DNA of 64,000 nt from Paenirhodobacter populi (GTDB taxonomy: Bacteria > Pseudomonadota > Alphaproteobacteria > Rhodobacterales > Rhodobacteraceae), in the NCBI RefSeq assembly GCF_004022215.1, contig NZ_SAUZ01000018.1, forward strand, positions 1-64,000. Direction: 5' to 3'. Positions 1 through 64,000 of this stretch are shown one piece after another (within the stretch, counting starts at the first letter, position 1; the number at the start of each line of letters is the position of its first letter). The notes under the pieces were generated by a model. It was given only the letters and a program-made list of their open reading frames with translations, ran no database searches and had not been told where the DNA came from. Position numbers and translations under genes: made by a program.

Positions 1-171
1 ACCGGGACGGTGAAGCTGCCGGAAGGCACCGAGATGGTGATGCCGGGCGACAACCTGAAGTTCACCGTCGAGCTGATCGCCCCGATCGCGATGGAAGAGA
101 AGCTCCGCTTCGCCATCCGCGAAGGCGGCCGCACCGTCGGCGCCGGCGTGGTCTCCAAGATCCTCAAGTGA
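1..171 (+). CDS. tuf: Elongation factor Tu, C-terminal end (partial)
   Basis: The window opens inside this gene. The 56 residues present read as the end of EF-Tu domain III, with the segments [31 protein letters not shown] and the final SKILK that are typical of bacterial EF-Tu. EF-Tu delivers aminoacyl-tRNA to the ribosome in a GTP-dependent way in the cytoplasm. The gene is followed directly by a strong intrinsic terminator, so it is the last gene of its transcript here. Neither rpsJ nor secE-nusG, the usual downstream neighbours of tuf copies, follows. The family call is secure; only the extent upstream is unknown. Confidence 0.97.
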
Positions 172-190
172 TCTGAGATCATCGAACCCG

Positions 191-217
191 AAAAGGCCGC
201 CTCCGGGCGGCCTTTTT
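191..217 (+). terminator. Rho-independent terminator of tuf
   Basis: A GC stem GGCCGCC/GGCGGCC (195-212, loop about 4 nt) is preceded by AAAA and followed by TTTTT. It starts some 20 nt past the tuf stop codon. The A-run on the left means it could also act on minus-strand transcripts coming from the small ORF at 381-551. Confidence 0.93.
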
Positions 218-380
218 CATGTCGGGAAGGCCCCGGCGGGCAGGGCATCGGATATGCGTGCCCTTCCGCCATATCCCCGGACAAGGGAGCAGCGCCGAAT
301 CCCCCACGATCCGCGAGAGTGCAGGGGCTGCTCGACGGGAATGTGCGGATCAGCGACCGGCGCGAAGGGCCGGAATGCCC

Positions 381-551
381 TCAAACGAAGAAGATGCCCG
401 CGATGGCGAGCGCCACCAGCGAGAGCCCAGCCGCCCAGCAGAACGGCTTCCTGTTCACGACGGGCGACGAGATATGACACTTTCCGCATCGGCTGGCGCC
501 GAACCGGATCGGGTGTCCGCAACGTTCGCAGTAGAACAGTCTCAGGGGCAT
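381..551 (-). CDS. Small zinc-ribbon membrane protein (hypothetical)
   Basis: A 56-residue ORF from ATG 551. Residues 8-11 (CERC) and 22-25 (CGKC) form a CxxC-x10-CxxC pair as in a zinc ribbon, followed by a basic stretch (NRKPF) and one hydrophobic segment (about residues 37-56) that would span the membrane. A GTG at 587 would add 12 residues (MPVFHTHLWNQY); neither start has a good Shine-Dalgarno sequence. Two-CxxC plus one-TM miniproteins occur in this family of bacteria, but I do not recognise a named family. It is oriented toward the tuf terminator, which could end its transcript. Function unknown; the cysteine spacing is the main reason to believe it is real. Confidence 0.5.
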   Translation of the reverse strand: MPLRLFYCERCGHPIRFGASRCGKCHISSPVVNRKPFCWAAGLSLVALAIAGIFFV

Positions 552-587
552 ATATTGATTCCATAAGTGTGTGTGAAAAACAGGCAC

Positions 588-984
588 TCATGAAGGACAT
601 GCACAAAGAATAAGGCAATTTTTTGAGAGCGGAAAGCATTCCTGTCACATTCGGCCAAACTCCGCCGGGTGATCTGCGCCAGGGAGATGGGACGCAGGGT
701 CAGCCATGATCCTGTGCGTTAAGGGGAGTGACATAAAACCCCAGACAACCACCCGGGTGGCCGCTCAGGGGAACCGGGCATGGTTTTTCCGGTTGTCCCT
801 TCATGGCCGAGGGGACTTTCGCCGATGGGCGGAAAATCTGTCACTACGGCTAATATTAATGATCAATGAATCATGATATAATTCGAGCCTGTATGTAAGA
901 TTCTCTGTTGATTGGATCTTGCAGGGTTGTGAGTGATTTTGTTCTCCCCCCGTTTATAAGCTCTCCCGAACATGAGGATCATTC
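588..984. other. Intergenic region, no gene seen; AT-rich leader of the next gene
   Basis: No convincing coding frame. Around 745-800 there are nested palindromes, including the 12-nt CCACCCGGGTGG (747-758) and arms GACAACC/GGTTGTC. From about 845 to 985 the base composition turns markedly AT-rich (for example TATAAT at 875-880), unlike the rest of the window. This is probably the promoter region of the VPLPA-CTERM gene, but I could not pair a convincing -35 with the TATAAT. Confidence 0.5.
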
Positions 985-1692
985 ATGAAACTTCGTTTTG
1001 CGGCCTCCGTCGCCGGCTTTGCGCTGCTCGCCTCCTCCCTTACCGCCAGCGCCGCGTCCATCATCCTTGGTGATTTCAACGTCGAACAATACGTGGAGGC
1101 CAACCCCCGCCAGGGTCAGGTTTCCAGCTCCGAGGTCTATTCGCCCTCCGCCGTGAAGGTGGGTGGCTATCGCAGCCTCAGCGTCACGAATGCGAACGGC
1201 CGTACGGGCGGAACCTCCCTGGAGTCCGCAGACGGCTATCTTGACTTCAGCAACTCGGCGCGGACGTCGGGCACCGGAACGGTGCTTTGGGACGGGATCG
1301 GCTCGACCGGGCTTGGCGGGGTCGATCTCACCGATGGCGGGACCAACAATGCGCTGTTTCTCGATGTCATTTTTGCCGATGCGAATCTGACGCTCAGCTT
1401 CAGCGTGACGGACACGGCGGGTTTCACCTCGACCATTTCAAAGACCGTCGCGGAATCCCTTCTGGAACCGACGAGCCTGTCGTTCCTGTTTTCCGACTTC
1501 AGCGGATCTGCGAACTTCAGTAGCCTGAACTCGATCTCGCTGATCCTGACCGGGACCACGCAGGGCCTCGATGCCTCGATCGATACCGTTTATGCGGCGT
1601 CGACCCTTCCGGCCGTGCCCCTTCCGGCGGCGGGCTGGCTGATGGTTGGTGGTTTGGCCGCGCTTGGCGTCATGAAACGTCGCAAGAGCTGA
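985..1692 (+). CDS. VPLPA-CTERM sorting domain-containing exported protein
   Basis: A 235-residue secreted protein. Residues 1-23 are a Sec signal peptide (MKLRFAASVAGFALLASSLTASA). The C-terminus has the tripartite sorting signal of the VPLPA-CTERM class: VPLPAAG, a hydrophobic helix (WLMVGGLAALGVM), then basic KRRKS. In this class an exosortase (XrtD type) is known to recognise the signal and process the protein for surface or extracellular-matrix placement. The middle, about residues 24-205, is Ser/Thr/Gly-rich and beta-like with no recognised domain. ATG 985 has GAGGA 7 nt upstream. An AT-rich leader precedes it and a clear terminator follows, so it is monocistronic. No exosortase gene lies in the window. 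Confidence 0.85.
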   Translation: MKLRFAASVAGFALLASSLTASAASIILGDFNVEQYVEANPRQGQVSSSEVYSPSAVKVGGYRSLSVTNANGRTGGTSLESADGYLDFSNSARTSGTGTVLWDGIGSTGLGGVDLTDGGTNNALFLDVIFADANLTLSFSVTDTAGFTSTISKTVAESLLEPTSLSFLFSDFSGSANFSSLNSISLILTGTTQGLDASIDTVYAASTLPAVPLPAAGWLMVGGLAALGVMKRRKS

Positions 1693-1710
1693 CCCCCACA
1701 TCTGCAACGG

Positions 1711-1746
1711 AAATCCCCCGCAGGAAGGCTCCTTGCGGGGGATTTC
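1711..1746 (+). terminator. Intrinsic terminator of the VPLPA-CTERM gene
   Basis: An imperfect but long stem whose arms begin AAATCCCCCGCA and end TGCGGGGGATTT, followed by TTTCTTAT. It lies about 20 nt after the stop codon. The A-rich left side could make it work in both directions. Confidence 0.88.
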
Positions 1747-1849
1747 TTATATTCTGATGGTTGTCCTGCGAAGAACGCTCATGCGTGCAAGGGGTCAGAA
1801 CGCCCCTGGATGATCGGATATTGAAATCGGAAAAACTCAACGATTTCAA

Positions 1850-1925
1850 TGGCAGGGGCAGAGGGACTCGAACCCGCGACCCTCGGTTTTGGAGACCGAT
1901 GCTCTACCAACTGAGCTATACCCCT
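1850..1925 (-). tRNA. tRNA-Trp (CCA)
   Basis: A full cloverleaf on the minus strand: acceptor AGGGGTA pairs with TGCCCCT, D-arm TAGCTCAGTTGGTAGAGCA, anticodon loop CTCCAAA (anticodon CCA, Trp), T-arm GGGTTCGAGTCCC, discriminator G and an encoded 3' CCA. In many alphaproteobacteria tRNA-Trp sits directly upstream of secE-nusG and downstream of tuf. Here it is alone, on the opposite strand to the nearby tuf end, and no secE follows. Confidence 0.98.
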
Positions 1926-1936
1926 GCGGTGCCGCC

Positions 1937-1965
1937 TGATTATGGTTTTCGCAAACGGGCGTCAA
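1937..1965 (-). promoter_or_regulatory. Promoter of tRNA-Trp
   Basis: On the minus strand -35 TTGACG (1965-1960), a 17-bp spacer and -10 TAATCA (1942-1937), about 11 nt from the mature tRNA 5' end. The -35 is embedded in CGCTTGACG, the same block seen before tRNA-Cys. Confidence 0.8.
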
Positions 1966-2270
1966 GCGTCTATGCGCGGCCGGCGGGCGAATCTTTGATG
2001 AATTTCCGCCCCGGACGGGCGCATGAGTCCCCGAAAAGCCGCCATTCCTCCGCCAGATCGCCGCGAAATGCCCGGATATTGGCGCGGGCACCCGACTTCT
2101 CCCCAGATTTTGTGGTTCTCCCACGAGTTATCCACGAAATTGCGCTTTACAGACGGTCGAAGCGTCCCCACGATATGGTGTAGAAGAACCGCAGACACCC
2201 CAGATATCTGGTTCAGGACGAACTCTGGGGGCGTGCCGCGGCACATGATACGGAACAGGGAGCTTGGGAC
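1966..2270. other. Intergenic region, no gene seen
   Basis: Noncoding stretch between the tRNA-Trp promoter and the YbjN-like gene. It contains one DnaA-box-like 9-mer, TTATCCACG, near 2128. No cluster of such boxes is present, so this is not read as an origin. No terminator or other element stands out. Confidence 0.4.
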
Positions 2271-2774
2271 ATGGCGCTGATCGAGGACTACTTCTCCTCC
2301 GACGACATCCATCCGATCGACATGGTGGAAACGCTGGCCGAGGCCCATCAGTGGGATTTCGACCGGGTTACCGACGACCAGATCGCGATGATGGTCGAGG
2401 GCCAGTGGCGGACCTATTCCCTGACGCTCGCCTGGTCGGATCATGACGAAACGCTGCGGCTGATCTCGACCTTCGAGATCGATCCGCCGGCGGGCCGGGA
2501 ACCGGCGCTTTACGACCTGCTCAACCGGATCAACGATCAGTGCTGGACCGGCGCCTTCACCTGGTGGCGGGAACAGAAGCTGATGGTCTGGCGGCACGGG
2601 CTGGTGCTTGCGGGCGGGCAGATGGCCAGCGCGGCGCAGGTCGACCGGATGATCGCCAATGCGGTTTCCGCCTCGGAACGCTTCTATCCGGCGATGCAGA
2701 TGGCCTGCTGGGGCGACCAGACGCCTGAGGATGCGATGAAGGTCGCCATTGCAGAGGCCTATGGTCGCGCCTAA
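2271..2774 (+). CDS. YbjN domain-containing protein
   Basis: A 167-residue cytoplasmic protein matching the YbjN family (PF10722-like), which resembles type III secretion chaperones in fold and whose biochemical role is not established. Typical features are the N-terminal acidic strand-helix unit, the aromatic WRTYSLTLAW strand, the middle DLLNRINDQCWTGAF segment and a C-terminal helix. Alphaproteobacterial genomes commonly place this gene just before proC, as here, with 27 nt between them. ATG 2271 has GGGAGCTTGG upstream. It probably starts the ybjN-proC-csaA-dehydrogenase operon. Confidence 0.88.
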   Translation: MALIEDYFSSDDIHPIDMVETLAEAHQWDFDRVTDDQIAMMVEGQWRTYSLTLAWSDHDETLRLISTFEIDPPAGREPALYDLLNRINDQCWTGAFTWWREQKLMVWRHGLVLAGGQMASAAQVDRMIANAVSASERFYPAMQMACWGDQTPEDAMKVAIAEAYGRA

Positions 2775-2801
2775 CCTGTCTTCCCGGAACGGGAGACTTT
2801 C

Positions 2802-3614
2802 ATGGATTTCAACGATATCGAAAGCCGCGGCCTGATCCTTCTGGGCGGCGGCAAGATGGGATCGGCGCTGCTGGCCGGCTGGCTGGGGCAGGGGCTGTCG
2901 CCGCGCGCGGTGCATGTGGTGACGCCGCATCCCTCGGACTGGCTTGTCTCGACGGGGGTGTCGCTGGCGGGGGACCTGCCCGATGACCCGGCGGTCGTGC
3001 TGATCGCCGTCAAGCCGCAGAAGATGGCCGAAGCATTGCCGCAGCTGGCGCGATTCGGGGGCGGGCGGACGCTGTTCGTTTCGGTTGCGGCGGGGCGGAC
3101 GCTGGCGAGCTATGAGGCGATTCTGGGCGCGGGCACGCCGGTCGTGCGGGCGATGCCCAACACGCCCTCGGCCATCGGGCAGGGAATCACGGCGATCATC
3201 GGCAATGCCGCGGCGGGGGCCGTGGATCTGGCGCTGGCCGAGGGGCTTTTGCGCGCGGTGGGCGATGTGGTGCGTCTGGACGCCGAGGATCAGATGGATG
3301 CGGTGACCGCCGTTTCCGGATCGGGCCCGGCCTATGTTTTCCACCTGATCGAGACGTTGGCCGCCGCCGGTGAGGCCGAGGGGCTGCCCCCAGATCTCGC
3401 GCTGCGGCTGGCCAAGGCGACCGTGGCCGGGGCAGGGGCACTGGCGCTGCAATCCGGTGAAAGCCCGGCGCAGTTGCGGGTGAATGTCACCTCGCCCGGC
3501 GGCACGACGGCCGCGGCGCTGAATGTGCTGATGGATGAAAAGGCGGGCTTCCCCGCGCTGTTGCAACGGGCGGTGAAAGCCGCCGCCGACCGGGGACGGG
3601 AACTGGGCAAATGA
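2802..3614 (+). CDS. proC: Pyrroline-5-carboxylate reductase
   Basis: ProC reduces 1-pyrroline-5-carboxylate to L-proline with NAD(P)H, the last step of proline synthesis. The 270 residues contain the Rossmann motif LLGGGKMGSAL (residues 12-22), the family signature AMPNTPSAIGQG, the GSGPAYVF segment and the C-terminal SPGGTTAAAL motif. Length is normal for the family. Upstream is GGGAGACTTTC before ATG. Its stop overlaps the next start by 4 nt (ATGA), so the two genes are translationally coupled. Confidence 0.97.
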   Translation: MDFNDIESRGLILLGGGKMGSALLAGWLGQGLSPRAVHVVTPHPSDWLVSTGVSLAGDLPDDPAVVLIAVKPQKMAEALPQLARFGGGRTLFVSVAAGRTLASYEAILGAGTPVVRAMPNTPSAIGQGITAIIGNAAAGAVDLALAEGLLRAVGDVVRLDAEDQMDAVTAVSGSGPAYVFHLIETLAAAGEAEGLPPDLALRLAKATVAGAGALALQSGESPAQLRVNVTSPGGTTAAALNVLMDEKAGFPALLQRAVKAAADRGRELGK

Positions 3615-3946
3615 CGATAAGCTACGACGATTTCCAGAAGGTCGACATCCGCGTGGGCCGGATCGTGCAGGCCGACCCCTTCCCGCAGGCGCGCAAGCCG
3701 GCCTACAAGCTGACGATCGACTTCGGCCCCGAAATCGGCACGAAAAGATCCTCGGCCCAGATCACGAAACACTATGCGCCCGAGGCGCTGATCGGGCGGC
3801 AGGTGCTGGCGGTGGTGAACTTTCCGCCGCGCCAGATCGGCCCATTCATGTCCGAGGTCCTGACCCTCGGCCTGCCGGATGCCGAGGGCGAGGTTGTGCT
3901 GGTCGCTCCGGGGCAGGAGGTCCCGGACGGGGGGAGGCTGTTTTGA
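3611..3946 (+). CDS. tRNA-binding domain protein (CsaA-like)
   Basis: A 111-residue single-domain OB-fold protein of the tRNA_bind/CsaA type. Diagnostic are KVDIRVGRIVQA near the N-terminus, YKLTIDFG, the conserved KRSSAQITKHY segment, and the VNFPPRQIG-x-MSEVLTLG region. CsaA proteins are homodimers that bind tRNA and were described as chaperones with export-related activity; the exact role in alphaproteobacteria is not settled. It overlaps proC by 4 nt and the next gene by 1 nt. Confidence 0.92.
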   Translation: MTISYDDFQKVDIRVGRIVQADPFPQARKPAYKLTIDFGPEIGTKRSSAQITKHYAPEALIGRQVLAVVNFPPRQIGPFMSEVLTLGLPDAEGEVVLVAPGQEVPDGGRLF

Positions 3947-4890
3947 TGAAACTTCTGGTAAGCCGGGCGCTGACGCCCCGGGTGGAAAAGCGTCTGGCGG
4001 AGGAATTCGACACCACATTCCGCAATGGCGCGACGCCGCTGAGTGAAAACGAGGCGCGCGCGGCGCTGGCGGAGTATGACGCGCTGTTGGTGACGCTGGG
4101 GGACAGGCTGACCGCTGCGGCCTTCGCCGGCGCGCCCAAGGCGCGGATCGTGGCCAATTTCGGCGTGGGCTATAACCATATCGACGTGGCGGCGGCGCGG
4201 GCGCAGGGGATCGCGGTCACCAACACGCCCGGCGCGGTGACGGATGCGACGGCGGATATCGCGCTGACGCTGATCCTGATGAGCGCGCGGCGCGCGGCGG
4301 AGGGGGATCGGTTCGTGCGGACGGGCGCCTGGACCGGCTGGACGCCGACGCAGTTCCTCGGTCAGCATGTGACGGGCAAGACGGTCGGCATCGTCGGGCT
4401 TGGCCGGATCGGCAAGGCGATCGCGCGGCGCTGCCATTTCGGTTTCGACATGCGGGTGCTGTTCCACAACCGCTCGACAGTGGCGGAACCGGGGCTGCCG
4501 GCGGAGCAGGTGCCGCTCGACGATCTGTTGGCCAAGGCGGATTTCGTGGTGATCGCGGTGCCCGCCTCGCCCGCGACGCATCACCTGATCGGCGCGGATC
4601 AGATCGTGCGGATGCAGCCGCATGCGCATCTGGTCAATATCGCGCGGGGCGACATCGTCGATGAAACCGCGCTGATCGCCGCGCTGCAGGCAGGGCAGAT
4701 CGCGGGCGCCGGGCTCGACGTCTATGAGCACGAACCCGCGGTGCCCGAGGCTCTGCGCGCGTTGGACAACGTCACGCTGTTGCCGCATCTGGGCACGGCG
4801 GCGGAAGAGGTGCGCGATGCGATGGGGCTGATGGCGCTCGACAATCTCATCGCGGCACGCGACGGCAAGCCGGTGCCGAACGCGGTCTAG
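3946..4890 (+). CDS. 2-hydroxyacid dehydrogenase (glyoxylate/hydroxypyruvate reductase type)
   Basis: A 314-residue D-isomer-specific 2-hydroxyacid dehydrogenase. The NAD-binding motif is GIVGLGRIGKAIARR, preceded by the NFGVGYNHID segment, with the catalytic Arg in NIARGDIVDE, Glu in YEHEPAVPE and His in LLPHLGTAAEE. The set fits the GyaR/hydroxypyruvate reductase subgroup; substrate preference cannot be read from sequence. Start chosen at ATG 3946 (GGGGAGG 8 nt upstream), one nt overlapping the csaA-like stop; TTG at 3943 is in frame but less likely. Its TAG stop interlocks with the stop of tdk on the opposite strand in a shared CTAG. Confidence 0.92.
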   Translation: MKLLVSRALTPRVEKRLAEEFDTTFRNGATPLSENEARAALAEYDALLVTLGDRLTAAAFAGAPKARIVANFGVGYNHIDVAAARAQGIAVTNTPGAVTDATADIALTLILMSARRAAEGDRFVRTGAWTGWTPTQFLGQHVTGKTVGIVGLGRIGKAIARRCHFGFDMRVLFHNRSTVAEPGLPAEQVPLDDLLAKADFVVIAVPASPATHHLIGADQIVRMQPHAHLVNIARGDIVDETALIAALQAGQIAGAGLDVYEHEPAVPEALRALDNVTLLPHLGTAAEEVRDAMGLMALDNLIAARDGKPVPNAV

Positions 4891-5465
4891 CCTTCCATCG
4901 CCGCGCGCCAGTGACGGCGGCAGAGCGAGACATAGGTTTCGTTGCCGCCGATCTGCACCTGCGCGCCCTCGCGCAAAGGCAGCCCGTCGGGGCCGAGCCG
5001 CACCACCATCGTCGCCTTGCGCCCGCAATGGCAGATGGTGCGGACCTCGCGCATTTCATCGGCCAGCGCCAGCAGCGCGGCGGAACCGGGGAACAGCTCG
5101 CCGCGAAAATCGACGCGCAGGCCGTAGCACATCACCGGCACATGCAGGTCATCGACCGCGCGGGCGAGCTGCCAGACCTGATCGCGCGACAGGAACTGCG
5201 CCTCGTCGATGAAGACGCAGGCGCAGGGGCCTTCGTCCAGCCGCGCGGCGATCATCCTGAACATGTCGGTGGTCACGTCGAAACAGGCGGCTTCGGCGGC
5301 GATGCCGATGCGGCTGGCGATCCGCCCCGTTCCCGCGCGCTGATCGAATCCGGCGGTGACCAGAAAGGTCCGCATCCCGCGTTCGATATAGTTGTGCGAG
5401 GCCTGAAGCAGGATCGTGCTCTTGCCCGCGTTCATCGTCGAATAATGGAAATAGAGCTTGGCCAT
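4887..5465 (-). CDS. tdk: Thymidine kinase
   Basis: A 192-residue type II thymidine kinase (TK1-like), which makes dTMP from thymidine and ATP in the salvage pathway. The P-loop is MNAGKST (residues 11-17), followed by the DEAQFL Walker B segment and the C-terminal zinc-ribbon region with CHCGRKAT and a final CRRHW. Start ATG 5465 has GGAGACGGC just upstream. The gene converges on the dehydrogenase and overlaps its stop by 4 nt. Confidence 0.96.
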   Translation of the reverse strand: MAKLYFHYSTMNAGKSTILLQASHNYIERGMRTFLVTAGFDQRAGTGRIASRIGIAAEAACFDVTTDMFRMIAARLDEGPCACVFIDEAQFLSRDQVWQLARAVDDLHVPVMCYGLRVDFRGELFPGSAALLALADEMREVRTICHCGRKATMVVRLGPDGLPLREGAQVQIGGNETYVSLCRRHWRAAMEG

Positions 5466-5496
5466 GCCGTCTCCTAACGCGGAGCCCGGCCAGCGG

Positions 5497-5527
5497 CAAG
5501 AAGGCGCGCCCCCGATGGGGGCGCGCC
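5497..5527 (-). terminator. Terminator-like hairpin of the DEAD-box helicase gene
   Basis: A perfect 11-bp stem GGCGCGCCCCC/GGGGGCGCGCC (5503-5527, 3-nt loop) lies directly after the helicase stop on the minus strand and is followed by TTCTTG. The T-run is weak, so termination may be partial and allow reading into tdk. Confidence 0.65.
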
Positions 5528-5532
5528 GGAAA

Positions 5533-6822
5533 TCAGGCGTTCGCCGGGGCGCGCGAACGGCGCGGCGCATTGCTGCCGCCCGGCTTCTTCGCGGCGGGAC
5601 GGTTGCCCTTGGGCGCGCCCTGCGACTTCGGCGCCGGGCCGCGACGGACGGAGCGGTTGCCGCGCGGCGCGGGCTTCGACGCCGGGGTCCCGGCATGGGG
5701 TTCGCCGCCGATCACCGGGATCTTGGCGTTCATCGTCTTTTCGATGGCCTTCAGATCGTCCATCTCCGCCGGGGCGCAGAAGGCGACGGCACGGCCCTTG
5801 CGGCCGGCCCGCGCCGTCCGGCCGATGCGGTGGACGTAGTTTTCCGGCACGTTCGGCAGGTCGTAGTTGTAGACATGCGCGACCTCGGGGATATCCAGCC
5901 CGCGCGCGGCCACATCGGTCGCGACCAGCACCTGCACCTTGCCGGCGCGGAACTCGGCCAGCGCACGTTCCCGCTGGTTCTGCGACTTGTTGCCGTGGAT
6001 CGCGGTGACCGAAAAGCCCCAGTTGTCCAGAAGCTTCGTCAGCTTGTCCGATCCATGCTTGGTGCGGTTGAAGACCACCGCCAGCTCGCCCGGATGCTTG
6101 CCCAGATATTCCGCCAGCAGCGCGGCCTTGTCGCCCTGATTGGTGAAATGCACCCATTGCTCGATCTTGTCGGCGACCTTGCCGGGGGGCGCGACCTGCA
6201 CCCGGACCGGATCGGTCAGGTAGCTTTGGGCGAGTTCCTCCATCAGCTTCGGCATGGTGGCGGAAAACAGCATCGTCTGCCGGTCCGCCGGGATCAGCCG
6301 GGCGATGCGGCGCAGCGCATGGATGAAGCCGATGTCGAGCATCTGGTCCGCTTCGTCGAGCACAAGGTATTTCGTTTCCGACAGCACCAGCGCCCGACGC
6401 TCCAAAAGGTCGAGCAGGCGGCCCGGCGTCGCGATCAGCACATCGGTGCCCTTGGACAGCTTTTCGGTCTGCACGTTGATCGAGGCACCGCCCACGACGC
6501 GCTGGATCCGCACCGGCGCGCCGGTCGCGAAAGAGGTGAGGTTGTCAAAGATCTGGTTCGCCAGTTCCCGCGTCGGCGCCAGAACCAGCGCGCGCACGGT
6601 TTTCGGCGCCGGACGCTTGCCATAGGCGATGATGCGGGTCAGCATCGGCAGGCCGAAGGCCGCCGTCTTGCCGGTGCCGGTCTGCGCAAGGCCCAGCAGG
6701 TCGCGGCCACGCACGATCTGGGGAATGCCCTGCGCCTGGATCGGCGTCGGTTTCGTCAGGCCAAGGCCCGCAAGATTCTGCAAGAGGATCGGCGCAAGGC
6801 CGAGGTTGTCGAAGTTTTCCAA
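5533..6822 (-). CDS. DEAD-box ATP-dependent RNA helicase (RhlE-like)
   Basis: All DEAD-box motifs are present in order: Q-motif region ending KPTPIQAQ, Walker A AQTGTGKT, PTRELA, TPGRLLD, DEAD in VLDEADQMLD, SAT, and the HRIGRTARAGR motif VI. The last 50 or so residues are a basic Gly/Pro/Arg-rich tail, as in RhlE/CsdA-type proteins that act on structured RNA or ribosome assembly. The conserved N-terminus (ENFDNLGL) is reached only from a TTG at 6822, with AGGAAAG 8 nt upstream; the upstream in-frame ATG at 6975 would add 51 residues of non-conserved sequence. Length from TTG is 429 residues, normal for the group. Confidence 0.93.
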   Translation of the reverse strand: MENFDNLGLAPILLQNLAGLGLTKPTPIQAQGIPQIVRGRDLLGLAQTGTGKTAAFGLPMLTRIIAYGKRPAPKTVRALVLAPTRELANQIFDNLTSFATGAPVRIQRVVGGASINVQTEKLSKGTDVLIATPGRLLDLLERRALVLSETKYLVLDEADQMLDIGFIHALRRIARLIPADRQTMLFSATMPKLMEELAQSYLTDPVRVQVAPPGKVADKIEQWVHFTNQGDKAALLAEYLGKHPGELAVVFNRTKHGSDKLTKLLDNWGFSVTAIHGNKSQNQRERALAEFRAGKVQVLVATDVAARGLDIPEVAHVYNYDLPNVPENYVHRIGRTARAGRKGRAVAFCAPAEMDDLKAIEKTMNAKIPVIGGEPHAGTPASKPAPRGNRSVRRGPAPKSQGAPKGNRPAAKKPGGSNAPRRSRAPANA

Positions 6823-6861
6823 AGTAATGTCTTTCCTGGCGCCGAAAGGCGCGCAAACAGG

Positions 6862-6909
6862 GCCGGACCATCGGTCCGGCGAGGCGGGCGGGTGCGGAGA
6901 ATTCTCCGC
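6862..6909 (-). promoter_or_regulatory. Tandem stem-loops in the helicase leader
   Basis: Two perfect palindromes lie 40-90 nt before the TTG start: GCGGAGAATTCTCCGC (6894-6909) and GCCGGACC-ATC-GGTCCGGC (6862-6880). They are outside any gene, in the 254-nt gap after dtd. Leader structures of this sort are known in cold-inducible DEAD-box genes, so a role in temperature-dependent or autogenous control is a reasonable inference, not shown. Confidence 0.45.
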
Positions 6910-7076
6910 TGCCCCCCCGCGTGATGACAGGGCCGGGATATCCACTCCTTGCGCCGGGATTGCCCGGCCGGGCAACTGGACGCGCGCTGCTCACGCGGCA
7001 GCGGATTGCGGACCGGCTACATGTGGCGCAGCGCGGACCCAAAGTCAAGCATAACCGGAATCGGGCCGGATCGGCC

Positions 7077-7526
7077 TCACGCCCTGTCGGCGGTATCCAT
7101 CCAGATCGTGACGGGGCCGTCGTTCAGCAGGCTCACCGCCATGTCGGCGCCGAATTCGCCGTTTTCGACCGGCAGGCCCAGATCGCGCAGCGCCTGCGAG
7201 AAGTGCAGATACAGCCGCTCGCCCGTTTCCGGCGCGGCGGCGGTGGAAAAGCCCGGACGGTTCCCGGTCGAGGTATCGGCGGCCAGCGTGAACTGGCTGA
7301 CGACAAGGCAGGCCCCGCCGATATCAAGGACGGAGCGGTTCATCTTGCCCGCCTCATCGCGGAAGATCCGGCATTTCGCCACACGCGCGGCCAGCTTTTC
7401 GGCCTGCGTTTCGGTATCGTCCCGCATCGCGCAGACAAGGACCAGAAGACCGGGGCCGATCTCGCCGGTGACACGCCCGTCCACCTCGACTTTCGCGTGG
7501 CGGACGCGCTGCAACAGCGCCCTCAT
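7077..7526 (-). CDS. dtd: D-aminoacyl-tRNA deacylase
   Basis: DTD hydrolyses D-aminoacyl-tRNA (for example D-Tyr-tRNA) and so removes misacylated D-amino acids from translation. The 149 residues start MRALLQRV and contain the family signatures SQFTLAAD (active-site Ser/Gln/Thr) and the C-terminal LNDGPVTIW (the Gly-Pro motif that excludes L-aminoacyl substrates). The internal [10 protein letters not shown] is also conserved. ATG 7526 overlaps the stop of the upstream PfkB kinase gene as ATGA, so the two are co-translated. Confidence 0.96.
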
Positions 7527-8455
7527 GCCAGCGCCTCGAGCTCCTCCGCCCAGGGAGGATTCGCCCCGGCGCGGGACACGGTGATCGAGGCCGCGGCGAT
7601 GCCGAGCCGCAGGCAGGATTGCAGCAGCGCGGGGTCCGCCCCGGCAACCCCGGCCTTGTCCAGCATCCCCGCCCGCGCCAGCGCCGCCAGCACGCCCGCG
7701 TTGAACGTATCCCCGGCCCCCACCGTATCGACGACGGCGACCAGCTGCGCCGGGCAATAGACCCGGTCGGTCGCGGTGAAGGCATGGGCGCCCTTCGCCC
7801 CCTCGGTAATGAGCACGAGCTTCGGCCCGCTTGCCAGAATGCCCCGGACCAGCGTGTCGATATCCCCCGGCCCGCAGAGCCAGCGCAGATCCTCGTCCGA
7901 CAGCTTCACGATATCCGAGGCGGCGATCATCCGCCCGATCCGGGCGCGATAGGTCGCCTCGTCGCGGATGAAGCCGGGGCGGATGTTCGGGTCGATCATC
8001 GTCAGGCGGTGCGGCGCCTCGCGCAGCAGCAGCGCCTCATAGGCCTCGGCGCAGGGCTCGACCGCCAGCGAGATCCCGCCAAAGAACATCGCGCGGATGC
8101 CCTCGGGCAGGTCGGGCAGCATTTCGGGGCGCAGCATCCGGCCCGCGGTATTCTCGTCGTAAAAGGCATAGCTCGCCTGTCCGCCCCGCAGCGTGACGAA
8201 GGCCAGCGTCGTCGGCCGTTCACAGCGGACGGAAAATTCGGTGCTGACGTTGGATTCGGTCAGCGCGGCGACCAGCGCATCGCCGAACAGGTCGGTCGAA
8301 ATCCCGCACAGAAAGCCCGCCTCGCAGCCAAGCCGGCCAAGCGCGATCGCCGTGTTGAACACGGCACCGCCCGGATAGGGTGCAAAGGCCGCCTCGCCCG
8401 ACACGCTTTCGCGCGGCAGCATGTCGATCAGCGCTTCACCGTTACACAGGATCAT
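7523..8455 (-). CDS. PfkB-family carbohydrate kinase (fructokinase-like)
   Basis: A 310-residue ribokinase/PfkB-fold sugar kinase. The N-terminal GEALIDM and the [15 protein letters not shown] signature bind the sugar and the C-terminal [12 protein letters not shown] signature carries the anion hole and catalytic Asp. Composition and motifs fit fructokinase best, but other hexose substrates are possible. Start ATG 8455 has GGAGAG 5 nt upstream. The stop overlaps dtd (ATGA). Confidence 0.9.
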
Positions 8456-8542
8456 GGGGGCTCTCCGTTGCTCTCGGGCTCCGTTGCTTTCGGGGAACAG
8501 CACTACCGGCAGGGGCGGGACGGTGCAATCCCTTGCGGGCCG

Positions 8543-9685
8543 TCAACGGAAAGCACCGCTTTCATTGAGGTAATATAGCACACCCGCGACCAGCGCCGCC
8601 GCCGCGACCGCCGCCGCGATCTTCCACGGCGACCATGGCCGGTCGCCCTGCACCCGCCCGGTCTGGGCGTTGACGACGAACGTATAGGCCCGCCCCTGAA
8701 AGCGGTAGGCCGCGGTCCAGATCGGCAGCAGCACATGCTTGAACGTCTCGGCCGAGAATTCCGGATCCATATGGGTGATCTGCTGCGCATCGCCGCCGAT
8801 GTCGCGGCGCACGTCGGACTGGATGACGCGGATCATTTCCGCCTGCGCGAGGTGGTGGCCCTCGCCCAGATCGACGGTATAGCCCTCGGCGTTGAAGCCT
8901 GCGAGGTAGCCCGGGCTGTAGACCGTCATCCCCGACAGGTCCCAGGGTTGCAGCCCGTTGACATGCGCGGGCGACAGCGTCCGCGCCGCATAGACCAGCA
9001 CATCGTCGAAGGCGCGGCTCACGCGGCCGGAAACCGGCGTCCAGCGGATGCGCTGCACCTGTTCGGTGCGGATCTGCGGGCGGCCGTCGACCATCACCCG
9101 CACCTGCCGGGTTTCATAGTAGATCGTGCCGCGCTGCCCCGCGTAGCGGGTGCGGGTTTCCGCGTCGAAGGTCCAGAACGGCGCATAGACCCCGTTCATC
9201 CGCCGCCCCTTGCGGGCATATTGCGCAAGGCCCGAGGGGGCGAACCACAGGCTGCCGAGCCAGCGGCTCAGCGACGCGCGGGCGTCTTCCTCGCTCAGCT
9301 GAAAGGGCACCACGCCTTGCGGCTTGATCTGCCGCCGCGTGCCGGTGTCGGTGACCACGGGCGTGGCGCAGAACGGACATTCGGTGGCATGGGCGCCGCC
9401 CGACAGTTCGAACGAGGCGCCGCAGTTCGGGCACGAAAGGGTGCGGTTTTCCTCGAACTCGCCTTCGGGCAGGCGCGCCGACAGCCCCTGTTCCAGCGGC
9501 AGTTCCCGCAGCTGCGCCGCGCCTCGGCCGGTGGCGCGGGGGATGTCCTGCACATGGCCGCAATGGTCGCAGACAAGACGTTCCTGCCCCGGGGCGAATC
9601 GCAGATCCGCCCCGCAGGACTCGCAGGGGTAATGGAATTCGGCCCGGGTCCGGTCGACCCCGGATCTGGCGACGGTCGGCACCAT
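8543..9685 (-). CDS. Zinc-ribbon (TFIIB-type) membrane-anchored protein of the SPFH/TelA cluster
   Basis: A 380-residue protein with two zinc ribbons at the N-terminus: CESC...CDHC (about residues 20-43) and CPNC...CPFC (about 88-109). A long central domain rich in Trp/Tyr strands follows (WTFDAETRTRY, YSPGYLAGFNAEGY), then a single TM helix at the very C-terminus (about 355-375). Database labels such as primosomal protein N' or replication factor Y for this family come from the zinc ribbon only and I see no helicase motif. It begins 9 nt after the end of the SPFH gene and is the last gene of the cluster. Function unknown; the genomic company suggests membrane-associated work. Confidence 0.8.
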   Translation of the reverse strand: MVPTVARSGVDRTRAEFHYPCESCGADLRFAPGQERLVCDHCGHVQDIPRATGRGAAQLRELPLEQGLSARLPEGEFEENRTLSCPNCGASFELSGGAHATECPFCATPVVTDTGTRRQIKPQGVVPFQLSEEDARASLSRWLGSLWFAPSGLAQYARKGRRMNGVYAPFWTFDAETRTRYAGQRGTIYYETRQVRVMVDGRPQIRTEQVQRIRWTPVSGRVSRAFDDVLVYAARTLSPAHVNGLQPWDLSGMTVYSPGYLAGFNAEGYTVDLGEGHHLAQAEMIRVIQSDVRRDIGGDAQQITHMDPEFSAETFKHVLLPIWTAAYRFQGRAYTFVVNAQTGRVQGDRPWSPWKIAAAVAAAALVAGVLYYLNESGAFR

Positions 9686-9694
9686 GATCCGGCC

Positions 9695-10934
9695 TCAGGG
9701 ATCGGTCTTCCCGGTCCCTGAGGCGGCGGGCGGCGGCGGCGGTGGCGCCACGGTGAACAGTTGCGCGAGGTCGGCGATCTCCTCGGCGTGTTTCCAGCCA
9801 TCCTGACCCGGCGCCCAGACCCAGGAATCGCGGGCGAGGTGCCGTCGGCGGCCTGCCGGCCAAGGCTCGCCTTGCTGAACGGGCCGGTCGTCTGGCCATT
9901 CACCGCGACATGCCCGACCTTCTCGACGGCGGGTTGGGGCGGCGGGGGGGGGGGGGCCCCCCCCCCCCCGCCCCCCCCCCCCCCCCGCCCCACGGCGCCT
10001 GGCGAGAGCCAGGCGCAACCCCTCCCTGCGCAGACGCCGGAACATTGCCCCACGGCCCCCAGCCCGGCTGTTGCTGCTGGCCCATCTGCTGCGCGGCCAT
10101 CTGATTGCCCATCGCCAGCCCCATGCCGGCCCCGATCGCGGCGCCCATGCCCTGTCCGGCGGCCGATCCCGGCTGGCCCATCGCCTCGGCGGCATTGTAT
10201 TGCATGTAGCTGTGCAGATCGCCCACGATCCCCATCGAGGTGCGCTTGTCCAGCACCGCCTCCACTGCCTCGGGCAGCGAGATGTTCTCGATGTAGAATT
10301 CCGGGATCGACAGGCCGTAATTCGCCACCACCGGCCCGATCGCCCCGGTGATCAGCTTGCCCAGATCCGCCGTGTTCGCCGCCATGTCCAGCACCGGGAT
10401 CGGCGAGCCCGCCACCACGCGCGAGAATTCCTGCACGATCACGTTGCGGATCTGATAGCTGATCTCGTCCGAGGTGAACTCGCCATCCGTGCCGACGATC
10501 TCGGCCATGAACTTCGCCGGATCCGTGACCCGCATCGAATAGGTGCCGAAGGCGCGCAGCCGCACCATGCCGAATTCGCTGTCGCGGCAGATCACCGGGT
10601 TCTTCGTGCCCCATTTCAGGTCGTTGAACCGGGTGGTGTTGACGAAATAGACCTCGGACTTGAAGGGCGATTTGAAGCCGTGGTCCCAATGCTGCAAGGT
10701 CGTCAGCACGGGCATGTTGTTGGTTTCGAGCATGTAGAGCCCGGGGCCGAAGACATCGGCGATCTGGCCTTCATGGACGAAGACCGCCGCCTGTCCCTCG
10801 CGCACCGTCAGCTTGGCGCCGTATTTGATCGCATGGCCATAGCGCTCGAACCGCCAGACCATCGTGTCGCGGGTATCATCCGTCCATTCGATGACGTCGA
10901 TGAATTCGCCGGTGAGGAAGTCGAGAATTCCCAT
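9695..10934 (-). CDS. SPFH domain protein with C-terminal GYF_2 domain (reading frame broken twice)
   Basis: From ATG 10934 the first 260 or so residues are an SPFH/band-7-like domain of the YdjI/virion core type (MGILDFLTGEFIDVIEW, then a long beta-rich region ending LGKLITGAIGPVVANYGLSIP). A Met/Gly/Gln-rich low-complexity linker follows. The G/C homopolymer at 9944-9986 then shifts the frame. In the next frame VGHVAVNGQTTGPFSKASL, and after a further one-base shift near 9840 WVWAPGQDGWKHAEEIADL, together rebuild a GYF_2 domain that ends at a TGA at 9697-9695. So the intact protein would run to 9695. Two indels within 150 nt, both at G/C runs, look more like sequence errors than decay. Confidence 0.78.
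9944..9986. repeat. G13-C13-G-C16 homopolymer tract
   Basis: Thirteen G (9944-9956) abut thirteen C (9957-9969), then one G and sixteen C (9971-9986). The first 26 nt are a perfect palindrome. The tract lies in the Pro/Gly linker of the SPFH gene and accounts for its first frameshift. Such tracts are hard to read, so the base count here should not be trusted. Confidence 0.85.
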
Positions 10935-10943
10935 CTGGTTCTC

Positions 10944-11966
10944 CTATGCGTCGGGCCCCATGATCTCGGAGGCGATGGTTTCCACGATCGGGCGCGCCTC
11001 TTCCTCGGTCATGCCGGGGCGCAGGCGCGGATCGTAAAGGATTTTCAGCAGCATTTCATCATGCCGCGTGAGGAGCGAGAATTCCTCGTCGTCGTTGAAG
11101 ATCGAGGGCCGCGCCTTCGGGCTGTCGTTGGCAAGGCCAAGCCCCTGCGCCAGTTCCTCGTGAAAGCAGGACTGCCGCAGGTCGCGCGGATGTTCGCCGC
11201 GGATCACCGCGACGGCCCGGTCATAGCGCCACTCGCCGCTGCGCGAAAAGGCGAAGACGACGCAGAAGGTCGAAGGCGCCAGTTCGGTGATCGCGGACAC
11301 GGTCGCCGGGCTGATGCCGGGCACCAGTTGCGTCAGCCGCGGGCCGATAGCGCGGCGCTCATCCTCGTTCACCACCAGCACGGTGAAATTGCCGCCCGAG
11401 CGCGTCACCGACACCGGATGGCCGCTCGCCCGCGCAAGCTGGCCGGCATAGGCCTTGACCATCGCCCGGTCCTCGGCCCGCTGCGCCAGCGGCACCGAGG
11501 CGCCGAATTCCAGCGACATGGTCACCGGCGCCTCCCACCGGCGCAGCCGGCTGGGCATGACGCGCGCGATCATGCCGCCCGCCCGGCTGTCGTATTCGTC
11601 ATAGAGCGCGATGGCGATGAAATCGTTGACCAGTTGCCACTTGGCGAAAGAGGCGTCGCGCGGCGCCACGTCCTTGCGCATCAGACCACGCGCCTTCAGC
11701 GTGCTTTCGACCTGCGCGTAATAGGCCTGCATCGCGCGGCTCACCTCGGCGCGCGGGGCGACGGCGCCGTTTTCGCCAAGATCCCCCGGCGCCGGAGGCG
11801 GCAGGGGGGAAACCTCGGGCGCGCCTTCGGGGCGCGGCTGCTGCGCCCCCCGGTCGGGCAGGGAAACGCAGCCCGACAGCGCGGCCGAAACCATCGCCGC
11901 CGCGCCGCAGGTCCACAGGCTCCGGCCCCGGTTCTGAAGGCAGGGGAACAGGTCCCGGCGCCCCAT
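10944..11966 (-). CDS. DUF2927 domain lipoprotein
   Basis: A 340-residue protein with a lipobox (AALSGC, Cys about residue 33), so it should be lipid-anchored on the periplasmic side. A Pro-rich linker is followed by the DUF2927 domain. This contains SCFHEELAQGLGLAND, reminiscent of a zincin HExxH helix but with Gln in place of the second His, then SIFNDDEEFSLLTRHDEMLLKILYDPRLRPGM. Family members occur in Rhodobacteraceae without known activity. The next cluster gene starts 9 nt downstream. Confidence 0.85.
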   Translation of the reverse strand: MGRRDLFPCLQNRGRSLWTCGAAAMVSAALSGCVSLPDRGAQQPRPEGAPEVSPLPPPAPGDLGENGAVAPRAEVSRAMQAYYAQVESTLKARGLMRKDVAPRDASFAKWQLVNDFIAIALYDEYDSRAGGMIARVMPSRLRRWEAPVTMSLEFGASVPLAQRAEDRAMVKAYAGQLARASGHPVSVTRSGGNFTVLVVNEDERRAIGPRLTQLVPGISPATVSAITELAPSTFCVVFAFSRSGEWRYDRAVAVIRGEHPRDLRQSCFHEELAQGLGLANDSPKARPSIFNDDEEFSLLTRHDEMLLKILYDPRLRPGMTEEEARPIVETIASEIMGPDA

Positions 11967-11968
11967 GA

Positions 11969-13135
11969 TCAGGCCGCACCACCGGGTTGCGCCGACCGCG
12001 CCGAGGCAAGCGTGTCGCGCAGCTTCGCCTCCATCTCGATCAGGTCCTTTTCCGCCGCGGCGCGCTTGCGCTTGCCCTCGTCGGCGATGCGCAGGCTGTC
12101 CTCGATCGTGCCGATCAGCTCGGCATTCGCGGCCTTCACCGCCTCGATGTCAAAGATGCCGCGTTCCATTTCCGTGCGCACCTTTTCATTCGCCTGCCGC
12201 AGGTTTTTCGCATTCGCCGTCAGCAGGTCGTTCGTCAGGTCGGACGCCTGCCGCACCGCCGTCGCCGCCTCGGACGAGCGCTGGATCGTCACCGCCTGCG
12301 CCAGCTGCGTTTCCCACAGGGGCACGGTGTTCACCAGCGTCGAATTGATCTTCGTCACCAGCGACTTGTCATTCTCCTGCACCAGCCGGATCGAGGGCAG
12401 GGACTGCATCGTCACCTGCCGCGTCAGCTTCAGGTCATGCACCCGCCGTTCCAGATCGTCGCGCGCCGCGCGCAGGTCGCGCAGTTCCTGCGCCCGCAGC
12501 ACCTTGTCCTGATCCGGGGCTGCATTCACCTCGGCCTCCTTCGCCGGGATCACCGTGGCGTCGACCTCCTTCAGCTTTTCCTCCCCCGCCGCGATATAGA
12601 GCGCGAGTTCGTCGTAAAAGCCGAGCGTCTTGTCATAGAGCAGGTCGAGCGACTTGATGTCCTTCAGCAGGCGGTGTTCGTGGCCCAGGAGATCGTCGGT
12701 GATCTTGTCGATCTGGGTCTGCACTTCCTCGAACCGCGACAGGAACTTGGCGAAGGGCGCGGTGCGGCCCAAAAGCTTTTCCCACCACGACCGTTCCCGC
12801 CGCACGTCAAGCTCGGACACAGAAAAGCCGCGCAGGGTGGTGACGATCTGCCCGAGGCTGTCGCCCGCCGGGCCGACGTCCTTGTTCTTCACATCGGCCA
12901 GCATTTCCTGCGAGATGCTTTGCAGTTCATTCTGCGCCTTCGCGCCGAAATAGATCACCGATGAGGTGTTCGACAGGTCGATCTCATTCATCCGGGCGCG
13001 GATTTCCGCCGCGACCGGGGCAGGGGCTTCGGCCAGCGGCACGACCTCCTGCGCGGGGGTGGCAAGTGCCGTGTTGGCCACGGTTTCGATTTCGGCGACG
13101 GCCTGCTGGGCCTTGTCACGGATGGATTCGGTCAT
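11969..13135 (-). CDS. TelA/KlaA-family protein (toxic anion resistance annotation)
   Basis: A 388-residue cytoplasmic, largely helical protein with TelA hallmarks: RSWWEKLLG, the helical LDLLYDKTLGFYDELALYIAAGEEKL, and QSLPSIRLVQENDKSLVTKI followed by TVPLWETQLA. TelA/KlaA proteins are named for tellurite resistance on plasmids. In other bacteria they are linked to cell-envelope stress, so the chromosomal role here is open. Start ATG 13135 has GGGGGAAGAC upstream; an in-frame ORF continues to 13903 but it antisenses the XpaC gene and is not conserved. It lies between the XpaC-like and DUF2927 genes in the same direction. Confidence 0.88.
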   Translation of the reverse strand: MTESIRDKAQQAVAEIETVANTALATPAQEVVPLAEAPAPVAAEIRARMNEIDLSNTSSVIYFGAKAQNELQSISQEMLADVKNKDVGPAGDSLGQIVTTLRGFSVSELDVRRERSWWEKLLGRTAPFAKFLSRFEEVQTQIDKITDDLLGHEHRLLKDIKSLDLLYDKTLGFYDELALYIAAGEEKLKEVDATVIPAKEAEVNAAPDQDKVLRAQELRDLRAARDDLERRVHDLKLTRQVTMQSLPSIRLVQENDKSLVTKINSTLVNTVPLWETQLAQAVTIQRSSEAATAVRQASDLTNDLLTANAKNLRQANEKVRTEMERGIFDIEAVKAANAELIGTIEDSLRIADEGKRKRAAAEKDLIEMEAKLRDTLASARSAQPGGAA

Positions 13136-13197
13136 GTCTTCCCCCGTTCGCGGCGCGCCGGTCGCTGCCGGTCGCCCGCCGTTGCATTTTCCGCAGG

Positions 13198-14142
13198 TCA
13201 CTGGCCGGCGGATGGTTCCTTGGTCGGGTCGGGCAGTTTCGGCGTCACCACGCCCTCGCGCGCCAGACGGTCGCGCAGGACGTCGATCTCGATCTCCAGC
13301 CCCTCGCGGCCGCCTGCGATCAGCGATTGCGTCCGGGCGGTGAAATTCCCTTCCAGATCGGTCAGCAGCGCCTCGTAATCCGAACGCGCCTTGGCATCCC
13401 GGGTCGCGGTCCAGAGATCGGCGAACTTCACCGTCGCGTCGCGCGCGCCCATCAGGTAGACGCCCATGTAGCGCCGGGCCGAGGCCAGATCGCCCGGATC
13501 CTCCTCGACCGCGCGGAACAGGTCCTGCGCGGTGGCGGCAAAGCGTTCGACCCGCGCCGACAGCAGCGGATCCTGCGCGCGCCGGATCGCGTCGCGCATC
13601 TCGGTCAGGTGTTTTTCGCCCTCGGCGACGGCGCGGGCGACGCGGTCCTGCTGGAACCCGTCGATGCCCTCCATCCCCTTGTCCTTCATCGGATCGGGGC
13701 CGAAGGCCGCGAGCGACAGCGCCGTCCCCACCGCGCCCACGACGATCGCACCCGCAAGCCCCATCTCGGGCGCCTGCGCGCCAAGCGCGAGCCCCGCGCC
13801 GAACACGACCGAGCCAAAGATCTTGCGCGGAATCGCCGGGCGGCGGGCGACCTTGCGCGCCATCCATGCCGCCTCGGCGCGCAGCCCCTCGCGCAGCAGC
13901 CACACGCCCCCGCCGATCAGGGCGAAGGCGCCGATGCCGCGCACAAGCGCCTCCGGCCCGCCGCCGAAGGCCTGCCCCAGAAAGGGGAGCGCCGCGACAA
14001 GCAGCCAGCCCGTGCGCCGCGCCAGCGGATGCGGCGGCGGCGCACCCACGGGAAGGGCGCGGCCGGGTGCGACGCCGGGATAGCCCTGCGGGGGCGGCCG
14101 GCCGTCCTGCGGGCTGTATTTGCCGCCGTAGCGCCGGGCCAT
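13198..14142 (-). CDS. XpaC-like membrane protein (5-bromo-4-chloroindolyl phosphate hydrolysis family)
   Basis: A 314-residue protein. A Pro/Gly-rich N-terminus (to about residue 40) is followed by hydrophobic segments near 44-62, 65-83 and 108-145 and then a soluble helical domain with LLSARVERFAATAQDLFRAVEEDP and YLMGARDATVKFADLW. These match the XpaC family, which is regularly found next to TelA. The enzyme name is historical (from a Bacillus screen) and no phosphatase motif is visible. It begins 1 nt after the small ORF 14144-14227 and is followed by telA 62 nt on. Confidence 0.83.
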   Translation of the reverse strand: MARRYGGKYSPQDGRPPPQGYPGVAPGRALPVGAPPPHPLARRTGWLLVAALPFLGQAFGGGPEALVRGIGAFALIGGGVWLLREGLRAEAAWMARKVARRPAIPRKIFGSVVFGAGLALGAQAPEMGLAGAIVVGAVGTALSLAAFGPDPMKDKGMEGIDGFQQDRVARAVAEGEKHLTEMRDAIRRAQDPLLSARVERFAATAQDLFRAVEEDPGDLASARRYMGVYLMGARDATVKFADLWTATRDAKARSDYEALLTDLEGNFTARTQSLIAGGREGLEIEIDVLRDRLAREGVVTPKLPDPTKEPSAGQ

Positions 14143-14143
14143 C

Positions 14144-14227
14144 TCAGACCGTTCCCTTCAGCGCCAGCGAAAGGGTCAGGGCGAAGAGCAGCCAGAAAGA
14201 GACGGTTTGCACGGTCTTGCGGGACAT
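14144..14227 (-). CDS. Small membrane peptide upstream of the XpaC-like gene
   Basis: A 27-residue ORF (MSRKTVQTVSFWLLFALTLS then LALKGTV): short basic N-terminus and one hydrophobic helix (residues 10-23), the layout of a small single-pass membrane protein. Its TGA is separated from the ATG of the XpaC-like gene by one nucleotide, so the two are likely translationally coupled. Upstream has GAGGAG about 14 nt and GGAAG 3 nt before the ATG. A strong stem (AGCGGGCG/CGCCCGCT, 14252-14272) precedes it. Too short for usual gene calling; no family recognised. Confidence 0.5.
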   Translation of the reverse strand: MSRKTVQTVSFWLLFALTLSLALKGTV

Positions 14228-14342
14228 GGGCTTCCGATGGCTCCTCGGTTCAGCGGGCGGTGATCGCCCGCTTCGAGGTTAGGCATTCCGCGCGGGCGTT
14301 TCCAGAGGGAAGCTGCAAAACCGCAATGGAAGGCGGCGGGGA

Positions 14343-16031
14343 TCAGCGCTTCGGGCCGCGGGGGCCGTCGAACTTGCGCCCGCCGGGTTTGGGGCCGGGC
14401 TTCGGGCCGTCGAATTTGCGCGGACCGCCCTTCGGTCCATCGAAGCGCGGCTTGGCCGGGCGCGCGGCATCATCCCCGGCGCGGTGGGATTTGAAACCCT
14501 CGGTGCGGGGCTTGCCTTTCGCGCCCTGGCTCTTGTAGCCCGCGCTCTGGAAGCCGCCGGGCTTGCGGTCGGCGCCGCTGCGCCCCTCGGCTCCCTCGCG
14601 GCGCGGACGGTCGCCCCATTCCGGCTTGCCTTCGCGGCGCGGCGGGCGGGCGTCGTCGTCACGTCCACCGAAGGGGCGCTTGCCCTGCGGTTTGGCGCCG
14701 AAACCTGCCTTGCGGTCATCATCAAAGCGCCGGGCCGGGCGGGCATCATCGTCGCGTCCACCGAAGGGGCGCTTGCCTTGCGGTTTCGCACCGAAACCTG
14801 TCTTGCGATCGTCGTCGCGCCCGCCATAGGGACGCTTGCCCTGCGGTTTCGCACCGAAGCCAGCCTTGCGGTCGTCATCGAAGCGCCGGGCCGGGCGCGC
14901 CTCGCCATCGCGGGCCTCGAACGGGCGCTTGCCGAAGGGCTTCTTGCGATCATCGCCGTCGCGCGCGCCATATCCACGGCGCTCCCCATCTTCACGCGCC
15001 GGACGAGGTTTGCGCGCGAAGCCATTGTCACCAATGCCTTTATCGCCAAAGCTCTTGCGCGCCGGACGGTCACCCTCGTCCCGATGCGAACGGAACCCCT
15101 CGGCCCTGGGTTTGTCGGCGCGGGGCTTGCCGTCCTTGCTCCAACGGGACTTGCGCTCTTCGCCCGGACCGGCGGTGCGCGGCCCGTCCCCATCGCGCGG
15201 GGCGGATCTCATCGGGCGATCGCCGCCCGGTCCGCGCTTCGGCGCATAGGAAACCCGCTCGGCCAGCGGCGCGCGGCCATCCTCGGCCCCGGTCAGCAGC
15301 TTGTCGCCCAGCTGGTCGCGGATCACCTTGCGCTTCACCTCGACCACATCGCCGGGCTGCATCTCGTTCAGGCGGAAGGGGCCGTAGCTCACCCGGATCA
15401 GCCGGTTCACCGTCAGCCCGACCGCCGCCATGGCGCGGCGGATTTCGCGGTTGCGCCCCTCGCGGATGCCCACGGTCAGCCAGGCGTTCGCGCCCTGCTG
15501 ACGGTCGAGCGTGATCTCCATCGGCTGGAAATCCTCGCCCTCGATGGTGATGCCCGCGCGCAGGGGGTTGAAGGTGTCGTCCATCGGCCGGCCGTTCACC
15601 CGCACGCGATATTTGCGCAGCCAGGCGGTTTCCGGATGTTCCAGCCGCCGCTTGAGCCCGCCATCGTTGGTCAGCAGCAACAGCCCCTCGGAATTGAGGT
15701 CGAGCCGCCCGATATTCAGCACCCGCGGCATGCCCGAGGGCATTTCGTCAAAGATCGTGCGGCGGCCCTGTTCGTCCTTCTCGGTCGTCACGAGGCCGAG
15801 CGGCTTGTAGTAAAGCCACAGCCGCGTTTCCTGCGGCGCGTCGAGCGGCTTGCCGTCCACCACCACCTTGTCGCCCGGCCGCACGTCGAGCGCGGGCGAG
15901 GCGATGGTCTTGCCGTTCACCGACACCCGGCCTTCGAGGATCATCTTCTCGGCATCGCGGCGCGAGGCAACGCCCGAACGCGCGATCACCTTGGCGATGC
16001 GTTCGGAGGCGGAACTTGGGGTATCGGTCAT
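14343..16031 (-). CDS. rRNA pseudouridine synthase (RluB/RsuA family) with long repetitive basic tail
   Basis: Residues 1-60 are an S4 RNA-binding domain (RIAKVIARSGVASRRDAEKMI). Residues 70-235 are the RsuA/RluB catalytic domain with the active-site Asp111 in GRLDLNSEG and the REGRNREIRRAM motif. In this family the enzyme modifies U2605 of 23S rRNA (RluB) or related sites. From about residue 260 to 562 there is a disordered Arg/Asp/Gly/Lys-rich tail with tandem copies of RRFDDDRKAGFGAKPQGKRP-like units, unusual in length. Start ATG 16031 has AGAAGGA 8 nt upstream. It is divergent from tadA, 105 nt away. Confidence 0.92.
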   Translation of the reverse strand: MTDTPSSASERIAKVIARSGVASRRDAEKMILEGRVSVNGKTIASPALDVRPGDKVVVDGKPLDAPQETRLWLYYKPLGLVTTEKDEQGRRTIFDEMPSGMPRVLNIGRLDLNSEGLLLLTNDGGLKRRLEHPETAWLRKYRVRVNGRPMDDTFNPLRAGITIEGEDFQPMEITLDRQQGANAWLTVGIREGRNREIRRAMAAVGLTVNRLIRVSYGPFRLNEMQPGDVVEVKRKVIRDQLGDKLLTGAEDGRAPLAERVSYAPKRGPGGDRPMRSAPRDGDGPRTAGPGEERKSRWSKDGKPRADKPRAEGFRSHRDEGDRPARKSFGDKGIGDNGFARKPRPAREDGERRGYGARDGDDRKKPFGKRPFEARDGEARPARRFDDDRKAGFGAKPQGKRPYGGRDDDRKTGFGAKPQGKRPFGGRDDDARPARRFDDDRKAGFGAKPQGKRPFGGRDDDARPPRREGKPEWGDRPRREGAEGRSGADRKPGGFQSAGYKSQGAKGKPRTEGFKSHRAGDDAARPAKPRFDGPKGGPRKFDGPKPGPKPGGRKFDGPRGPKR

Positions 16032-16136
16032 GGCGAAATCCTTCTGGGGGAGGGGGCGCGCGAAATGCGGGCAAGCTGCGCTGATACACCCGATGCGGCG
16101 CGTTGCAAAGCGGATTGAATGCGGCGAAGAAGGGGG

Positions 16137-16592
16137 ATGCGATTCACCTCCTACATGGATCTGGCGCTGGATGAGGCGCGGGCGGCGGCGGCACGCGGCG
16201 AGGTGCCGGTGGGCGCCGTCATCGTCGCGCCCGGCGGCCGGGTCGTCGCGCAGGCGGGAAACCGCACGCGGGAGCTGAAGGACCCGACGGCGCATGCCGA
16301 AATCCTCGCGCTCCGGACGGCCTGCGCGGCGGCGGGATCGGAGCGGCTGCCGGGGCATGATCTTTACGTCACGCTGGAACCCTGCCCGATGTGCGCCTCG
16401 GCCCTGTCGCAGGCACGGATCGCGCGGATCTATTATGGCGCGGCGGATCCGAAATCCGGCGGGGTGGCGCAGGGCCCGCGCGTCTTCGCCCATCCGCAAT
16501 GCCATCACGTGCCGGAAGTCTACGACGGAATCGCCGCACGTGAGGCGGAAGAGCTGCTGAAGCGGTTCTTCGCGGACAGGCGCGGCGCCTGA
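16137..16592 (+). CDS. tadA: tRNA-specific adenosine deaminase
   Basis: TadA converts the wobble adenosine of tRNA-Arg(ACG) to inosine. From ATG 16137 the protein has 151 residues with the zinc-binding, proton-shuttling HAE (His53, Glu55) and PCPMC (Cys83, Cys86) motifs of the CDA fold, and the C-terminal HHVPEVYDGI segment typical of TadA. AAGAAGGGGG lies just before this ATG. Starts at 16119 or 16155 are possible. A repeat module begins 10 nt after the stop. Confidence 0.94.
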   Translation: MRFTSYMDLALDEARAAAARGEVPVGAVIVAPGGRVVAQAGNRTRELKDPTAHAEILALRTACAAAGSERLPGHDLYVTLEPCPMCASALSQARIARIYYGAADPKSGGVAQGPRVFAHPQCHHVPEVYDGIAAREAEELLKRFFADRRGA

Positions 16593-16602
16593 ACCAACCG
16601 TC

Positions 16603-16667
16603 GCAGGGGGCGCTGCCCCCGTCTCCTTGCGGAGACTCCCCCGGGATATTTATGGAAGAATGAAGGC
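16603..16667 (+). repeat. Intergenic structured repeat, copy A
   Basis: Order of parts: palindrome GGGGG-CGCTG-CCCCC (16606-16620), stem-loop GTCTCC-TTGC-GGAGAC (16621-16636), core CCCCCGGGATATTTATGGAA (16638-16657), then GAATGAAGGC. It follows tadA in the sense direction and faces copy A' across about 120 bp. Confidence 0.85.
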
Positions 16668-16784
16668 AGGGGTGCGTCGGGCAAGGTGCGCAGTCAATCT
16701 GCGGCTCTTTCTGCCGGAAAGCGGCCTATGCGCTGTATTCCGGAACGGCCGGAGTGATTCCAAACCATCCGGCGCCCACTTATG

Positions 16785-16914
16785 CCTTTCATCTTTCCAC
16801 AAATATCCCGGGGGGTGAGCCGGGAAAAAGCGGCCTTCCGGTGGAAGGCCGTGCCCTAGCGAACGCGCGGCCCGTGGCCGTGCCGGGGCCGCAGGCCAAG
16901 AGGGGGTTGGCCCC
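16785..16914 (-). repeat. Intergenic structured repeat, copy A' (extended form)
   Basis: Read on the minus strand it starts at the base after the stop codon of the hydrolase at 16915: AGGGGCCAACCCCCT, GGCC-TGC-GGCC, a terminator hairpin, then the core CCCCCGGGATATTTGTGGAA (16814-16795) and AGATGAAAGGC. It is inverted relative to copy A. Confidence 0.8.
16822..16851 (-). terminator. Intrinsic terminator inside repeat A'
   Basis: Minus-strand stem CGGCCTTCC-ACC-GGAAGGCCG (16851-16831) followed by CTTTTTCCC. It ends the transcript of the UPF0173 hydrolase gene. Confidence 0.85.
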
Positions 16915-17607
16915 TTACAGCTCGATCGGGACCAGAACCTCGGGTTCGATCACCGCGACGTCGGGCAGTCCCTCGGCCAGCGCTTTCGCCGATTGTTCCA
17001 GAAGCGGGAAGGTCCGGTAATGGCAGGGGACCACCGTCCCGAAATCGAAATATTTCCGCGCGGCGAAGGCGGCGCCTTTCATGTCCATGGTGAAATGGCC
17101 GCCCGCGGACAGGATCCCGACATCGGGGCGGTAATATTCGCCGATCCAGCCCATGTCGGCCATGATCGTGGTGTCGCCCGACAGGTAGATCACCCGATCC
17201 TCGCCGGCGATGACATAGCCGACCTCGGAGCCCGCGTAGATCGGGCCGTTCGGCGATCCGAGAGAGGAGGAATGGCTTGCAGGAACCATCGACACTTTCG
17301 CGCCGCCAAGGTCCACCGTGCCGCCCTTGTTGTAGCCGATGCCCTCAATCCCTTCGCTTTCCTGCCAGAAACTGATCAGGTCGAAAATGCCCACGACGGG
17401 AATGCCCAGTTCCTTCGCCAGAGCCAGCGTGTCACCCGAATGGTCGCCATGGCCGTGGGTCAGCAGGATATGCGTGGCGCCGCGGATCGCCTCGTCCCGG
17501 CGCGCGGCCGGGAAGACCGGATTGCCCGTCATCCATGGGTCGATCAGGATCACCGCTTTTTCGATTTCAAGGCGAAAGCCCGAATGTCCAAGCCATGTCA
17601 GTTTCAT
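16915..17607 (-). CDS. UPF0173 metal-dependent hydrolase (metallo-beta-lactamase fold)
   Basis: A 230-residue metallo-beta-lactamase-fold protein. It begins MKLTWLGHSGFRLE and has the metal-binding motif THGHGDHSGDT, a further ligand His in PASHSSSLG, GDTTIMADM and PCHYRTFP near the end. This pattern defines the UPF0173 (YtkL-like) group, whose substrates are unknown. Start taken at the second of two adjacent ATGs (17607) because AGGAGGG is only 2 nt from the first. It is divergent from gatC and ends directly at a repeat module. Confidence 0.92.
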   Translation of the reverse strand: MKLTWLGHSGFRLEIEKAVILIDPWMTGNPVFPAARRDEAIRGATHILLTHGHGDHSGDTLALAKELGIPVVGIFDLISFWQESEGIEGIGYNKGGTVDLGGAKVSMVPASHSSSLGSPNGPIYAGSEVGYVIAGEDRVIYLSGDTTIMADMGWIGEYYRPDVGILSAGGHFTMDMKGAAFAARKYFDFGTVVPCHYRTFPLLEQSAKALAEGLPDVAVIEPEVLVPIEL

Positions 17608-17718
17608 CATGCCCTCCTGTGTCATTCCAATCCTAGCGTTCCGCGTCCGAAAGGGAAGCCGCGCTTGCAGCGACGGGCCTTGGGCGTTAAACCCGGCCCG
17701 AGAAAACCGGAGACCTGC

Positions 17719-18006
17719 ATGTCCATCGACATCGACACCGCCCGCAAGGTCGCGCATCTGGCGCGGATCAAAGTGGCCGAGGAGGATCTAGCCCGGCTGG
17801 CCGAGCAGCTTTCGGGCATCCTGACCTTCATGGAACAGCTCAACGAGGTGGATGTCGAGGGCATCGAGCCGATGACCTCCGTCACGCCGATGCGGCTGAA
17901 GCGGCGCGCCGACGTGGTGACGGACGGCGGTTACCCGGAAAAGATCCTGTCGAACGCACCCGACGCCCGCGAGGGCTTCTTTGCCGTGCCGAAGGTGGTG
18001 GAATGA
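17719..18006 (+). CDS. gatC: Aspartyl/glutamyl-tRNA amidotransferase subunit C
   Basis: GatC is the small stabilising subunit of GatCAB, which amidates Glu-tRNA(Gln) and Asp-tRNA(Asn). The 95 residues have the usual VAHLARIKV start, the [19 protein letters not shown] segment and the C-terminal [11 protein letters not shown] tail. GGAG lies 8 nt before ATG. It overlaps gatA by 4 nt (ATGA). gatB is not in the window. Confidence 0.96.
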
Positions 18007-19481
18007 GCCTGAACCAACTGACGATTGCCGAGGCCCGCGACGCGCTGCGCAAGGGCGATGCGACCTCTGTCGAGATCACCGAAGCCTGCATCGCCGCCAT
18101 CGACGGCGCCGATGCGCTGAACGCCTATTGCGCCAAGACGCCCGAGATCGCTCTGGAGCAGGCGAAGGCGGCGGATGCGCGGATCAGGGCGGGCGACGCG
18201 CCCGCGATGTGTGGCATCCCGGTGGGGGTGAAGGATCTGTTCTGCACGAAGGGCGTGACCTCGCAGGCGGCGTCGAACATCCTTGCGGGGTTCAGGCCGG
18301 AATATGAATCGACCGTGACGCAGAACCTGTGGGATGCGGGCGCGGTGATGCTGGGCAAGCTCGGCATGGATGAATTCGCCATGGGCTCGACCACGGAATC
18401 GTCGTGCTACGGGCCGGTGGTGAACCCGTGGAAGGTCGATGACCGCAAGCGGGCACCGGGCGGTTCCTCGGGCGGGTCCGCGGCGGCGGTGTCGGCCGAT
18501 CTGTGCCTTGCGGCGACGGCGACGGATACCGGCGGCTCGATCCGTCAGCCCGCGGCCTTCACCGGCACGGTGGGGATCAAGCCGACCTATGGGCGCGTCT
18601 CCCGCTGGGGGGTGATCGCCTATGCCTCGTCGCTGGATCAGGCGGGGCCGATCACCAAATCGGTGCGCGACGCGGCGATCATGCTGGGCACGATGGCCTC
18701 GGTCGATGCGAAGGATTCGACCTCGGCCGATATTCCGGTGCCGGATTTCGAGGCGGCGCTGACCGGCGACATCCGCGGCAAGCGGATCGGCATTCCGCGC
18801 GAATACCGGGTCGAGGGCATGTCGGACGAACTGGCGAAGTTCTGGGACGATGGCGCCGCGATGCTGAAGGATGCGGGGGCCGAGATCGTCGATATCTCGC
18901 TGCCGCATGCGAAATACGCGCTGCCCGCCTATTACGTGATCGCGCCGGCGGAAGCGTCATCGAACCTCGCGCGGTATGACGGGGTGCGTTATGGCCACCG
19001 CGCGCATCTGGCGGCGGGGGATGGCATCGTCGAGATGTATGAAAAGACCCGCGCCGAGGGATTTGGCCCCGAGGTGCAGCGCCGCGTCATGATCGGCACC
19101 TATGTGCTGTCGGCGGGCTTCTACGACGCCTATTACAACCGCGCCCGCAAGGTCCGCGCGCTGATCAAGCGCGACTTCGAGCAGGTATTCGCCGCGGGCA
19201 TCGACGCGATCCTCGCGCCTGCCACGCCGACCTCGGCGCTGGAGCTGGGCGCGCTCAACGATGCCTCGCCGGTCGAGATGTATCTGAACGACGTGTTCAC
19301 CGTGACGCTGAACCTTGCCGGGCTGCCCGGCGTGTCGGTGCCGGTGGGGCTGGACGGCAAGGGGCTGCCGATGGGGCTGCAACTGATCGGCCGGCCGTGG
19401 GAAGAGGGCGATCTGCTCAATCAGGCCCTTGTCTTGGAACGCGCGGCAGGGTTCACTCATAAACCTGCGAAATGGTGGTGA
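18003..19481 (+). CDS. gatA: Aspartyl/glutamyl-tRNA amidotransferase subunit A
   Basis: GatA is the amidase subunit that releases ammonia from glutamine for transamidation. In 492 residues it shows the Ser-cisSer-Lys triad of the amidase signature family: Lys in VGVKDLF, Ser in [11 protein letters not shown], and Ser in [12 protein letters not shown]. The C-terminal [20 protein letters not shown] is also typical. Coupled to gatC by overlap; the next gene's region overlaps the end. Confidence 0.97.
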
Positions 19482-19492
19482 CGGGGACGACG

Positions 19493-20101
19493 ATGAAATC
19501 GGTTGCGCTTCTTGTTCTGGCAGGTCTGGCGGTGGCGGGCTGTTCCGCGCAGAATACGGCGTCCGGCGACAATTATCAGGCCTATCTGCGCAACCATTCC
19601 ACCGGCACGCAGGCGCCGGCCGTGACCGGGGATACCGGCTACGGCGAGGCGGCGGGCGGTTTCGGCGCGCCGGATGAGCCGGTGAGCACGGGGTCCATCG
19701 GGGCGGATACGCTGGCGGTCCTCAGACAGACGGCACCGGCAGGCGTGTCGAATTTCGTCGATGAGGTGCCGGCGGCGCAGGCCCCGGTCTCGAATGCGCC
19801 GGTCTATGGCGGAACGGTCAGCAGCGCGGGCAGCGTGCCGGTGACCGGCACCTCCGGTCCCAATCTGGCGGCCTATGCGCTGTCGGTCGATCATGCGCCG
19901 GGGCAGGCGGTCTATCCGCGCGGCGGGTTCCACCTGACCTCGACCGAGCGGGCCTGCGCGAAATTCCCCTCCTCCGACCGGGCGCAGATGGCGTTTCTGG
20001 AAAAGGGCGGGCCGCAGAGCGACAGGCTGAACCTCGACCCCGATGGCGACGGTTTCGCCTGCGGCTGGGATCCGCGTCCGTTCCAGCTTGCCCGGCAGTA
20101 G
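19493..20101 (+). CDS. Putative lipoprotein with C-terminal excalibur-like calcium motif
   Basis: From ATG 19493 the 202 residues begin with a lipoprotein signal (MKSVALLVLAGLAVAGC, Cys17). The middle is Thr/Ala/Gly-rich and probably flexible. The C-terminus holds DRLNLDPDGDGFACGWDP, the DxDxDGxxCE-like calcium loop found in excalibur domains of surface proteins. An ATG at 19472 inside gatA is in frame, but it would place seven residues before the signal peptide. It is followed without a gap by a murein amidase gene, so an envelope role is likely. Confidence 0.78.
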   Translation: MKSVALLVLAGLAVAGCSAQNTASGDNYQAYLRNHSTGTQAPAVTGDTGYGEAAGGFGAPDEPVSTGSIGADTLAVLRQTAPAGVSNFVDEVPAAQAPVSNAPVYGGTVSSAGSVPVTGTSGPNLAAYALSVDHAPGQAVYPRGGFHLTSTERACAKFPSSDRAQMAFLEKGGPQSDRLNLDPDGDGFACGWDPRPFQLARQ

Positions 20102-20779
20102 GTGTTTCCCTCGCCGAACCACGGCCCGCGCCGGGACGGTGCGCGGCCCGAGTTGATCATTCTGCATTACACAGGCATGACAAGCTGCGCGGCGGCGCGT
20201 GCGCGGCTGTGCGATCCCGTGGCCGAGGTTTCCGCCCATTGGCTGATCGCCGAGGATGGCCGAACCGAGGCGCTGGTCCCCGAAGAGATGCGCGCCTGGC
20301 ATGCGGGCGCGGGAAGCTGGCAGGGGCGGGGGGACGTCAATTCCCGCTCGATCGGGATCGAGATCGCCAATCCCGGTGACCGGCCCTTTCCCGAGCCGCA
20401 GATGGCGGCGCTTGAGCGCCTGCTGCCGGCGATCATGCACCGCTGGCGGATCGCGCCCGAAGCGATCATCGCGCATTCCGACATGGCGCCGGGGCGCAAG
20501 ATCGACCCGGGACCGCGCTTCGACTGGCGCAGGCTGGCGCGGCAGGGGCTGGCGGTCTGGCCCGTGGCGCGGCCGCCGCTGACGCCGGACACCGGGGCGT
20601 TCGCGGCGCTGGCGCAGGCCTTCGGCTATCCCGACGCGCCGGTCGAGGTGCTGCTGCCGGCCTTCCGGCTGCGGTTCCGGCCGTGCTGGCAGGGGCCGCT
20701 CGACGGCACCGACATGGCGCTGATCGCGGATCTGGCGGGGCGGTTCGGCGCGGATGGCGGAGCGTGGCGCGCCGGATAG
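20102..20779 (+). CDS. N-acetylmuramoyl-L-alanine amidase (AmpD-like)
   Basis: A 225-residue Amidase_2 domain protein that should cleave the bond between MurNAc and L-Ala in peptidoglycan or its fragments. Zinc ligands are visible as His in LIILHYTGM and His in IIAHSDMAPGRKIDPGP, with VSAHWLI and AWHAGAGSW between. There is no signal peptide, so it fits the cytoplasmic AmpD-type recycling enzymes. The GTG start directly follows the upstream TAG (TAG-GTG). A repeat module begins at the base after its stop. Confidence 0.9.
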   Translation: MFPSPNHGPRRDGARPELIILHYTGMTSCAAARARLCDPVAEVSAHWLIAEDGRTEALVPEEMRAWHAGAGSWQGRGDVNSRSIGIEIANPGDRPFPEPQMAALERLLPAIMHRWRIAPEAIIAHSDMAPGRKIDPGPRFDWRRLARQGLAVWPVARPPLTPDTGAFAALAQAFGYPDAPVEVLLPAFRLRFRPCWQGPLDGTDMALIADLAGRFGADGGAWRAG

Positions 20780-20890
20780 GGGGCAGGGGGCCAGCCCCCT
20801 CGCGCGTGTCCCCCATTCGGCGGGACGTCCTTCCACTGGAAGGCCGTCTGATCCGCCTCATCCCCGGGATATTTTGGAAAGATGAAAGGC
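20780..20890 (+). repeat. Intergenic structured repeat, copy B
   Basis: Begins at the stop of the amidase: AGGGGGCCAGCCCCCT (about 20785-20801), a stem CCTTCC-ACT-GGAAGG (20829-20843), then the core CCCCGGGATATTTTGGAAA (20862-20880; two bases shorter than the others) and GATGAAAGGC. The stem matches that of copy A' except for the loop. Confidence 0.8.
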
Positions 20891-20989
20891 AGAAGGGGCG
20901 GTTCGGATGGTCTTGCGATCCGTTCCCGGCGCCGAACTCCGGTTCTGCCTTCGGCTTTACGGAAAAACGCCGGCCGGATGGTTTCGCGA

Positions 20990-21018
20990 TTGACCTTCGC
21001 CGGGGCGGGACCTATGTC
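20990..21018 (+). promoter_or_regulatory. Promoter of rnpB
   Basis: -35 TTGACC (20990-20995), a 17-bp spacer and -10 TATGTC (21013-21018), placing the start about 7 nt on, at the 5' arm of the P1 helix. The upstream block ATGGTTTCGCG is shared with the rpmG promoter. Confidence 0.82.
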
Positions 21019-21025
21019 CCGTGAC

Positions 21026-21424
21026 GCGCGGATGGCTGGATGACCGCGGCTTCCCATAGCTCCGTCTTGCGGACAGCTGGGAGGACGAGGAAAGTCCGGA
21101 CTCCATGAAGCGACGGTGCCGGATAACGTCCGGCGGGGGTAACCCCAGGGAAAGCGCAACAGAGAACAGACCGCCATGGTCTCGGCCATGGTAAGGGTGA
21201 AACGGTGGGGTAAGAGCCCACCGCGGGACTGGCAACAGGACCGGCTTGGCAAGCCCCACCGGGAGCAACGCCGAATAGGGATCGCGCGCCGCCTTGGCGG
21301 CAGGGGAGCTTCGCCCCGAGCGGTCCGGGTTGGCGGCTTGAGACGGCGCGTGAGCGTGCGTCCAGAGGAATGGTCATCCAGGGGGCAACCCCGGACAGAA
21401 TCCGGCTTACAGGCCATCCGCGCA
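21026..21424 (+). ncRNA. rnpB: RNase P RNA (class A)
   Basis: The catalytic RNA that matures tRNA 5' ends. The conserved core GAGGAAAGTCCGGACTCC lies near 21080 and the 3' side has GACAGAATCCGGCTTAC. The ends pair as helix P1 (GCGCGGATGGC at 21026-21036 with GCCATCCGCGC at 21413-21423). The roughly 400-nt length suits alphaproteobacterial forms. Confidence 0.96.
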
Positions 21425-21539
21425 GATTTTGGCTCATGACATTCACCCGCACGGCGATGATGCGAATTTCGTTGCTGAAATCGCCCGTTCCATGCCCATA
21501 TTGAGGGCACAGAGCGATCATTCACCAAGGGGGACCCGA

Positions 21540-22250
21540 ATGAGCTTCGTCAAGACGCTGGCCACGCTGGCCGTTGGTTTCGCCGCTGCGCGCGGCGTGC
21601 AGAAATACCGCGAAGTCGGCGGGATGGGAGGCGTGAAGGACGCGCTGCGCAATGTCGGCGCGCCGGGCGGGGTGGCCGACCAGATGGGCACCTATGCCGA
21701 AAAGCTGGGCGTGCCCGGCGGCAAGGAGGCCGTGCGCGACATGTTCACCAAATTCGGCACGCAGGCCGCCACGGCGACCGAGGCGACCGAGGCCGGGTTG
21801 AACAACCTGATGGGGGCGATGACCGCCGCTTCCTCGGCCGGGGCCAAGGGGCTGGGCGACCTGTTGCAGGCGGCGACAGCGGGCACGCCGGTCAACACGA
21901 TCATGGAAGAGCAGGCCAAGCTGATGATCCGCGCGATGATCCAGGCGGCCAAGGCCGACGGCGAAATCGACGCCGAGGAACGCGCGAAGATCATGGACCA
22001 TCTGGGCGACGCGACCGAGGACGAGCTGGCCTTCGTCAACGCCGAGCTGGAGGCGCCGGTCGACGTGGCGGGGCTGGCGGCCTCGGTGCAGGACAGCGCC
22101 AAGGCGCAGGTCTATTCCGCGGCGCTGATGGCGATCACCGTCGACAGCGAGCCGGAGAAGCAATATCTGCGGCAGCTTGCGGCGGCGCTTGGTCTCGATC
22201 CGGCGAAAGTGGCGGAGATCCACAAGTCGATGGGCAAGCCCGAGGTCTGA
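21540..22250 (+). CDS. DUF533/TerB-like domain protein
   Basis: A 236-residue protein. The N-terminus has a weakly hydrophobic segment (FVKTLATLAVGFAAARGV), then a Gly/Ala-rich linker. Residues 120-232 form a DUF533 (TerB-like) helical domain with MIQAAKADGEIDAEERAKIMDHL and acidic residues that could bind metal. YebE-type proteins of this family sit in the inner membrane and respond to envelope stress in E. coli; the role here is unknown. ATG 21540 follows AAGGGGGA. It lies about 115 nt downstream of rnpB. Confidence 0.85.
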   Translation: MSFVKTLATLAVGFAAARGVQKYREVGGMGGVKDALRNVGAPGGVADQMGTYAEKLGVPGGKEAVRDMFTKFGTQAATATEATEAGLNNLMGAMTAASSAGAKGLGDLLQAATAGTPVNTIMEEQAKLMIRAMIQAAKADGEIDAEERAKIMDHLGDATEDELAFVNAELEAPVDVAGLAASVQDSAKAQVYSAALMAITVDSEPEKQYLRQLAAALGLDPAKVAEIHKSMGKPEV

Positions 22251-22305
22251 TCCCCATATGCGGGGTAGGGATATGAAAAATCCGCCCCGCAACATGGTTT
22301 CGCGG

Positions 22306-22333
22306 TTGACTCCGGGCCTGTTCCCGCTAAAAG
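22306..22333 (+). promoter_or_regulatory. Promoter of rpmG
   Basis: -35 TTGACT (22306-22311), 16-bp spacer, -10 TAAAAG (22328-22333). It shares ATGGTTTCGCG-TTGAC with the rnpB promoter (16 of 17 positions). Confidence 0.65.
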
Positions 22334-22394
22334 GCGGGCAACAAGGAATTCCGGGGGCGATGGTCGTGTCTCCCTCGTCTGTAGGAGATAAGAA

Positions 22395-22562
22395 ATGGCG
22401 AAGCCGACGACGATCAAGATCCGTCTGAACTCGACGGCGGGCACCGGGCACTTCTATGTGACCAAGAAGAATGCCCGCACCATGACCGAAAAGATGGCCG
22501 TGAACAAATACGATCCGGTTGTCCGCAAGCATGTCGAATACAAGGAAGGCAAGATCAAGTAA
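22395..22562 (+). CDS. rpmG: 50S ribosomal protein L33
   Basis: A 55-residue L33 ([20 protein letters not shown] then [10 protein letters not shown]). It is the cysteine-free type: no CxxC pairs are present, so no zinc is bound. AGGAG is 8 nt before ATG. Its own promoter and terminator make it a single-gene unit. Confidence 0.97.
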
Positions 22563-22587
22563 GATCTGCCTTTCCGGACGAGACAGA

Positions 22588-22615
22588 GGCCGCGCGATTG
22601 CGCGGCCTTTTTCTT
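22588..22615 (+). terminator. Intrinsic terminator of rpmG
   Basis: Stem GGCCGCGC-GATT-GCGCGGCC (22588-22607) followed by TTTTTCTTT, 25 nt after the stop. Confidence 0.95.
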
Positions 22616-22808
22616 TGGCGGCAAGGTGAGTGCCCTGTCATCAAGATCGACGAAGCCATTGGCCCCATGTCGCCTGAATCTATTGTCACCACTCGCAACG
22701 CCCGCACACCCTGAACCGATGTGGCATGCCGGCTTCAGGGGGGCACCCTGCTGATCGGAAAATAGACTTGGCCCCGAGCTGGCCGCCAAAACGTGCTATG
22801 CGGTCGCC

Positions 22809-23702
22809 ATGAGGCATCGTGGACGCATATTTTCCTGCCGCCTGACCAGCCATGGCCCCGGAGACGCGCTGGACCATGGCGCGCCGGTTTTTCCCTACTG
22901 GAGCTTTACGAAGACCGTAATTGCGATCTGCGCCCTGAAACTTGCGGAGCAGGGCAAGATCGACCTGAACGTGGCTCTGCCGGGACACGGATTCACACTG
23001 GTCCAATTGCTGAACCATACTTCCGGATTGCCTGATTACCGCACCCTTCCGGAATATCGGCAATCGGTTGCGGATGATGAAAAGCCGTGGCCACGACACC
23101 GACTTATCCACGCCGCGATGAGACAGGGCATGCTGTTCGCGCCCGGGACGGGCTGGTTCTATTCGAACATCGGATACATGCTCGCCCGCGACCTTATCGA
23201 GGATGTGGCGCAAACATCATTTTCAGTCCTCTTCCGTCGGTTTGTCGGTGATGAGCTTGGACTGCAAAGTGTTCGCCTTGCGACCACCAGAGAAGAGTTC
23301 TCTCAGGTCTTCTGGGAGGCTGCAAAATCATATGATCCGGGATGGGTCGGTCACGGTTGCCTGATCGGAACCGCCCATGATGCGGCGAGGATCCTTCACG
23401 GGCTTTTCTCCGGACGGCTGCTGAACGATGAGATGCTGGGCCGGATGATGTCCCGTCATCCTCTGGGACGTGCGATCGAAGGCAGGCCGTGGACGGAATG
23501 CGGTTATGCTCTGGGTCTGATGAGCGGTGCCTTCGGCAATCTCGGCAGGGCAATCGGGCATTCTGGCGGCGGGCCCTTTTGCGTGAATGCGGTCTACCAC
23601 TTTCCCGACCTGAGCGAGCCGGTCACAGTCGCCTGTTTCACGGATGGAGACGATGAAGGAGCAGCCGAATTTGCCGCCCGTGGATGCGTGGCAGGCGAAT
23701 GA
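22809..23702 (+). CDS. Serine hydrolase (class C beta-lactamase/DD-peptidase family), N-terminus short
   Basis: A 297-residue PF00144-type protein. The SxxK motif is S32-F-T-K35, the YxN motif Y118-S-N120, and HSGGG near residue 257 serves as the KTG-like box. The ORF begins only 31 residues before SxxK, while the family usually has 50-70. Upstream, in-frame sequence (LAAKTCYAVA) looks like the missing strand but has no usual start codon before a TGA at 22752. So either a rare start is used or the 5' end has been lost. The gene is visibly less GC-rich than its neighbours, which hints at transfer. Substrate unknown. Confidence 0.78.
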   Translation: MRHRGRIFSCRLTSHGPGDALDHGAPVFPYWSFTKTVIAICALKLAEQGKIDLNVALPGHGFTLVQLLNHTSGLPDYRTLPEYRQSVADDEKPWPRHRLIHAAMRQGMLFAPGTGWFYSNIGYMLARDLIEDVAQTSFSVLFRRFVGDELGLQSVRLATTREEFSQVFWEAAKSYDPGWVGHGCLIGTAHDAARILHGLFSGRLLNDEMLGRMMSRHPLGRAIEGRPWTECGYALGLMSGAFGNLGRAIGHSGGGPFCVNAVYHFPDLSEPVTVACFTDGDDEGAAEFAARGCVAGE

Positions 23703-23749
23703 CCGGAAAATTCCGGAATCTGTGATCCCGCGACATGGCTTGCCCAAAG

Positions 23750-23780
23750 AAAAAGCCCCGCATCCGATGCGGGGCTTTTT
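23750..23780. terminator. Bidirectional terminator between the serine hydrolase and typA
   Basis: Symmetric AAAAAGCCCCGCATCCGAT then GCGGGGCTTTTT, a 10-bp GC stem with A- and T-runs on either side. It suits both converging genes. Confidence 0.95.
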
Positions 23781-23793
23781 CCTTTCAGGCCGT

Positions 23794-25617
23794 TCAGTCC
23801 GCAGAGGCGCGGGCGGCGCGTTTGCGTTCGTTCGGATCGAGGTAGCGCTTGCGCAGGCGCACGATCTTGGGCGTGACCTCGACCAGCTCGTCGTCGTTGA
23901 TATAGGCGATCGCCGCTTCGAGCGACATCCGCACCGGCGGCGTCAGGCGCACGGCCTCGTCCGTGCCCGAGGCGCGGACGTTGGTCAGCTTCTTGCCGCG
24001 GATCGGGTTGACCTCAAGGTCGTTCTCACGCGAATGCTCGCCGATGATCATGCCGACATAGACCTGTTCCTGCGCGCCGATGAACAGCTTGCCGCGATCC
24101 TCGAGCCCCCAGAGGCCGTAGGCGACGGAAACGCCGTTCTCCATCGACACCAGCACGCCCTGACGACGGCCGGTGATCGTGCCCTTGTAAGGGGCCCAGG
24201 AATGGAAGATCCGGTTGAGCACGCCGTTGCCGCGCGTGTCGGTCATGAACTCGCCCTGATAGCCGATCAGCCCGCGCGAGGGGACATGCGCGACGATGCG
24301 GGTCTTGCCGACGCCGGCGGGCTTCATCTCGACCAGATCGCCCTTGCGGTTGCCGGTCAGCTTTTCGATCACGACGCCGGAATATTCGTCGTCCACGTCG
24401 ATGATGACTTCCTCGACGGGTTCCAGCCGTTCGCCGTTCTCTTCGCGGAAGATCACGCGCGGGCGGGAGATCGACAGTTCGAACCCTTCGCGGCGCATGT
24501 TCTCGATCAGCACGCCCATCTGCAATTCGCCACGGCCCGAGACGACGAAGGCCTCGCCGCCGGGGGTATCCTCGACGCGGATGGCGACGTTGATCTCGGC
24601 TTCCTTCATCAGGCGCTCGCGGATGACGCGCGACTGCACCTTGGTGCCGTCACGGCCGGCGAGCGGCGAATCGTTGATGCCGAAGGTGACGGAGATGGTC
24701 GGCGGGTCGATCGGCTGCGCCGGAAGGGCGGTGTCCACCTCGGGCGCGCAGAGCGTGTCGGCCACGGTCGCCTTGGACATGCCGGCGATGGTGACGATGT
24801 CGCCCGCCTCGGCCTCGTCGATCGGCTGCTGGCCCAGCCCGCGGAAGGCGAGGATCTTGGTCGCGCGGAACTGTTCGAGCCGCTCGCCGTCGCGGCTCAG
24901 CGCCTTGAGCGTGTCGCCGACCTTCAGCTTGCCCGCCTCGACCCGCCCGGTCAGCAGACGGCCAAGGAAGGGATCGGCGCCAAGCGTCGTCGCCAGCATC
25001 TGGAAGGGTTCGCCCGCGCGGGCGATCTGCTTCGGCGCCTCGACATGGCGCACGATCAGGTCGAACAGCGCCGACAGATCCTTGCGCGGGCCGTCGAGGC
25101 TTTCATCCGCCCAACCGCCGATGCCCGAGGCATAGACATAGGGGAAATCGAGCTGTTCGTCCGTCGCGCCGAGGTTGGCGAACAGGTCGAAGACCTCGTT
25201 CAGCGTGCGCTCGGGTTCGGCGGCGGGCTTGTCGACCTTGTTCAGCACGACGATCGGCTTCAGCCCGAGCGCCAGCGCCTTGGAGGTGACGAATTTCGTC
25301 TGCGGCATCGGGCCTTCGGCCGCGTCGACCAGCAGGCAGACGCCGTCCACCATCGACAGGATGCGTTCCACCTCGCCGCCGAAATCGGCGTGGCCGGGAG
25401 TGTCGACGATGTTGATCCGCGTGCCCTTCCATTCGACCGAGGTGCATTTCGCCAGAATGGTGATGCCGCGTTCGCGTTCGATGTCGTTGCTGTCCATCGC
25501 GCGTTCCGCCACCGCCTGGTTTTCGCGGAAGGCGCCCGATTGGCTCAGAAGCTTGTCGACCAGCGTCGTCTTGCCGTGGTCAACGTGTGCGATGATCGCA
25601 ATATTGCGAATGTCCAT
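23794..25617 (-). CDS. typA: Ribosome-associated GTPase TypA/BipA
   Basis: A 607-residue translational GTPase related to EF-G that binds the 70S ribosome and helps 50S assembly and stress adaptation. G1 [10 protein letters not shown]3 [10 protein letters not shown] and G4 NKVDKP are present. The C-terminal half has the BipA-specific [17 protein letters not shown] and the positively charged end ([14 protein letters not shown]). Full length, start ATG 25617. It shares a bidirectional terminator with the convergent serine hydrolase. Confidence 0.97.
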
Positions 25618-25689
25618 GTGTCAGCCTGTTACTGGGTTTGGCCGAGGCCTTAGTCGAATTCCCGGCCCGGCGCCAGTCCGAACCGCCCT

Positions 25690-26022
25690 TTAGTGCCGCG
25701 CCGTCGATGAAAACAGGTTGATGACGACGATTCCGGCGATAATGAGCCCGATCCCCGCCATGGCGGCGGCGTCGAGCTTCTGCCCGAAGAGCAGCCAGCC
25801 GGATCCCGCGATCAGCACCATTCCGATCCCGGACCAGAGCGCATAGGTCACGCCAAGGGGCAGGGTCTTCAGCACCAGCGCGAAGAACCAGAAGGCCCCC
25901 GCGAAGCCGAAGATCACGCCAAGCGTCGGCCAGAGCCGGGTGAACTGGCGGCTGGCCTGCAGGCAACTGGAACCGAAGGTCTCGAAGGCGACGGCGATCA
26001 GGAGGTAGAGATAGGCATGCAT
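25690..26022 (-). CDS. Small multidrug resistance (SMR) family transporter
   Basis: A 110-residue protein with four TM helices. Glu14 in the first helix ([15 protein letters not shown]) matches the essential proton/drug-binding Glu of EmrE, and [11 protein letters not shown] matches the third-helix signature. SMR pumps act as dual-topology dimers and export cations or guanidinium compounds by proton antiport. Substrate not predictable. It follows the YitT gene by 18 nt. Confidence 0.92.
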
Positions 26023-26040
26023 CCGGGCACCGCAAGAGGC

Positions 26041-26655
26041 TCAGGTGACGATATACCAGTCCCGACGATGATTGAAAGCGATGACGAGGTTCAGGATCAC
26101 CGCCCCCAGAAGCGACCAGATCACCTTGTCGAACGGCATCAGCCACAGCGCGACGGCGAACAGCACGAGGTCGTGGATGGTCTGTGTCCAGCCCGCCCTG
26201 AAGCCGAATTTGTCTTGCAGGATCAGCGCGATGATCGACACGCCGCCAAGGCTTCCGGAATGCCGGAAGAGGCCCAGCAGGCCAACCCCGGTCGACACCC
26301 CGAACAGCACCGCCGCCGCCGCGGGCTGGATCTGGTCGACATGCATCAGGGGCTTCAGCGCCTCGGCCATCAGCGAGACGAGCGTGACGGACAGCAGGCT
26401 CTTGATGCAGAACACCATGCCCCGGGCGCGCCAGGCGAAACCGTAAAAAGGCAGGTTGATGACGAAGAAGACGAGCCCGAAGCTCCATCCCGTCACATAG
26501 GAAATGATCAGCGACATTCCCGCCGTGCCGCCGGTGATCAGCCCCGCCGCGCGCAGTAGATGCAACCCCAGAGCCGATTGCACCGAGGCGATCAGGATCC
26601 CCTGCGCATCCTCGAAACGGGTGTAGTGTTTTCCGGGCTTAAGGTCAGCATCCAT
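26041..26655 (-). CDS. YitT family membrane protein (paralogue 1)
   Basis: A 204-residue protein with about five TM helices and the YitT/DUF161 features GLITGGTAG, FRHSGSLGGVSI and FGFRAGWTQ. Function unknown; family members are proposed transporters. It is closely related along its whole length to the next gene (26718-27347), including the shared ends EDAQG near the start and NLVIAFNHR near the end. This copy also forms an operon with the SMR gene. Confidence 0.9.
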   Translation of the reverse strand: MDADLKPGKHYTRFEDAQGILIASVQSALGLHLLRAAGLITGGTAGMSLIISYVTGWSFGLVFFVINLPFYGFAWRARGMVFCIKSLLSVTLVSLMAEALKPLMHVDQIQPAAAAVLFGVSTGVGLLGLFRHSGSLGGVSIIALILQDKFGFRAGWTQTIHDLVLFAVALWLMPFDKVIWSLLGAVILNLVIAFNHRRDWYIVT

Positions 26656-26717
26656 GACCTAGTAATGACCCTGTGGCAGGGGCAGGTCCATTGTATCTAT
26701 CGCATGGCAGCCATGCG

Positions 26718-27347
26718 TCATGAGATGTAGCGGTCCTTGCGGTGGTTGAAGGCGATCACGAGGTTCAGCACCAGCGCCCCGACCGCCGACCAGACGACCG
26801 GCTGCCAGGGCAGCAATGCGAAGGCGAGGCCGAAGACGCAGGCATCGAAGATCATCTGCGTCCAGCCGGCCTTGAAGCCGGTCCGGTCCTGCAGATACAG
26901 CCCCATGATGCCCACGCCGCCAAGGCTCGCCCCATGGCGGAATAGTGCCAGCAATGCCGCGCCGGAGATGAAGCCGTAAAAGACCGCGCCGACGAGCGGG
27001 TCGATCCGGCCGAACTGCACGAAATGCGGCAGCACCATCGACAGGCCCGACAGAAGCGCGACGGAAATGAAGGTCTTGAGGACGAAGGCCAGTCCCATCC
27101 GTTTGTATCCGAACCAGTAGAAGGGCAGGTTCAGCACGAAGAACACCGGCCCGAACTGCCAGCCGGAAACATAGGAGATGAGCACCGCAAGCCCGGCGAT
27201 CTGTCCGGTGATGAACCCCATATGGGTCAGCATCGCGATCCCGAAGGCGGCCATCGCCCCGCCGAAAAGCAGCCCCTGCGCATCTTCCAGCGGCGTGTGG
27301 TGATGGATGTGATCCGTTCCGGTGCCATCGGTTGCCATACTTTGCAT
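26718..27347 (-). CDS. YitT family membrane protein (paralogue 2)
   Basis: A 209-residue relative of the gene at 26041, with the same spacing of TM helices and motifs GFITGQIAG, FRHGASLGGVGI and TGFKAGWTQ. The N-terminus is His-rich (HIHHHTP), possibly able to bind metal. Start ATG 27347 follows GGAGAG; an upstream open frame to 28106 is antisense to icd and spurious. The two copies sit 62 nt apart, a tandem duplication with clear divergence. Confidence 0.88.
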   Translation of the reverse strand: MQSMATDGTGTDHIHHHTPLEDAQGLLFGGAMAAFGIAMLTHMGFITGQIAGLAVLISYVSGWQFGPVFFVLNLPFYWFGYKRMGLAFVLKTFISVALLSGLSMVLPHFVQFGRIDPLVGAVFYGFISGAALLALFRHGASLGGVGIMGLYLQDRTGFKAGWTQMIFDACVFGLAFALLPWQPVVWSAVGALVLNLVIAFNHRKDRYIS

Positions 27348-27430
27348 GATGCTCTCCGTTACGTCACTCCGCCGATTCCTCTCTAGCGGCGATGCGGGGA
27401 AAGAGAAAGGGCATCCCGCCTGTGGCAGCG

Positions 27431-27501
27431 GCGCAGGGGGCGCCGCCCCCTCTTTGCCTGCGGCAAATTCACCCCCGGGATATTTATGGAAGAATGAAGG
27501 C
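27431..27501 (+). repeat. Intergenic structured repeat, copy C
   Basis: Palindrome GGGGG-CGCCG-CCCCC, then stem-loop TTTGCC-TGC-GGCAAA, then core CCCCCGGGATATTTATGGAA (27472-27491) and GAATGAAGGC. It faces copy C' across about 50 bp. Confidence 0.85.
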
Positions 27502-27550
27502 GAGGAATGGTCTTTCGACCTTCCGGTCATCCCAAAAGACACCTGTCTCC

Positions 27551-27612
27551 CATCATCTTTCCATAAATATCCCGGGGGAGTCTCTGAAAGAGACGGGGGC
27601 AGCGCCCCCCCC
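27551..27612 (-). repeat. Intergenic structured repeat, copy C'
   Basis: On the minus strand: GGGGG-CGCTG-CCCCC, stem-loop GTCTCT-TTC-AGAGAC, core CCCCCGGGATATTTATGGAA (27578-27559), then AGATGATGGG. It lies after the icd terminator in the sense direction of icd. Confidence 0.85.
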
Positions 27613-27613
27613 A

Positions 27614-27646
27614 GCAACGAAAAGGGCCGGCGCGCGGCCGGCCCTT
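27614..27646 (-). terminator. Intrinsic terminator of icd
   Basis: Minus-strand stem AAGGGCCGG/CCGGCCCTT (27646-27622, 7-nt loop) followed by TTCGTTG, about 20 nt after the icd stop. Confidence 0.8.
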
Positions 27647-27664
27647 CAAGCGATTTCGTTCGGA

Positions 27665-28879
27665 TCAGCCCACGAGGGCCTTGTTCAGGTATTCGTCGAC
27701 CTTTTCGAGGTAGCCCATCGTGGTCAGCCACTTCTGGTCCGGACCGACGAGCAGGGCGAGGTCCTTGGTCATGTAGCCATCCTCGACCGCCTGCACGGTG
27801 ACCCGTTCCAGCGTTTCGGCGAATTTCAGCAGCGCCGCGTTGTCGTCCAGCTTGGCGCGATGCTTCAGGCCGCCGGTCCAGGCGAAGATCGACGCGATCG
27901 AGTTGGTCGAGGTCTCCTTGCCCTTCTGGTGTTCGCGGTAGTGGCGGGTCACGGTGCCGTGGGCGGCCTCGGCCTCGACCGTCTTGCCATCGGGCGTCAT
28001 CAGCACCGAGGTCATCAGACCCAGCGAGCCGAAGCCCTGCGCCACGGTATCCGACTGCACGTCGCCGTCGTAGTTCTTGCACGCCCAGACGTAGCCGCCC
28101 GACCATTTCAGCGACGAAGCCACCATGTCATCGATCAGGCGGTGCTCATAGGTGATGCCGAGCTTCTTGAACTGGTCTTCGAATTCCGCGGCATAGACCT
28201 CGGCGAAGATGTCCTTGAAGCGGCCGTCATAGGCCTTGAGGATGGTGTTCTTGGTCGACAGATAGACCGGCCATTTGCGCAGCAGGCCGTAGTTCAGCGA
28301 GGCGCGGGCGAAATCGCGGATCGAGTCGTCGAGGTTATACATCCCCATCGCCACGCCGGCGGCCGGCGCGTCGAACACGTCGTATTCCTGCACGGTGCCG
28401 TCTTCGCCGACGAATTTCATCGTGATCTTCCCCTTGCCGGGGAAGCGGAAGTCGGTGGCCTTGTACTGGTCGCCGAAGGCGTGACGGCCGACGACGATCG
28501 GGCGGGTCCAGTGCGGAACGAGGCGCGGCACGTTCTTGCAGATGATCGGTTCGCGGAAGATCACGCCGCCGAGGATGTTGCGGATCGTGCCGTTGGGCGA
28601 CTTCCACATCTTCTTCAGGCCGAATTCCTCGACGCGGGCCTCGTCGGGGGTGATGGTCGCGCATTTCACGCCGACGCCATATTGCTTGATCGCATTGGCG
28701 GCATCGATGGTGACCTGGTCGTTCGTCGCGTCGCGATGTTCGATGCCCAGATCGTAATATTTCAGATCGACGTCGAGATAGGGCAGGATCAGCTTCTTCT
28801 TGATGAAATCCCAGATGATCCGGGTCATCTCGTCGCCGTCGAGTTCGACGACGGGGTTGGCTACCTTGATCTTCGACAT
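27665..28879 (-). CDS. icd: NADP-dependent isocitrate dehydrogenase
   Basis: A 404-residue enzyme that oxidises isocitrate to 2-oxoglutarate and CO2, a TCA step. The start [19 protein letters not shown], the [13 protein letters not shown] segment (substrate-binding Ser/Asn/Arg) and [22 protein letters not shown] (metal and NADP binding) are of the homodimeric type II (eukaryote-like) IDH. Single gene with its own terminator. A 12-nt palindrome lies about 80 nt upstream of the start. Confidence 0.96.
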
Positions 28880-28950
28880 GTGTCCCTCCGCTATGGTGAC
28901 TCTGTTGGCGTCTTAGCCCATCGGCGCGGGCCTGACTAGTGCTGTATGCC

Positions 28951-28962
28951 TTGGTATACTAA
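28951..28962. promoter_or_regulatory. Operator-like palindrome upstream of icd
   Basis: TTGGTATACTAA, one mismatch from the perfect dyad TTGGTATACCAA that many GntR-family regulators bind. A partial copy (TGTATGCC) lies 9 nt away on the icd side. It overlaps the 3' end of the HD-domain gene. The regulator is not known. Confidence 0.35.
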
Positions 28963-29621
28963 ATCGTCTTCGACTTTTCCGCGGCCTGCGCGGATGCCCG
29001 CCCGTGCGCCTGAAACCACGGCAGGACGGCCGCGCGGACGCGCGCCCAGACCCCCGGAAGACCGCGCGCCACCTTGGCGCCGACACGTTCGTCCAGCTGC
29101 GCGAGCGTCACATTGTAGTCGATCCACGATCCGCCGCCACCCGCATGGTTCAGCAGCACCGGCTGCACCCGGTCTAGGGATTTCGCATATTGGGCGGTGG
29201 GGGTCTCGTTCGCCTCGAACTCTCGCCATGTCGCGTGAAGATCCTCGGCCAGATCCCTGGGAAGAAGGCTGAAAATGCGATCGGCCGCGGCGGCCTCGGC
29301 GGCCTGCGTCGCGGCCGAGTCATGCGCCGTGCCGTTCTGCGAATGGATCGGCACGTCGCCCACGTCGATTTCCACGATGTCGTGCAGCAGCAACATCCGG
29401 ATCGCGCGGTTGACATCCACCCCCGGCACCGCCTGATCCGACAGCACCAGCGCGTAAAGCGCCAGCGTCCAGCTGTGCTCGGCCGAATTTTCCGGCCGGG
29501 ACAGATCGGCCAGCGGCGTCGCGCGATAGACCGATTTCAGCTTTTCGACCTCCACAAGGAAGCCCAGCTGCCGGTCGAGGCGATCCACCGACGGATGATC
29601 CGCGGGCCGATCCTGCGGCAC
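28959..29621 (-). CDS. HD domain hydrolase (YfbR/5'-deoxynucleotidase-like)
   Basis: A 220-residue HD-fold phosphohydrolase. The metal site is formed by His in AEHSWTLALYALV, the HD pair in LLLHDIVEIDVGDV and the Asp in KSLDRVQPVLLN. The pattern is that of YfbR/HDDC2-type 5'-deoxyribonucleotidases. The GTG start directly follows the TAG of the upstream alpha/beta hydrolase gene, so translation is coupled. Confidence 0.88.
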   Translation of the reverse strand: MPQDRPADHPSVDRLDRQLGFLVEVEKLKSVYRATPLADLSRPENSAEHSWTLALYALVLSDQAVPGVDVNRAIRMLLLHDIVEIDVGDVPIHSQNGTAHDSAATQAAEAAAADRIFSLLPRDLAEDLHATWREFEANETPTAQYAKSLDRVQPVLLNHAGGGGSWIDYNVTLAQLDERVGAKVARGLPGVWARVRAAVLPWFQAHGRASAQAAEKSKTI

Positions 29622-30281
29622 CTAGCGCGTCCCCTCGGTCAGGCGGCGGCGGACATAGGTCTGCACATGGTCGATCATCGGCTTCATATGCGCCTCATCG
29701 TCCTTGAAGAAGTGGTCGGCGCCCTCGATCTCCTCATGGGTGATGGTGATACCCTTCTGCTCGCGCAGCTTGGAAACCAGCGACTGGGTATCCTTCGGCG
29801 GCGCCACACGGTCGGCGGTGCCGTTGATGATCAGGCCCGACGAAGGGCAGGGCGCGAGGAAGCTGAAATCATACATGTTCGCCGGCGGCGCGACCGAGAT
29901 GAAGCCGGTGATTTCCGGCCGGCGCATCAGCAACTGCATGCCGATCCAGGCGCCGAAGGAAAAGCCCGCGACCCAGCAATGCTTGGAATTCGGGTTCATC
30001 GCCTGCAGATAGTCGAGCGCCGACGCCGCGTCCGACAGCTCGCCGATGCCTTCATCATATTCGCCCTGCGACCGGCCGACACCGCGGAAGTTGAACCGCA
30101 GCACTGTGAAGCCCATCTTGTGGAAGGCGTAGTGCAGATTGTAGACGACGCGGTTGTTCATCGTCCCGCCGAATTTCGGATCTGGATGGAGGATGATGGC
30201 GATGGGCGCGTCGGGAATGGGTTGGGGATGATAGCGGCCCTCGAGGCGACCTTCGGGACCGGGGAATATGACTTCGGGCAT
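29622..30281 (-). CDS. Alpha/beta hydrolase
   Basis: A 219-residue alpha/beta hydrolase with nucleophile Ser108 in GFSFG, acid Asp in GTADRVAPP and His in EGADHFF. It starts PEVIFPGPEGRLEGRYHP, a form common in alphaproteobacteria and close to the CocE/dienelactone-hydrolase side of the fold. Substrate unknown. Start ATG 30281 chosen; an upstream in-frame start at 30374 would add 31 unconserved residues. It begins an operon with the HD-domain gene. Confidence 0.88.
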   Translation of the reverse strand: MPEVIFPGPEGRLEGRYHPQPIPDAPIAIILHPDPKFGGTMNNRVVYNLHYAFHKMGFTVLRFNFRGVGRSQGEYDEGIGELSDAASALDYLQAMNPNSKHCWVAGFSFGAWIGMQLLMRRPEITGFISVAPPANMYDFSFLAPCPSSGLIINGTADRVAPPKDTQSLVSKLREQKGITITHEEIEGADHFFKDDEAHMKPMIDHVQTYVRRRLTEGTR

Positions 30282-30523
30282 ATGTTCTCGCCTGCTCAAC
30301 GCGTCTGCCCGGATGCGCCCCCGTGCGCCTTGACGCATCGGGAATTGCACCCTAGGACGAAACGGCCCCGGCACGATGCCGGGGTTCGGATGGTTCTGGA
30401 GTTAAGGGCCGAAGCGCGCGGCGTCAATGCTTGGACGGGGCATCGGCGGGGATTTCCCTCTGCCTGCATGCCGCGCAGGCGGGTATTCACATCAGGGTGC
30501 GTCCCTGCACGGGGGAGGACGGA
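30282..30523. other. Divergent control region between the hydrolase and iscR
   Basis: Carries the stem-loop CCCCGGCA-CGA-TGCCGGGG (30366-30384). No clear -35/-10 pair was found for either direction. It should hold the promoters of the iscR-suf operon and of the divergent hydrolase operon. Confidence 0.4.
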
Positions 30524-30982
30524 ATGAAGCTGTCGACGAAGGGCCGCTATGCGATGGTCGCGCTGGTCGATCTGGCGACCGTCGGGGCAGGTCAGATGAC
30601 CTCGCTTTCCGAAATCTCGAAGCGGCAGGACATTTCGCTGCCCTATCTGGAACAGCTTTTCGTGCGGCTGCGGCGGGCGGGGCTTGTCGCCTCGGTGCGC
30701 GGTCCGGGGGGCGGCTACCGGCTGGCGAAGGAACCGCGGGAGATCAAGATCTCGGACATTTTCGAGGCGGTCGATGAAACTGTGTCGGCGCTGCATGTGG
30801 GCGCAGGGGCGTCGGGCGGGATTTCGGGCAGCCGGGCGCAGTCGCTGACCAACCGGCTGTGGGAAAGCCTGTCGGCGCAGGTCTTCGTCTTCCTGCATCA
30901 GACGACGCTGGAAGATGTCGTGAAGAATGCGCTGAAGCCCTGTCCGGCGGTGCCATCCCTGTTTTCCGTGGTGGACGAATAG
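30524..30982 (+). CDS. iscR: Rrf2 family Fe-S regulator (IscR type) lacking the cluster cysteines
   Basis: A 152-residue winged-helix regulator starting MKLSTKGRYAMVALVDLA, with the recognition region LPYLEQLFVRLRRAGLV and VRGPGGGYRLA. In E. coli IscR three cysteines near residues 92-104 hold a 2Fe-2S cluster. Here that region (residues 88-110) has none; the only cysteine is Cys140, near the end. From memory, the Rhodobacter sphaeroides IscR is of this odd type and represses Fe-S genes. As first gene of the suf operon it most likely controls that operon and itself. Confidence 0.93.
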   Translation: MKLSTKGRYAMVALVDLATVGAGQMTSLSEISKRQDISLPYLEQLFVRLRRAGLVASVRGPGGGYRLAKEPREIKISDIFEAVDETVSALHVGAGASGGISGSRAQSLTNRLWESLSAQVFVFLHQTTLEDVVKNALKPCPAVPSLFSVVDE

Positions 30983-31018
30983 GCTTTGCGCTATCCCGCG
31001 GGCCATGCGGGGGTGACG

Positions 31019-32092
31019 ATGCAAAGACTTTATCTCGACTGGAATGCGACGGCGCCGATCCGGGCCGAGGCGCGCGCGGCGATGATCGCGGCGATGGATC
31101 TGGTGGGCAATCCGTCCTCGGTCCACAGCGAGGGGCGCGCGGCCAAGAGCCTGATGGAACGGGCGCGGGCGCAGATCGCCACGGCGATCGGGGCGGATGG
31201 TCAGGATATCGTCTTCACCTCCGGCGCGACCGAGGCGGCGGCACTGGCGCTGGAAGGCCGGGGCATCGTCTGTGCCGAGGTGGAACATGACGCGGTGAAG
31301 GCCTGGTGCGATCCGTTGCTGCCCGTCGATGGCTATGGGCGGGTGACAGTCGCCGATCCGGCGCAGGCGACGCTGCAACTGGCGAATTCCGAAACCGGAG
31401 TGATTCAGGATCTGCCCGAAGGGCTGTGGGCCAGCGATCTGACGCAGGCCTTCGGCAAGATCCCCGTGGCCTTCAACTGGCTTGGCGCGACGGCGGGGAT
31501 CGTTTCGGCGCACAAACTGGGCGGTCCTAAGGGAATCGGCGCGCTGATCCTGCGCCGGGGCACCGATCTTGCATCGCGACTGAAAGGCGGCGGGCAGGAG
31601 ATGGGCCGCCGCGCCGGAACTGAAAACCTCATCGGCATCGCCGGTTTCGCCGCCGCCGCCGAGGCCGCGGCCCGCGATCTGGCCAATGGCGTCTGGGATG
31701 AGGTGGCGGAAATTAGAGACATTCTAAAATCGGCACTGGAAGATTGCGGCGAGAAGCTCTATTTTCCGGGGTGGGAGTTACCGGAAGGTCAGGCAGGGAA
31801 CGCGGCGCCACCGCAGATCCTCCCCAACACGCTTTCGGTGATCAGCCCCGGATGGAAGGGCGAAACGCAGGTGATGCGGCTCGATCTTCTGGGTTTCGCG
31901 GTTTCCGCGGGATCCGCCTGTTCCTCGGGCAAGGTCCGCGCGAGCCATGTGCTCGGCGCGATGGGCTGGTCCGGGGAGGATGCCGCCTGCGCCTTGCGGG
32001 TGTCGATCGGGCCCGGGGTGAGCAGAGAAGATATCTTGCGCTTCGCCGACACATTCGTCGCGGCGCATCGGAAACACCGCATGCGGCGCTGA
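31019..32092 (+). CDS. Cysteine desulfurase (IscS/NifS-like)
   Basis: A 357-residue PLP enzyme of the group I desulfurases that takes sulfur from cysteine. The PLP Lys is Lys166 in SAHKLGGPKG and the persulfide Cys is Cys301 in GSACSSGK, on the flexible loop typical of group I (IscS) enzymes. It starts YLDWNATAPI. The SDLTQAFGK segment replaces the usual DAVQ. Such a second desulfurase between iscR and sufB is common in Rhodobacteraceae; SufS is encoded at the far end of the same operon. Start ATG 31019. Confidence 0.92.
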   Translation: MQRLYLDWNATAPIRAEARAAMIAAMDLVGNPSSVHSEGRAAKSLMERARAQIATAIGADGQDIVFTSGATEAAALALEGRGIVCAEVEHDAVKAWCDPLLPVDGYGRVTVADPAQATLQLANSETGVIQDLPEGLWASDLTQAFGKIPVAFNWLGATAGIVSAHKLGGPKGIGALILRRGTDLASRLKGGGQEMGRRAGTENLIGIAGFAAAAEAAARDLANGVWDEVAEIRDILKSALEDCGEKLYFPGWELPEGQAGNAAPPQILPNTLSVISPGWKGETQVMRLDLLGFAVSAGSACSSGKVRASHVLGAMGWSGEDAACALRVSIGPGVSREDILRFADTFVAAHRKHRMRR

Positions 32093-32104
32093 CCGCAAGG
32101 AGCG

Positions 32105-33613
32105 ATGGCATTGGAACAGCAAATCGAAGTCCGCGAAGGCGTGGATCGGGAAACGATCGAAACCGTCCAGAACATGGGCTCCTACAAATACGGGTGGGAG
32201 ACCGAGATCGAGATGGACTATGCCCCGAAGGGGCTTTCCGAAGACATCGTGCGCCTGATCTCGGCCAAGAACGACGAACCGGAATGGATGCTCGACTGGC
32301 GGCTGAAGGCCTACCGGCGCTGGATCACCATGACCCCGCCGACCTGGGCGCTGCTGGACATTCCGAAGATCGACTTTCAGGACATCTACTACTACGCCCG
32401 GCCGAAGAGCATGGAGACGCGGCCCACCTCGCTCGACGAGGTCGACCCGAAGCTGCTGGCGACCTATGAAAAGCTGGGCATTCCGCTGAAGGAACAGGCG
32501 CTGCTGGCCGGCGTCACGGCGCCCGAGGGCGAACGTCAGGTGGCGGTGGATGCGGTGTTCGATTCCGTTTCCGTCGGCACCACCTTCCGCGAAAAGCTGG
32601 CCGAGGCGGGGGTGATCTTCTGCTCGATCTCGGAAGCGATCCGCGAACATCCGGAGCTGGTGAAGAAATACCTCGGCTCGGTCGTGCCGCAGTCGGACAA
32701 TTTCTACGCGACGCTGAATTCGGCGGTCTTTTCGGACGGGTCCTTTGTCTACATCCCGCCGGGGGTGAAATGCCCGATGGAGCTGTCGACCTATTTCCGG
32801 ATCAATGCGGAAAACACCGGGCAATTCGAGCGCACGCTGATCATCGCCGACAAGGGCGCCTATGTCAGCTATCTCGAAGGCTGCACCGCGCCGAAGCGCG
32901 ACACCGCGCAGCTGCACGCGGCGGTGGTGGAAATCGTCATCGAGGAAGATTCCGAGGTGAAGTATTCGACCGTGCAAAACTGGTTCCCCGGCGACGAGGA
33001 CGGCAAGGGCGGCATCTACAACTTCGTCACCAAGCGCGCCGATTGCCGGGGCGACCGGGCGAAGGTGATGTGGACGCAGGTGGAAACCGGCTCGGCCATC
33101 ACCTGGAAATACCCGTCCTGCCTGCTGCGCGGAAACGACAGCCAGGGCGAGTTCTACTCGATCGCCATCGCCAACAACATGCAGCAGGCGGATACCGGCA
33201 CCAAGATGGTCCATCTTGGCAAGAACACCCGCTCGCGCATTGTTTCCAAAGGGATTTCGGCGGGCAGGGCGCAGAATACCTATCGCGGGCTGGTGTCGAT
33301 CCACCCGAAGGCCACCGACAGCCGCAACTATACGCAATGCGACAGCCTGCTGATCGGCGACAAATGCGGGGCGCATACCGTGCCCTATATCGAGGTGAAG
33401 AACAATTCGAGCCGCGTCGAGCACGAGGCGACGACCTCGAAGGTCGATGACGACCAGCTGTTCTATTGCCGCACCCGCGGGATGGACGAGGAAGAGGCGG
33501 TGGCGCTGGTCGTCAACGGCTTCTGCCGCGAGGTCCTGCAGGCGCTGCCGATGGAATTCGCCATGGAGGCGCAGAGCCTCGTCGCCATTTCGCTTGAAGG
33601 CTCGGTCGGCTGA
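32105..33613 (+). CDS. sufB: Fe-S cluster assembly scaffold SufB
   Basis: A 502-residue SufB, the core of the SufBCD scaffold on which clusters are built. It has the long beta-helix with [29 protein letters not shown] family segments such as [13 protein letters not shown] and EGCTAPKRD, and the C-terminal [15 protein letters not shown]. Cys in EGCTAP is the conserved position implicated in sulfur transfer. AAGGAG is just before ATG. It lies 12 nt after the desulfurase. Confidence 0.97.
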
Positions 33614-33699
33614 GCTTTTCCGATCCCGGCGCAGCCGCGCCGGGGCCGTTTCCAGACATTCCCGCGCGCCATGCCGCCGCGATCCGAAAGGACCGAAAT

Positions 33700-34470
33700 A
33701 TGCTTGAAATCAAAAACATGCACGTCAAACTTGAAGAAGAAGACAAGGCGATCCTGAAAGGGGTCGACCTGACCATCGGCTCGGGCGAGGTGCATGCGAT
33801 CATGGGGCCGAACGGCTCCGGCAAATCGACGCTGTCCTATGTGCTGTCCGGGCGCGACGGCTATGAGGTGACCGAGGGTTCGGCCGTTCTGGACGGTCAC
33901 GACCTGCTCGACATGGAGCCCGAGGAACGCGCGGCGGCCGGGCTGTTTCTGGCCTTCCAGTATCCGGTGGAAATTCCGGGCGTCGGCAACATGACCTTTC
34001 TGCGCACGGCGCTGAACGCGCAGCGCAAGGCGCGTGGGCAGGAAGAACTCTCGGCCGGTGATTTCCTTAAGGTCGTGCGCGCCAAGGCCAAGGCGCTGAA
34101 GATCGACGCGGACATGCTGAAGCGGCCGGTCAATGTCGGCTTCTCCGGCGGGGAAAAGAAGCGCAACGAAATCCTGCAGATGGCGATCCTCGAACCGCGG
34201 ATGTGCATTCTGGACGAGACGGATTCGGGTCTTGACGTCGATGCGATGCGGCTGGTGTCGGATGGCGTGAACGCGCTGCGCGACGCGAACCGCTCTTTCC
34301 TCGTCATCACGCACTATCAGCGGCTTCTGGATCATATCAAACCGGATGTGGTGCATATCATGGCCGATGGCCGGATCCTTGAAAGCGGCGGGCCGGAGCT
34401 TGCGCTGGTGGTCGAGAAGAACGGCTATGCCGACCTTCTGAAGAAGCATGGAATCGCGGAGGTCGCGTGA
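33700..34470 (+). CDS. sufC: Fe-S cluster assembly ATPase SufC
   Basis: A 256-residue ABC ATPase that drives the SufBCD scaffold. Walker A GPNGSGKST (residues 36-44), signature SGGEKKRNEI and Walker B CILDETDSGLD are present; the ETDSGLD form (instead of EPTSGLD) is typical of SufC. Its stop overlaps the sufD start by one base (TGATG). Confidence 0.97.
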   Translation: MLEIKNMHVKLEEEDKAILKGVDLTIGSGEVHAIMGPNGSGKSTLSYVLSGRDGYEVTEGSAVLDGHDLLDMEPEERAAAGLFLAFQYPVEIPGVGNMTFLRTALNAQRKARGQEELSAGDFLKVVRAKAKALKIDADMLKRPVNVGFSGGEKKRNEILQMAILEPRMCILDETDSGLDVDAMRLVSDGVNALRDANRSFLVITHYQRLLDHIKPDVVHIMADGRILESGGPELALVVEKNGYADLLKKHGIAEVA

Positions 34471-35753
34471 TGACGATTGTCGAAAAGGCCTCGGCGCTGG
34501 ATGCGAGGCTGGGGACGCTGCTGGTTCCGGCGGGCGGGTTCGCAGCGCGGGCCCGGCGCGACGCGCTGGAGCGGCTGACGGCGATGGGCCTGCCGGGGCG
34601 GCGTGACGAATACTGGCGCTGGACCAATCCGACGGATTTCGCCGCGACCGAGCCGAAACCGGCCAAGGCGCTGGCCGAGGATGAGGCGCCGATCTTCGGC
34701 ACGCTGGACCGGCTGAAGATCGTCTTTGTCGACGGGGTTTTCGATGCCGCGGCTTCGGACGATCTGGCGCTGGAGGGGATCGAGATCGCACGGCTGGCCG
34801 ATGCGCCCGATGTCAACTGGGCCAGCGGCTTCTATGGCACGCTGGAAGCCGCGGGGCAGGTGCCGGTGAAGCGTCCTTTCGCGACGCTGAACACGGTTGC
34901 CGCGACGGATGGGGTGCTGATCCGGGTGACGGGCAAACCCTCGAAACCCGTCAACGTGATTTACATCCATAAATCAGATCGTTCCGACCCGATCCTGCAT
35001 CATTGCATCAGGCTCGAACCGGGGGCGGAGCTGACGCTTCTGGAAAACGGGCCGGCGGGCGCGCGGTTCAACGGGGTGATGGAGGTCGATGTTGCCGATG
35101 GCGCGCGCTTCCACCATGTCCGGGCGCAGGGGCGCGACCATGACCCCCGCGCGATCACCCATATCTTCGCGCGGATCGGGGCGGAGGCGTTGTTCAAGAG
35201 CTTCACCCTCACCGTCAACGGCGTGCTGACCCGCAACGAATGCGTGCTGTCGCTGATCGGCGACGATGCGGTGGCGCATGTCGCCGGGGCGGCGCTTGGC
35301 GACGGGGCGAAGGATGCCTTCCATCACGACGACACCGTATTCATCACCCATGACGCGCTGCGCGGCGAAAGCCGGCAGGTGTTCAAGAAGGTGCTGAAGC
35401 ACGGCGCGCAGGGCATTTTCCAGGGCAAGATCCTTGTGAAACCCGGTGCGCAGAAGACAGACGGCTACCAGATCAGCCAGTCGCTGCTGATGGACGACGA
35501 CTGCCAGTTCCTCGGCAAGCCGGAGCTGGAGATCTACGCCGATGACGTGAAATGTTCGCATGGCTCGACCACCGGCGCGATCGACGAAACGGCGCTGTTC
35601 TATTTGCGGTCTCGCGGGGTTCCGGTCGAGGAGGCGAGGGCGCTTCTGGTCCTGTCCTTCCTCGCCGATGCGATCGAGGAAATCGAGGATGAGGGCCTGA
35701 AGGACGAGATCGTCTCGCGGCTCGAATCCTGGCTGGCGCGGCATCGGGACTGA
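34470..35753 (+). CDS. sufD: Fe-S cluster assembly protein SufD
   Basis: A 427-residue SufD, partner of SufB. The C-terminal half has the SufB/D beta-helix signatures FKKVLKHGAQGIFQGKILV, YADDVKCSHGSTTGAIDE and LFYLRSRGVPVEEAR. Family knowledge places it in the SufBC2D complex, with a role in iron entry. Start ATG 34470; a GTG at 34467 is in frame but lies within sufC. Confidence 0.96.
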   Translation: MTIVEKASALDARLGTLLVPAGGFAARARRDALERLTAMGLPGRRDEYWRWTNPTDFAATEPKPAKALAEDEAPIFGTLDRLKIVFVDGVFDAAASDDLALEGIEIARLADAPDVNWASGFYGTLEAAGQVPVKRPFATLNTVAATDGVLIRVTGKPSKPVNVIYIHKSDRSDPILHHCIRLEPGAELTLLENGPAGARFNGVMEVDVADGARFHHVRAQGRDHDPRAITHIFARIGAEALFKSFTLTVNGVLTRNECVLSLIGDDAVAHVAGAALGDGAKDAFHHDDTVFITHDALRGESRQVFKKVLKHGAQGIFQGKILVKPGAQKTDGYQISQSLLMDDDCQFLGKPELEIYADDVKCSHGSTTGAIDETALFYLRSRGVPVEEARALLVLSFLADAIEEIEDEGLKDEIVSRLESWLARHRD

Positions 35754-35876
35754 TCTGCGCTCCACTGCAAGGGGCATCGCGGGCGAAGGCGGGTTGCGCT
35801 TGCCCGGCCGGTGGTGTTCCTTGTCGTCATTCCGATCTGGGCGCCGGGCTGCGGGTCGCAGAATACGAGGTTTTCG

Positions 35877-36464
35877 ATGAATATGGCCGATTTCCGCGCA
35901 TTCGTGCTGACGTCGTTGCGTTATCCGCAAGAGGCCGCGCGGATGCTGATGGCGCTGAACCTGCCGATGTCGGTGCGCTGGCTGGCGGTCGGCGCGGTGG
36001 TCACGCTGTCGGCGGCGCTTGGCACCGCGGCGGAAATCGTCTTCGCCGCCGCGCGGGGGACCGAGGCGGGGCCGAACGTCGCCCCGATGGCCATGGCGGC
36101 GCTGCAATTCGGGCTCGTGCTCTACGGAGCCTGGGCGATGAGCTTCTTTGGCCGGATGATGGGCGGACGAGGGACCTTTCCCGACGCGCTGATCCTTGTC
36201 GCGTGGATCGAGGCGCTGCTGCTCATCGGTCAGACGCTGCAGATATTCGTGATGCTGCTGATTCCGATCCTGTCCTTCGTCGGATCCATGGCGCTGATCG
36301 TGCTGCTGTTCTGGCTGCTGATCCATTTCACCGCCGCGCTCAACGGCTTCACCAATATTGTGAAGGTCGGCGTCGCGGTGATCCTCATCTTCATCGGCAG
36401 CGGGATGCTGGCGGGAACCTTGCTGGTCTCGCTCGGCTTCGTGCCGGTGCCGCAGAACATGTGA
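35877..36464 (+). CDS. Yip1 domain membrane protein in the suf operon
   Basis: A 195-residue protein with about five TM helices (near residues 37-57, 76-92, 107-125, 132-155, 160-182) and Yip1-like features (IEALLLIGQTLQ, then HFTAALNGFTNIVKVG). Family function is unknown. It lies between sufD and sufS with short gaps, and a membrane protein at this place is common in the family's suf operons. ATG 35877 has GAGG 7 nt upstream. Confidence 0.85.
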   Translation: MNMADFRAFVLTSLRYPQEAARMLMALNLPMSVRWLAVGAVVTLSAALGTAAEIVFAAARGTEAGPNVAPMAMAALQFGLVLYGAWAMSFFGRMMGGRGTFPDALILVAWIEALLLIGQTLQIFVMLLIPILSFVGSMALIVLLFWLLIHFTAALNGFTNIVKVGVAVILIFIGSGMLAGTLLVSLGFVPVPQNM

Positions 36465-36478
36465 GAAAGGAAACGGGC

Positions 36479-37699
36479 ATGTATGACGTCCAGCGCATCC
36501 GCCAGGATTTTCCGATTCTCGGCCGCGAGGTGAACGGCAAGCCGCTGGTCTATCTGGACAACGGCGCCTCGGCCCAGAAGCCGCAGGTGGTCATCGACGC
36601 GATGACGCGCTTCTATCAACATGATTATGCGAATGTTCACCGCGGGTTGCACCATCTTTCGACGGTTGCGACGGAAGAATACGAAAAGGTACGCCACACC
36701 ATCGCGCGGTTCCTGAACGCGGCCGATCCCGAAGAGATCGTGTTCACCACCGGCTCGACCGAGGCGATCAACATGGTCAGCTATGCCTGGGCCGCGCCGA
36801 GGATGCAGCCGGGCGACGAGATCGTGCTGAGCGTCATGGAACATCACGCGAATATCGTGCCGTGGCATTTCCTGCGGGAACGTCAGGGTGTGGTGCTGAA
36901 ATGGGTGGAGCCCGAGGCCGATGGCAGCCTCGATCCGCAGCGGGTGATCGAGGCCATCGGCCCGCGCACGAAACTGGTTGCCGTGACGCATATGTCGAAC
37001 GTCCTCGGCACAAGGGTCGACGTCAAGGCGATCGCCGCCGGTGCCCATGCCAAGGGCGTGCCGGTTCTGGTCGACGGATCGCAGGGCGCGGTCCATGCGC
37101 CGGTCGATGTGCAGGATCTGGACTGCGATTTCTACGCGATCACCGGCCACAAGCTTTACGGCCCGACGGGCTCCGGCGCGATCCACATCAAGCCAGAGCG
37201 GATGGCGGAGATGCGTCCGTTCCTTGGCGGCGGCGACATGATCGACGTGGTGACGCGCGACACCGTGACCTATGCGCCGGCGCCGTTGAAGTTCGAGGCC
37301 GGCACGCCCGGAATCGTCCAGCAGATCGGGTTGGGCGTGGCGCTGGACTATCTGATGGGTCTGGGGATGGAAAACATCGCGGCGCATGAGGCCATGCTGC
37401 GCGATTACGCCCAATCGCGTTTCAACGGGCTGAACTGGCTGAACATTCAGGGCAACGCACCGGACAAAGGCGCGATCTTCTCGATGACGATCACCGGACC
37501 GGGACATGCGCATGACGTCTCGACCATCCTCGACAAGCGCGGGGTCGCAGTGCGCGCAGGCACGCATTGCGCCATGCCGCTCTTGGCGCATTACGGGCTG
37601 ACGGCCACGGCACGCGCCTCGTTCGGGCTCTACAACACGCGCGAAGAGGTCGATGCGCTGATCTCGGCCCTGGAACTCTGTCACGAGCTGCTGGCCTGA
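36479..37699 (+). CDS. sufS: Cysteine desulfurase SufS
   Basis: A 406-residue group II cysteine desulfurase that feeds sulfur to the Suf scaffold. PLP Lys225 sits in TGHKLYGPTG and catalytic Cys364 in RAGTHCAMPLL, the short, rigid loop expected of SufS. It starts VQRIRQDFPILGREVNGKPL. AAAGGA precedes ATG. It is the last gene of the operon in this window; no sufE, sufA or sufT follows. Confidence 0.96.
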   Translation: MYDVQRIRQDFPILGREVNGKPLVYLDNGASAQKPQVVIDAMTRFYQHDYANVHRGLHHLSTVATEEYEKVRHTIARFLNAADPEEIVFTTGSTEAINMVSYAWAAPRMQPGDEIVLSVMEHHANIVPWHFLRERQGVVLKWVEPEADGSLDPQRVIEAIGPRTKLVAVTHMSNVLGTRVDVKAIAAGAHAKGVPVLVDGSQGAVHAPVDVQDLDCDFYAITGHKLYGPTGSGAIHIKPERMAEMRPFLGGGDMIDVVTRDTVTYAPAPLKFEAGTPGIVQQIGLGVALDYLMGLGMENIAAHEAMLRDYAQSRFNGLNWLNIQGNAPDKGAIFSMTITGPGHAHDVSTILDKRGVAVRAGTHCAMPLLAHYGLTATARASFGLYNTREEVDALISALELCHELLA

Positions 37700-38235
37700 C
37701 AGGCGGCGGATCCGGTGACGGAACTATCGGCCTGGCGGGCTGTGCGTTAGTATATTTTACATAATACTTATTATTTGACTATTATTTGACTAACGGATAT
37801 GGCGCATTCCCTTTCGTGAACTCGCAGCCGGAGCCATTCCGGGGCCTTTGGATTAAGGCTTTCCCGCTGCTTGCGTTCACTCAGCCGACAGGAATCTGCG
37901 CAGCGAATGAACCCCAGCGTGATGGCGGCCATATCGATCCCTATATCGTGTCGATGAGATTCCAGTTGCGCCAGCGGTGTCAGCGTCAGATCCCTGCGCC
38001 GAGGAACGCGATAATCTGATGTGGGCCACGCAGGTTCGCGCGTTGGACTGTTTCGCGGCTTCTGAACTGGTGGAGCTTGGGCGGCCGTTTGATCGTTGCC
38101 GTTGATCCACCCGGCGCGACGGGTTTGCAAATGCGCGGCGAAGCTCAGAAACAGCCTGACTGAATGACATACCAGAGCCGAAGCCGCAAGATCACCGCGG
38201 CAACAGCCAGACTATTCTAAATCATTGAAAAGATT
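37700..38235. other. AT-rich island and uncharacterised noncoding stretch next to tRNA-Cys
   Basis: No credible gene. At 37749-37768 the inverted repeat AGTAT...ATACT surrounds an A/T centre, and TATTATTTGAC is repeated in tandem at 37769-37779 and 37780-37790, all in a strikingly AT-rich 60-nt patch. From 37800 to 38230 several medium open frames exist on both strands but none has family-like sequence or codon use. It may be the worn remnant of an inserted element beside the tRNA. Confidence 0.45.
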
Positions 38236-38309
38236 TGGAGGCGGGTACCGGAATCGAACCGGTCTTCACGGATTTGCAATCCGCTGCGTAACCTCTCCGC
38301 CAACCCGCC
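38236..38309 (-). tRNA. tRNA-Cys (GCA)
   Basis: Minus-strand cloverleaf: acceptor GGCGGGT with ACCCGCC, anticodon stem CGGAT/ATCCG around loop TTGCAAA (anticodon GCA), T-arm CCGGTTCGATTCCGG, discriminator T and encoded CCA. Confidence 0.98.
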
Positions 38310-38321
38310 GGAGCCTTGGCT

Positions 38322-38350
38322 TCATTAGATTTTTCGGGCGGAGCCGTCAA
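38322..38350 (-). promoter_or_regulatory. Promoter of tRNA-Cys
   Basis: Minus-strand -35 TTGACG (38350-38345), 17-bp spacer, -10 TAATGA (38327-38322), about 12 nt before the tRNA. It shares CGCTTGACG with tRNA-Trp. Confidence 0.8.
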
Positions 38351-38383
38351 GCGGTTATCAACCGGGTCATCAGATTCCCCGGT

Positions 38384-38836
38384 TCATTCCGCGCCGCCTG
38401 CCCCCGGTGCCGGCTGGAACCATGCAAGCGTGATCGCCGCCAGCACGACATACCGCCCGGCCTTTGCCAGCAGGACGACCGTCAGGAAGCGCCAGAGCGG
38501 CTCGCGCATCGCGCCGGCCACGACCGTCAGCGGATCGCCCACGACGGGCACCCAGCACAGCCACAGGCTCCAGTGGCCGTAGCGTCGATACCATGCCTGC
38601 GCGCGTTTCATGCCCGAGGAGGGAAACCAGCGTCTGTCCGCGAACCGCAGCAGAAAGCGTCCGAGCCCGCAGTTCACCACGGAGCCCAGCACATTCCCCG
38701 CCGTCGCCACGGCGAGCAGCAGCCAAACGGGATGGTCCCCGGCACGCAGCAGGATCACCAGAACCGCCTCGGACTGCGCCGGAAACACGGTCGCGGCCAG
38801 CAGCGCGGCAAGGAACAATCCGGTCAGTGCGATCAT
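38384..38836 (-). CDS. YqaA family (DedA/SNARE-associated) membrane protein
   Basis: A 150-residue inner-membrane protein with four hydrophobic segments and the YqaA/DedA pattern GNVLGSVVNCGLGR...WYRRYGHWSLWLCWVPVVGDPLTVVAGAMR. DedA-related proteins are thought to flip lipid carriers or phospholipids, but YqaA itself is unstudied. Start ATG 38836 has AGGGG upstream. It lies downstream of acpP behind a terminator. Confidence 0.88.
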   Translation of the reverse strand: MIALTGLFLAALLAATVFPAQSEAVLVILLRAGDHPVWLLLAVATAGNVLGSVVNCGLGRFLLRFADRRWFPSSGMKRAQAWYRRYGHWSLWLCWVPVVGDPLTVVAGAMREPLWRFLTVVLLAKAGRYVVLAAITLAWFQPAPGAGGAE

Positions 38837-38856
38837 GAGGCCCCTGCATCGGCACA

Positions 38857-38883
38857 AAGAAAAACGGCGCCCACCGGGCGCCG
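38857..38883 (-). terminator. Intrinsic terminator of acpP
   Basis: Minus-strand stem CGGCGCC-CGGTG-GGCGCCG (38883-38865) followed by TTTTTCTTT, 30 nt after the acpP stop. Confidence 0.93.
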
Positions 38884-38911
38884 CCTGTCGCTGTGAAGCG
38901 ATCCTGGAAGC

Positions 38912-39145
38912 TTACACCGCTTCCGAGATGAATTTCACCGCATCGCCGAAGGTTTGGATGGTTTCGGCGGCGTCGTCCGGGATCTCGATGCCGAACTCCT
39001 CCTCGAAGGCCATGACCAGTTCCACGGTGTCAAGGCTGTCCGCGCCCAGATCGTCGATGAACGAGGCGGTTTCAGTCACCTTGTCCTCGTCCACGCCCAG
39101 ATGCTCCACGACGATCTTTTTAACGCGATCTGCGATGTCGCTCAT
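38912..39145 (-). CDS. acpP: Acyl carrier protein
   Basis: A 77-residue acidic four-helix protein that carries growing acyl chains. The phosphopantetheine site is Ser37 in [10 protein letters not shown]. It has its own promoter and terminator, as expected for a highly expressed gene, and follows fabG and fabD in the same direction. Confidence 0.98.
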
Positions 39146-39295
39146 GTCTCTTCCTCAGTTTGAGGGCCTTGGCCCGTCCCTTATCGGTGCCCGTCTGCGC
39201 GAGCGGTTGTTGCCATTTCCTGCGATGCCGGGGCAAAGGTCCCGATCGCAAGACGGCCCGTGACGCGGGGGTAAAGCCCCGCCCTTGCGTCGCCG

Positions 39296-39323
39296 CCTAT
39301 AGCACAGTCATGCCCCATGGCAA
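39296..39323 (-). promoter_or_regulatory. Promoter of acpP
   Basis: Minus-strand -35 TTGCCA (39323-39318), 16-bp spacer, -10 TATAGG (39301-39296). This leaves a leader of about 145 nt before acpP, which is long and contains GC-rich stems. Confidence 0.6.
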
Positions 39324-39345
39324 GCCGTTTCGCAAGTGCGCCCCA

Positions 39346-40083
39346 TCAGACCATCGCCATGCCGCCGTTGACATGCAGCGTGGCGCCGGTGACGTAACCC
39401 GCCTCGGGGCTTGCCAGATACAGGACCGCCGCGGCGATGTCATCGGTCGAGCCCATGCGGCCGGCGGGAATCTGCGCGAGGATCTTGGCCTTCTGCTCGT
39501 CGTTCAGTTTGTCGGTCATCGCGGTGGCGATGAAGCCGGGCGCCACGCAGTTCACCGTGATGCCGCGACTCGCCACTTCGTAGGCCAGCGATTTCGACAT
39601 GCCGACAAGGCCGGCCTTGGCCGCGGCGTAGTTCCCCTGCCCCGGATTCCCCGTCGTGCCGACGATGGACGAGATCGAGATGATGCGCCCCCACCGCGCC
39701 TTCATCATCGGCCGCAGCACCGCCCGCATCAGCCGGAACGAGGCCGTCAGGTTGACATCCAGAACCGACAGCCATTCCTCGTCCGACATCCGCATGAACA
39801 GGTTGTCGCGGGTGATGCCCGCGTTGTTGATCAGGATGTCGAGCCCGCCCATCGCCTCGCTCGCGGCCTTCGGCAGCGCCTCGACCGAGGGGGTGTCCGA
39901 CAGGTTCGCCGGGCAGACATAGGCGCCCTGCCCCAGATCCGCCGCCAGTTCCTCGAGCGGGCCGACGCGGGTGCCCGAAAGCGCGACCTTCGCCCCGGCC
40001 TCGTGCAAGGCCCGCGCGATGCCCGCGCCGATACCGCCCGATGCGCCGGTCACCAGCGCGCATTTTCCCGTCAGGTCAAACAT
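39346..40083 (-). CDS. fabG: 3-oxoacyl-[acyl-carrier-protein] reductase
   Basis: A 245-residue short-chain dehydrogenase that reduces beta-ketoacyl-ACP with NADPH. Motifs: TGASGGIGAGIA (cofactor), NNAG, ISSIVG with catalytic Ser, and YAAAKAG with Tyr and Lys. The position between fabD and acpP fixes it as FabG rather than another SDR. Confidence 0.96.
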   Translation of the reverse strand: MFDLTGKCALVTGASGGIGAGIARALHEAGAKVALSGTRVGPLEELAADLGQGAYVCPANLSDTPSVEALPKAASEAMGGLDILINNAGITRDNLFMRMSDEEWLSVLDVNLTASFRLMRAVLRPMMKARWGRIISISSIVGTTGNPGQGNYAAAKAGLVGMSKSLAYEVASRGITVNCVAPGFIATAMTDKLNDEQKAKILAQIPAGRMGSTDDIAAAVLYLASPEAGYVTGATLHVNGGMAMV

Positions 40084-40124
40084 ATCCGTCCCTCTTGTGG
40101 ATTTCCGCCTCCATAACAGCCACC

Positions 40125-40152
40125 GCGCCGTGGGGCCAGAGGCCCCCGGCGC
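40125..40152 (-). other. Intercistronic stem-loop between fabD and fabG
   Basis: Arms GCGCCG and GGGGCC pair with GGCCCC and CGGCGC around an AGA/TCT loop with one bulge. No T-run follows, so it is more likely a processing or stability element than a terminator. Confidence 0.45.
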
Positions 40153-40159
40153 GCGCCCC

Positions 40160-41089
40160 TCAGCCCTTCAGCGCGGCGATGTCCTCGGGCGTGCCGACGG
40201 CCTTTTGCACCGTATCCTTGGCGATGCGCCGGATCATGCCGGACAGCGCCTTGCCCGCGCCGATTTCCCAGAATTCGGTGACGCCCTGCCCCGCCATCCA
40301 TTCGACGCTTTCACGCCAGCGCACCGATCCGGTGACCTGCTTCACCAGCAGGGCGCGGATCGTCGCGGGATCGGTCACCGCCTCGGCGACGACATTGGCG
40401 ACCAGCGGCACCACCGGCGGCTTCACCTCGACATCGGCCAGCGCCTCGGCCATGCGGTCGGCGGCGGGCTGCATCAGCGCGCAGTGGAAGGGGGCCGAGA
40501 CCGGCAGCATCACCGCCCGTTTCGCGCCTTTCGCCTTGGCGATCTCGACCGCGCGTTCGACCGCGCCCTTGTGGCCCGACACCACGACCTGCGAAGGATC
40601 GTTGTCGTTCGCCGCCTGGCAGACCTCGCCCTGCGCGGCCTCGGTCGCCACTTCGGTCGCCGTGGCGAAATCAAGCCCCAGCAGCGCCGCCATCGCGCCG
40701 ATCCCCACCGGCACGGCGGATTGCATCGCCGCGCCCCGGATCCGCAAAAGCCGCGCCGTATCCGACAGGCTCAGGCTGCCCGCCGCGCACAGCGCCGAAT
40801 ATTCGCCAAGGCTGTGCCCGGCGACGAAAGCCGCATCGGTGACCGCGAAGCCTTCGCTTTCCAGCGCCCGCAGCGCGGCGATCGAGGTCGCCATCAGCGC
40901 CGGCTGCGCATTGGCGGTGAGCGTCAGATCCTCGATCGAGCCTTCCCAGATCAGCGCCGAGAGCTTTTCGCCAAGCGCCTCGTCCACCTCGTCGAAGACC
41001 GCTTTCGCGGCCGGATAGCTGTCGGCCAGCGCCTTGCCCATGCCGATGGTCTGCGCCCCCTGCCCGGGGAATACGAATGCGCGGCTCAT
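40160..41089 (-). CDS. fabD: Malonyl-CoA:ACP transacylase
   Basis: A 309-residue transacylase that loads malonate on ACP. It starts FVFPGQGAQTIGMG and has active Ser93 in GHSLGEYSAL, catalytic His in VSAPFHCALM and Arg in RGAAMQ. AGGAGG is 5 nt before ATG 41089. First of the fabD-fabG-acpP series. Confidence 0.97.
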   Translation of the reverse strand: MSRAFVFPGQGAQTIGMGKALADSYPAAKAVFDEVDEALGEKLSALIWEGSIEDLTLTANAQPALMATSIAALRALESEGFAVTDAAFVAGHSLGEYSALCAAGSLSLSDTARLLRIRGAAMQSAVPVGIGAMAALLGLDFATATEVATEAAQGEVCQAANDNDPSQVVVSGHKGAVERAVEIAKAKGAKRAVMLPVSAPFHCALMQPAADRMAEALADVEVKPPVVPLVANVVAEAVTDPATIRALLVKQVTGSVRWRESVEWMAGQGVTEFWEIGAGKALSGMIRRIAKDTVQKAVGTPEDIAALKG

Positions 41090-41162
41090 GCCGTCCTCCT
41101 TTGGTTTTGGCCATCCTCTAGCGCGGCGGGCGGGCGCGAACAACCGCCCCCCAGGCCCGGGT

Positions 41163-42035
41163 TCAGCCCAGCTTGCGCAGCCGCGCGATCAGCGAGGAGG
41201 TATCCCACCGCCCGCCGCCCATCGACTGCACTTCCTTGTAGAACTGATCGACCAGCGCGGTGACCGGCAGGCTCGCGCCGGTTTCGTTGGCGGTGGTCAG
41301 ACAGATGTTCAGATCCTTGCGCATCCAGTCAACGGCAAAGCCGAAATCGTATTTCTCCTCGGCCATCGTCTTGTAGCGGTTGGACATCTGCCAGGACCCG
41401 GCGGCACCCTGCGAGATCGCCTCGACCACATCGGTGATCGGCAGGCCCGCCTTTTCGGCGAAATGCAGCGCCTCGGACAGACCCTGCACCACCCCCGCGA
41501 TGGCGATCTGGTTGCACATCTTGGTCAGTTGGCCGGCGCCCACATCGCCCATCCGCAGGCAGGCCTTGGCATAGGCGTCGATGACGGGTTCGGCCTTGGC
41601 GTAATCCGCCTCGGACCCACCGCACATGACCGACAGGACGCCGCCCTCGGCCCCCGCCTGCCCGCCCGAAACCGGCGCATCGACATAGCCGAGCCCCTTT
41701 TCGCGGGCGATTTCCGCCAGCTCCCGGCTGACTTTCGCCGAGACCGTGGTATGATCGACAAAGATCGCCCCGGGCTTCATCCCGGCGAATGCCCCCGTCT
41801 CGCCCAGACAGACGGCCCGCAGGTCGTCGTCATTGCCGACGCAGGCCATGACGAAATCGCAGTCGCGCGCCGCGTCGGCGGGGGTCGCGGCCCATTCGCC
41901 CGCATGTTTTTCCACCCAGGCCTCGGCCTTCGCGGCGGTGCGGTTGTAGACCGTCACCTTGTGTCCGGCGGCGGCCAGATGCCCCGCCATCGGAAATCCC
42001 ATCACCCCAAGTCCCAGAAACGCAACTTTCGCCAT
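41163..42035 (-). CDS. NAD(P)-dependent beta-hydroxyacid dehydrogenase (3-hydroxyisobutyrate dehydrogenase-like)
   Basis: A 290-residue 6-phosphogluconate dehydrogenase-superfamily enzyme: Rossmann motif FLGLGVMGFPMAGHL, substrate-binding DAPVSGGQAGAEGG, catalytic Lys in GQLTKMCNQ, and the C-terminal KDLNICLTTANETG. It could act on 3-hydroxyisobutyrate, tartronate semialdehyde or a related acid. Start ATG 42035; the ORF extends to 42191 without conservation. It is divergent from the penicillin acylase gene. Confidence 0.9.
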   Translation of the reverse strand: MAKVAFLGLGVMGFPMAGHLAAAGHKVTVYNRTAAKAEAWVEKHAGEWAATPADAARDCDFVMACVGNDDDLRAVCLGETGAFAGMKPGAIFVDHTTVSAKVSRELAEIAREKGLGYVDAPVSGGQAGAEGGVLSVMCGGSEADYAKAEPVIDAYAKACLRMGDVGAGQLTKMCNQIAIAGVVQGLSEALHFAEKAGLPITDVVEAISQGAAGSWQMSNRYKTMAEEKYDFGFAVDWMRKDLNICLTTANETGASLPVTALVDQFYKEVQSMGGGRWDTSSLIARLRKLG

Positions 42036-42139
42036 CACCCTGCTCCCCTGTTCGTGCGTGAAACGCGCGTTGATCATCGGTCCCGCCTGACTTAGTAACG
42101 CGCAGACCGTCTCCGTCAACCTCACCGCCGAGCCTGCCG

Positions 42140-44608
42140 ATGTATAGCCTTTTCCGCTGGATGGTCCGACTCGTTTCGGCGGCGCTAGCACTTCTGGTCC
42201 TCGCGGCGGCGGGGGCGTGGTATTTCGCGGCGCGCTCGCTGCCCGATTACGACGCGACCTATACAGTGGCTGGCATCTCCGCCCCGGTGGAGATCGTCCG
42301 CTCGACCGAGGACGTGCCGCATATCTTCGGCCAGACGGATGAGGACGTGTTCTTCGCCCTCGGGCTTGCCCATGCGCAGGACCGGCTGTGGCAGATGACC
42401 ATGCTGCGCCGCACCGTGCAGGGCCGGCTGAGCGAGGTTTTCGGGGCGGAAACGGTCAGGACGGACGAGCTGATGCGGCGGCTTGACCTTTACGGCGCCG
42501 CGGTGAAATCGGTGGGCGCGCAGGACGCGCAGACGCAGGCCGCGCTTGCCGCCTATGCGCGCGGGGTGAACGCCTGGATCGCGCAGGTGAACAAGGGTGC
42601 GCTTGGCCGGGGCGCGCCGGAATTCTTCCTGTTCGACAATGAGATCGCCTACTGGACCCCGGCGGATTCGATCGCCATCGTCAAGCTGCTGGCCGCGCAA
42701 CTGTCGAGCCAGATGCAGGACGAGGTGCTGCGCGCCCGCGTTTCGCTTCTGGGGCAGAACTGGGTGCGCGACATCATGCCCGACATGCCCGGCCCCGGCG
42801 TGGCGGCGCTGCCCGATTACGCGAGCCTGTTCCCCAAGGTGCCGAAATCCGTGCGGCTCGCCGATGCCGAAGGCGCGATGTCGCCCTTTGCGCCCCGCGA
42901 TCTGGCGGGCGCCTCGAACGCCTTCGCCGCCGCGCCGCGCCGCTCGGCCGCCGGGGGATCGCTGCTGGCGAACGACCCGCATCTGGGCTTCACCGCGCCG
43001 TCGTGGTGGTATCTCGCGCGGCTGGAACTCGGCTCCGGCGGGGTGATCGGCGGGACGATCCCGGGGGTGCCGCTGGTGCTGACGGGGCGGAACGCGCGGC
43101 TCGGCTGGGGGATCACCACGGCCTATGTCGACGATCAGGACCTGCATATCGAGGAACTCGACCGCGCCGATCCGAACCGCTACCGCACCCCCGACGGCTG
43201 GAAGGAATTCGAGACCCGCCGCACCATCATCAACGTCAAGGATGCGCGCCCCGTCACCCTGACGCTGCGCTGGACGGAAAACGGGCCGGTGCTGCCCTCA
43301 GGGCACTTCAACCTTGCCGCCATTACGCCGCCCGGCGATGTCGTCTCGCTCAGCTGGACGGCGCTGAGTTCGGCCGACACCTCGATGAGCGCCGGGCTCG
43401 CGCTGATGCGGGCGGGCAATGTGGACGAGGCGGTGGCCGCGGGCGAACGTTTCGTCGCGCCGGCGCAGAACCTGATTCTGGCCGATCAGAGGACGGTGGG
43501 CATGGTCACGGTCGGCGCGATCCCGAAACGCGATCCGCGGCACATGACGCAGGGCCGGATGCCCTCGCCCGGCTGGCGGGCGGAGAATCGCTGGCAGGGG
43601 ATCGAGCCCTATGACAGCAACCCGCGCGTACTCGACCCGGCGGGCGGGATCGTCATCAACACCAACAACAAGACCGTCGACCGCCCCTTCCCCGATCATG
43701 TCAGCTTTCACTGGGGCGACAGCCAACGGGTGCAGCGGCTGACCCGGCTGATGGGCGAGCGCGAGGTGCATTCGCGCGAAAGCTTCATCTCGGCGCAGCT
43801 CGATACCGTTTCTTCCGCGGCACGGGGGCTGTTGCCGCTGGTCGGCAAGGATCTTTGGTTCACCGGCGAGCCCGCGCCCGAGGGCACGCCCGAGCGGCTG
43901 CGGCAGCGCGCGCTGGAACTGCTGGCGGCCTGGGACGGAGACATGAACGAGCATATGCCCGAGCCGCTGATCTACGCCGCCTGGATGCGCAGCCTGCAAA
44001 ACCGGCTGATCCGCGACGAACTCGGGCCGCTCGCCAACGAATTTTCCCATCTGGAGCCATTGTTCATCGAGCGGGTCTTCCGCGACACAGATGGCGCGGC
44101 GCGCTGGTGCGACGTGATGCAATCGGCCCCGGTCGAGACCTGCCCCGATATGGCGCGGATGTCGCTCGATGACGCGCTGATGGAGCTGAAGGCGAAATAC
44201 GGTGCGAATATCGACAGCTGGCGGTGGGGCGACGCGCATGAGGCGACGCATGACCATCCGGTGCTCGGCCGGACGCCGATCCTGAAATGGATCACCAATA
44301 TCCGGCAATCGACCTCGGGCGGGGATTTCACGCTGAACCGGGGGGTGACGCTCGGCACCGGGCCGAATCCGTTCCTGAACGTGCATGGCGCGGGCTATCG
44401 CGGCGTCTATGATTTCGCCGATCCCGACAGCTCGGTCTTCATCATCGCCACCGGCCAGTCCGGGCATCCGCTGAGCCGCCATTACGACGATCTGTCGGGC
44501 CTCTGGCGGCGAGGGGAATATATCCCGATGTCGCTCGACCCGGCGCTGGCACGGGCGGCGGCGGCGGGAATCACCCGGCTGGAACCTGAGCCGGCGGGTG
44601 GCGAGTGA
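42140..44608 (+). CDS. Penicillin acylase family protein (Ntn hydrolase)
   Basis: An 822-residue precursor of the S45 family. It has an N-terminal TM/signal segment (residues 8-31), then the alpha-chain part with VPHIFGQTDEDVFFALGLAHAQDRLWQM. The presumed autocleavage and nucleophile is Ser259 in GASNAF, followed by DPHLGF and the beta chain. Characterised relatives cleave penicillins or acyl-homoserine lactones, so quorum quenching is possible but not shown. It is probably periplasmic. A very strong terminator hairpin follows. Confidence 0.92.
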   Translation: MYSLFRWMVRLVSAALALLVLAAAGAWYFAARSLPDYDATYTVAGISAPVEIVRSTEDVPHIFGQTDEDVFFALGLAHAQDRLWQMTMLRRTVQGRLSEVFGAETVRTDELMRRLDLYGAAVKSVGAQDAQTQAALAAYARGVNAWIAQVNKGALGRGAPEFFLFDNEIAYWTPADSIAIVKLLAAQLSSQMQDEVLRARVSLLGQNWVRDIMPDMPGPGVAALPDYASLFPKVPKSVRLADAEGAMSPFAPRDLAGASNAFAAAPRRSAAGGSLLANDPHLGFTAPSWWYLARLELGSGGVIGGTIPGVPLVLTGRNARLGWGITTAYVDDQDLHIEELDRADPNRYRTPDGWKEFETRRTIINVKDARPVTLTLRWTENGPVLPSGHFNLAAITPPGDVVSLSWTALSSADTSMSAGLALMRAGNVDEAVAAGERFVAPAQNLILADQRTVGMVTVGAIPKRDPRHMTQGRMPSPGWRAENRWQGIEPYDSNPRVLDPAGGIVINTNNKTVDRPFPDHVSFHWGDSQRVQRLTRLMGEREVHSRESFISAQLDTVSSAARGLLPLVGKDLWFTGEPAPEGTPERLRQRALELLAAWDGDMNEHMPEPLIYAAWMRSLQNRLIRDELGPLANEFSHLEPLFIERVFRDTDGAARWCDVMQSAPVETCPDMARMSLDDALMELKAKYGANIDSWRWGDAHEATHDHPVLGRTPILKWITNIRQSTSGGDFTLNRGVTLGTGPNPFLNVHGAGYRGVYDFADPDSSVFIIATGQSGHPLSRHYDDLSGLWRRGEYIPMSLDPALARAAAAGITRLEPEPAGGE

Positions 44609-44617
44609 TCCGGCGGC

Positions 44618-44657
44618 GAACACGCGCCCGAGGGCGCGTGTTCAGGTCTGTTCTTTT
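44618..44657 (+). terminator. Intrinsic terminator of the penicillin acylase gene
   Basis: A perfect 12-bp inverted repeat GAACACGCGCCC / GGGCGCGTGTTC (44618-44643, very short loop) followed by AGGTCTGTTCTTTTTG. Confidence 0.8.
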
Positions 44658-44717
44658 TGTTTTCAGCGGGTTGAAGCGTGGTCTTGAAATGAAGGTCACG
44701 GGGCCTGTGGATGGGGT

Positions 44718-44782
44718 GGCAGGGGGCCAGCCCCCTCGCGCGTGCCGCGCTCACCCCCGGGATATTTATGGAAACACGAATT
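44718..44782 (+). repeat. Intergenic structured repeat, copy D
   Basis: Palindrome AGGGGGCCAGCCCCCT, stem-loop GCGCG-TGC-CGCGC, core CCCCCGGGATATTTATGGAA (44754-44773), then ACACGAA. It lies between the convergent penicillin acylase and hflX genes, sense to the former. Confidence 0.85.
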
Positions 44783-44916
44783 GGAGAAAGCTTGTTCTGG
44801 CAGGTTTGAAGCCGGCGCCAGATGCGCCGTCCGTCGCACAGGCCTTTAAATTCAGACCGTCCGCGAGTGAAGGAGGCTCCGCTGGATGTCGCAGAGCCTC
44901 GGTGCAGCTCCTGCCC

Positions 44917-46200
44917 TTACAGCGCGCGGTAGCGGTGGCGCTGGCTGACCGACCAGTTCACCTCGATCGTCCAGCCGTCCTTCGTCTCGGTCTCGCCGCG
45001 CACGACATTCTGGTCGTGCAGCCACGCGCGCTCGCGGCCCGCCGAGAACGGCAGATGCAGGGTGTCGTCGTGGCGTTCCTCGCCGAGCCGGGTTTCGATC
45101 GCGCCGAGCAGCGCCTCGAACCCCTCGCCAGTCAGGGCAGAGACGGCCTGCACCTCTGAACGCCGCGCATCCGCGACCAGCAACGCCTCGCGCGAAGTGG
45201 GTGATAGCGCGTCGATCTTGTTCCAGACCTCGATCAGCGGCACATCCTCGGACACGCCGAGCGATTCGAGGATCTCACCGACATCCTCTGCCTGTTCCTC
45301 GGTCTCGGGGTGGGAAATATCGCGCACATGCAGGATCAGATCGGCTTCCAGCACCTCTTCCAGCGTGGCCCGGAAGGCGGCGACGAGTTCATGCGGCAGA
45401 TCCGAGATGAACCCCACCGTATCCGACAGGATCACCTTGCGCCCCGAGGGCAGCGTGATCCCGCGCATCGTCGGGTCGAGCGTGGCGAACAGCATGTCCT
45501 TCGCCAGCACGTCGGCGCCGGTCATGCGATTGAACAGCGTCGATTTTCCCGCGTTGGTATAGCCCACCAACGCGACGATCGGGAACGGCACCTTGCGGCG
45601 TGCGGCGCGGTGCAGCTCGCGCGTTTTCACCACCTTGGCAAGCTGGCGCTTGATGCGGATCACCTGTTCGTCGATGGCGCGCCGGTCCGCCTCGATCTGC
45701 GTTTCGCCGGGGCCGCCGACGAAGCCGAAGCCGCCGCGCTGCCGTTCAAGGTGGGTCCAGGCCCGCACCAGCCGCGTGCGCTGATAGCTGAGCGCCGCGA
45801 GTTCCACCTGCAGCACGCCTTCGCGCGTCCGCGCCCGGTCGGCGAAAATCTCAAGGATCAGCCCCGTTCGGTCGAGGAGCTTCACCCCCCATTCCTTTTC
45901 GAGGTTCCTTTGCTGCACCGGGCTGACCGGACCATCGACCAGCACCAGATCGACCTCCAGCACCTCGAAGCGTGCCTTCAGTTCCTCGACCTTGCCCGAG
46001 CCGAACAGATGCCCGGCATGGGGTTTGGCGATGCGCACGACCTCATGCCCGACGACATCGAGGTTCGGCAGCGCCACGGCAAGCGAAACCGCCTCCGCCA
46101 GTCGGAGTTCCGGCAGACGGCGGGTATCCGCCGCCTTCAGGTCGGGATGCAGGACATAGGCCCGGGTGGGCCGTTCCGCGGATTGGATGAGATCGGTCAG
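44917..46200 (-). CDS. hflX: GTPase HflX
   Basis: Ribosome-splitting GTPase. G1 [10 protein letters not shown]3 DTVGF and G4 NKID are present, with the family's SGKVEEL and [13 protein letters not shown] upstream. The conserved N-terminus ([15 protein letters not shown]) is reached in frame only from a CTG at 46200, which overlaps the hfq stop as CTGA. There is no ATG, GTG or TTG before it, and the first standard start (GTG 46077) would delete some 41 conserved residues. From CTG the length is 427. It is the distal gene of the ntr-trk-hfq block. Confidence 0.93.
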
Positions 46201-46430
46201 TCTTCGCCCTCGTACAGAGAGATCGGCTGGCCCGGCATGATGGTGGAAATCGCATGCTTGTAGACAAGTTGCGATTGCCCGTCGCGGCGCAGCAGGACGC
46301 AGAAATTGTCGAACCAGGTGATCACGCCTTGCAGTTTCACCCCGTTGATAAGGAAGATCGTCACCGGGACCTTGGTCTTGCGGACGTGGTTCAGGAACGC
46401 ATCCTGCAGGTTCTGTTTATCGGCAGCCAT
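46197..46430 (-). CDS. hfq: RNA chaperone Hfq
   Basis: A 77-residue Sm-like hexamer subunit that pairs small RNAs with mRNAs. Sm1 ([17 protein letters not shown]) and Sm2 (YKHAISTI) are intact, and the acidic tail is short, as in alphaproteobacteria. It overlaps the proposed hflX start. Confidence 0.98.
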
Positions 46431-46579
46431 TTGTTTTTATGCCTATGCAGCTGTTGTTATTCGCGCGACGGACCCGTCCTTGGCATCCGCAGGCCCAGAA
46501 TATGCGCAACGGCGGGGGAGTTTCCACCCCCAAAATCGCGCGCCGAATCAAGCCATTGCACCGGGGCGGGCTAAGCCGT

Positions 46580-48139
46580 TCAGCCGCGCCAGAAATCGGG
46601 ATTGAACAGCGCGACGATCGCCAGCGTTTCCAGTCGCCCCAGAACCATCGCCAGCGCCAGGATGAACTGCGGCGCGGTGTCGAGTTCGGACCAGCGCAGG
46701 GGCGTATCCAGAGCGATCGCCGCCAGCGGCCCGGTGTTCGACAGGGCCGAGATGGTCATCACCGCCGCTGGCTCGAACCGCATGCCCGCCAGCGATACCG
46801 CCGCCATGATCACCGCGCCCGACAGCATGAACAGCATGAAGAAGATCCACGCCGTATAGGCTCCCTGGCGCCGCAACCAGCGCGCCGTGGGGCCGCCGCC
46901 ATGCACCGCCGCCGGGTGGACCAGCCGGACCAGTTCGCGTTCGCCATGCCGCAGAAGGGCGTAGATGCGCAACAGCCGGATGCCGCCCGCCGTGGTCGCG
47001 ATGCCGCCTCCGGTGACCGCCAGCCCCGCAAGGATCAGCCCCGGCGTGCCGAGCCCGGACCACGTCCGCGCCTCGTTCCAGCTGCCCGAGGCGAAGCCCG
47101 TGGTGGTGAGGAACGACAGCGAGGTGAACAGCCCGCCCCAGACCGAGCGCAGCACCTGCCCCGGCGCGACCGGCGTGTCGATTTCCAGCGCCGCCAGCCA
47201 ATGCCGCATGAACAGCACCTGCGTCACCAACAGGACCAGCACCGCCGCAAGGCGCAGTTCGGGATCGTCGCGCAGCCGGGCCGAGGCGCGCAGCTCGCCG
47301 CCACCGGGCCAGAGCCGCCGCGACAGCGCCGGGATCAGGAAGAGGAAGATGAACATCTCTCCGGGGATGCCGCCTTCACCCCTTCCCAGCGTCCCCAGCG
47401 GCGAGATGCCCGAGGTCGACAGCGTCGACATCGCATGGCACAGCGCCACCAGACCGTCTTCGCCCACCGTCACCAGCAAAAGCCACAGCACCGCCGTCAG
47501 CCCGGCATAGGCGGGCAGCAGCACCCGGGCGAAATGGCGGATCCTCTCTCCCGGCTCGGCGATGTCGTCGGTGAAGAAGGTCGGCGCCTCGCCGCCACCA
47601 ACCGCGCGCACCGGATCCGCGCGCAGATTGGCGCTGTGGGTGGCCGCACCCGAGCCGAAGATCTCGAACCCGCCGAGCCGCAGGGGCGCCAGAACCGCGA
47701 TCGCCATCACCAGAATGAAATAACCGCCAAGCCAGCCGATCAGCGCCCGCCACAGATGCAGGGACCCGATCAGCCGCTCGGGATCGTAAAGCGTGGCCCC
47801 GGTCGTCGTCAGGCAGGACACCATTTCCCACCAGCTGCGGAACAGGGTCGTATCGGGGACCGCCAGATAGAAGGGTGTCGCCAGTTCGAGCGGCAGCAGC
47901 AGAAAGCTTGCCAGCATCGTCACCAGATGGGCGCGGCTGGTGCGGCCCTCGGCATTCGCGGCACCGGCAAGACCCAGAAGCAGGCTCAACCCCAGAAACA
48001 GGATGCCGGAGTAAAAGAACGACCGCGCCACCGCGTAATGCCCGCCCATCACCGCATGGATCGCCGGCACCTGCATCGCCAGCGCCCCGATGGCGATCAG
48101 GACGACGAACAGCGGCGCTTCGGTCAGGGCGCGCATCAT
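46580..48139 (-). CDS. trkH: Potassium uptake protein TrkH
   Basis: A 519-residue multi-pass K+ channel subunit with the four half-repeat filter regions (for example SCLTTTGATLYD, STSGISPLG, LTTTGFASG and SALSNTGPL), each with the Gly that replaces the K+ channel GYG. It works with TrkA, encoded 3 nt upstream in the same direction. Confidence 0.95.
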   Translation of the reverse strand: MMRALTEAPLFVVLIAIGALAMQVPAIHAVMGGHYAVARSFFYSGILFLGLSLLLGLAGAANAEGRTSRAHLVTMLASFLLLPLELATPFYLAVPDTTLFRSWWEMVSCLTTTGATLYDPERLIGSLHLWRALIGWLGGYFILVMAIAVLAPLRLGGFEIFGSGAATHSANLRADPVRAVGGGEAPTFFTDDIAEPGERIRHFARVLLPAYAGLTAVLWLLLVTVGEDGLVALCHAMSTLSTSGISPLGTLGRGEGGIPGEMFIFLFLIPALSRRLWPGGGELRASARLRDDPELRLAAVLVLLVTQVLFMRHWLAALEIDTPVAPGQVLRSVWGGLFTSLSFLTTTGFASGSWNEARTWSGLGTPGLILAGLAVTGGGIATTAGGIRLLRIYALLRHGERELVRLVHPAAVHGGGPTARWLRRQGAYTAWIFFMLFMLSGAVIMAAVSLAGMRFEPAAVMTISALSNTGPLAAIALDTPLRWSELDTAPQFILALAMVLGRLETLAIVALFNPDFWRG

Positions 48140-48142
48140 CGC

Positions 48143-49519
48143 TCAGAAGAACTCGACCGAGACCTGCAGCAGCCGCTCGATCACCGGCACGTCCTTGGCC
48201 AGCGCGAACAGCAGCACCACATCGCCCTCGTCGATCTTGGTGTCGCCCACCGGCTTGATGATCCGGTCGCCCTTCTGCACCGCGCCGATCAGCGCGCCTT
48301 CCGGCAGTTCGATCTCCCGCACCAGCTTGCCCGCCATCGAGGAGGAGCCGAGGATCTGCGCCTCGATCGCCTCGCCTTCCGCATCGCCCACGGAATAGAT
48401 TGCCCGCACCCGCCCGTGCCGGATATGCCGCAGGATCGAGGACACGGTGGTCGCGCGCGGGTTGATGTAGGCGTCGATGTCGACGGCGGCCATCAGCGGC
48501 ACCAGCGTCGGGTCATTCACCAGACAGATCGCCATCTTGCAGCCCGCCTGCTTCGCCCGCACGGATACAAGGATATTCGTCTTGTCGTCGTCGGTCACCG
48601 CAAGGATCGCGTCGGCCCGTTCGATATTCGCCTCTTCCAGAAGCTCGGCGCTCATCCCGTCGCCGTTCAGCACGATGGTCCGTTCCAGCCCGTCGGCGGC
48701 GCGTTCCGCCGTGGCGCGGTCGCGCTCGATGATCTTCGCCCGCATCCGGTCGGTCCGCGCCTCAAGCTCGCGCGCCACCGCAAGGCCGACGTTGCCGCCG
48801 CCGACGATGATGATACGTTCCTGCTTTTTCGTCGTCTTGCCAAAGATTTCCAGCGTTCTGTTCACATCCTCGCTGAAGGCGAAGACATAGATCTGATCCT
48901 CGGCGAAAAGCTGATCGCCGGGTTCCGGCGCGAACAGCCGCCCGTCGCGGCGCACCCCCACGACCATCGCGCGCAGCGTCGAAAACAGGTCGGTCAGCTG
49001 CCGCAGCGGCGTGTTCAGCACCGGGCAATCCTGTTCCAGCGCGATGCCCAGCAACTGCACCTTGCCGCCAAGAAAGCTTTCGGTGTCAAAGGTCGAGGGC
49101 GCCGAAAGCCGTTGCAGCGCGGCCTCCGCCACCTCGCGCTCGGGGCTGATGACGACATCGATGGGCAACTGGTCGCGGCGGAACAGGCTTTCGTATTTCG
49201 GCGCCAGATAGGATTGCGCCCGCAGCCGCGCGATCTTGCGCGTCACGCCGAAGATCGAATGGGCGACATGGCAGGTGACCATGTTCACCTCGTCCGAATA
49301 GGTCGCGGCGATGATCAGATCGGCATCCCGCGCGCCCGCGCGTTCCAGCACATCGGGGTGCGAGGCAAAGCCCACGACGCCCTGCACATCCAGCGTATCG
49401 GCGGCGCGGCGCACCAGTTCGGCGTTGGAATCGACGACGGTGACATCGTTGCGTTCGCCCGCAAGATGGCGCGCGATCTGCCAGCCGACCTGCCCCGCAC
49501 CACAGATGATGACCTTCAT
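48143..49519 (-). CDS. trkA: Trk system potassium regulatory protein TrkA
   Basis: A 458-residue cytoplasmic NAD-binding regulator of TrkH. It has two RCK units: GAGQVGWQIARHL at the N-terminus and IIIVGGGNVGLAVARELEA in the second half, each with a TrkA-C domain. Its place after ntrX is the classic alphaproteobacterial order. Confidence 0.96.
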   Translation of the reverse strand: MKVIICGAGQVGWQIARHLAGERNDVTVVDSNAELVRRAADTLDVQGVVGFASHPDVLERAGARDADLIIAATYSDEVNMVTCHVAHSIFGVTRKIARLRAQSYLAPKYESLFRRDQLPIDVVISPEREVAEAALQRLSAPSTFDTESFLGGKVQLLGIALEQDCPVLNTPLRQLTDLFSTLRAMVVGVRRDGRLFAPEPGDQLFAEDQIYVFAFSEDVNRTLEIFGKTTKKQERIIIVGGGNVGLAVARELEARTDRMRAKIIERDRATAERAADGLERTIVLNGDGMSAELLEEANIERADAILAVTDDDKTNILVSVRAKQAGCKMAICLVNDPTLVPLMAAVDIDAYINPRATTVSSILRHIRHGRVRAIYSVGDAEGEAIEAQILGSSSMAGKLVREIELPEGALIGAVQKGDRIIKPVGDTKIDEGDVVLLFALAKDVPVIERLLQVSVEFF

Positions 49520-49582
49520 ACTGCCCTCCGCCGCCGCGCGCGGTCAGGTGCCCGTTCTATGTCCGCCGCCCGGAAGGGTCAA

Positions 49583-50998
49583 TCAGACCTCTTCGTCCTC
49601 GTCTTCCTCATCCTCGATATGGGCGATCCGCCCGCCCGACTTGGACGAGGTGACGACGCCGAGCGATTTCAGCTTGCGGTGCAGGGCCGAGCGTTCCATG
49701 CCGACGAAATTCGCCGTGCGCGAGATGTTGCCGCCAAAGCGGTTGATCTGCGTCAGCAGATATTCGCGCTCGAACAGCTCGCGCGCCTCGCGCAGCGGCA
49801 GGGTCGCCAGTTGCCCGCCAAGGACGATGCGGTCGTCATCGCCCGGCTGCGCGTTGCCGGGCAGCTCGCGCGCCTCGATCGGGCCGGTGCCCTCGCCCAG
49901 GATCAGCAGCCGCTCGATCACGTTGCGCAGCTGGCGGATGTTGCCGGGCCATTCCATCGTCTGCATCGCCGCCGCCGCCTCGTCCGACAGCTCGCGCAGC
50001 GGCAGGCCCTGGGTGCGGTTGAAGACCTCGATGAAATGGCGGGCGAGCAGCGGTACATCCTCGCGCCGGTCGGCGAGGGCCGGGACCGCGATCGGCACCA
50101 CGTTCAGCCGGTCATAGAGTTCCTGCCGGAAGCGGCCCGCCGCGATTTCCGCCGCAAGATCCCGCGTGGTCGAGGAAATCACCCGCAGGTCCACCCGCAC
50201 CTTGTCGACCCCGCCGACCCGGGTGAACTGCTGTTCGGTCAGCACGCGCAGGATCTTCGACTGGGTGCCGGTCGGCATCTCGGCCACCTCGTCGAAATAG
50301 ATCACCCCGCCATGCGCCTGTTCCAGCAGCCCCTTTTCGGTGCCGCGTTCCGGGCTGTCACGGCCGAAGAGCACCTCTTCCATCCGGTCGGGCGCGATCG
50401 AGGCGGAGTTGACCGTGATGAACGGGGCCGAGGCGCGGCTCGAATTGCCGTGGATATAGCGCGCGGCGGTTTCCTTGCCCGAGCCGGGCTCGCCCGCCAG
50501 CATGACGCGGCCGTTCGACTTGGTGACCTTCTCAAGCTGGTCCTTCAGCCGCCGGAAGGCCGCCGACTGGCCCAGCATCTCGCCCGAATGCAGATCGCGC
50601 CGCCGCAGCGTGGAATTTTCCCGCCGCAGCCGCGCGGTTTCCATCGCGCGCGAGATCACCACCATCAACTGGTCGATATTGAAGGGCTTTTCGATGAAGT
50701 CATAGGCGCCCTGCTTGATCGCGGCCACCGCGATCTCGATATTGCCGTGGCCCGAGATGATGATGACCGGGATATCCGGATTGTCGCGCTTGACCGACTT
50801 GAGGATGTCGATCCCGTCCATCCGGCTGTCCTTCAGCCAGATGTCCAGCACCATCAGCGCCGGAGCCTCGGCATTGATCTGTTCCATGCATTCGTCGGAA
50901 TTGCCGGCAAGCCGCGTGGCGAAACCTTCGTCCTTGAGAATGTCGGCGATCAGTTCGCGGATGTCCTTTTCATCGTCGACGATCAGAATGTCACTCAT
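49583..50998 (-). CDS. ntrX: Response regulator NtrX, GAFTGA-less
   Basis: A 471-residue regulator: receiver domain with Asp52 (VLDIWLK), AAA+ domain with Walker A GEPGSGKET and Walker B VIYFDEVAEM, and a Fis-type HTH (NISRTANFVGMERSALHRKL). The sigma-54 contacting loop GAFTGA is absent: after VLFGRD the sequence reads SPERGTEKGLLEQAHGG. So it probably does not activate sigma-54 RNA polymerase. NtrY is its sensor. The tail is highly acidic. Confidence 0.95.
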   Translation of the reverse strand: MSDILIVDDEKDIRELIADILKDEGFATRLAGNSDECMEQINAEAPALMVLDIWLKDSRMDGIDILKSVKRDNPDIPVIIISGHGNIEIAVAAIKQGAYDFIEKPFNIDQLMVVISRAMETARLRRENSTLRRRDLHSGEMLGQSAAFRRLKDQLEKVTKSNGRVMLAGEPGSGKETAARYIHGNSSRASAPFITVNSASIAPDRMEEVLFGRDSPERGTEKGLLEQAHGGVIYFDEVAEMPTGTQSKILRVLTEQQFTRVGGVDKVRVDLRVISSTTRDLAAEIAAGRFRQELYDRLNVVPIAVPALADRREDVPLLARHFIEVFNRTQGLPLRELSDEAAAAMQTMEWPGNIRQLRNVIERLLILGEGTGPIEARELPGNAQPGDDDRIVLGGQLATLPLREARELFEREYLLTQINRFGGNISRTANFVGMERSALHRKLKSLGVVTSSKSGGRIAHIEDEEDEDEEV

Positions 50999-53327
50999 GG
51001 GTCACAGTATCCTTGTTGGCGCGTTGCGCGGCACGGGGGCCGGAGCGGGCGCGGGGCAGTCGGATTTCGGCAAGGGCGCCGCGATGGGCGCCGGGGTGGA
51101 ATTCGGGCGCATCGGTCAGGATCAGCACCCCGCCGTGTTCCTCGATGATCTTCTTGACGATCGGCAGGCCAAGGCCGGTGCCCTTGGCCCGGGTCGTCAC
51201 ATAGGGCTCGAACAGGCGCGAGCGATCCTCGGGCAGGCCGATGCCATTGTCGGCGATGCGGATGGTGACGGCCTCGGGGCCGGTTTCCATGCTGACGCGG
51301 ATTTCCGGCCGCCATCCTTCGGGCGCGCCCATTTCCTCAAGACTCTCAATCGCTTCCCCCGCATTCTTGATAAGATTGGTGACCGCTTGCGAAATCATCG
51401 TGGCGTCGAGTTCGACCACCACCGGCCCCTCGGGCAGATCGGCCAGCAGCGTCGCGCCATGCAGCGCGCCTTCCTGCAACAGCACCGCATCATGCATCAG
51501 CCGCACCAGATCATGGTCGCGCCGGTCCGGCTCCGGCATCCGGGCGAAGCGCGAAAATTCGTCAACGATGCGCCGCAAGTCATTGGTCTGGCGCACGATC
51601 ACGCCGGTCAGCTGTTCAAGCGTCGCGGCATCCTCGCCCTGCACCAGACGTGTATATTTCCGCTTGATCCGTTCCGCCGACAGCTGGATCGGCGTCAGCG
51701 GGTTCTTGATCTCATGCGCGATGCGGCGCGCGACATCGCCCCAGGCGGCCATGCGCTGCGCGGACACCAGATCCGTCACATCGTCGAAGGCGACGACGAA
51801 GCCTTCGCGCGTGCCGTCCCCCGCGCGCCGTTCCGCCATCCGCACCAGCAGGCTTTCCAGCCGCCCGCCGCGCGAAATGCGGATCTCGTCCTGAACCACG
51901 GGATGAATAACGTCCTGCAAACGACCGAAAAGGGACGCGAATTCCGGAACGCAATCGCAGATGTCGCGGCCCTGTTCCTGCCCGGACAGGTCCAGCAGCT
52001 TCACCGCCGAACGGTTGAGGAAATCGATCCGCCCCTCGGCATCCAGCCCGATCACCCCCGAGGTGACCGAAGACAGCACCGAATCGAACATCCGCCGGCG
52101 TTCCTCGGTGCTCTGGTTGACGGAGATCAGGGCATCATGCTGGCCCTTGAGCTGCTTCGTCATGCGGTTGAACACCGAGCCGAGCGTGGCGATTTCGTCA
52201 TCGCCCTTTTCCTCGATCACCTGCACGTCGAGGTCACCCGCCCCCACCCGCTCCGCCGCCGAGGCGAGCCGCCCTATCGGCCGAGACAGCCGTTCCGCGA
52301 ACCACAGCCCGACCCAGACCGCCGCAAGGATCAGGATCAGCGCGAAGCCGACATAGACCAGACCGAATTCGAACAGCACCCGCCCGCGCGTGCGTTCGAG
52401 TTGTTGATACAGCCCCACCGTCGCCCGTGTGTCGTCCAGCAGCGACAGGATTTCCCCGTCCACCTTGCGCGAGACATACAGATAGCGGTCGACGAAACTG
52501 TCCAGATGCACCAGCGCCCGCAGTTCCGAATTGGGCCAGTCCTCGATCAGGATGGTGCCGCCCTTGCTGGCGGCGACGATGCGGTCGGGGGCCGGTTTCT
52601 CGAAATCGAACAGGTAGCTGCGCTCGCCCCGCGCGACGATCTGGCCGGTGCCGTCGATCACATAGGCTTCCTTCAGGCCGCGCTGGATGCCCGCCTGCCC
52701 GGCCACCAGCAATTCCCGCAGATCGCCATCCGACATGAAGACCGAAGCCTGCCGCCGCGCATTGAGGAAATTCGCCAGCGCCTGCGCATCCTGCACCAGA
52801 TCCTGCCGGTGTTCCTCCTGATAGGCTTCGGCCGCGGCGAGCGAGGTGCCCAGAACCGACCGCACCCGGTCCGAGAACCAGCCCTCCAGCCCGATGTTCA
52901 CCGTCAGCCCGGCGAACAGCGCCACCAGCACCGTCGGCACCAGCGCGATCCCGGCGAACACCGCCGTCAGCCGCAGCGCCAGCCGCGAGCCCGAGGCCCG
53001 CGCCCGCCGCGCCGCCAGCATCTGCATCAGCCGCATCACGATCATGCCGGCGAGCAGCAGGAAATAGATGAAATCCGCCAGCAGGATCAGCCGCAGCGCA
53101 TTGGAATCCGCGCCCTGCTGCAATGGCCCCATGACCAGAAAGGTCAGCAGGGCCAGCAACGGACCAAGCAGCGTCAACCCGATTGTCAGGGTGTTCTGCA
53201 CTCTGCGCTGTCGGCGCAATCGGGACAACCTGTCCCACGCCGTGCGTTCTGCCGCTGTCGTCAAGCCTTCCCCCGGTCGCCGGGCCGCCGATCCTGCGTC
53301 GGATCGGCAACAATGCCCTGTGACCAA
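50991..53327 (-). CDS. ntrY: Sensor histidine kinase NtrY
   Basis: A 778-residue membrane sensor: TM helices near 43-66, 80-100, 118-140 and a last pair before the HAMP (LSRPIGRLASAAERVG), a PAS domain, H-box HEIKNPLTPIQLSAERI and ATP-binding GTGLGLPIVKKII. It phosphorylates NtrX, linked to nitrogen and redox responses. It overlaps ntrX by 8 nt. The start at 53327 is uncertain; TTG 53264, after GGGGGAAGG, would give a more usual N-terminus. Confidence 0.94.
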   Translation of the reverse strand: MVTGHCCRSDAGSAARRPGEGLTTAAERTAWDRLSRLRRQRRVQNTLTIGLTLLGPLLALLTFLVMGPLQQGADSNALRLILLADFIYFLLLAGMIVMRLMQMLAARRARASGSRLALRLTAVFAGIALVPTVLVALFAGLTVNIGLEGWFSDRVRSVLGTSLAAAEAYQEEHRQDLVQDAQALANFLNARRQASVFMSDGDLRELLVAGQAGIQRGLKEAYVIDGTGQIVARGERSYLFDFEKPAPDRIVAASKGGTILIEDWPNSELRALVHLDSFVDRYLYVSRKVDGEILSLLDDTRATVGLYQQLERTRGRVLFEFGLVYVGFALILILAAVWVGLWFAERLSRPIGRLASAAERVGAGDLDVQVIEEKGDDEIATLGSVFNRMTKQLKGQHDALISVNQSTEERRRMFDSVLSSVTSGVIGLDAEGRIDFLNRSAVKLLDLSGQEQGRDICDCVPEFASLFGRLQDVIHPVVQDEIRISRGGRLESLLVRMAERRAGDGTREGFVVAFDDVTDLVSAQRMAAWGDVARRIAHEIKNPLTPIQLSAERIKRKYTRLVQGEDAATLEQLTGVIVRQTNDLRRIVDEFSRFARMPEPDRRDHDLVRLMHDAVLLQEGALHGATLLADLPEGPVVVELDATMISQAVTNLIKNAGEAIESLEEMGAPEGWRPEIRVSMETGPEAVTIRIADNGIGLPEDRSRLFEPYVTTRAKGTGLGLPIVKKIIEEHGGVLILTDAPEFHPGAHRGALAEIRLPRARSGPRAAQRANKDTVTHE

Positions 53328-53328
53328 T

Positions 53329-54699
53329 TTACATCAGTTTGCGACGGCGTGTCACCTGAATATCAAGGTCGGTGATCTTTTTGCGCAAGGTATTGCGGTT
53401 GATCCCAAGCAGATCGGCACATTTGGCCTGATTTCCGCCGGTCGCATCCAGCGCGATCTCGATCAGCGGGGCCTCCATCTCGCGCAGGATCCGGTCGTAT
53501 AGCCCCGGCGCGGGCAGGTTGCCGCCATGCAGGTCGAAATACCGCCGCAGGTGGCGGGCGATCGAGGCGGACAGCTTCTCCCCCTCGCCGCCCGAGCGCA
53601 GCGGCTCGATCGCCGGCTGGTTGCCGAGGACGAATTCCACCTCGGCGCGGGTGATCTCTTCCTCGGACGAGGTGACGACCAGCCGCCGCACGGTGTTTTC
53701 CAGCTGCCGCACATTGCCCGGCCAGGCGTAGGCCCGCACCAGCGCCAGCGCATCGCCGGAAAAGCGCCGCGTGCCCAGCCCGTCGCGTTCCGCCCGCGTC
53801 AGGAAGTGATCGGCGAGCAGCGGGATATCCTCGACCCTCTCGCGCAGCGCGGGAACCGCCAGCGTGACGCCGCCCAGACGGTAGAACAGGTCCTGCCGGA
53901 ACTTGCCAGCCTCCATCAGCGAGGACAGGTCCACCTGCGTCGTCGCCATGATCCGCGGCGCCGGATCAGGCAGCGCGTCGAGCATCCGCACGATCCGGCC
54001 CTGCGTCTCGTCGTCGTAATCGCCGACCTCGTCAAAGACCAGCGATCCGCCCCGCGCCTTGGCCAACAGCGACGAAGGCCCGTCCGCCCCTTGCAGATCC
54101 GCCGCCTGCGCGACGACGAAGGGCAGCGTACGGCGATCCGAGAAATCATGGATCGCACGCGCGATCAGTGACTTGCCCGTGCCGCTCTCGCCCAGAATGA
54201 GCACCGGAAGATCGGCGTTCATCACCCGCGCGACCAGCCGATACAGCGCCTGCATCGCCGCCGTGCGGCCGACGAGGGGCAGATCCGTGCCCTCGGTCCG
54301 GGTCTCGACGATCTTGGGCGTGATCTGCGCCTTGCGCTTCTGTTCCAGCGCGCGCGCGGCTCGCTTCATCAGGTCGGGCAGGTCGAAGGGCTTCGGCAGA
54401 TAGTCGAAGGCATCGGCCTCCGCCGCCTGAATGGCGGTCATGATCGTGTTTTGCGCCGAGATCACGATCACCGGCAGGCCCGGGCGTTCATGGGCGATGC
54501 GCGGCAGGGCCTCCAGCCCGTTGCCATCGGGCATGACGACATCGGAAATGACCAGATCGCCCTTCCCTTCCTCGACCCACCGCATCAGCGTCATCAGCGA
54601 GGCGGTGGCATGCACCTTGCACCCGGCGCGGGTCAGCGCCTGCGTCAGCACGGTGCGGATGGTGCGATCGTCATCTGCAACAAGAACAGTGCCGTCCAT
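53329..54699 (-). CDS. ntrC: Nitrogen regulator NtrC, GAFTGA-less
   Basis: A 456-residue regulator: receiver domain with Asp53 ([10 protein letters not shown]), AAA+ domain with Walker A GESGTGKS (residues 170-177) and a Fis-type HTH ([20 protein letters not shown]). The AAA+ domain lacks the GAFTGA loop (the region reads [20 protein letters not shown]). From knowledge of Rhodobacter capsulatus, NtrC of this form activates the housekeeping RNA polymerase instead of sigma-54. It is coupled with ntrB (2-nt gap). Confidence 0.96.
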
Positions 54700-54701
54700 G
54701 G

Positions 54702-55769
54702 TCAGGTCTCCTTGGGCGCGATAGGCAGGGAAATGCGGAACACGGTGCGGCCGGGCACAGAATCGACGCTGATCCAGCCATCGTGTTCGGAAATGATCTT
54801 GGACACGAGCGCGAGGCCAAGCCCCGTGCCGTTTTCGCGCCCCGAGACGAAGGGTTCGAAGATCGAGCTGGCGATGTCGGGCGGGATGCCCGGGCCGTCG
54901 TCGATGATCTCGATCTGCAGGGGCAGCGCCTGCCCCTTGCCATCCGCGCGCCGCAGCCGCAGCGAAAAGTCGTAGAAGGTGCGCAGACGGATCTTGCCCT
55001 CGCCCTTCTGCGCCTCGGAGGCGTTCTTCAGCAGGTTCAGGAACACCTGCGTCAGTTGGTCTGCATCGCCCAGCGTCGATGGCAGCGAGGGGTCGTAGTT
55101 TTCCTCGATCGTCATGTGCATGCCAAAGCCCACGGCGGCGGATTTCCGCGCCCGGTCCAGCACGTCATGGATGTTTACCGCACGCTTTTCCGGCGGGCGG
55201 ACATTGCCGAATTGCTCGACCTGTTCCAGCAGTTTCACGATCCGCCGCGTTTCATCGACGATCAGATCGGTCAGCTCCAGATCGTCGCCCGACAGGTTCA
55301 TCGACAAAAGCTGCGCCGCCCCGGCGATGCCCGCCAGCGGGTTCTTGATCTCATGCGCCAGCATCTCGGCCATGCCGATGGCCGAGCGGGCGGCGGATTT
55401 CACCATGCTCGCCCTGCCTAGCCGGTCGGCCAGCTCGCGCGGCAGGATCAGCAGCAGCACCGTGAACGGGTCGTCGCCCATCGGCGCAGCCTGAAGGTTG
55501 CACTGCACCGGGGCCTTTTCGCCGGTCGTCAGGTCGACATCGTTGACGAACAGCGCCGAGCGGTTCTTGCGCACCCGCTCGAAAATCTCTTCCAGCGGGG
55601 CCGAGATCACCAGCCGTTCCAGCACCGGCTGACCCTTGAGCATCTTGGTCGACAGGTTGAGGAAGGCTTCGGCGGCGGGATTGATCTCGACCACGCGATC
55701 CGCCTTGTCGATCAGCAGCGCGGGAGTGGGGAGCGAGGACCAGATGGCCTCTGGGGCGGGCAGATTCAT
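54702..55769 (-). CDS. ntrB: Nitrogen regulation sensor kinase NtrB
   Basis: A 355-residue soluble histidine kinase: PAS domain (residues 10-115), H-box [17 protein letters not shown] and ATPase motifs DDGPGIP and [13 protein letters not shown]. It responds to PII signalling and phosphorylates NtrC. The start overlaps the dusB stop as ATGA. Confidence 0.96.
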
Positions 55770-56758
55770 GCTGCGATCCTTTCGCCGAACGCCGCCCGGA
55801 TCAGCCCGAGCGTCGCTTCCGGCGTGGTGGAAACCATCATCCCGGCTCGCAGTTCGGACGGCGCACCCGCCGCGTCGCAATACCAGCCAAGATGCTTGCG
55901 GGCGAGGCGCAGCCCGACATGCGCACCGTAGAACGACAAAATCGCCTCGTAATGTTCCGCGACCAGATCGGCGAGCGCATCGCCCGCGGGAATCCGGGGC
56001 GCGGGCGTGCCGTATAGGGCATGGGCGATCTCGGCCAGACGCCATGGCGCACCCTGCGCGCCGCGCCCGACCATCACCCCCGCCGCGCCGCTCTCGTCCA
56101 GCGCCTGCCGCGCCGTGGCCGTGTCCACGATGTCGCCATTCGCGATCACCGGGACCCGCACCGCCTCGCAAACCGCGCGGATCGCCGCCCAGTCGGCACG
56201 TCCCTTGTAGAACTGCATCCGGGTGCGGCCGTGGATGGCGATCATCCGCACCCCCGCCGCCTCCGCCCGCCGGGCGATCTCGGGCGCATTCAGGCAATCC
56301 GAATCCCAGCCGAGCCGCATCTTCAGCGTCACCGGCACATCGACCGCACCCACCACCGCCTCGATCAGGCTCAGCGCATGATCGGGCGCGCGCATCAGCG
56401 CGGATCCGGACCAGCCGCCCGTCACCTTCTTCGCCGGGCAGCCCATGTTGATGTCGATGATCTGCGCGCCCATGTCGGCCACGATCCGCGCGGCCTCGGC
56501 CATCGGCTGCGCCTCCCGCCCGGCAAGCTGCACCGAGCAGGGCAGGTCGAGACCCAGCTCCGTCCGCGCCTTCGCCCGGACCGAGGGCTTCGCCGTCAGC
56601 ATCTCGCCCGAGGCGACCATTTCCGACACCACCAGCCCCGCGCCAAAACGCGCGACGATCCGCCGGAACGGCAGATCGGTGATCCCCGCCATGGGGGCCA
56701 GCAGGACCGGGGGGTCGATCCGCAGATGAGTCAGGGCCAATGTCACGTGAACTTCCAT
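55766..56758 (-). CDS. dusB: tRNA-dihydrouridine synthase (NifR3)
   Basis: A 330-residue FMN enzyme that reduces uridine in the tRNA D-loop. Motifs: APMAGITDLPFR, INMGCPAKKVTGG (catalytic Cys), IHGRTRMQFYKG and MVGRGAQGAPW. Known in Rhodobacter as nifR3, first gene of the nifR3-ntrB-ntrC operon. Start ATG 56758 after AGAGGAAA; a weak minus-strand promoter (TTGACG at 56858-56853) is upstream. Confidence 0.95.
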   Translation of the reverse strand: MEVHVTLALTHLRIDPPVLLAPMAGITDLPFRRIVARFGAGLVVSEMVASGEMLTAKPSVRAKARTELGLDLPCSVQLAGREAQPMAEAARIVADMGAQIIDINMGCPAKKVTGGWSGSALMRAPDHALSLIEAVVGAVDVPVTLKMRLGWDSDCLNAPEIARRAEAAGVRMIAIHGRTRMQFYKGRADWAAIRAVCEAVRVPVIANGDIVDTATARQALDESGAAGVMVGRGAQGAPWRLAEIAHALYGTPAPRIPAGDALADLVAEHYEAILSFYGAHVGLRLARKHLGWYCDAAGAPSELRAGMMVSTTPEATLGLIRAAFGERIAA

Positions 56759-56971
56759 GCCAGTTTCCTCTGAGCTATCCATTCGCACAGGGAATCACAA
56801 TTCCGGCGCAGCATTCAGGGCGGTAAAAATCGGCATATGCCTGCTTTTTAATCGTCAATTCGGCATTTCAGGTGGCAGATCGCGGATCGACGCCGCGGCT
56901 TGCGCGATTTTTGCACCGATTGCACCCCACGCAGGCTTGCCCTAAGCCTGTCGCGACAGGACGGAGGCATC

Positions 56972-58111
56972 ATGACGGTTGCGGTCATCATCGTGGCGGC
57001 GGGGCGTGGCACGCGCGCGGGCGCGGGGGAACCCAAGCAATGGCGGATGCTGGCCGGGGAGCCGGTGCTCGCCCATACCGTGCGGGCGTTCCGGGGCGTG
57101 GGGCGCATCCTCGTCGTGCTGCATCCCGAAGACATGCGGCGGGGGCTCGACCTTTTCGGCGGCACGGTGACGCTGGTCGCGGGGGGTGCTGCGCGCGATG
57201 CCTCGGTCCGGGCGGCGCTCGATTGCCTTGAGGGGTCGGATGTGACGCGGGTGCTGATCCATGACGGGGCGCGGCCGTTGGTGCCCGCAGGGGTGATCCG
57301 CGATGTGCTGGCCGCGCTCGACGATTCCCCCGCCGCGGCCCCTGCCCTTTCGGTCACCGATGCGCTCTGGCGCGGGGCCGACGGGCTGGTGACCGGCACG
57401 CAGGACCGCAGCGGTCTTTACCGTGCGCAGACGCCGCAGGGCTTCCGCCTACCCGAGATCCTCGCGGCCTACCGTGCCCATCCGGGCGGCGCCGCGGATG
57501 ATGTCGAGGTCGCCCGTGCGGCGGGCCTGCCCGTGCGCATCACCGAAGGCGCCGAGGACAATCTGAAGATCACCTGGCCGCGCGATTTCGCCCGCGCCGG
57601 GGCGATCCTGAAGCTCAGAAAGGATCACGAAATGGATATCCGCACCGGCAATGGCTTCGACGTCCATGCCTTCACCGAGGGCGATCACGTCACGCTCTGC
57701 GGCGTGAAGGTGCCGCATGCGCACGGCCTGCTCGGCCATTCCGACGCCGATGTGGGGATGCACGCGCTGACCGACGCGATCTATGGCGCGCTGGCCGAGG
57801 GCGACATTGGCCGCCATTTCCCGCCCTCGGATCCGCAATGGAAGGGCGCGGCCTCGCGCATCTTCCTCGAACATGCGGTCAGGCTGGCGGCGGAACGCGG
57901 CTACCGGATTTCCAACTGCGATGTCACGCTGATCTGCGAGAGGCCCAAGGTGGGTCCCCATGCGCTTGACATGGGGGCGGCGCTTGCGGGCATCATGGGG
58001 ATCGAAACGGGGCGGGTGTCGGTCAAGGCGACGACCTCGGAACGGCTCGGCTTCACCGGCCGCGAGGAAGGCATCGCCGCCATCGCCACCGTCACCCTGA
58101 TCGGAGAATGA
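56972..58111 (+). CDS. ispDF: Bifunctional IspD/IspF enzyme of the MEP pathway
   Basis: A 379-residue fusion. Residues 1-215 are IspD (cytidylyltransferase; [17 protein letters not shown] and IHDGARPLV). Residues 222-379 are IspF (MECDP synthase; metal ligands Asp230 and His232 in FDVHAF, then [15 protein letters not shown] and [14 protein letters not shown]). Both act in isoprenoid synthesis, either side of IspE. The fusion is common in alphaproteobacteria. GGAGG before ATG; overlaps pgpA by 4 nt. Confidence 0.97.
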
Positions 58112-58611
58112 CCATGTCGCCTGCGGTTCTGCGCTTCATCAACACCTTCGGTTATATCGGCACGATCACCCCCGCGCCGGGCACATGGGGCTCGCTCGCG
58201 GCGGTGCTGCTGGGCTGGGCGATCTCGCATTTCCTCGGCTTCTGGGTCTTCGTCGCGGCATTGGTGGCGGTGATCGCGCTCGGCTTCTATACGGTGGCCG
58301 AGGGGCTGCGCGACACGCCGACCGAGGATCCTTCGGAAATCGTCATCGACGAGGTCGCGGGTCAGTGGATCGCGCTGCTGTTCCCGCTCGTCGGCTTCTG
58401 GATGCGCGGCGTGCCGATGGTCTGGCCGGGTCCCGTCGCGGCCTTCCTGCTGTTCCGGCTGTTCGACATCTGGAAGCCATGGCTCGTCGGACGGGCGGAC
58501 CGCTGGCATACGCCGGCGGGGGTGATGCTCGACGACATCATCGCCGGGATCTTCGCCGGGATCGTGACGATCATCCTCGCCGGGCTCTATCACGGGGTGC
58601 TGATGCGATGA
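58108..58611 (+). CDS. pgpA: Phosphatidylglycerophosphatase A
   Basis: A 167-residue inner-membrane phosphatase that makes phosphatidylglycerol from its phosphate. Typical are [12 protein letters not shown] at the start, the [17 protein letters not shown] acid motif and RLFDIWKPW. Overlaps ispDF (ATGA) and cinA. Confidence 0.96.
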
Positions 58612-59081
58612 GCGCCACCGAGATCCTCGACCGCGCCAAGGCCAGGGGCTGGCGCATCGCCACCGCCGAAAGCTGCACCGGCGGCATGGTCGCCGCCGCG
58701 CTGACCGACATCCCGGGATCCTCCGCGGTGTTCGAGCGCGGCTTCGTCACCTATACCAACCTCGCCAAACAGCAGATGATCGGGGTGAGGGCCGAAACCC
58801 TCGCCGCCCATGGCGCGGTGTCCGAAGAGGTCGCGCGCGAAATGGCCGAGGGCGCGCTCGCCCATTCCGATACCCATCTGGCGGTCTCGATCACCGGTAT
58901 CGCCGGCCCCGGCGGGTCCGAATTCAAGCCCGAGGGCCGGGTCTGCTTCGGTCTCGCCGTCACCGGACGACCAACCTTCACCGAAACGCGGGAATTCGGC
59001 GCGATCGGCCGGGCGAATGTGCGGGCAGCCTCACGCGACCACGCGCTCACCCTGTTGCTGGGCGCGCTCCGCGACGAATGA
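58608..59081 (+). CDS. CinA family nicotinamide-nucleotide amidohydrolase (PncC-like)
   Basis: A 157-residue CinA C-terminal domain protein. It should deamidate NMN to nicotinate mononucleotide. Motifs: ATAESCTGGMVAAALTDIPGSS (active Ser in ESCTGG), GFVTYTN, and ITGIAGPGGS. Coupled to pgpA by overlap. Confidence 0.94.
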   Translation: MSATEILDRAKARGWRIATAESCTGGMVAAALTDIPGSSAVFERGFVTYTNLAKQQMIGVRAETLAAHGAVSEEVAREMAEGALAHSDTHLAVSITGIAGPGGSEFKPEGRVCFGLAVTGRPTFTETREFGAIGRANVRAASRDHALTLLLGALRDE

Positions 59082-59102
59082 TCTCCGGGCTGCTGCCGTC
59101 GT

Positions 59103-59164
59103 TTTTCCATAAATATCCCGGGGGTGAATTTGCGCTCTGGCGCAAAGAGGGGGCTGGCCCCCTT
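59103..59164 (-). repeat. Intergenic structured repeat, copy E
   Basis: On the minus strand: GGGGGCCAGCCCCCTC, stem-loop TTTGCG-CCAGAG-CGCAAA, core CCCCCGGGATATTTATGGAA (59124-59105). It faces copy F; the two lie between convergent cinA and ratA. Confidence 0.85.
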
Positions 59165-59250
59165 GAACCCGCATAGCAAACACTCTGCGGCAGTCATGTG
59201 GGCGGCGAACCTGTTCCCAGACCGAGGCGCTTGCGAAGATGGACAGGCGA

Positions 59251-59319
59251 AGAAGGGGGCCAGCCCCCTCGCGCGTTCCGCGCTCACCCCCGGGATATTT
59301 ATGGAAACACGAAAGGGAG
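59251..59319 (+). repeat. Intergenic structured repeat, copy F
   Basis: GGGGGCCAGCCCCCTC, stem-loop GCGCG-TTC-CGCGC, core CCCCCGGGATATTTATGGAA (59287-59306), then ACACGAAAGGG. It is almost identical to copy D and is inverted relative to E. Confidence 0.85.
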
Positions 59320-59361
59320 GAAGGCGCGGAGCTTCGGCCGGGTGAATGAGGAGGCGGCGTC

Positions 59362-59826
59362 TCAGGTGGCGGCCTTGCCGTAGAGCGCCTCGGCGCGTTC
59401 CTCGAAGGCGCGGACGATCTTCTTCATCGCCTGATCGAAGACCACGCCGATCACGCCCTGCAAGAGCGCGTTGCGGAATTCGAAATCGACGAAGAAATCG
59501 ACGGTGCAGCCGCCTTCGGCGCGGTCGGTGAACTGCCACCAGCTTTTCATGTAACGGAACGGCCCGTCCAGATATTCCGTATCCACCCGGCACAGCATCG
59601 GGAACAGCGTCACGCGCGAACCGAATCTTTCGCGGAAGACCTTGAAGGAAATCACCAGATCGGCTTCGAGAATCTCGGACCCTGCCTCCGGCCCCGGCCG
59701 GCGCGAGCGGATCCGCGCCGCCGAATTCCACGGCAGGAACTGCGGATATTTCTGCACATCCGCCACAAGATCGTACATCTGCCGCGCCGTATAGGGCATC
59801 ACGCGCTTTTCGGTATGTGTCGGCAT
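59362..59826 (-). CDS. RatA/COQ10-type START domain protein
   Basis: A 154-residue START-like protein of the RatA/coenzyme Q-binding group. It begins THTEKRVMPYTARQMYDLVADVQKYPQFLPW, the family hallmark. In E. coli RatA was described to block 70S assembly, while COQ10 in mitochondria carries quinone; in alphaproteobacteria the quinone role is favoured. Not a typical toxin locus here as no RatB partner is present. Confidence 0.92.
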   Translation of the reverse strand: MPTHTEKRVMPYTARQMYDLVADVQKYPQFLPWNSAARIRSRRPGPEAGSEILEADLVISFKVFRERFGSRVTLFPMLCRVDTEYLDGPFRYMKSWWQFTDRAEGGCTVDFFVDFEFRNALLQGVIGVVFDQAMKKIVRAFEERAEALYGKAAT

Positions 59827-59920
59827 CTGTCCCCCGTATCGGCGCGGTTTGCATCGTCCCTTTGTTGCGCTAAAGCGGAAGGGAAATGCAAGGGCCCGAG
59901 ACCGCAGGAAAGGCAGATAG

Positions 59921-60493
59921 ATGTTGCAGCACACCACCGATGGGCGGGTCTATGAAATCAGCCAGATGATCTCGGCCAAAAGGATCGCGGCGCGGGTCGA
60001 GGCCCTGGGGGCCGAGATCTCGGACAGTTTCGAGGGCACCGACCGGCTGGTGGTGATCGGGCTGCTGCGCGGCTCCTTCGTCTTCATCGCCGATCTGATC
60101 CGCGAGATATCGCTGCCCTGCGAGGTGGATTTCCTCGAGGCCTCCAGCTACGGCAACACCACGACCTCCTCGCGCGAGGTGCGCATCCTCAAGGACCTGC
60201 GCGGCAATATCGGCGGGCGCGACGTTCTGGTGGTCGAGGATATCGTCGACACCGGGCACACGATCTCGCAGGTGATGGAATTCCTGCGCTCGCGCGGGCC
60301 GCGGCGGATCGAATGCTGCGCCATGCTCGACAAGCCCTCGCGGCGCGAGGTGGACGTCCATGCGAAATGGACGGGCTTCGAGATCCCCGACAGGTTCGTG
60401 GTGGGCTACGGGCTTGATTTCGCGCAGAATCACCGCAACCTGCCCTATATCGGCACGGTGCGCTTCCTCGATTCGAGCGAAGAGGAGAGGTGA
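59921..60493 (+). CDS. hpt: Hypoxanthine phosphoribosyltransferase
   Basis: A 190-residue type I phosphoribosyltransferase for purine salvage. The PRPP motif [13 protein letters not shown] and the early [10 protein letters not shown] are intact, as are ASSYGN (flexible loop) and the base-binding [21 protein letters not shown] small membrane protein gene follows. Confidence 0.95.
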
Positions 60494-60512
60494 TCTGTTC
60501 TGGCTGCTGAAG

Positions 60513-60671
60513 ATGGCGGAATGGGTGCGCCATCCGCCCTCGAAGCGGCGGGTGATGATCGCCGCCGTCGTGCTGGCGATCGCGGTGGCGATCGTCGCGG
60601 CGGACGGGCTGGGGCTTTGGCCCGACTGGGCGCATATGACGCGCCCGCCAAGGACGCCGGCCGGCTACTGA
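60513..60671 (+). CDS. Small single-pass membrane protein downstream of hpt
   Basis: A 52-residue ORF from ATG 60513 with a TM helix (about residues 15-35) and a Pro-rich end. An in-frame CTG at 60495, which would read MFWLLKMAEW, has the better-placed GAGAGG (4 nt before) and may be the real start. I recall similar short ORFs after hpt in Rhodobacteraceae. Function unknown. It converges on ccmG. Confidence 0.6.
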   Translation: MAEWVRHPPSKRRVMIAAVVLAIAVAIVAADGLGLWPDWAHMTRPPRTPAGY

Positions 60672-61202
60672 CTATTCGCCGTCGCCGGCGAGCAGCGGCT
60701 CGATCTGGTCCTCGGCCACTTCGGGGGTGACGGGACCGGCAAAGCGGAAGATCACCGTGCCCTCTCCGTCGACGACGAAGGTTTCGGGCACGCCGTAGAC
60801 CCCCCAGTTCAGCGCCATCTGCCCCTTGGGATCGGCCCCCATCCGGGCGAAGGGATTGCCCATGTCGTCAAGGAAGCCCTGCGCCTTGTCGGGATCGTCC
60901 TTGTAGTTGACGCCAAGGATCGTGACCCCCTCCTTCGCCAGCGATTCCAGCTGCGGATGTTCCACCCGGCAGGGCGCGCACCACGAGGCCCAGAAGTTCA
61001 CCAGCTTGATCTTGCCGTCGCGCAGGTCGGCATCGTCGAAGGTCTGCCCCTGCGGCAGCGGTTCCAGCCGCACCGCGGGGGCGGGTTTGCCCTGAAAGGC
61101 GGTCGGCAACTGCTCGGGGTTCTGCCGCTGCATCCCCCACCAGAAGGTCGCCGCCAGCCCGGCAAAGATCAGCGGCGGCAAAAACATCAAGGGTCTAGCC
61201 AT
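60672..61202 (-). CDS. ccmG: Thiol:disulfide interchange protein CcmG/HelX (DsbE)
   Basis: A 176-residue periplasmic thioredoxin with an N-terminal anchor (residues 5-23). Active site WCAPC (Cys75, Cys78) and cis-Pro GVYGVPETFVVD. It reduces apocytochrome c or its chaperone for heme attachment. Last of the ccm cluster; overlaps ccmD by 8 nt. Confidence 0.96.
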   Translation of the reverse strand: MARPLMFLPPLIFAGLAATFWWGMQRQNPEQLPTAFQGKPAPAVRLEPLPQGQTFDDADLRDGKIKLVNFWASWCAPCRVEHPQLESLAKEGVTILGVNYKDDPDKAQGFLDDMGNPFARMGADPKGQMALNWGVYGVPETFVVDGEGTVIFRFAGPVTPEVAEDQIEPLLAGDGE

Positions 61203-61353
61203 CCTTGCGCATCCGTTCTTCCTGCGCGCCAAGCGCGCGTTTCGCCCGTGCCGCCTGCCACAGCGACACGCCCACCAGCACCGCCAGGAGCACCAGCGTC
61301 GCGCCCCATGCGGACAGCACCGTCATCGTGTATCGGCCAAGATCGGGCATCAT
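61195..61353 (-). CDS. ccmD: Heme exporter protein CcmD
   Basis: A 52-residue single-TM protein (PDLGRYTMTVLSAWGATLVL) with a basic cytoplasmic tail, as in CcmD, which helps release heme-loaded CcmE from CcmABC. Starts with two adjacent ATGs (61353, 61350) overlapping the ccmC stop. Confidence 0.92.
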   Translation of the reverse strand: MMPDLGRYTMTVLSAWGATLVLLAVLVGVSLWQAARAKRALGAQEERMRKDG

Positions 61354-62078
61354 GCCAGCCGCTCCCTCTGTTCCAGCGCGCGCAGGCGGCGCAGACGGAT
61401 TTCGGTCCTTGTGCGCAGCAGGACAAGCGCCACGAACAGCAGCACGAAGCCCGCGATGCAGACAAGCAGCGGCACCCAGTAGACATTGGCGATATGCTGC
61501 TGCCGGTCGAGGCTGAGTGTCGCGCCCTGATGCAGCCCCTGATTCCAGAAATTCACCGCATAGCGGCTGAGCACGGCGAAGACCGATCCGACAAGGCACA
61601 GGACCGAGGTCAGATCGGCCGCCGTCTCTGTATTCTCGATCGCGGGCCAGAGCGCCATGTAACCCAGATAGAACAGGAACAGGATCAGGAACGAGGTCAG
61701 CCGCGGGTCCCAGGCCCACCACGTCCCCCACATCGGCTGGCCCCAGATCGCCCCGGTGATCAGCGCGATCAGCGTCATCACCGCGCCGATGGGCGCCGCG
61801 GCCTTGGCGGCCAGCGCCGAGACGTGATGGCGCCGCACCAGCCAGATCAGCGAGGCGACCAGCATCATCACCCAGATATTGATCGCCATCATCGCCGCCG
61901 GAACATGCACGTAGATCACCTTGACGGTGGAGCCGAAATTCTCGGCGTCAGGGGTGAAGAAAAAGCCCCAGACCAGTCCCACCGCCAGCGAGATCCCCGC
62001 GAGGATCGAGGCAACGGGCAACAGCCGGCCGGAAAGCCGCATGAACTTGACGGGGTTGGCGTAATCCCAGAGCGACAT
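61350..62078 (-). CDS. ccmC: Heme exporter protein CcmC
   Basis: A 242-residue six-TM protein with the tryptophan-rich heme-handling motif (WGQPMWGTWWAWDPRLTS) and periplasmic His residues. It attaches heme to CcmE in cytochrome c maturation. Gap of 52 nt after ccmB. Confidence 0.96.
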   Translation of the reverse strand: MSLWDYANPVKFMRLSGRLLPVASILAGISLAVGLVWGFFFTPDAENFGSTVKVIYVHVPAAMMAINIWVMMLVASLIWLVRRHHVSALAAKAAAPIGAVMTLIALITGAIWGQPMWGTWWAWDPRLTSFLILFLFYLGYMALWPAIENTETAADLTSVLCLVGSVFAVLSRYAVNFWNQGLHQGATLSLDRQQHIANVYWVPLLVCIAGFVLLFVALVLLRTRTEIRLRRLRALEQRERLA

Positions 62079-62130
62079 GGAAAATGGCTACCTTTCCGCT
62101 GGTGGCGCGACAAGTCACGAAAACGTTTCA

Positions 62131-62793
62131 CTAGGTCTGCCGCAGGTTCATCCGGATCGCGGCGGCCGAGGCGAAGGGCATCAGCGCGATGGTCGCGGCG
62201 GTGATGCCCGCAAGCATCAGGAGCGGCACCTCGACCGTCCGCCCCTCGGCGCCCCGCCGCACGAGTTCGGCGCCGAAGATCAGCGTCGGCACGTAGAGCG
62301 GCAGCACGAGGAGCGAGAGCAGCAATCCTCCCCGCCGCAGCCCCACCGTCAGCGCCGCGCCGAAGGTGCCCAGCACCGACAGCGCCGGCGTGCCGACGAG
62401 CAGCGACAGCACCAGCCAGCCATAGGCGCCTTGCGGCAGATGCAGCAGCACCGCCAGCACCGGCGCCGCGATGGTCAGCGGCAGCCCCGTGGTCAGCCAG
62501 TGCGCCAGCGCCTTGATGGCGACCACCGCCTCCATCGGGATCGGCGCGGTGGCGAGCAGATCGAGCGATCCGTCCTCCTGATCCAGCGCGAAGATCCGGT
62601 CGAGCGACAGCAGGCAGGCGAGCAGCGCCCCGAGCCAGAGGATGCCGGGCGCGATCCGCGCCAGCACCCCGCCCTCGGGCCCGACGCCGAAGGGCACCAG
62701 CGTCACCACGATCAGGAAGAAGACAAGGCCGAGGCCAAAGCCGCCGCCCGCCCGCACCGCCAGCCGCAGATCCCGGAGAAGAAGGGCGATCAT
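62131..62793 (-). CDS. ccmB: Heme exporter protein CcmB
   Basis: A 220-residue six-TM ABC permease with the CcmB pattern ([12 protein letters not shown] at the start, [10 protein letters not shown]). It pairs with CcmA, whose stop overlaps this start by 4 nt. Confidence 0.95.
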
Positions 62794-63407
62794 CCGAAGG
62801 CCTCGTCGAAACCATCCAGCCGCCGGATCCGGGCGCGGAACGGCGACAGGTCGAGCGTCCCGGCCGCCAGCCCCGGGTCGATATGCGTGGCGATCAGCGC
62901 GCCGCCGCCGCCCGCCAGATGGTCACGCACCACCTGCCCGAAGAGCGCAACCGAGTCAGCATCGAGCGAAACCGTCGGCTCGTCCATCACCCAGAGCGCC
63001 GCGCCGGTAACCAGAAGCCGCGCAAGGCCAAGGCGCCGCTTCTGCCCCGCCGAGAGGGTGGCGGCGGGCCTGTCCGCCAGCGCGTCGAGGTTCATTCGGG
63101 TGAGCGCCGGGGCAATGCCGGCGGTCCCGTGCAGCCGCGCCCAGAAGGTCAGGTTTTCCCGCACCGTCAGCGCACCCTTCAGCCCGTCCGCATGGGCGGC
63201 ATAGGCAAGGCCCGCCGGGGCGGACACCGTTCCCGCGACAGGCGGCTGCAACCCGGCGATGGTGCGCAGGAGCGTCGTCTTGCCGATCCCGTTCGGCCCG
63301 CGCAGGATAAGCGCCGCGCCGGAGGCCAGCGTGAAATTCACCCCCTCCAGCACCGCCATGCCGCCGCGCGAGACGGTCAGGTCGCGGACGGTCAGCAGAT
63401 CGGCCAT
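62790..63407 (-). CDS. ccmA: Heme ABC exporter ATP-binding protein CcmA
   Basis: A 205-residue ABC ATPase: Walker [10 protein letters not shown], signature [14 protein letters not shown], Walker [16 protein letters not shown] use by CcmAB frees holo-CcmE from CcmC. Confidence 0.95.
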
Positions 63408-63414
63408 CAGCGGC

Positions 63415-63783
63415 TCACGCGGCCGGGTCCGGCATCGGCAGAAGCGCCGTGGCGACGGCGCGCCCCTCGGACAGCAGCACGTTGTAGCTGCGCGCGGCGG
63501 AAGGCGAAGCCATCGGCTCGCACATCATCCCCACCGCGTCGAGCGCGGCGACGAAGGGCTTCGGCAAGAAGGCGATCTCCGCCCCCGTGCCGACGAACAG
63601 CAGGTCCACTTTGTCGGCAAGTTCGACCAGCGGGGCCAGATCGTCATAGCCACCCCATGAGGTGACCCCCTCGGCATGGACCACCACTCCGCCGCGCCAG
63701 ACCACGCCGCCGACCCGGAAGAACCCCGGGCCGTAGCCGTCGATCGGCAGGGCCGAGCCGAAGTCAGCCTCGGTTATCGGCAT
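63415..63783 (-). CDS. Mth938-like domain protein (orf124 of the secDF-hel cluster)
   Basis: A 122-residue protein of the MTH938/NDUFAF3 (DUF498) fold: [13 protein letters not shown] and [13 protein letters not shown]. Its eukaryotic relative aids complex I assembly; the bacterial role is unknown. It overlaps the secF end by 20 nt and lies 7 nt before ccmA. Confidence 0.9.
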
Positions 63784-64000
63784 CCAGCACCTCGACCTTG
63801 TTGCCGAAGATCTTCGCCGTGGGGTCGATCTTCTTCTTGTCGCGGTCGACGCCCAGCATCAGCACGATGTTCTTCGAGATGAAGATCGAGGAATAGGTGC
63901 CGACGAACACCCCCCAGATCATCGCGAAGACGAAGCCGCGGATCACGTCGCCGCCCAAAACCAGCAGCGGGATCAGCGCCAGCAGCGTGGTGACGCTGGT
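63764..64000 (-). CDS. secF: Protein translocase subunit SecF, C-terminal end (partial)
   Basis: The 78 residues present cover the last TM helices of SecF (LALIPLLVLGGDVIRGFVFAM, then GTYSSIFISKNIVLMLG), followed by a short charged tail. SecDF uses the proton gradient to aid protein export. The gene continues beyond the window edge. Confidence 0.96.
   Translation of the reverse strand, partial: TSVTTLLALIPLLVLGGDVIRGFVFAMIWGVFVGTYSSIFISKNIVLMLGVDRDKKKIDPTAKIFGNKVEVLDADNRG

Follow-up and report, generated by a model that had tools for sequence, protein, structure and literature searches.

A conserved gene unit of micropeptide, XpaC, TelA, SPFH, and two-zinc-ribbon proteins in Rhodobacterales and its possible role at the inner membrane

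Composition of the gene cluster

Six tightly packed genes of Paenirhodobacter populi raise the question of whether they act together and what they might do. They are located on contig NZ_SAUZ01000018.1, within the 64,000-nucleotide stretch analyzed here (the window). The original prediction treated all six as parts of one machine. As it had stated, the six ORFs share one direction; all are on the minus strand, closely packed, and genuine genes. The intergenic gaps calculated from the coordinates were 1 nt (micropeptide-XpaC), 62 nt (XpaC-TelA), 2 nt (TelA-DUF2927), and 9 nt (DUF2927-SPFH), in agreement with the predicted 1–62 nt. A scan for promoters and terminators gave no signal greater than in shuffled sequences, and PADLOC returned no match at 0.01 for five of the proteins. 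Searches of the open-licence PMC literature yielded nothing on DUF2927, on the combinations TelA+SPFH+XpaC and TelA+tellurite+SPFH, or, judged by titles, on the operon.

The cluster begins with the ORF of a 27-residue single-TM micropeptide (14144..14227 including the stop codon at 14144-14146, ORF 14147-14227, minus strand), which ends one base before the gene of the XpaC-like protein (13198..14142, minus strand; 314 amino acids). Pfam matches confirmed the predicted family assignments of XpaC (Halogen_Hydrol/XpaC PF10112, 3.3e-20), TelA (PF05816, 3.8e-106), and the DUF2927 protein (PF11150, 1.4e-65). The PF10112 gene directly precedes the PF05816 gene, as in XpaC-TelA operons. By hydropathy, XpaC has a cytosolic tail of helical appearance and two hydrophobic segments, around residues 65 and 129. 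TelA (11969..13135, minus strand; 388 amino acids) lacks a TM segment and is predicted to form long helices, and the claim on its modeled fold is limited to these. The AlphaFold2 model (pLDDT 70.3, pTM 0.51) had no Foldseek match below 1e-3, and no sequence relatives of TelA were found in the PDB at E 0.1. Comparison with ClyA-type helical proteins in VIA-align gave Z values up to 13.1 (3.6 Å over 215 residues), a level that unrelated helical bundles also approach (Z of about 13); a designed three-helix bundle gave 10.2.

The DUF2927 gene (10944..11966, minus strand) encodes a predicted lipoprotein that we regard as an accessory rather than a core part. Among its relatives, 73 of 75 carry an HEE motif and 65 of 75 a lipobox-like site detected with a simple pattern. 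The predicted mix of cytoplasmic, membrane, and periplasmic parts was retained in a restricted form, as DUF2927 is the sole product that looks periplasm-facing by this pattern and hydropathy.

The SPFH protein (9900..10934, minus strand; Band_7_1 PF13421, 8e-102) had been predicted to carry a GYF_2 domain. Both domains occur in 43 of 43 relatives scanned from a length-filtered set (7 distant sequences and 36 of the family's 72 of normal length), but in this assembly they do not form one open frame. Relatives are about 373 amino acids long. Here the SPFH frame ends at a stop at 9900, and the GYF_2 remnants (9695..9943, minus strand) are spread over two other frames (ORFs 9295-10689 and 9695-10195), with PF14237 halves of 23.7 and 20.8 bits against a cut-off of 25.8. 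The halves are located behind a G13 C13 G C16 tract (9944..9986) in a proline-coding stretch of the gene. This tract holds the only G/C runs of at least nine in the window; six such runs were found in 2.94 Mb of fetched loci.

The last gene (8543..9685, minus strand) encodes the two-zinc-ribbon protein. Its description as a two-ribbon TM protein held, with eight cysteines invariant in 29 aligned sequences and, by hydropathy, one hydrophobic segment near residue 356, giving a YdjG-like protein with a C-terminal TM segment. The protein matched no Pfam family at its cut-off and reached only E 0.12 against PepSY/YPEB PF03413. A search of the PDB with its AlphaFold2 model (pLDDT 88.1, pTM 0.81) using Foldseek and VIA-align gave no convincing match, the best Z being 5.2.

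Conservation of the gene unit

Of 149 genomes sampled in the order, at least 145 carried any given one of the five large genes, and the rare co-occurrence that would have spoken against a unit was not found. Among 80 fetched loci, 61 had all five in one order and on one strand, as did 68 of 80 named loci, the latter being the best 80 of 578 relatives. Chance clustering was rejected on these counts. Family models were built from sequences within 0.8–1.25 of the median length and the reference listing was restricted to 0.85–1.2, other sequences being dropped; alignments used 31 of 80 listed references for TelA, 28 of 71 for the zinc ribbon protein, and about half for the three others.

Outside the family, strong Band_7_1 matches (E < 1e-70, a cut that we set) were obtained in eight genomes, seven of which also had TelA over its cut-off, compared with a TelA background of 17 in 237 (hypergeometric 2e-8). 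The XpaC-TelA-SPFH-zinc ribbon order is adjacent in five of these seven. Five genomes, spread over four distant families of Alphaproteobacteria, keep these four genes without DUF2927.

Natural losses were informative as well. Strong SPFH and the zinc ribbon protein are absent from an identical set of four genomes. In genome G106, XpaC, TelA, SPFH, and the zinc ribbon gene are gone, with DUF2927 and both flanks still in place; in G011, TelA and SPFH are both missing and DUF2927 remains alone. Loci L041 and L049 keep the other four large genes and lack DUF2927 between TelA and SPFH. The halves of the unit are also found apart: G081 has retained micropeptide-XpaC-TelA-DUF2927 without SPFH-zinc ribbon, G377 has SPFH-zinc ribbon alone, in G295 this pair lies away from TelA, and in G160 TelA and SPFH are 128 kb apart, with no zinc ribbon gene adjoining that SPFH.

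The prediction of a gene for the 27-residue TM peptide proved correct. Of 150 loci, 148 carry a TM ORF at this position, compared with 0/78, 0/75, 0/74, and 3/67 at control places, and the ORF travels with XpaC in all six relocated copies. In pairs picked by total DNA distance, pN was well below pS in the micropeptide frame only, indicating purifying selection. In 146 of 148 loci, the stop codon and the XpaC start are separated by -5 to +4 nt, as would suit a mere leader for XpaC translation that is not a protein. The frame-specific selection and the conserved residues (Leu in 142/148, Gly in 133/147) make this reading unlikely, and the micro-ORF is a genuine gene. No Pfam or NCBIfam model matched it above cut-off; sub-threshold PetL or LapA_dom matches of a few micropeptides were taken as generic TM similarity and rejected as identities. 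Outside the family, a candidate TM ORF (26–31 amino acids) was located just 5' of XpaC in L113 (E 0.01) and further candidates near XpaC in L112 and L115. No ATG-started TM ORF precedes XpaC in L116, the L114 locus stops at the contig edge, and a second, diverged XpaC copy in L220 has only a poor candidate.

Micropeptide, XpaC, TelA, SPFH, and the two-ribbon protein thus constitute a conserved genetic unit, in which micropeptide-XpaC and SPFH-zinc ribbon are the tightest pairs. For these five, the proposal of one machine was supported by order, joint loss, and distant recurrence, with G081 as an exception. DUF2927 was not supported as a required part, because it is kept and lost independently of the other four large genes (G106, G011, L041, L049, and the distant operons).

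Similarity to known envelope-stress systems

The closest parallels were found in Bacillus subtilis. In pspA-ydjGHI, a Band_7_1-kind protein (PF13421 was also matched in B. subtilis) likewise stands beside a two-zinc-ribbon TM protein. The architecture of YdjG is given as two ribbons, a YpeB-related domain, and a TM segment, and YdjI is printed with a C-terminal zinc ribbon (PMC11237479), whereas the length-filtered SPFH relatives here end in GYF_2 (43/43). No YdjH/TPM gene is present among the six window genes, and XpaC-TelA stands where PspA would. Unlike in B. subtilis, PspA was detected in neither the operon nor the genome: PF04012 had no match in this genome or its two genus-mates. It was found in 48 of 149 genomes, by eye never inside the cluster, and was undetected in 101.

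B. subtilis xpaC-yaaN, Listeria lmo1966-1967, and L. lactis llmg_1115-1116 share the placement of XpaC directly before TelA, and TelA here is 34.1% identical to YaaN. In contrast to xpaC-yaaN, the pair is joined here to SPFH-zinc ribbon, a micropeptide gene precedes XpaC (none precedes B. subtilis xpaC), and XpaC has 314 instead of 204 amino acids. On Vibrio plasmid NZ_MZ496297.1, SPFH is directly followed by a zinc ribbon homologue (family models 5.8e-139 and 3.5e-110), but TelA/XpaC are absent from the annotated neighbors within ~5 kb.

The absence of known biochemistry, as originally stated, applies to the genes themselves. For relatives of both halves, however, phenotypes under envelope stress have been published. 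In Bacillus, foci of YdjI and PspA need YdjG and YdjH, and xpaC-yaaN and pspA-ydjGHI are separate operons of the sigma-W regulon. Deletion of XpaC-TelA in L. lactis partly impaired growth under membrane-protein overload. A Listeria TelA mutant is reported to be 2-fold more tellurite-sensitive and 4-fold more nisin-sensitive. By homology to these Bacillus, Lactococcus, and Listeria genes, the predicted role in envelope stress or membrane remodelling stands as the best functional guess.

A possible stress and repair complex

Our best explanation, at about even confidence, is an inner-membrane complex for stress and repair that does not depend on PspA. In this model, the two-ribbon protein, anchored at its C terminus, would keep soluble SPFH oligomers on the cytoplasmic side of the membrane, as YdjG/YdjH do for YdjI in Bacillus, and GYF_2 and the neighboring proline runs may mediate subunit or partner contacts. 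XpaC and the micropeptide, probably an N-in, single-pass peptide, would form the membrane receptor of TelA. The long helical TelA would take the place of PspA beside YdjI, as a membrane-acting client of the SPFH scaffold, and the DUF2927 lipoprotein may be, in the Rhodobacter family, an optional accessory on the envelope side. A complex is suggested by the conserved presence and order, the joint loss in G106, the co-occurrence of TelA with strong SPFH outside the family, and the four genomes missing both strong SPFH and the zinc ribbon protein, together with the YdjG/YdjI-like architecture, the foci dependence, the shared sigma-W regulon, and the L. lactis phenotype. Independence of PspA is proposed because PspA was undetected in this genome, its genus-mates, and most sampled genomes. 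More tentatively, TelA might be a long-hairpin, membrane-active PspA substitute recruited by SPFH, with XpaC and the ~27-residue micropeptide as its obligate membrane receptor. Weighing against a complex are the separated halves, the 128-kb split in G160, and the 48 genomes with PspA, as well as the broken SPFH gene of the window and the TelA fold comparison, which gave no clear relative.

The halves can work apart, since G081 lacks SPFH-zinc ribbon and since SPFH-zinc ribbon occurs without adjacent TelA in G295, G377, and the Vibrio plasmid. The same genomes, together with the separate operons of one regulon in Bacillus, would fit two independent devices in one operon, micropeptide-XpaC-TelA for tolerance to membrane- or wall-active compounds and an SPFH-zinc ribbon scaffold, which answer the same stress without contact. 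We consider this possible but rather doubtful in view of the outside genomes, where TelA accompanies strong SPFH in seven of eight and is adjacent in five, and of the joint loss in G106 and the double absence in G011.

Resistance to tellurite or toxic anions as the role of the operon, with TerC an occasional partner, is improbable. The name of TelA, on which the suggested metal-oxyanion stress rests, its 27.8% identity to KlaB/TelA of IncP plasmids (plasmid kla genes with a tellurite label), a TerC-family gene upstream in 16 of 78 loci, and the tellurite sensitivity of the Listeria mutant point in this direction. However, the near-universal chromosomal conservation here suits a housekeeping role better, the same Listeria mutant was affected more strongly by nisin, and the window cluster has neither TerC nor, among its six proteins, TerD-type components. 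An obligatory six-part machine from cytoplasm to periplasm, as originally proposed, is very improbable and was rejected. The TelA-DUF2927 gap of at most 100 nt in 74/75 and 79/79 loci (the 79 from the best 80 of 578 relatives) speaks for it, and the independent behavior of DUF2927 against it.

The names of the widespread TelA and XpaC families (tellurite, indolyl phosphate) hardly inform on their role. The near-universal operon links them to an SPFH scaffold, in an order where PspA went undetected in about two-thirds of the genomes sampled. This makes their function testable in laboratory strains that are easy to handle, and the natural losses reveal which parts go together. The micropeptide is a conserved, so far unlabeled small-protein family with XpaC as its evident partner. 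The unit joins two modules known from envelope-stress defense in other bacteria. If true, TelA as a substitute for PspA would add a further SPFH-based membrane repair architecture to that of YdjGHI-PspA, and both TelA and XpaC would acquire a function.

Conservation and composition of the operon

All six ORFs of the cluster lie on the minus strand of the window, flanked by an rluB-type ORF (14343-16508) and a pfkB-type kinase (7523-8503). XpaC, TelA, DUF2927 and SPFH (Band_7_1) received clear Pfam assignments, and for the two-ribbon transmembrane protein (ZnR) the Pfam scan gave no family reaching the cut-off. In 149 sampled genomes of the Rhodobacterales, all from the Rhodobacteraceae and including the window's own, TelA was found in 147, Band_7_1 in 146 (145 over the cut-off), DUF2927 in 148, XpaC in 146 and ZnR in 145. 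The five large genes were all present, in the same order and on the same strand, in 61 of 80 fetched loci (one per genus plus extras, L032-L111). The remainder lacked ZnR in the stretch taken (seven), XpaC (three), DUF2927 (two) or TelA (two), retained XpaC-TelA-DUF2927 only (three), carried a TelA relic (one) or were split by an insertion (L106); some of these incomplete loci stop at contig edges. Among named Rhodobacteraceae loci, 68 of the best 80 of 578 were complete and in order; this set shares some contigs with the fetched set and is not fully independent of it.

The cluster as originally described holds, except that one of its genes, SPFH, is broken and another, DUF2927, is accessory. 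In the present assembly the SPFH frame ends at 9900, and GYF_2 is found in two pieces, each in one of the two other frames, behind a G13-C13-G-C16 tract (9944-9986) in the proline-coding part of the gene. The window holds no other G/C run of at least 9, and six occur across 2.94 Mb of fetched loci. In relatives the corresponding stretch encodes prolines followed by GYF_2, a domain found in all 43 scanned SPFH relatives of a length-filtered set. A second frame change falls outside the tract. The interruption may be an assembly error, a slippage site or a real break.

Core and accessory genes

Strong Band_7_1 matches (E < 1e-70, our own cut) occurred in 8 of 237 members of the Alphaproteobacteria outside the family, and TelA was over the cut-off in 17 of 237. 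Both were present in seven genomes (hypergeometric, 2e-8), five of which, from four families, had XpaC-TelA-SPFH-ZnR in that order without DUF2927. There were three exceptions: TelA and SPFH 128 kb apart with no ZnR match beside that SPFH (G160), TelA on a different contig from SPFH-ZnR (G295), and SPFH-ZnR with TelA absent (G377). Within the order, the same four genomes (G011, G081, G085 and G106) lacked both strong SPFH and ZnR. In G106, XpaC, TelA, SPFH and ZnR were all absent with rluB-DUF2927-pfkB-dtd still in place, and its genus-mate G099 had the entire operon between the same flanks. In G011, rluB and DUF2927 persist close to the end of a contig. G085 had also lost DUF2927 and kept a TelA relic, and G081 retained XpaC-TelA-DUF2927 without SPFH-ZnR. 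Losses were compared genome by genome. Because of these loss patterns and the distant operons, DUF2927 is accessory, and the other parts mostly act as one unit of two separable halves.

DUF2927 proteins (10944-11966 in the window) share a HEExxQGxGLxND-like motif, with HEE in 73 of 75, which looks like a metallopeptidase site altered at one of its ligands. A different TelA arrangement, reading TelA, a putative secreted protein of ~525 aa and an XpaC-like gene, was seen in three loci of other alphaproteobacteria (L119, L124, L125).

Extra genes are inserted at set places. In some genera a TerC-like membrane gene stands immediately ahead of the operon. Such an upstream gene was recognized by a shared motif in 16 of 78 loci (L034:2424-3248 is one), and two of the 16 were checked and matched PF03741. 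A BLAST group of 15 loci had b561-like genes between SPFH and ZnR, of which the representatives checked were PF01292. The window's two genus-mates carry an extra gene of ~230-255 aa between XpaC and TelA (L032:3644-4342; L033), and the L032 product had no match in a Pfam scan.

A micropeptide under peptide-level selection

An ORF of 20-60 aa with a hydrophobic segment directly precedes XpaC in 148 of 150 loci (the window plus 74 and 75 loci), encoding 142 distinct peptides; L143 and L180 had no such ORF there. The chosen ORF begins with ATG in 133 of the 150. As a control, an ATG-only scan found such ORFs before TelA in 0/78, DUF2927 in 0/75, SPFH in 0/74 and ZnR in 3/67. Length is 27-29 aa in 122 of 148, and 146 of 148 ORFs stop between -5 and +4 relative to the XpaC start. 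The peptides share a motif resembling LQKLA[YF]...L...G...GG, which fits a few of them poorly, e.g. L037. In 35 disjoint pairs chosen by DNA distance ≤0.3, the micropeptide frame had pS 0.462 and pN 0.104, and in 34 of the pairs pN was lower than pS. The remaining two frames gave pS/pN of 0.160/0.216 and 0.095/0.242. In a genus with relocated XpaC, the ORF precedes the relocated gene in 6/6 loci, and none was found ahead of TelA in the 3/3 examined. At E 0.05 a micropeptide profile picked up no copy at L083, L086 or L087, and the window copy and eight others matched nothing above cut-off in Pfam and NCBIfam. The micropeptide is real. Its N side is the more positive in 100 of 148 peptides, tied in 46 and less positive in 2, a charge bias that suggests an N-in orientation.

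Relation to known membrane-stress modules

The Bacillus subtilis sigma-W regulon includes both xpaC-yaaN and pspA-ydjGHI (PMC3498285), foci of YdjI and PspA need YdjG and YdjH (PMC8581546), and YdjG consists of a pair of zinc ribbons with a YpeB-related domain and a transmembrane segment, its band-7 partner having a zinc ribbon at its end (PMC11237479). Published accounts place the Lactococcus lactis XpaC-TelA pair in the CesSR regulon, with growth under membrane-protein overload partly impaired by its deletion (PMC3139573), and report 4-fold higher susceptibility to nisin and 2-fold to tellurite for a Listeria TelA mutant (PMC12791056, citing Collins 2010). The window operon unites the xpaC-yaaN and ydjGHI types of module, which are separate in the B. 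subtilis account; TelA is 34.1% identical to B. subtilis YaaN over 85% of the query. A Vibrio plasmid carries the SPFH-ZnR pair alone (L224:4983-7136), ~3 kb from a TIR-domain gene, and on a Novosphingobium plasmid SPFH is followed by DUF4178 proteins, just one being a weak ZnR match.

No PspA was detected in the window genome or in either of its two genus-mates. Of the 149 sampled genomes, 48 carry a PspA (47 over the cut-off). None was seen inside a cluster when coordinates were read by eye, the nearest noticed being ~17 kb away (G073).

The originally suggested membrane-stress machine is still the best available guess, now with a defined core and a real micropeptide. GYF domains bind proline-rich ligands. 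In such a machine ZnR would anchor a scaffold of SPFH, whose GYF_2 domain and proline runs would make contacts, and XpaC with the micropeptide would receive TelA. The predicted TelA model, of moderate confidence, is mostly long helices (127-205, 208-324), which is compatible with a membrane-active protein and no proof of one. The operon is a variant of known modules, not a new kind of system, and the specific new hypothesis arising, by analogy, is PspA substitution, in which TelA would occupy the place that PspA has in Bacillus.
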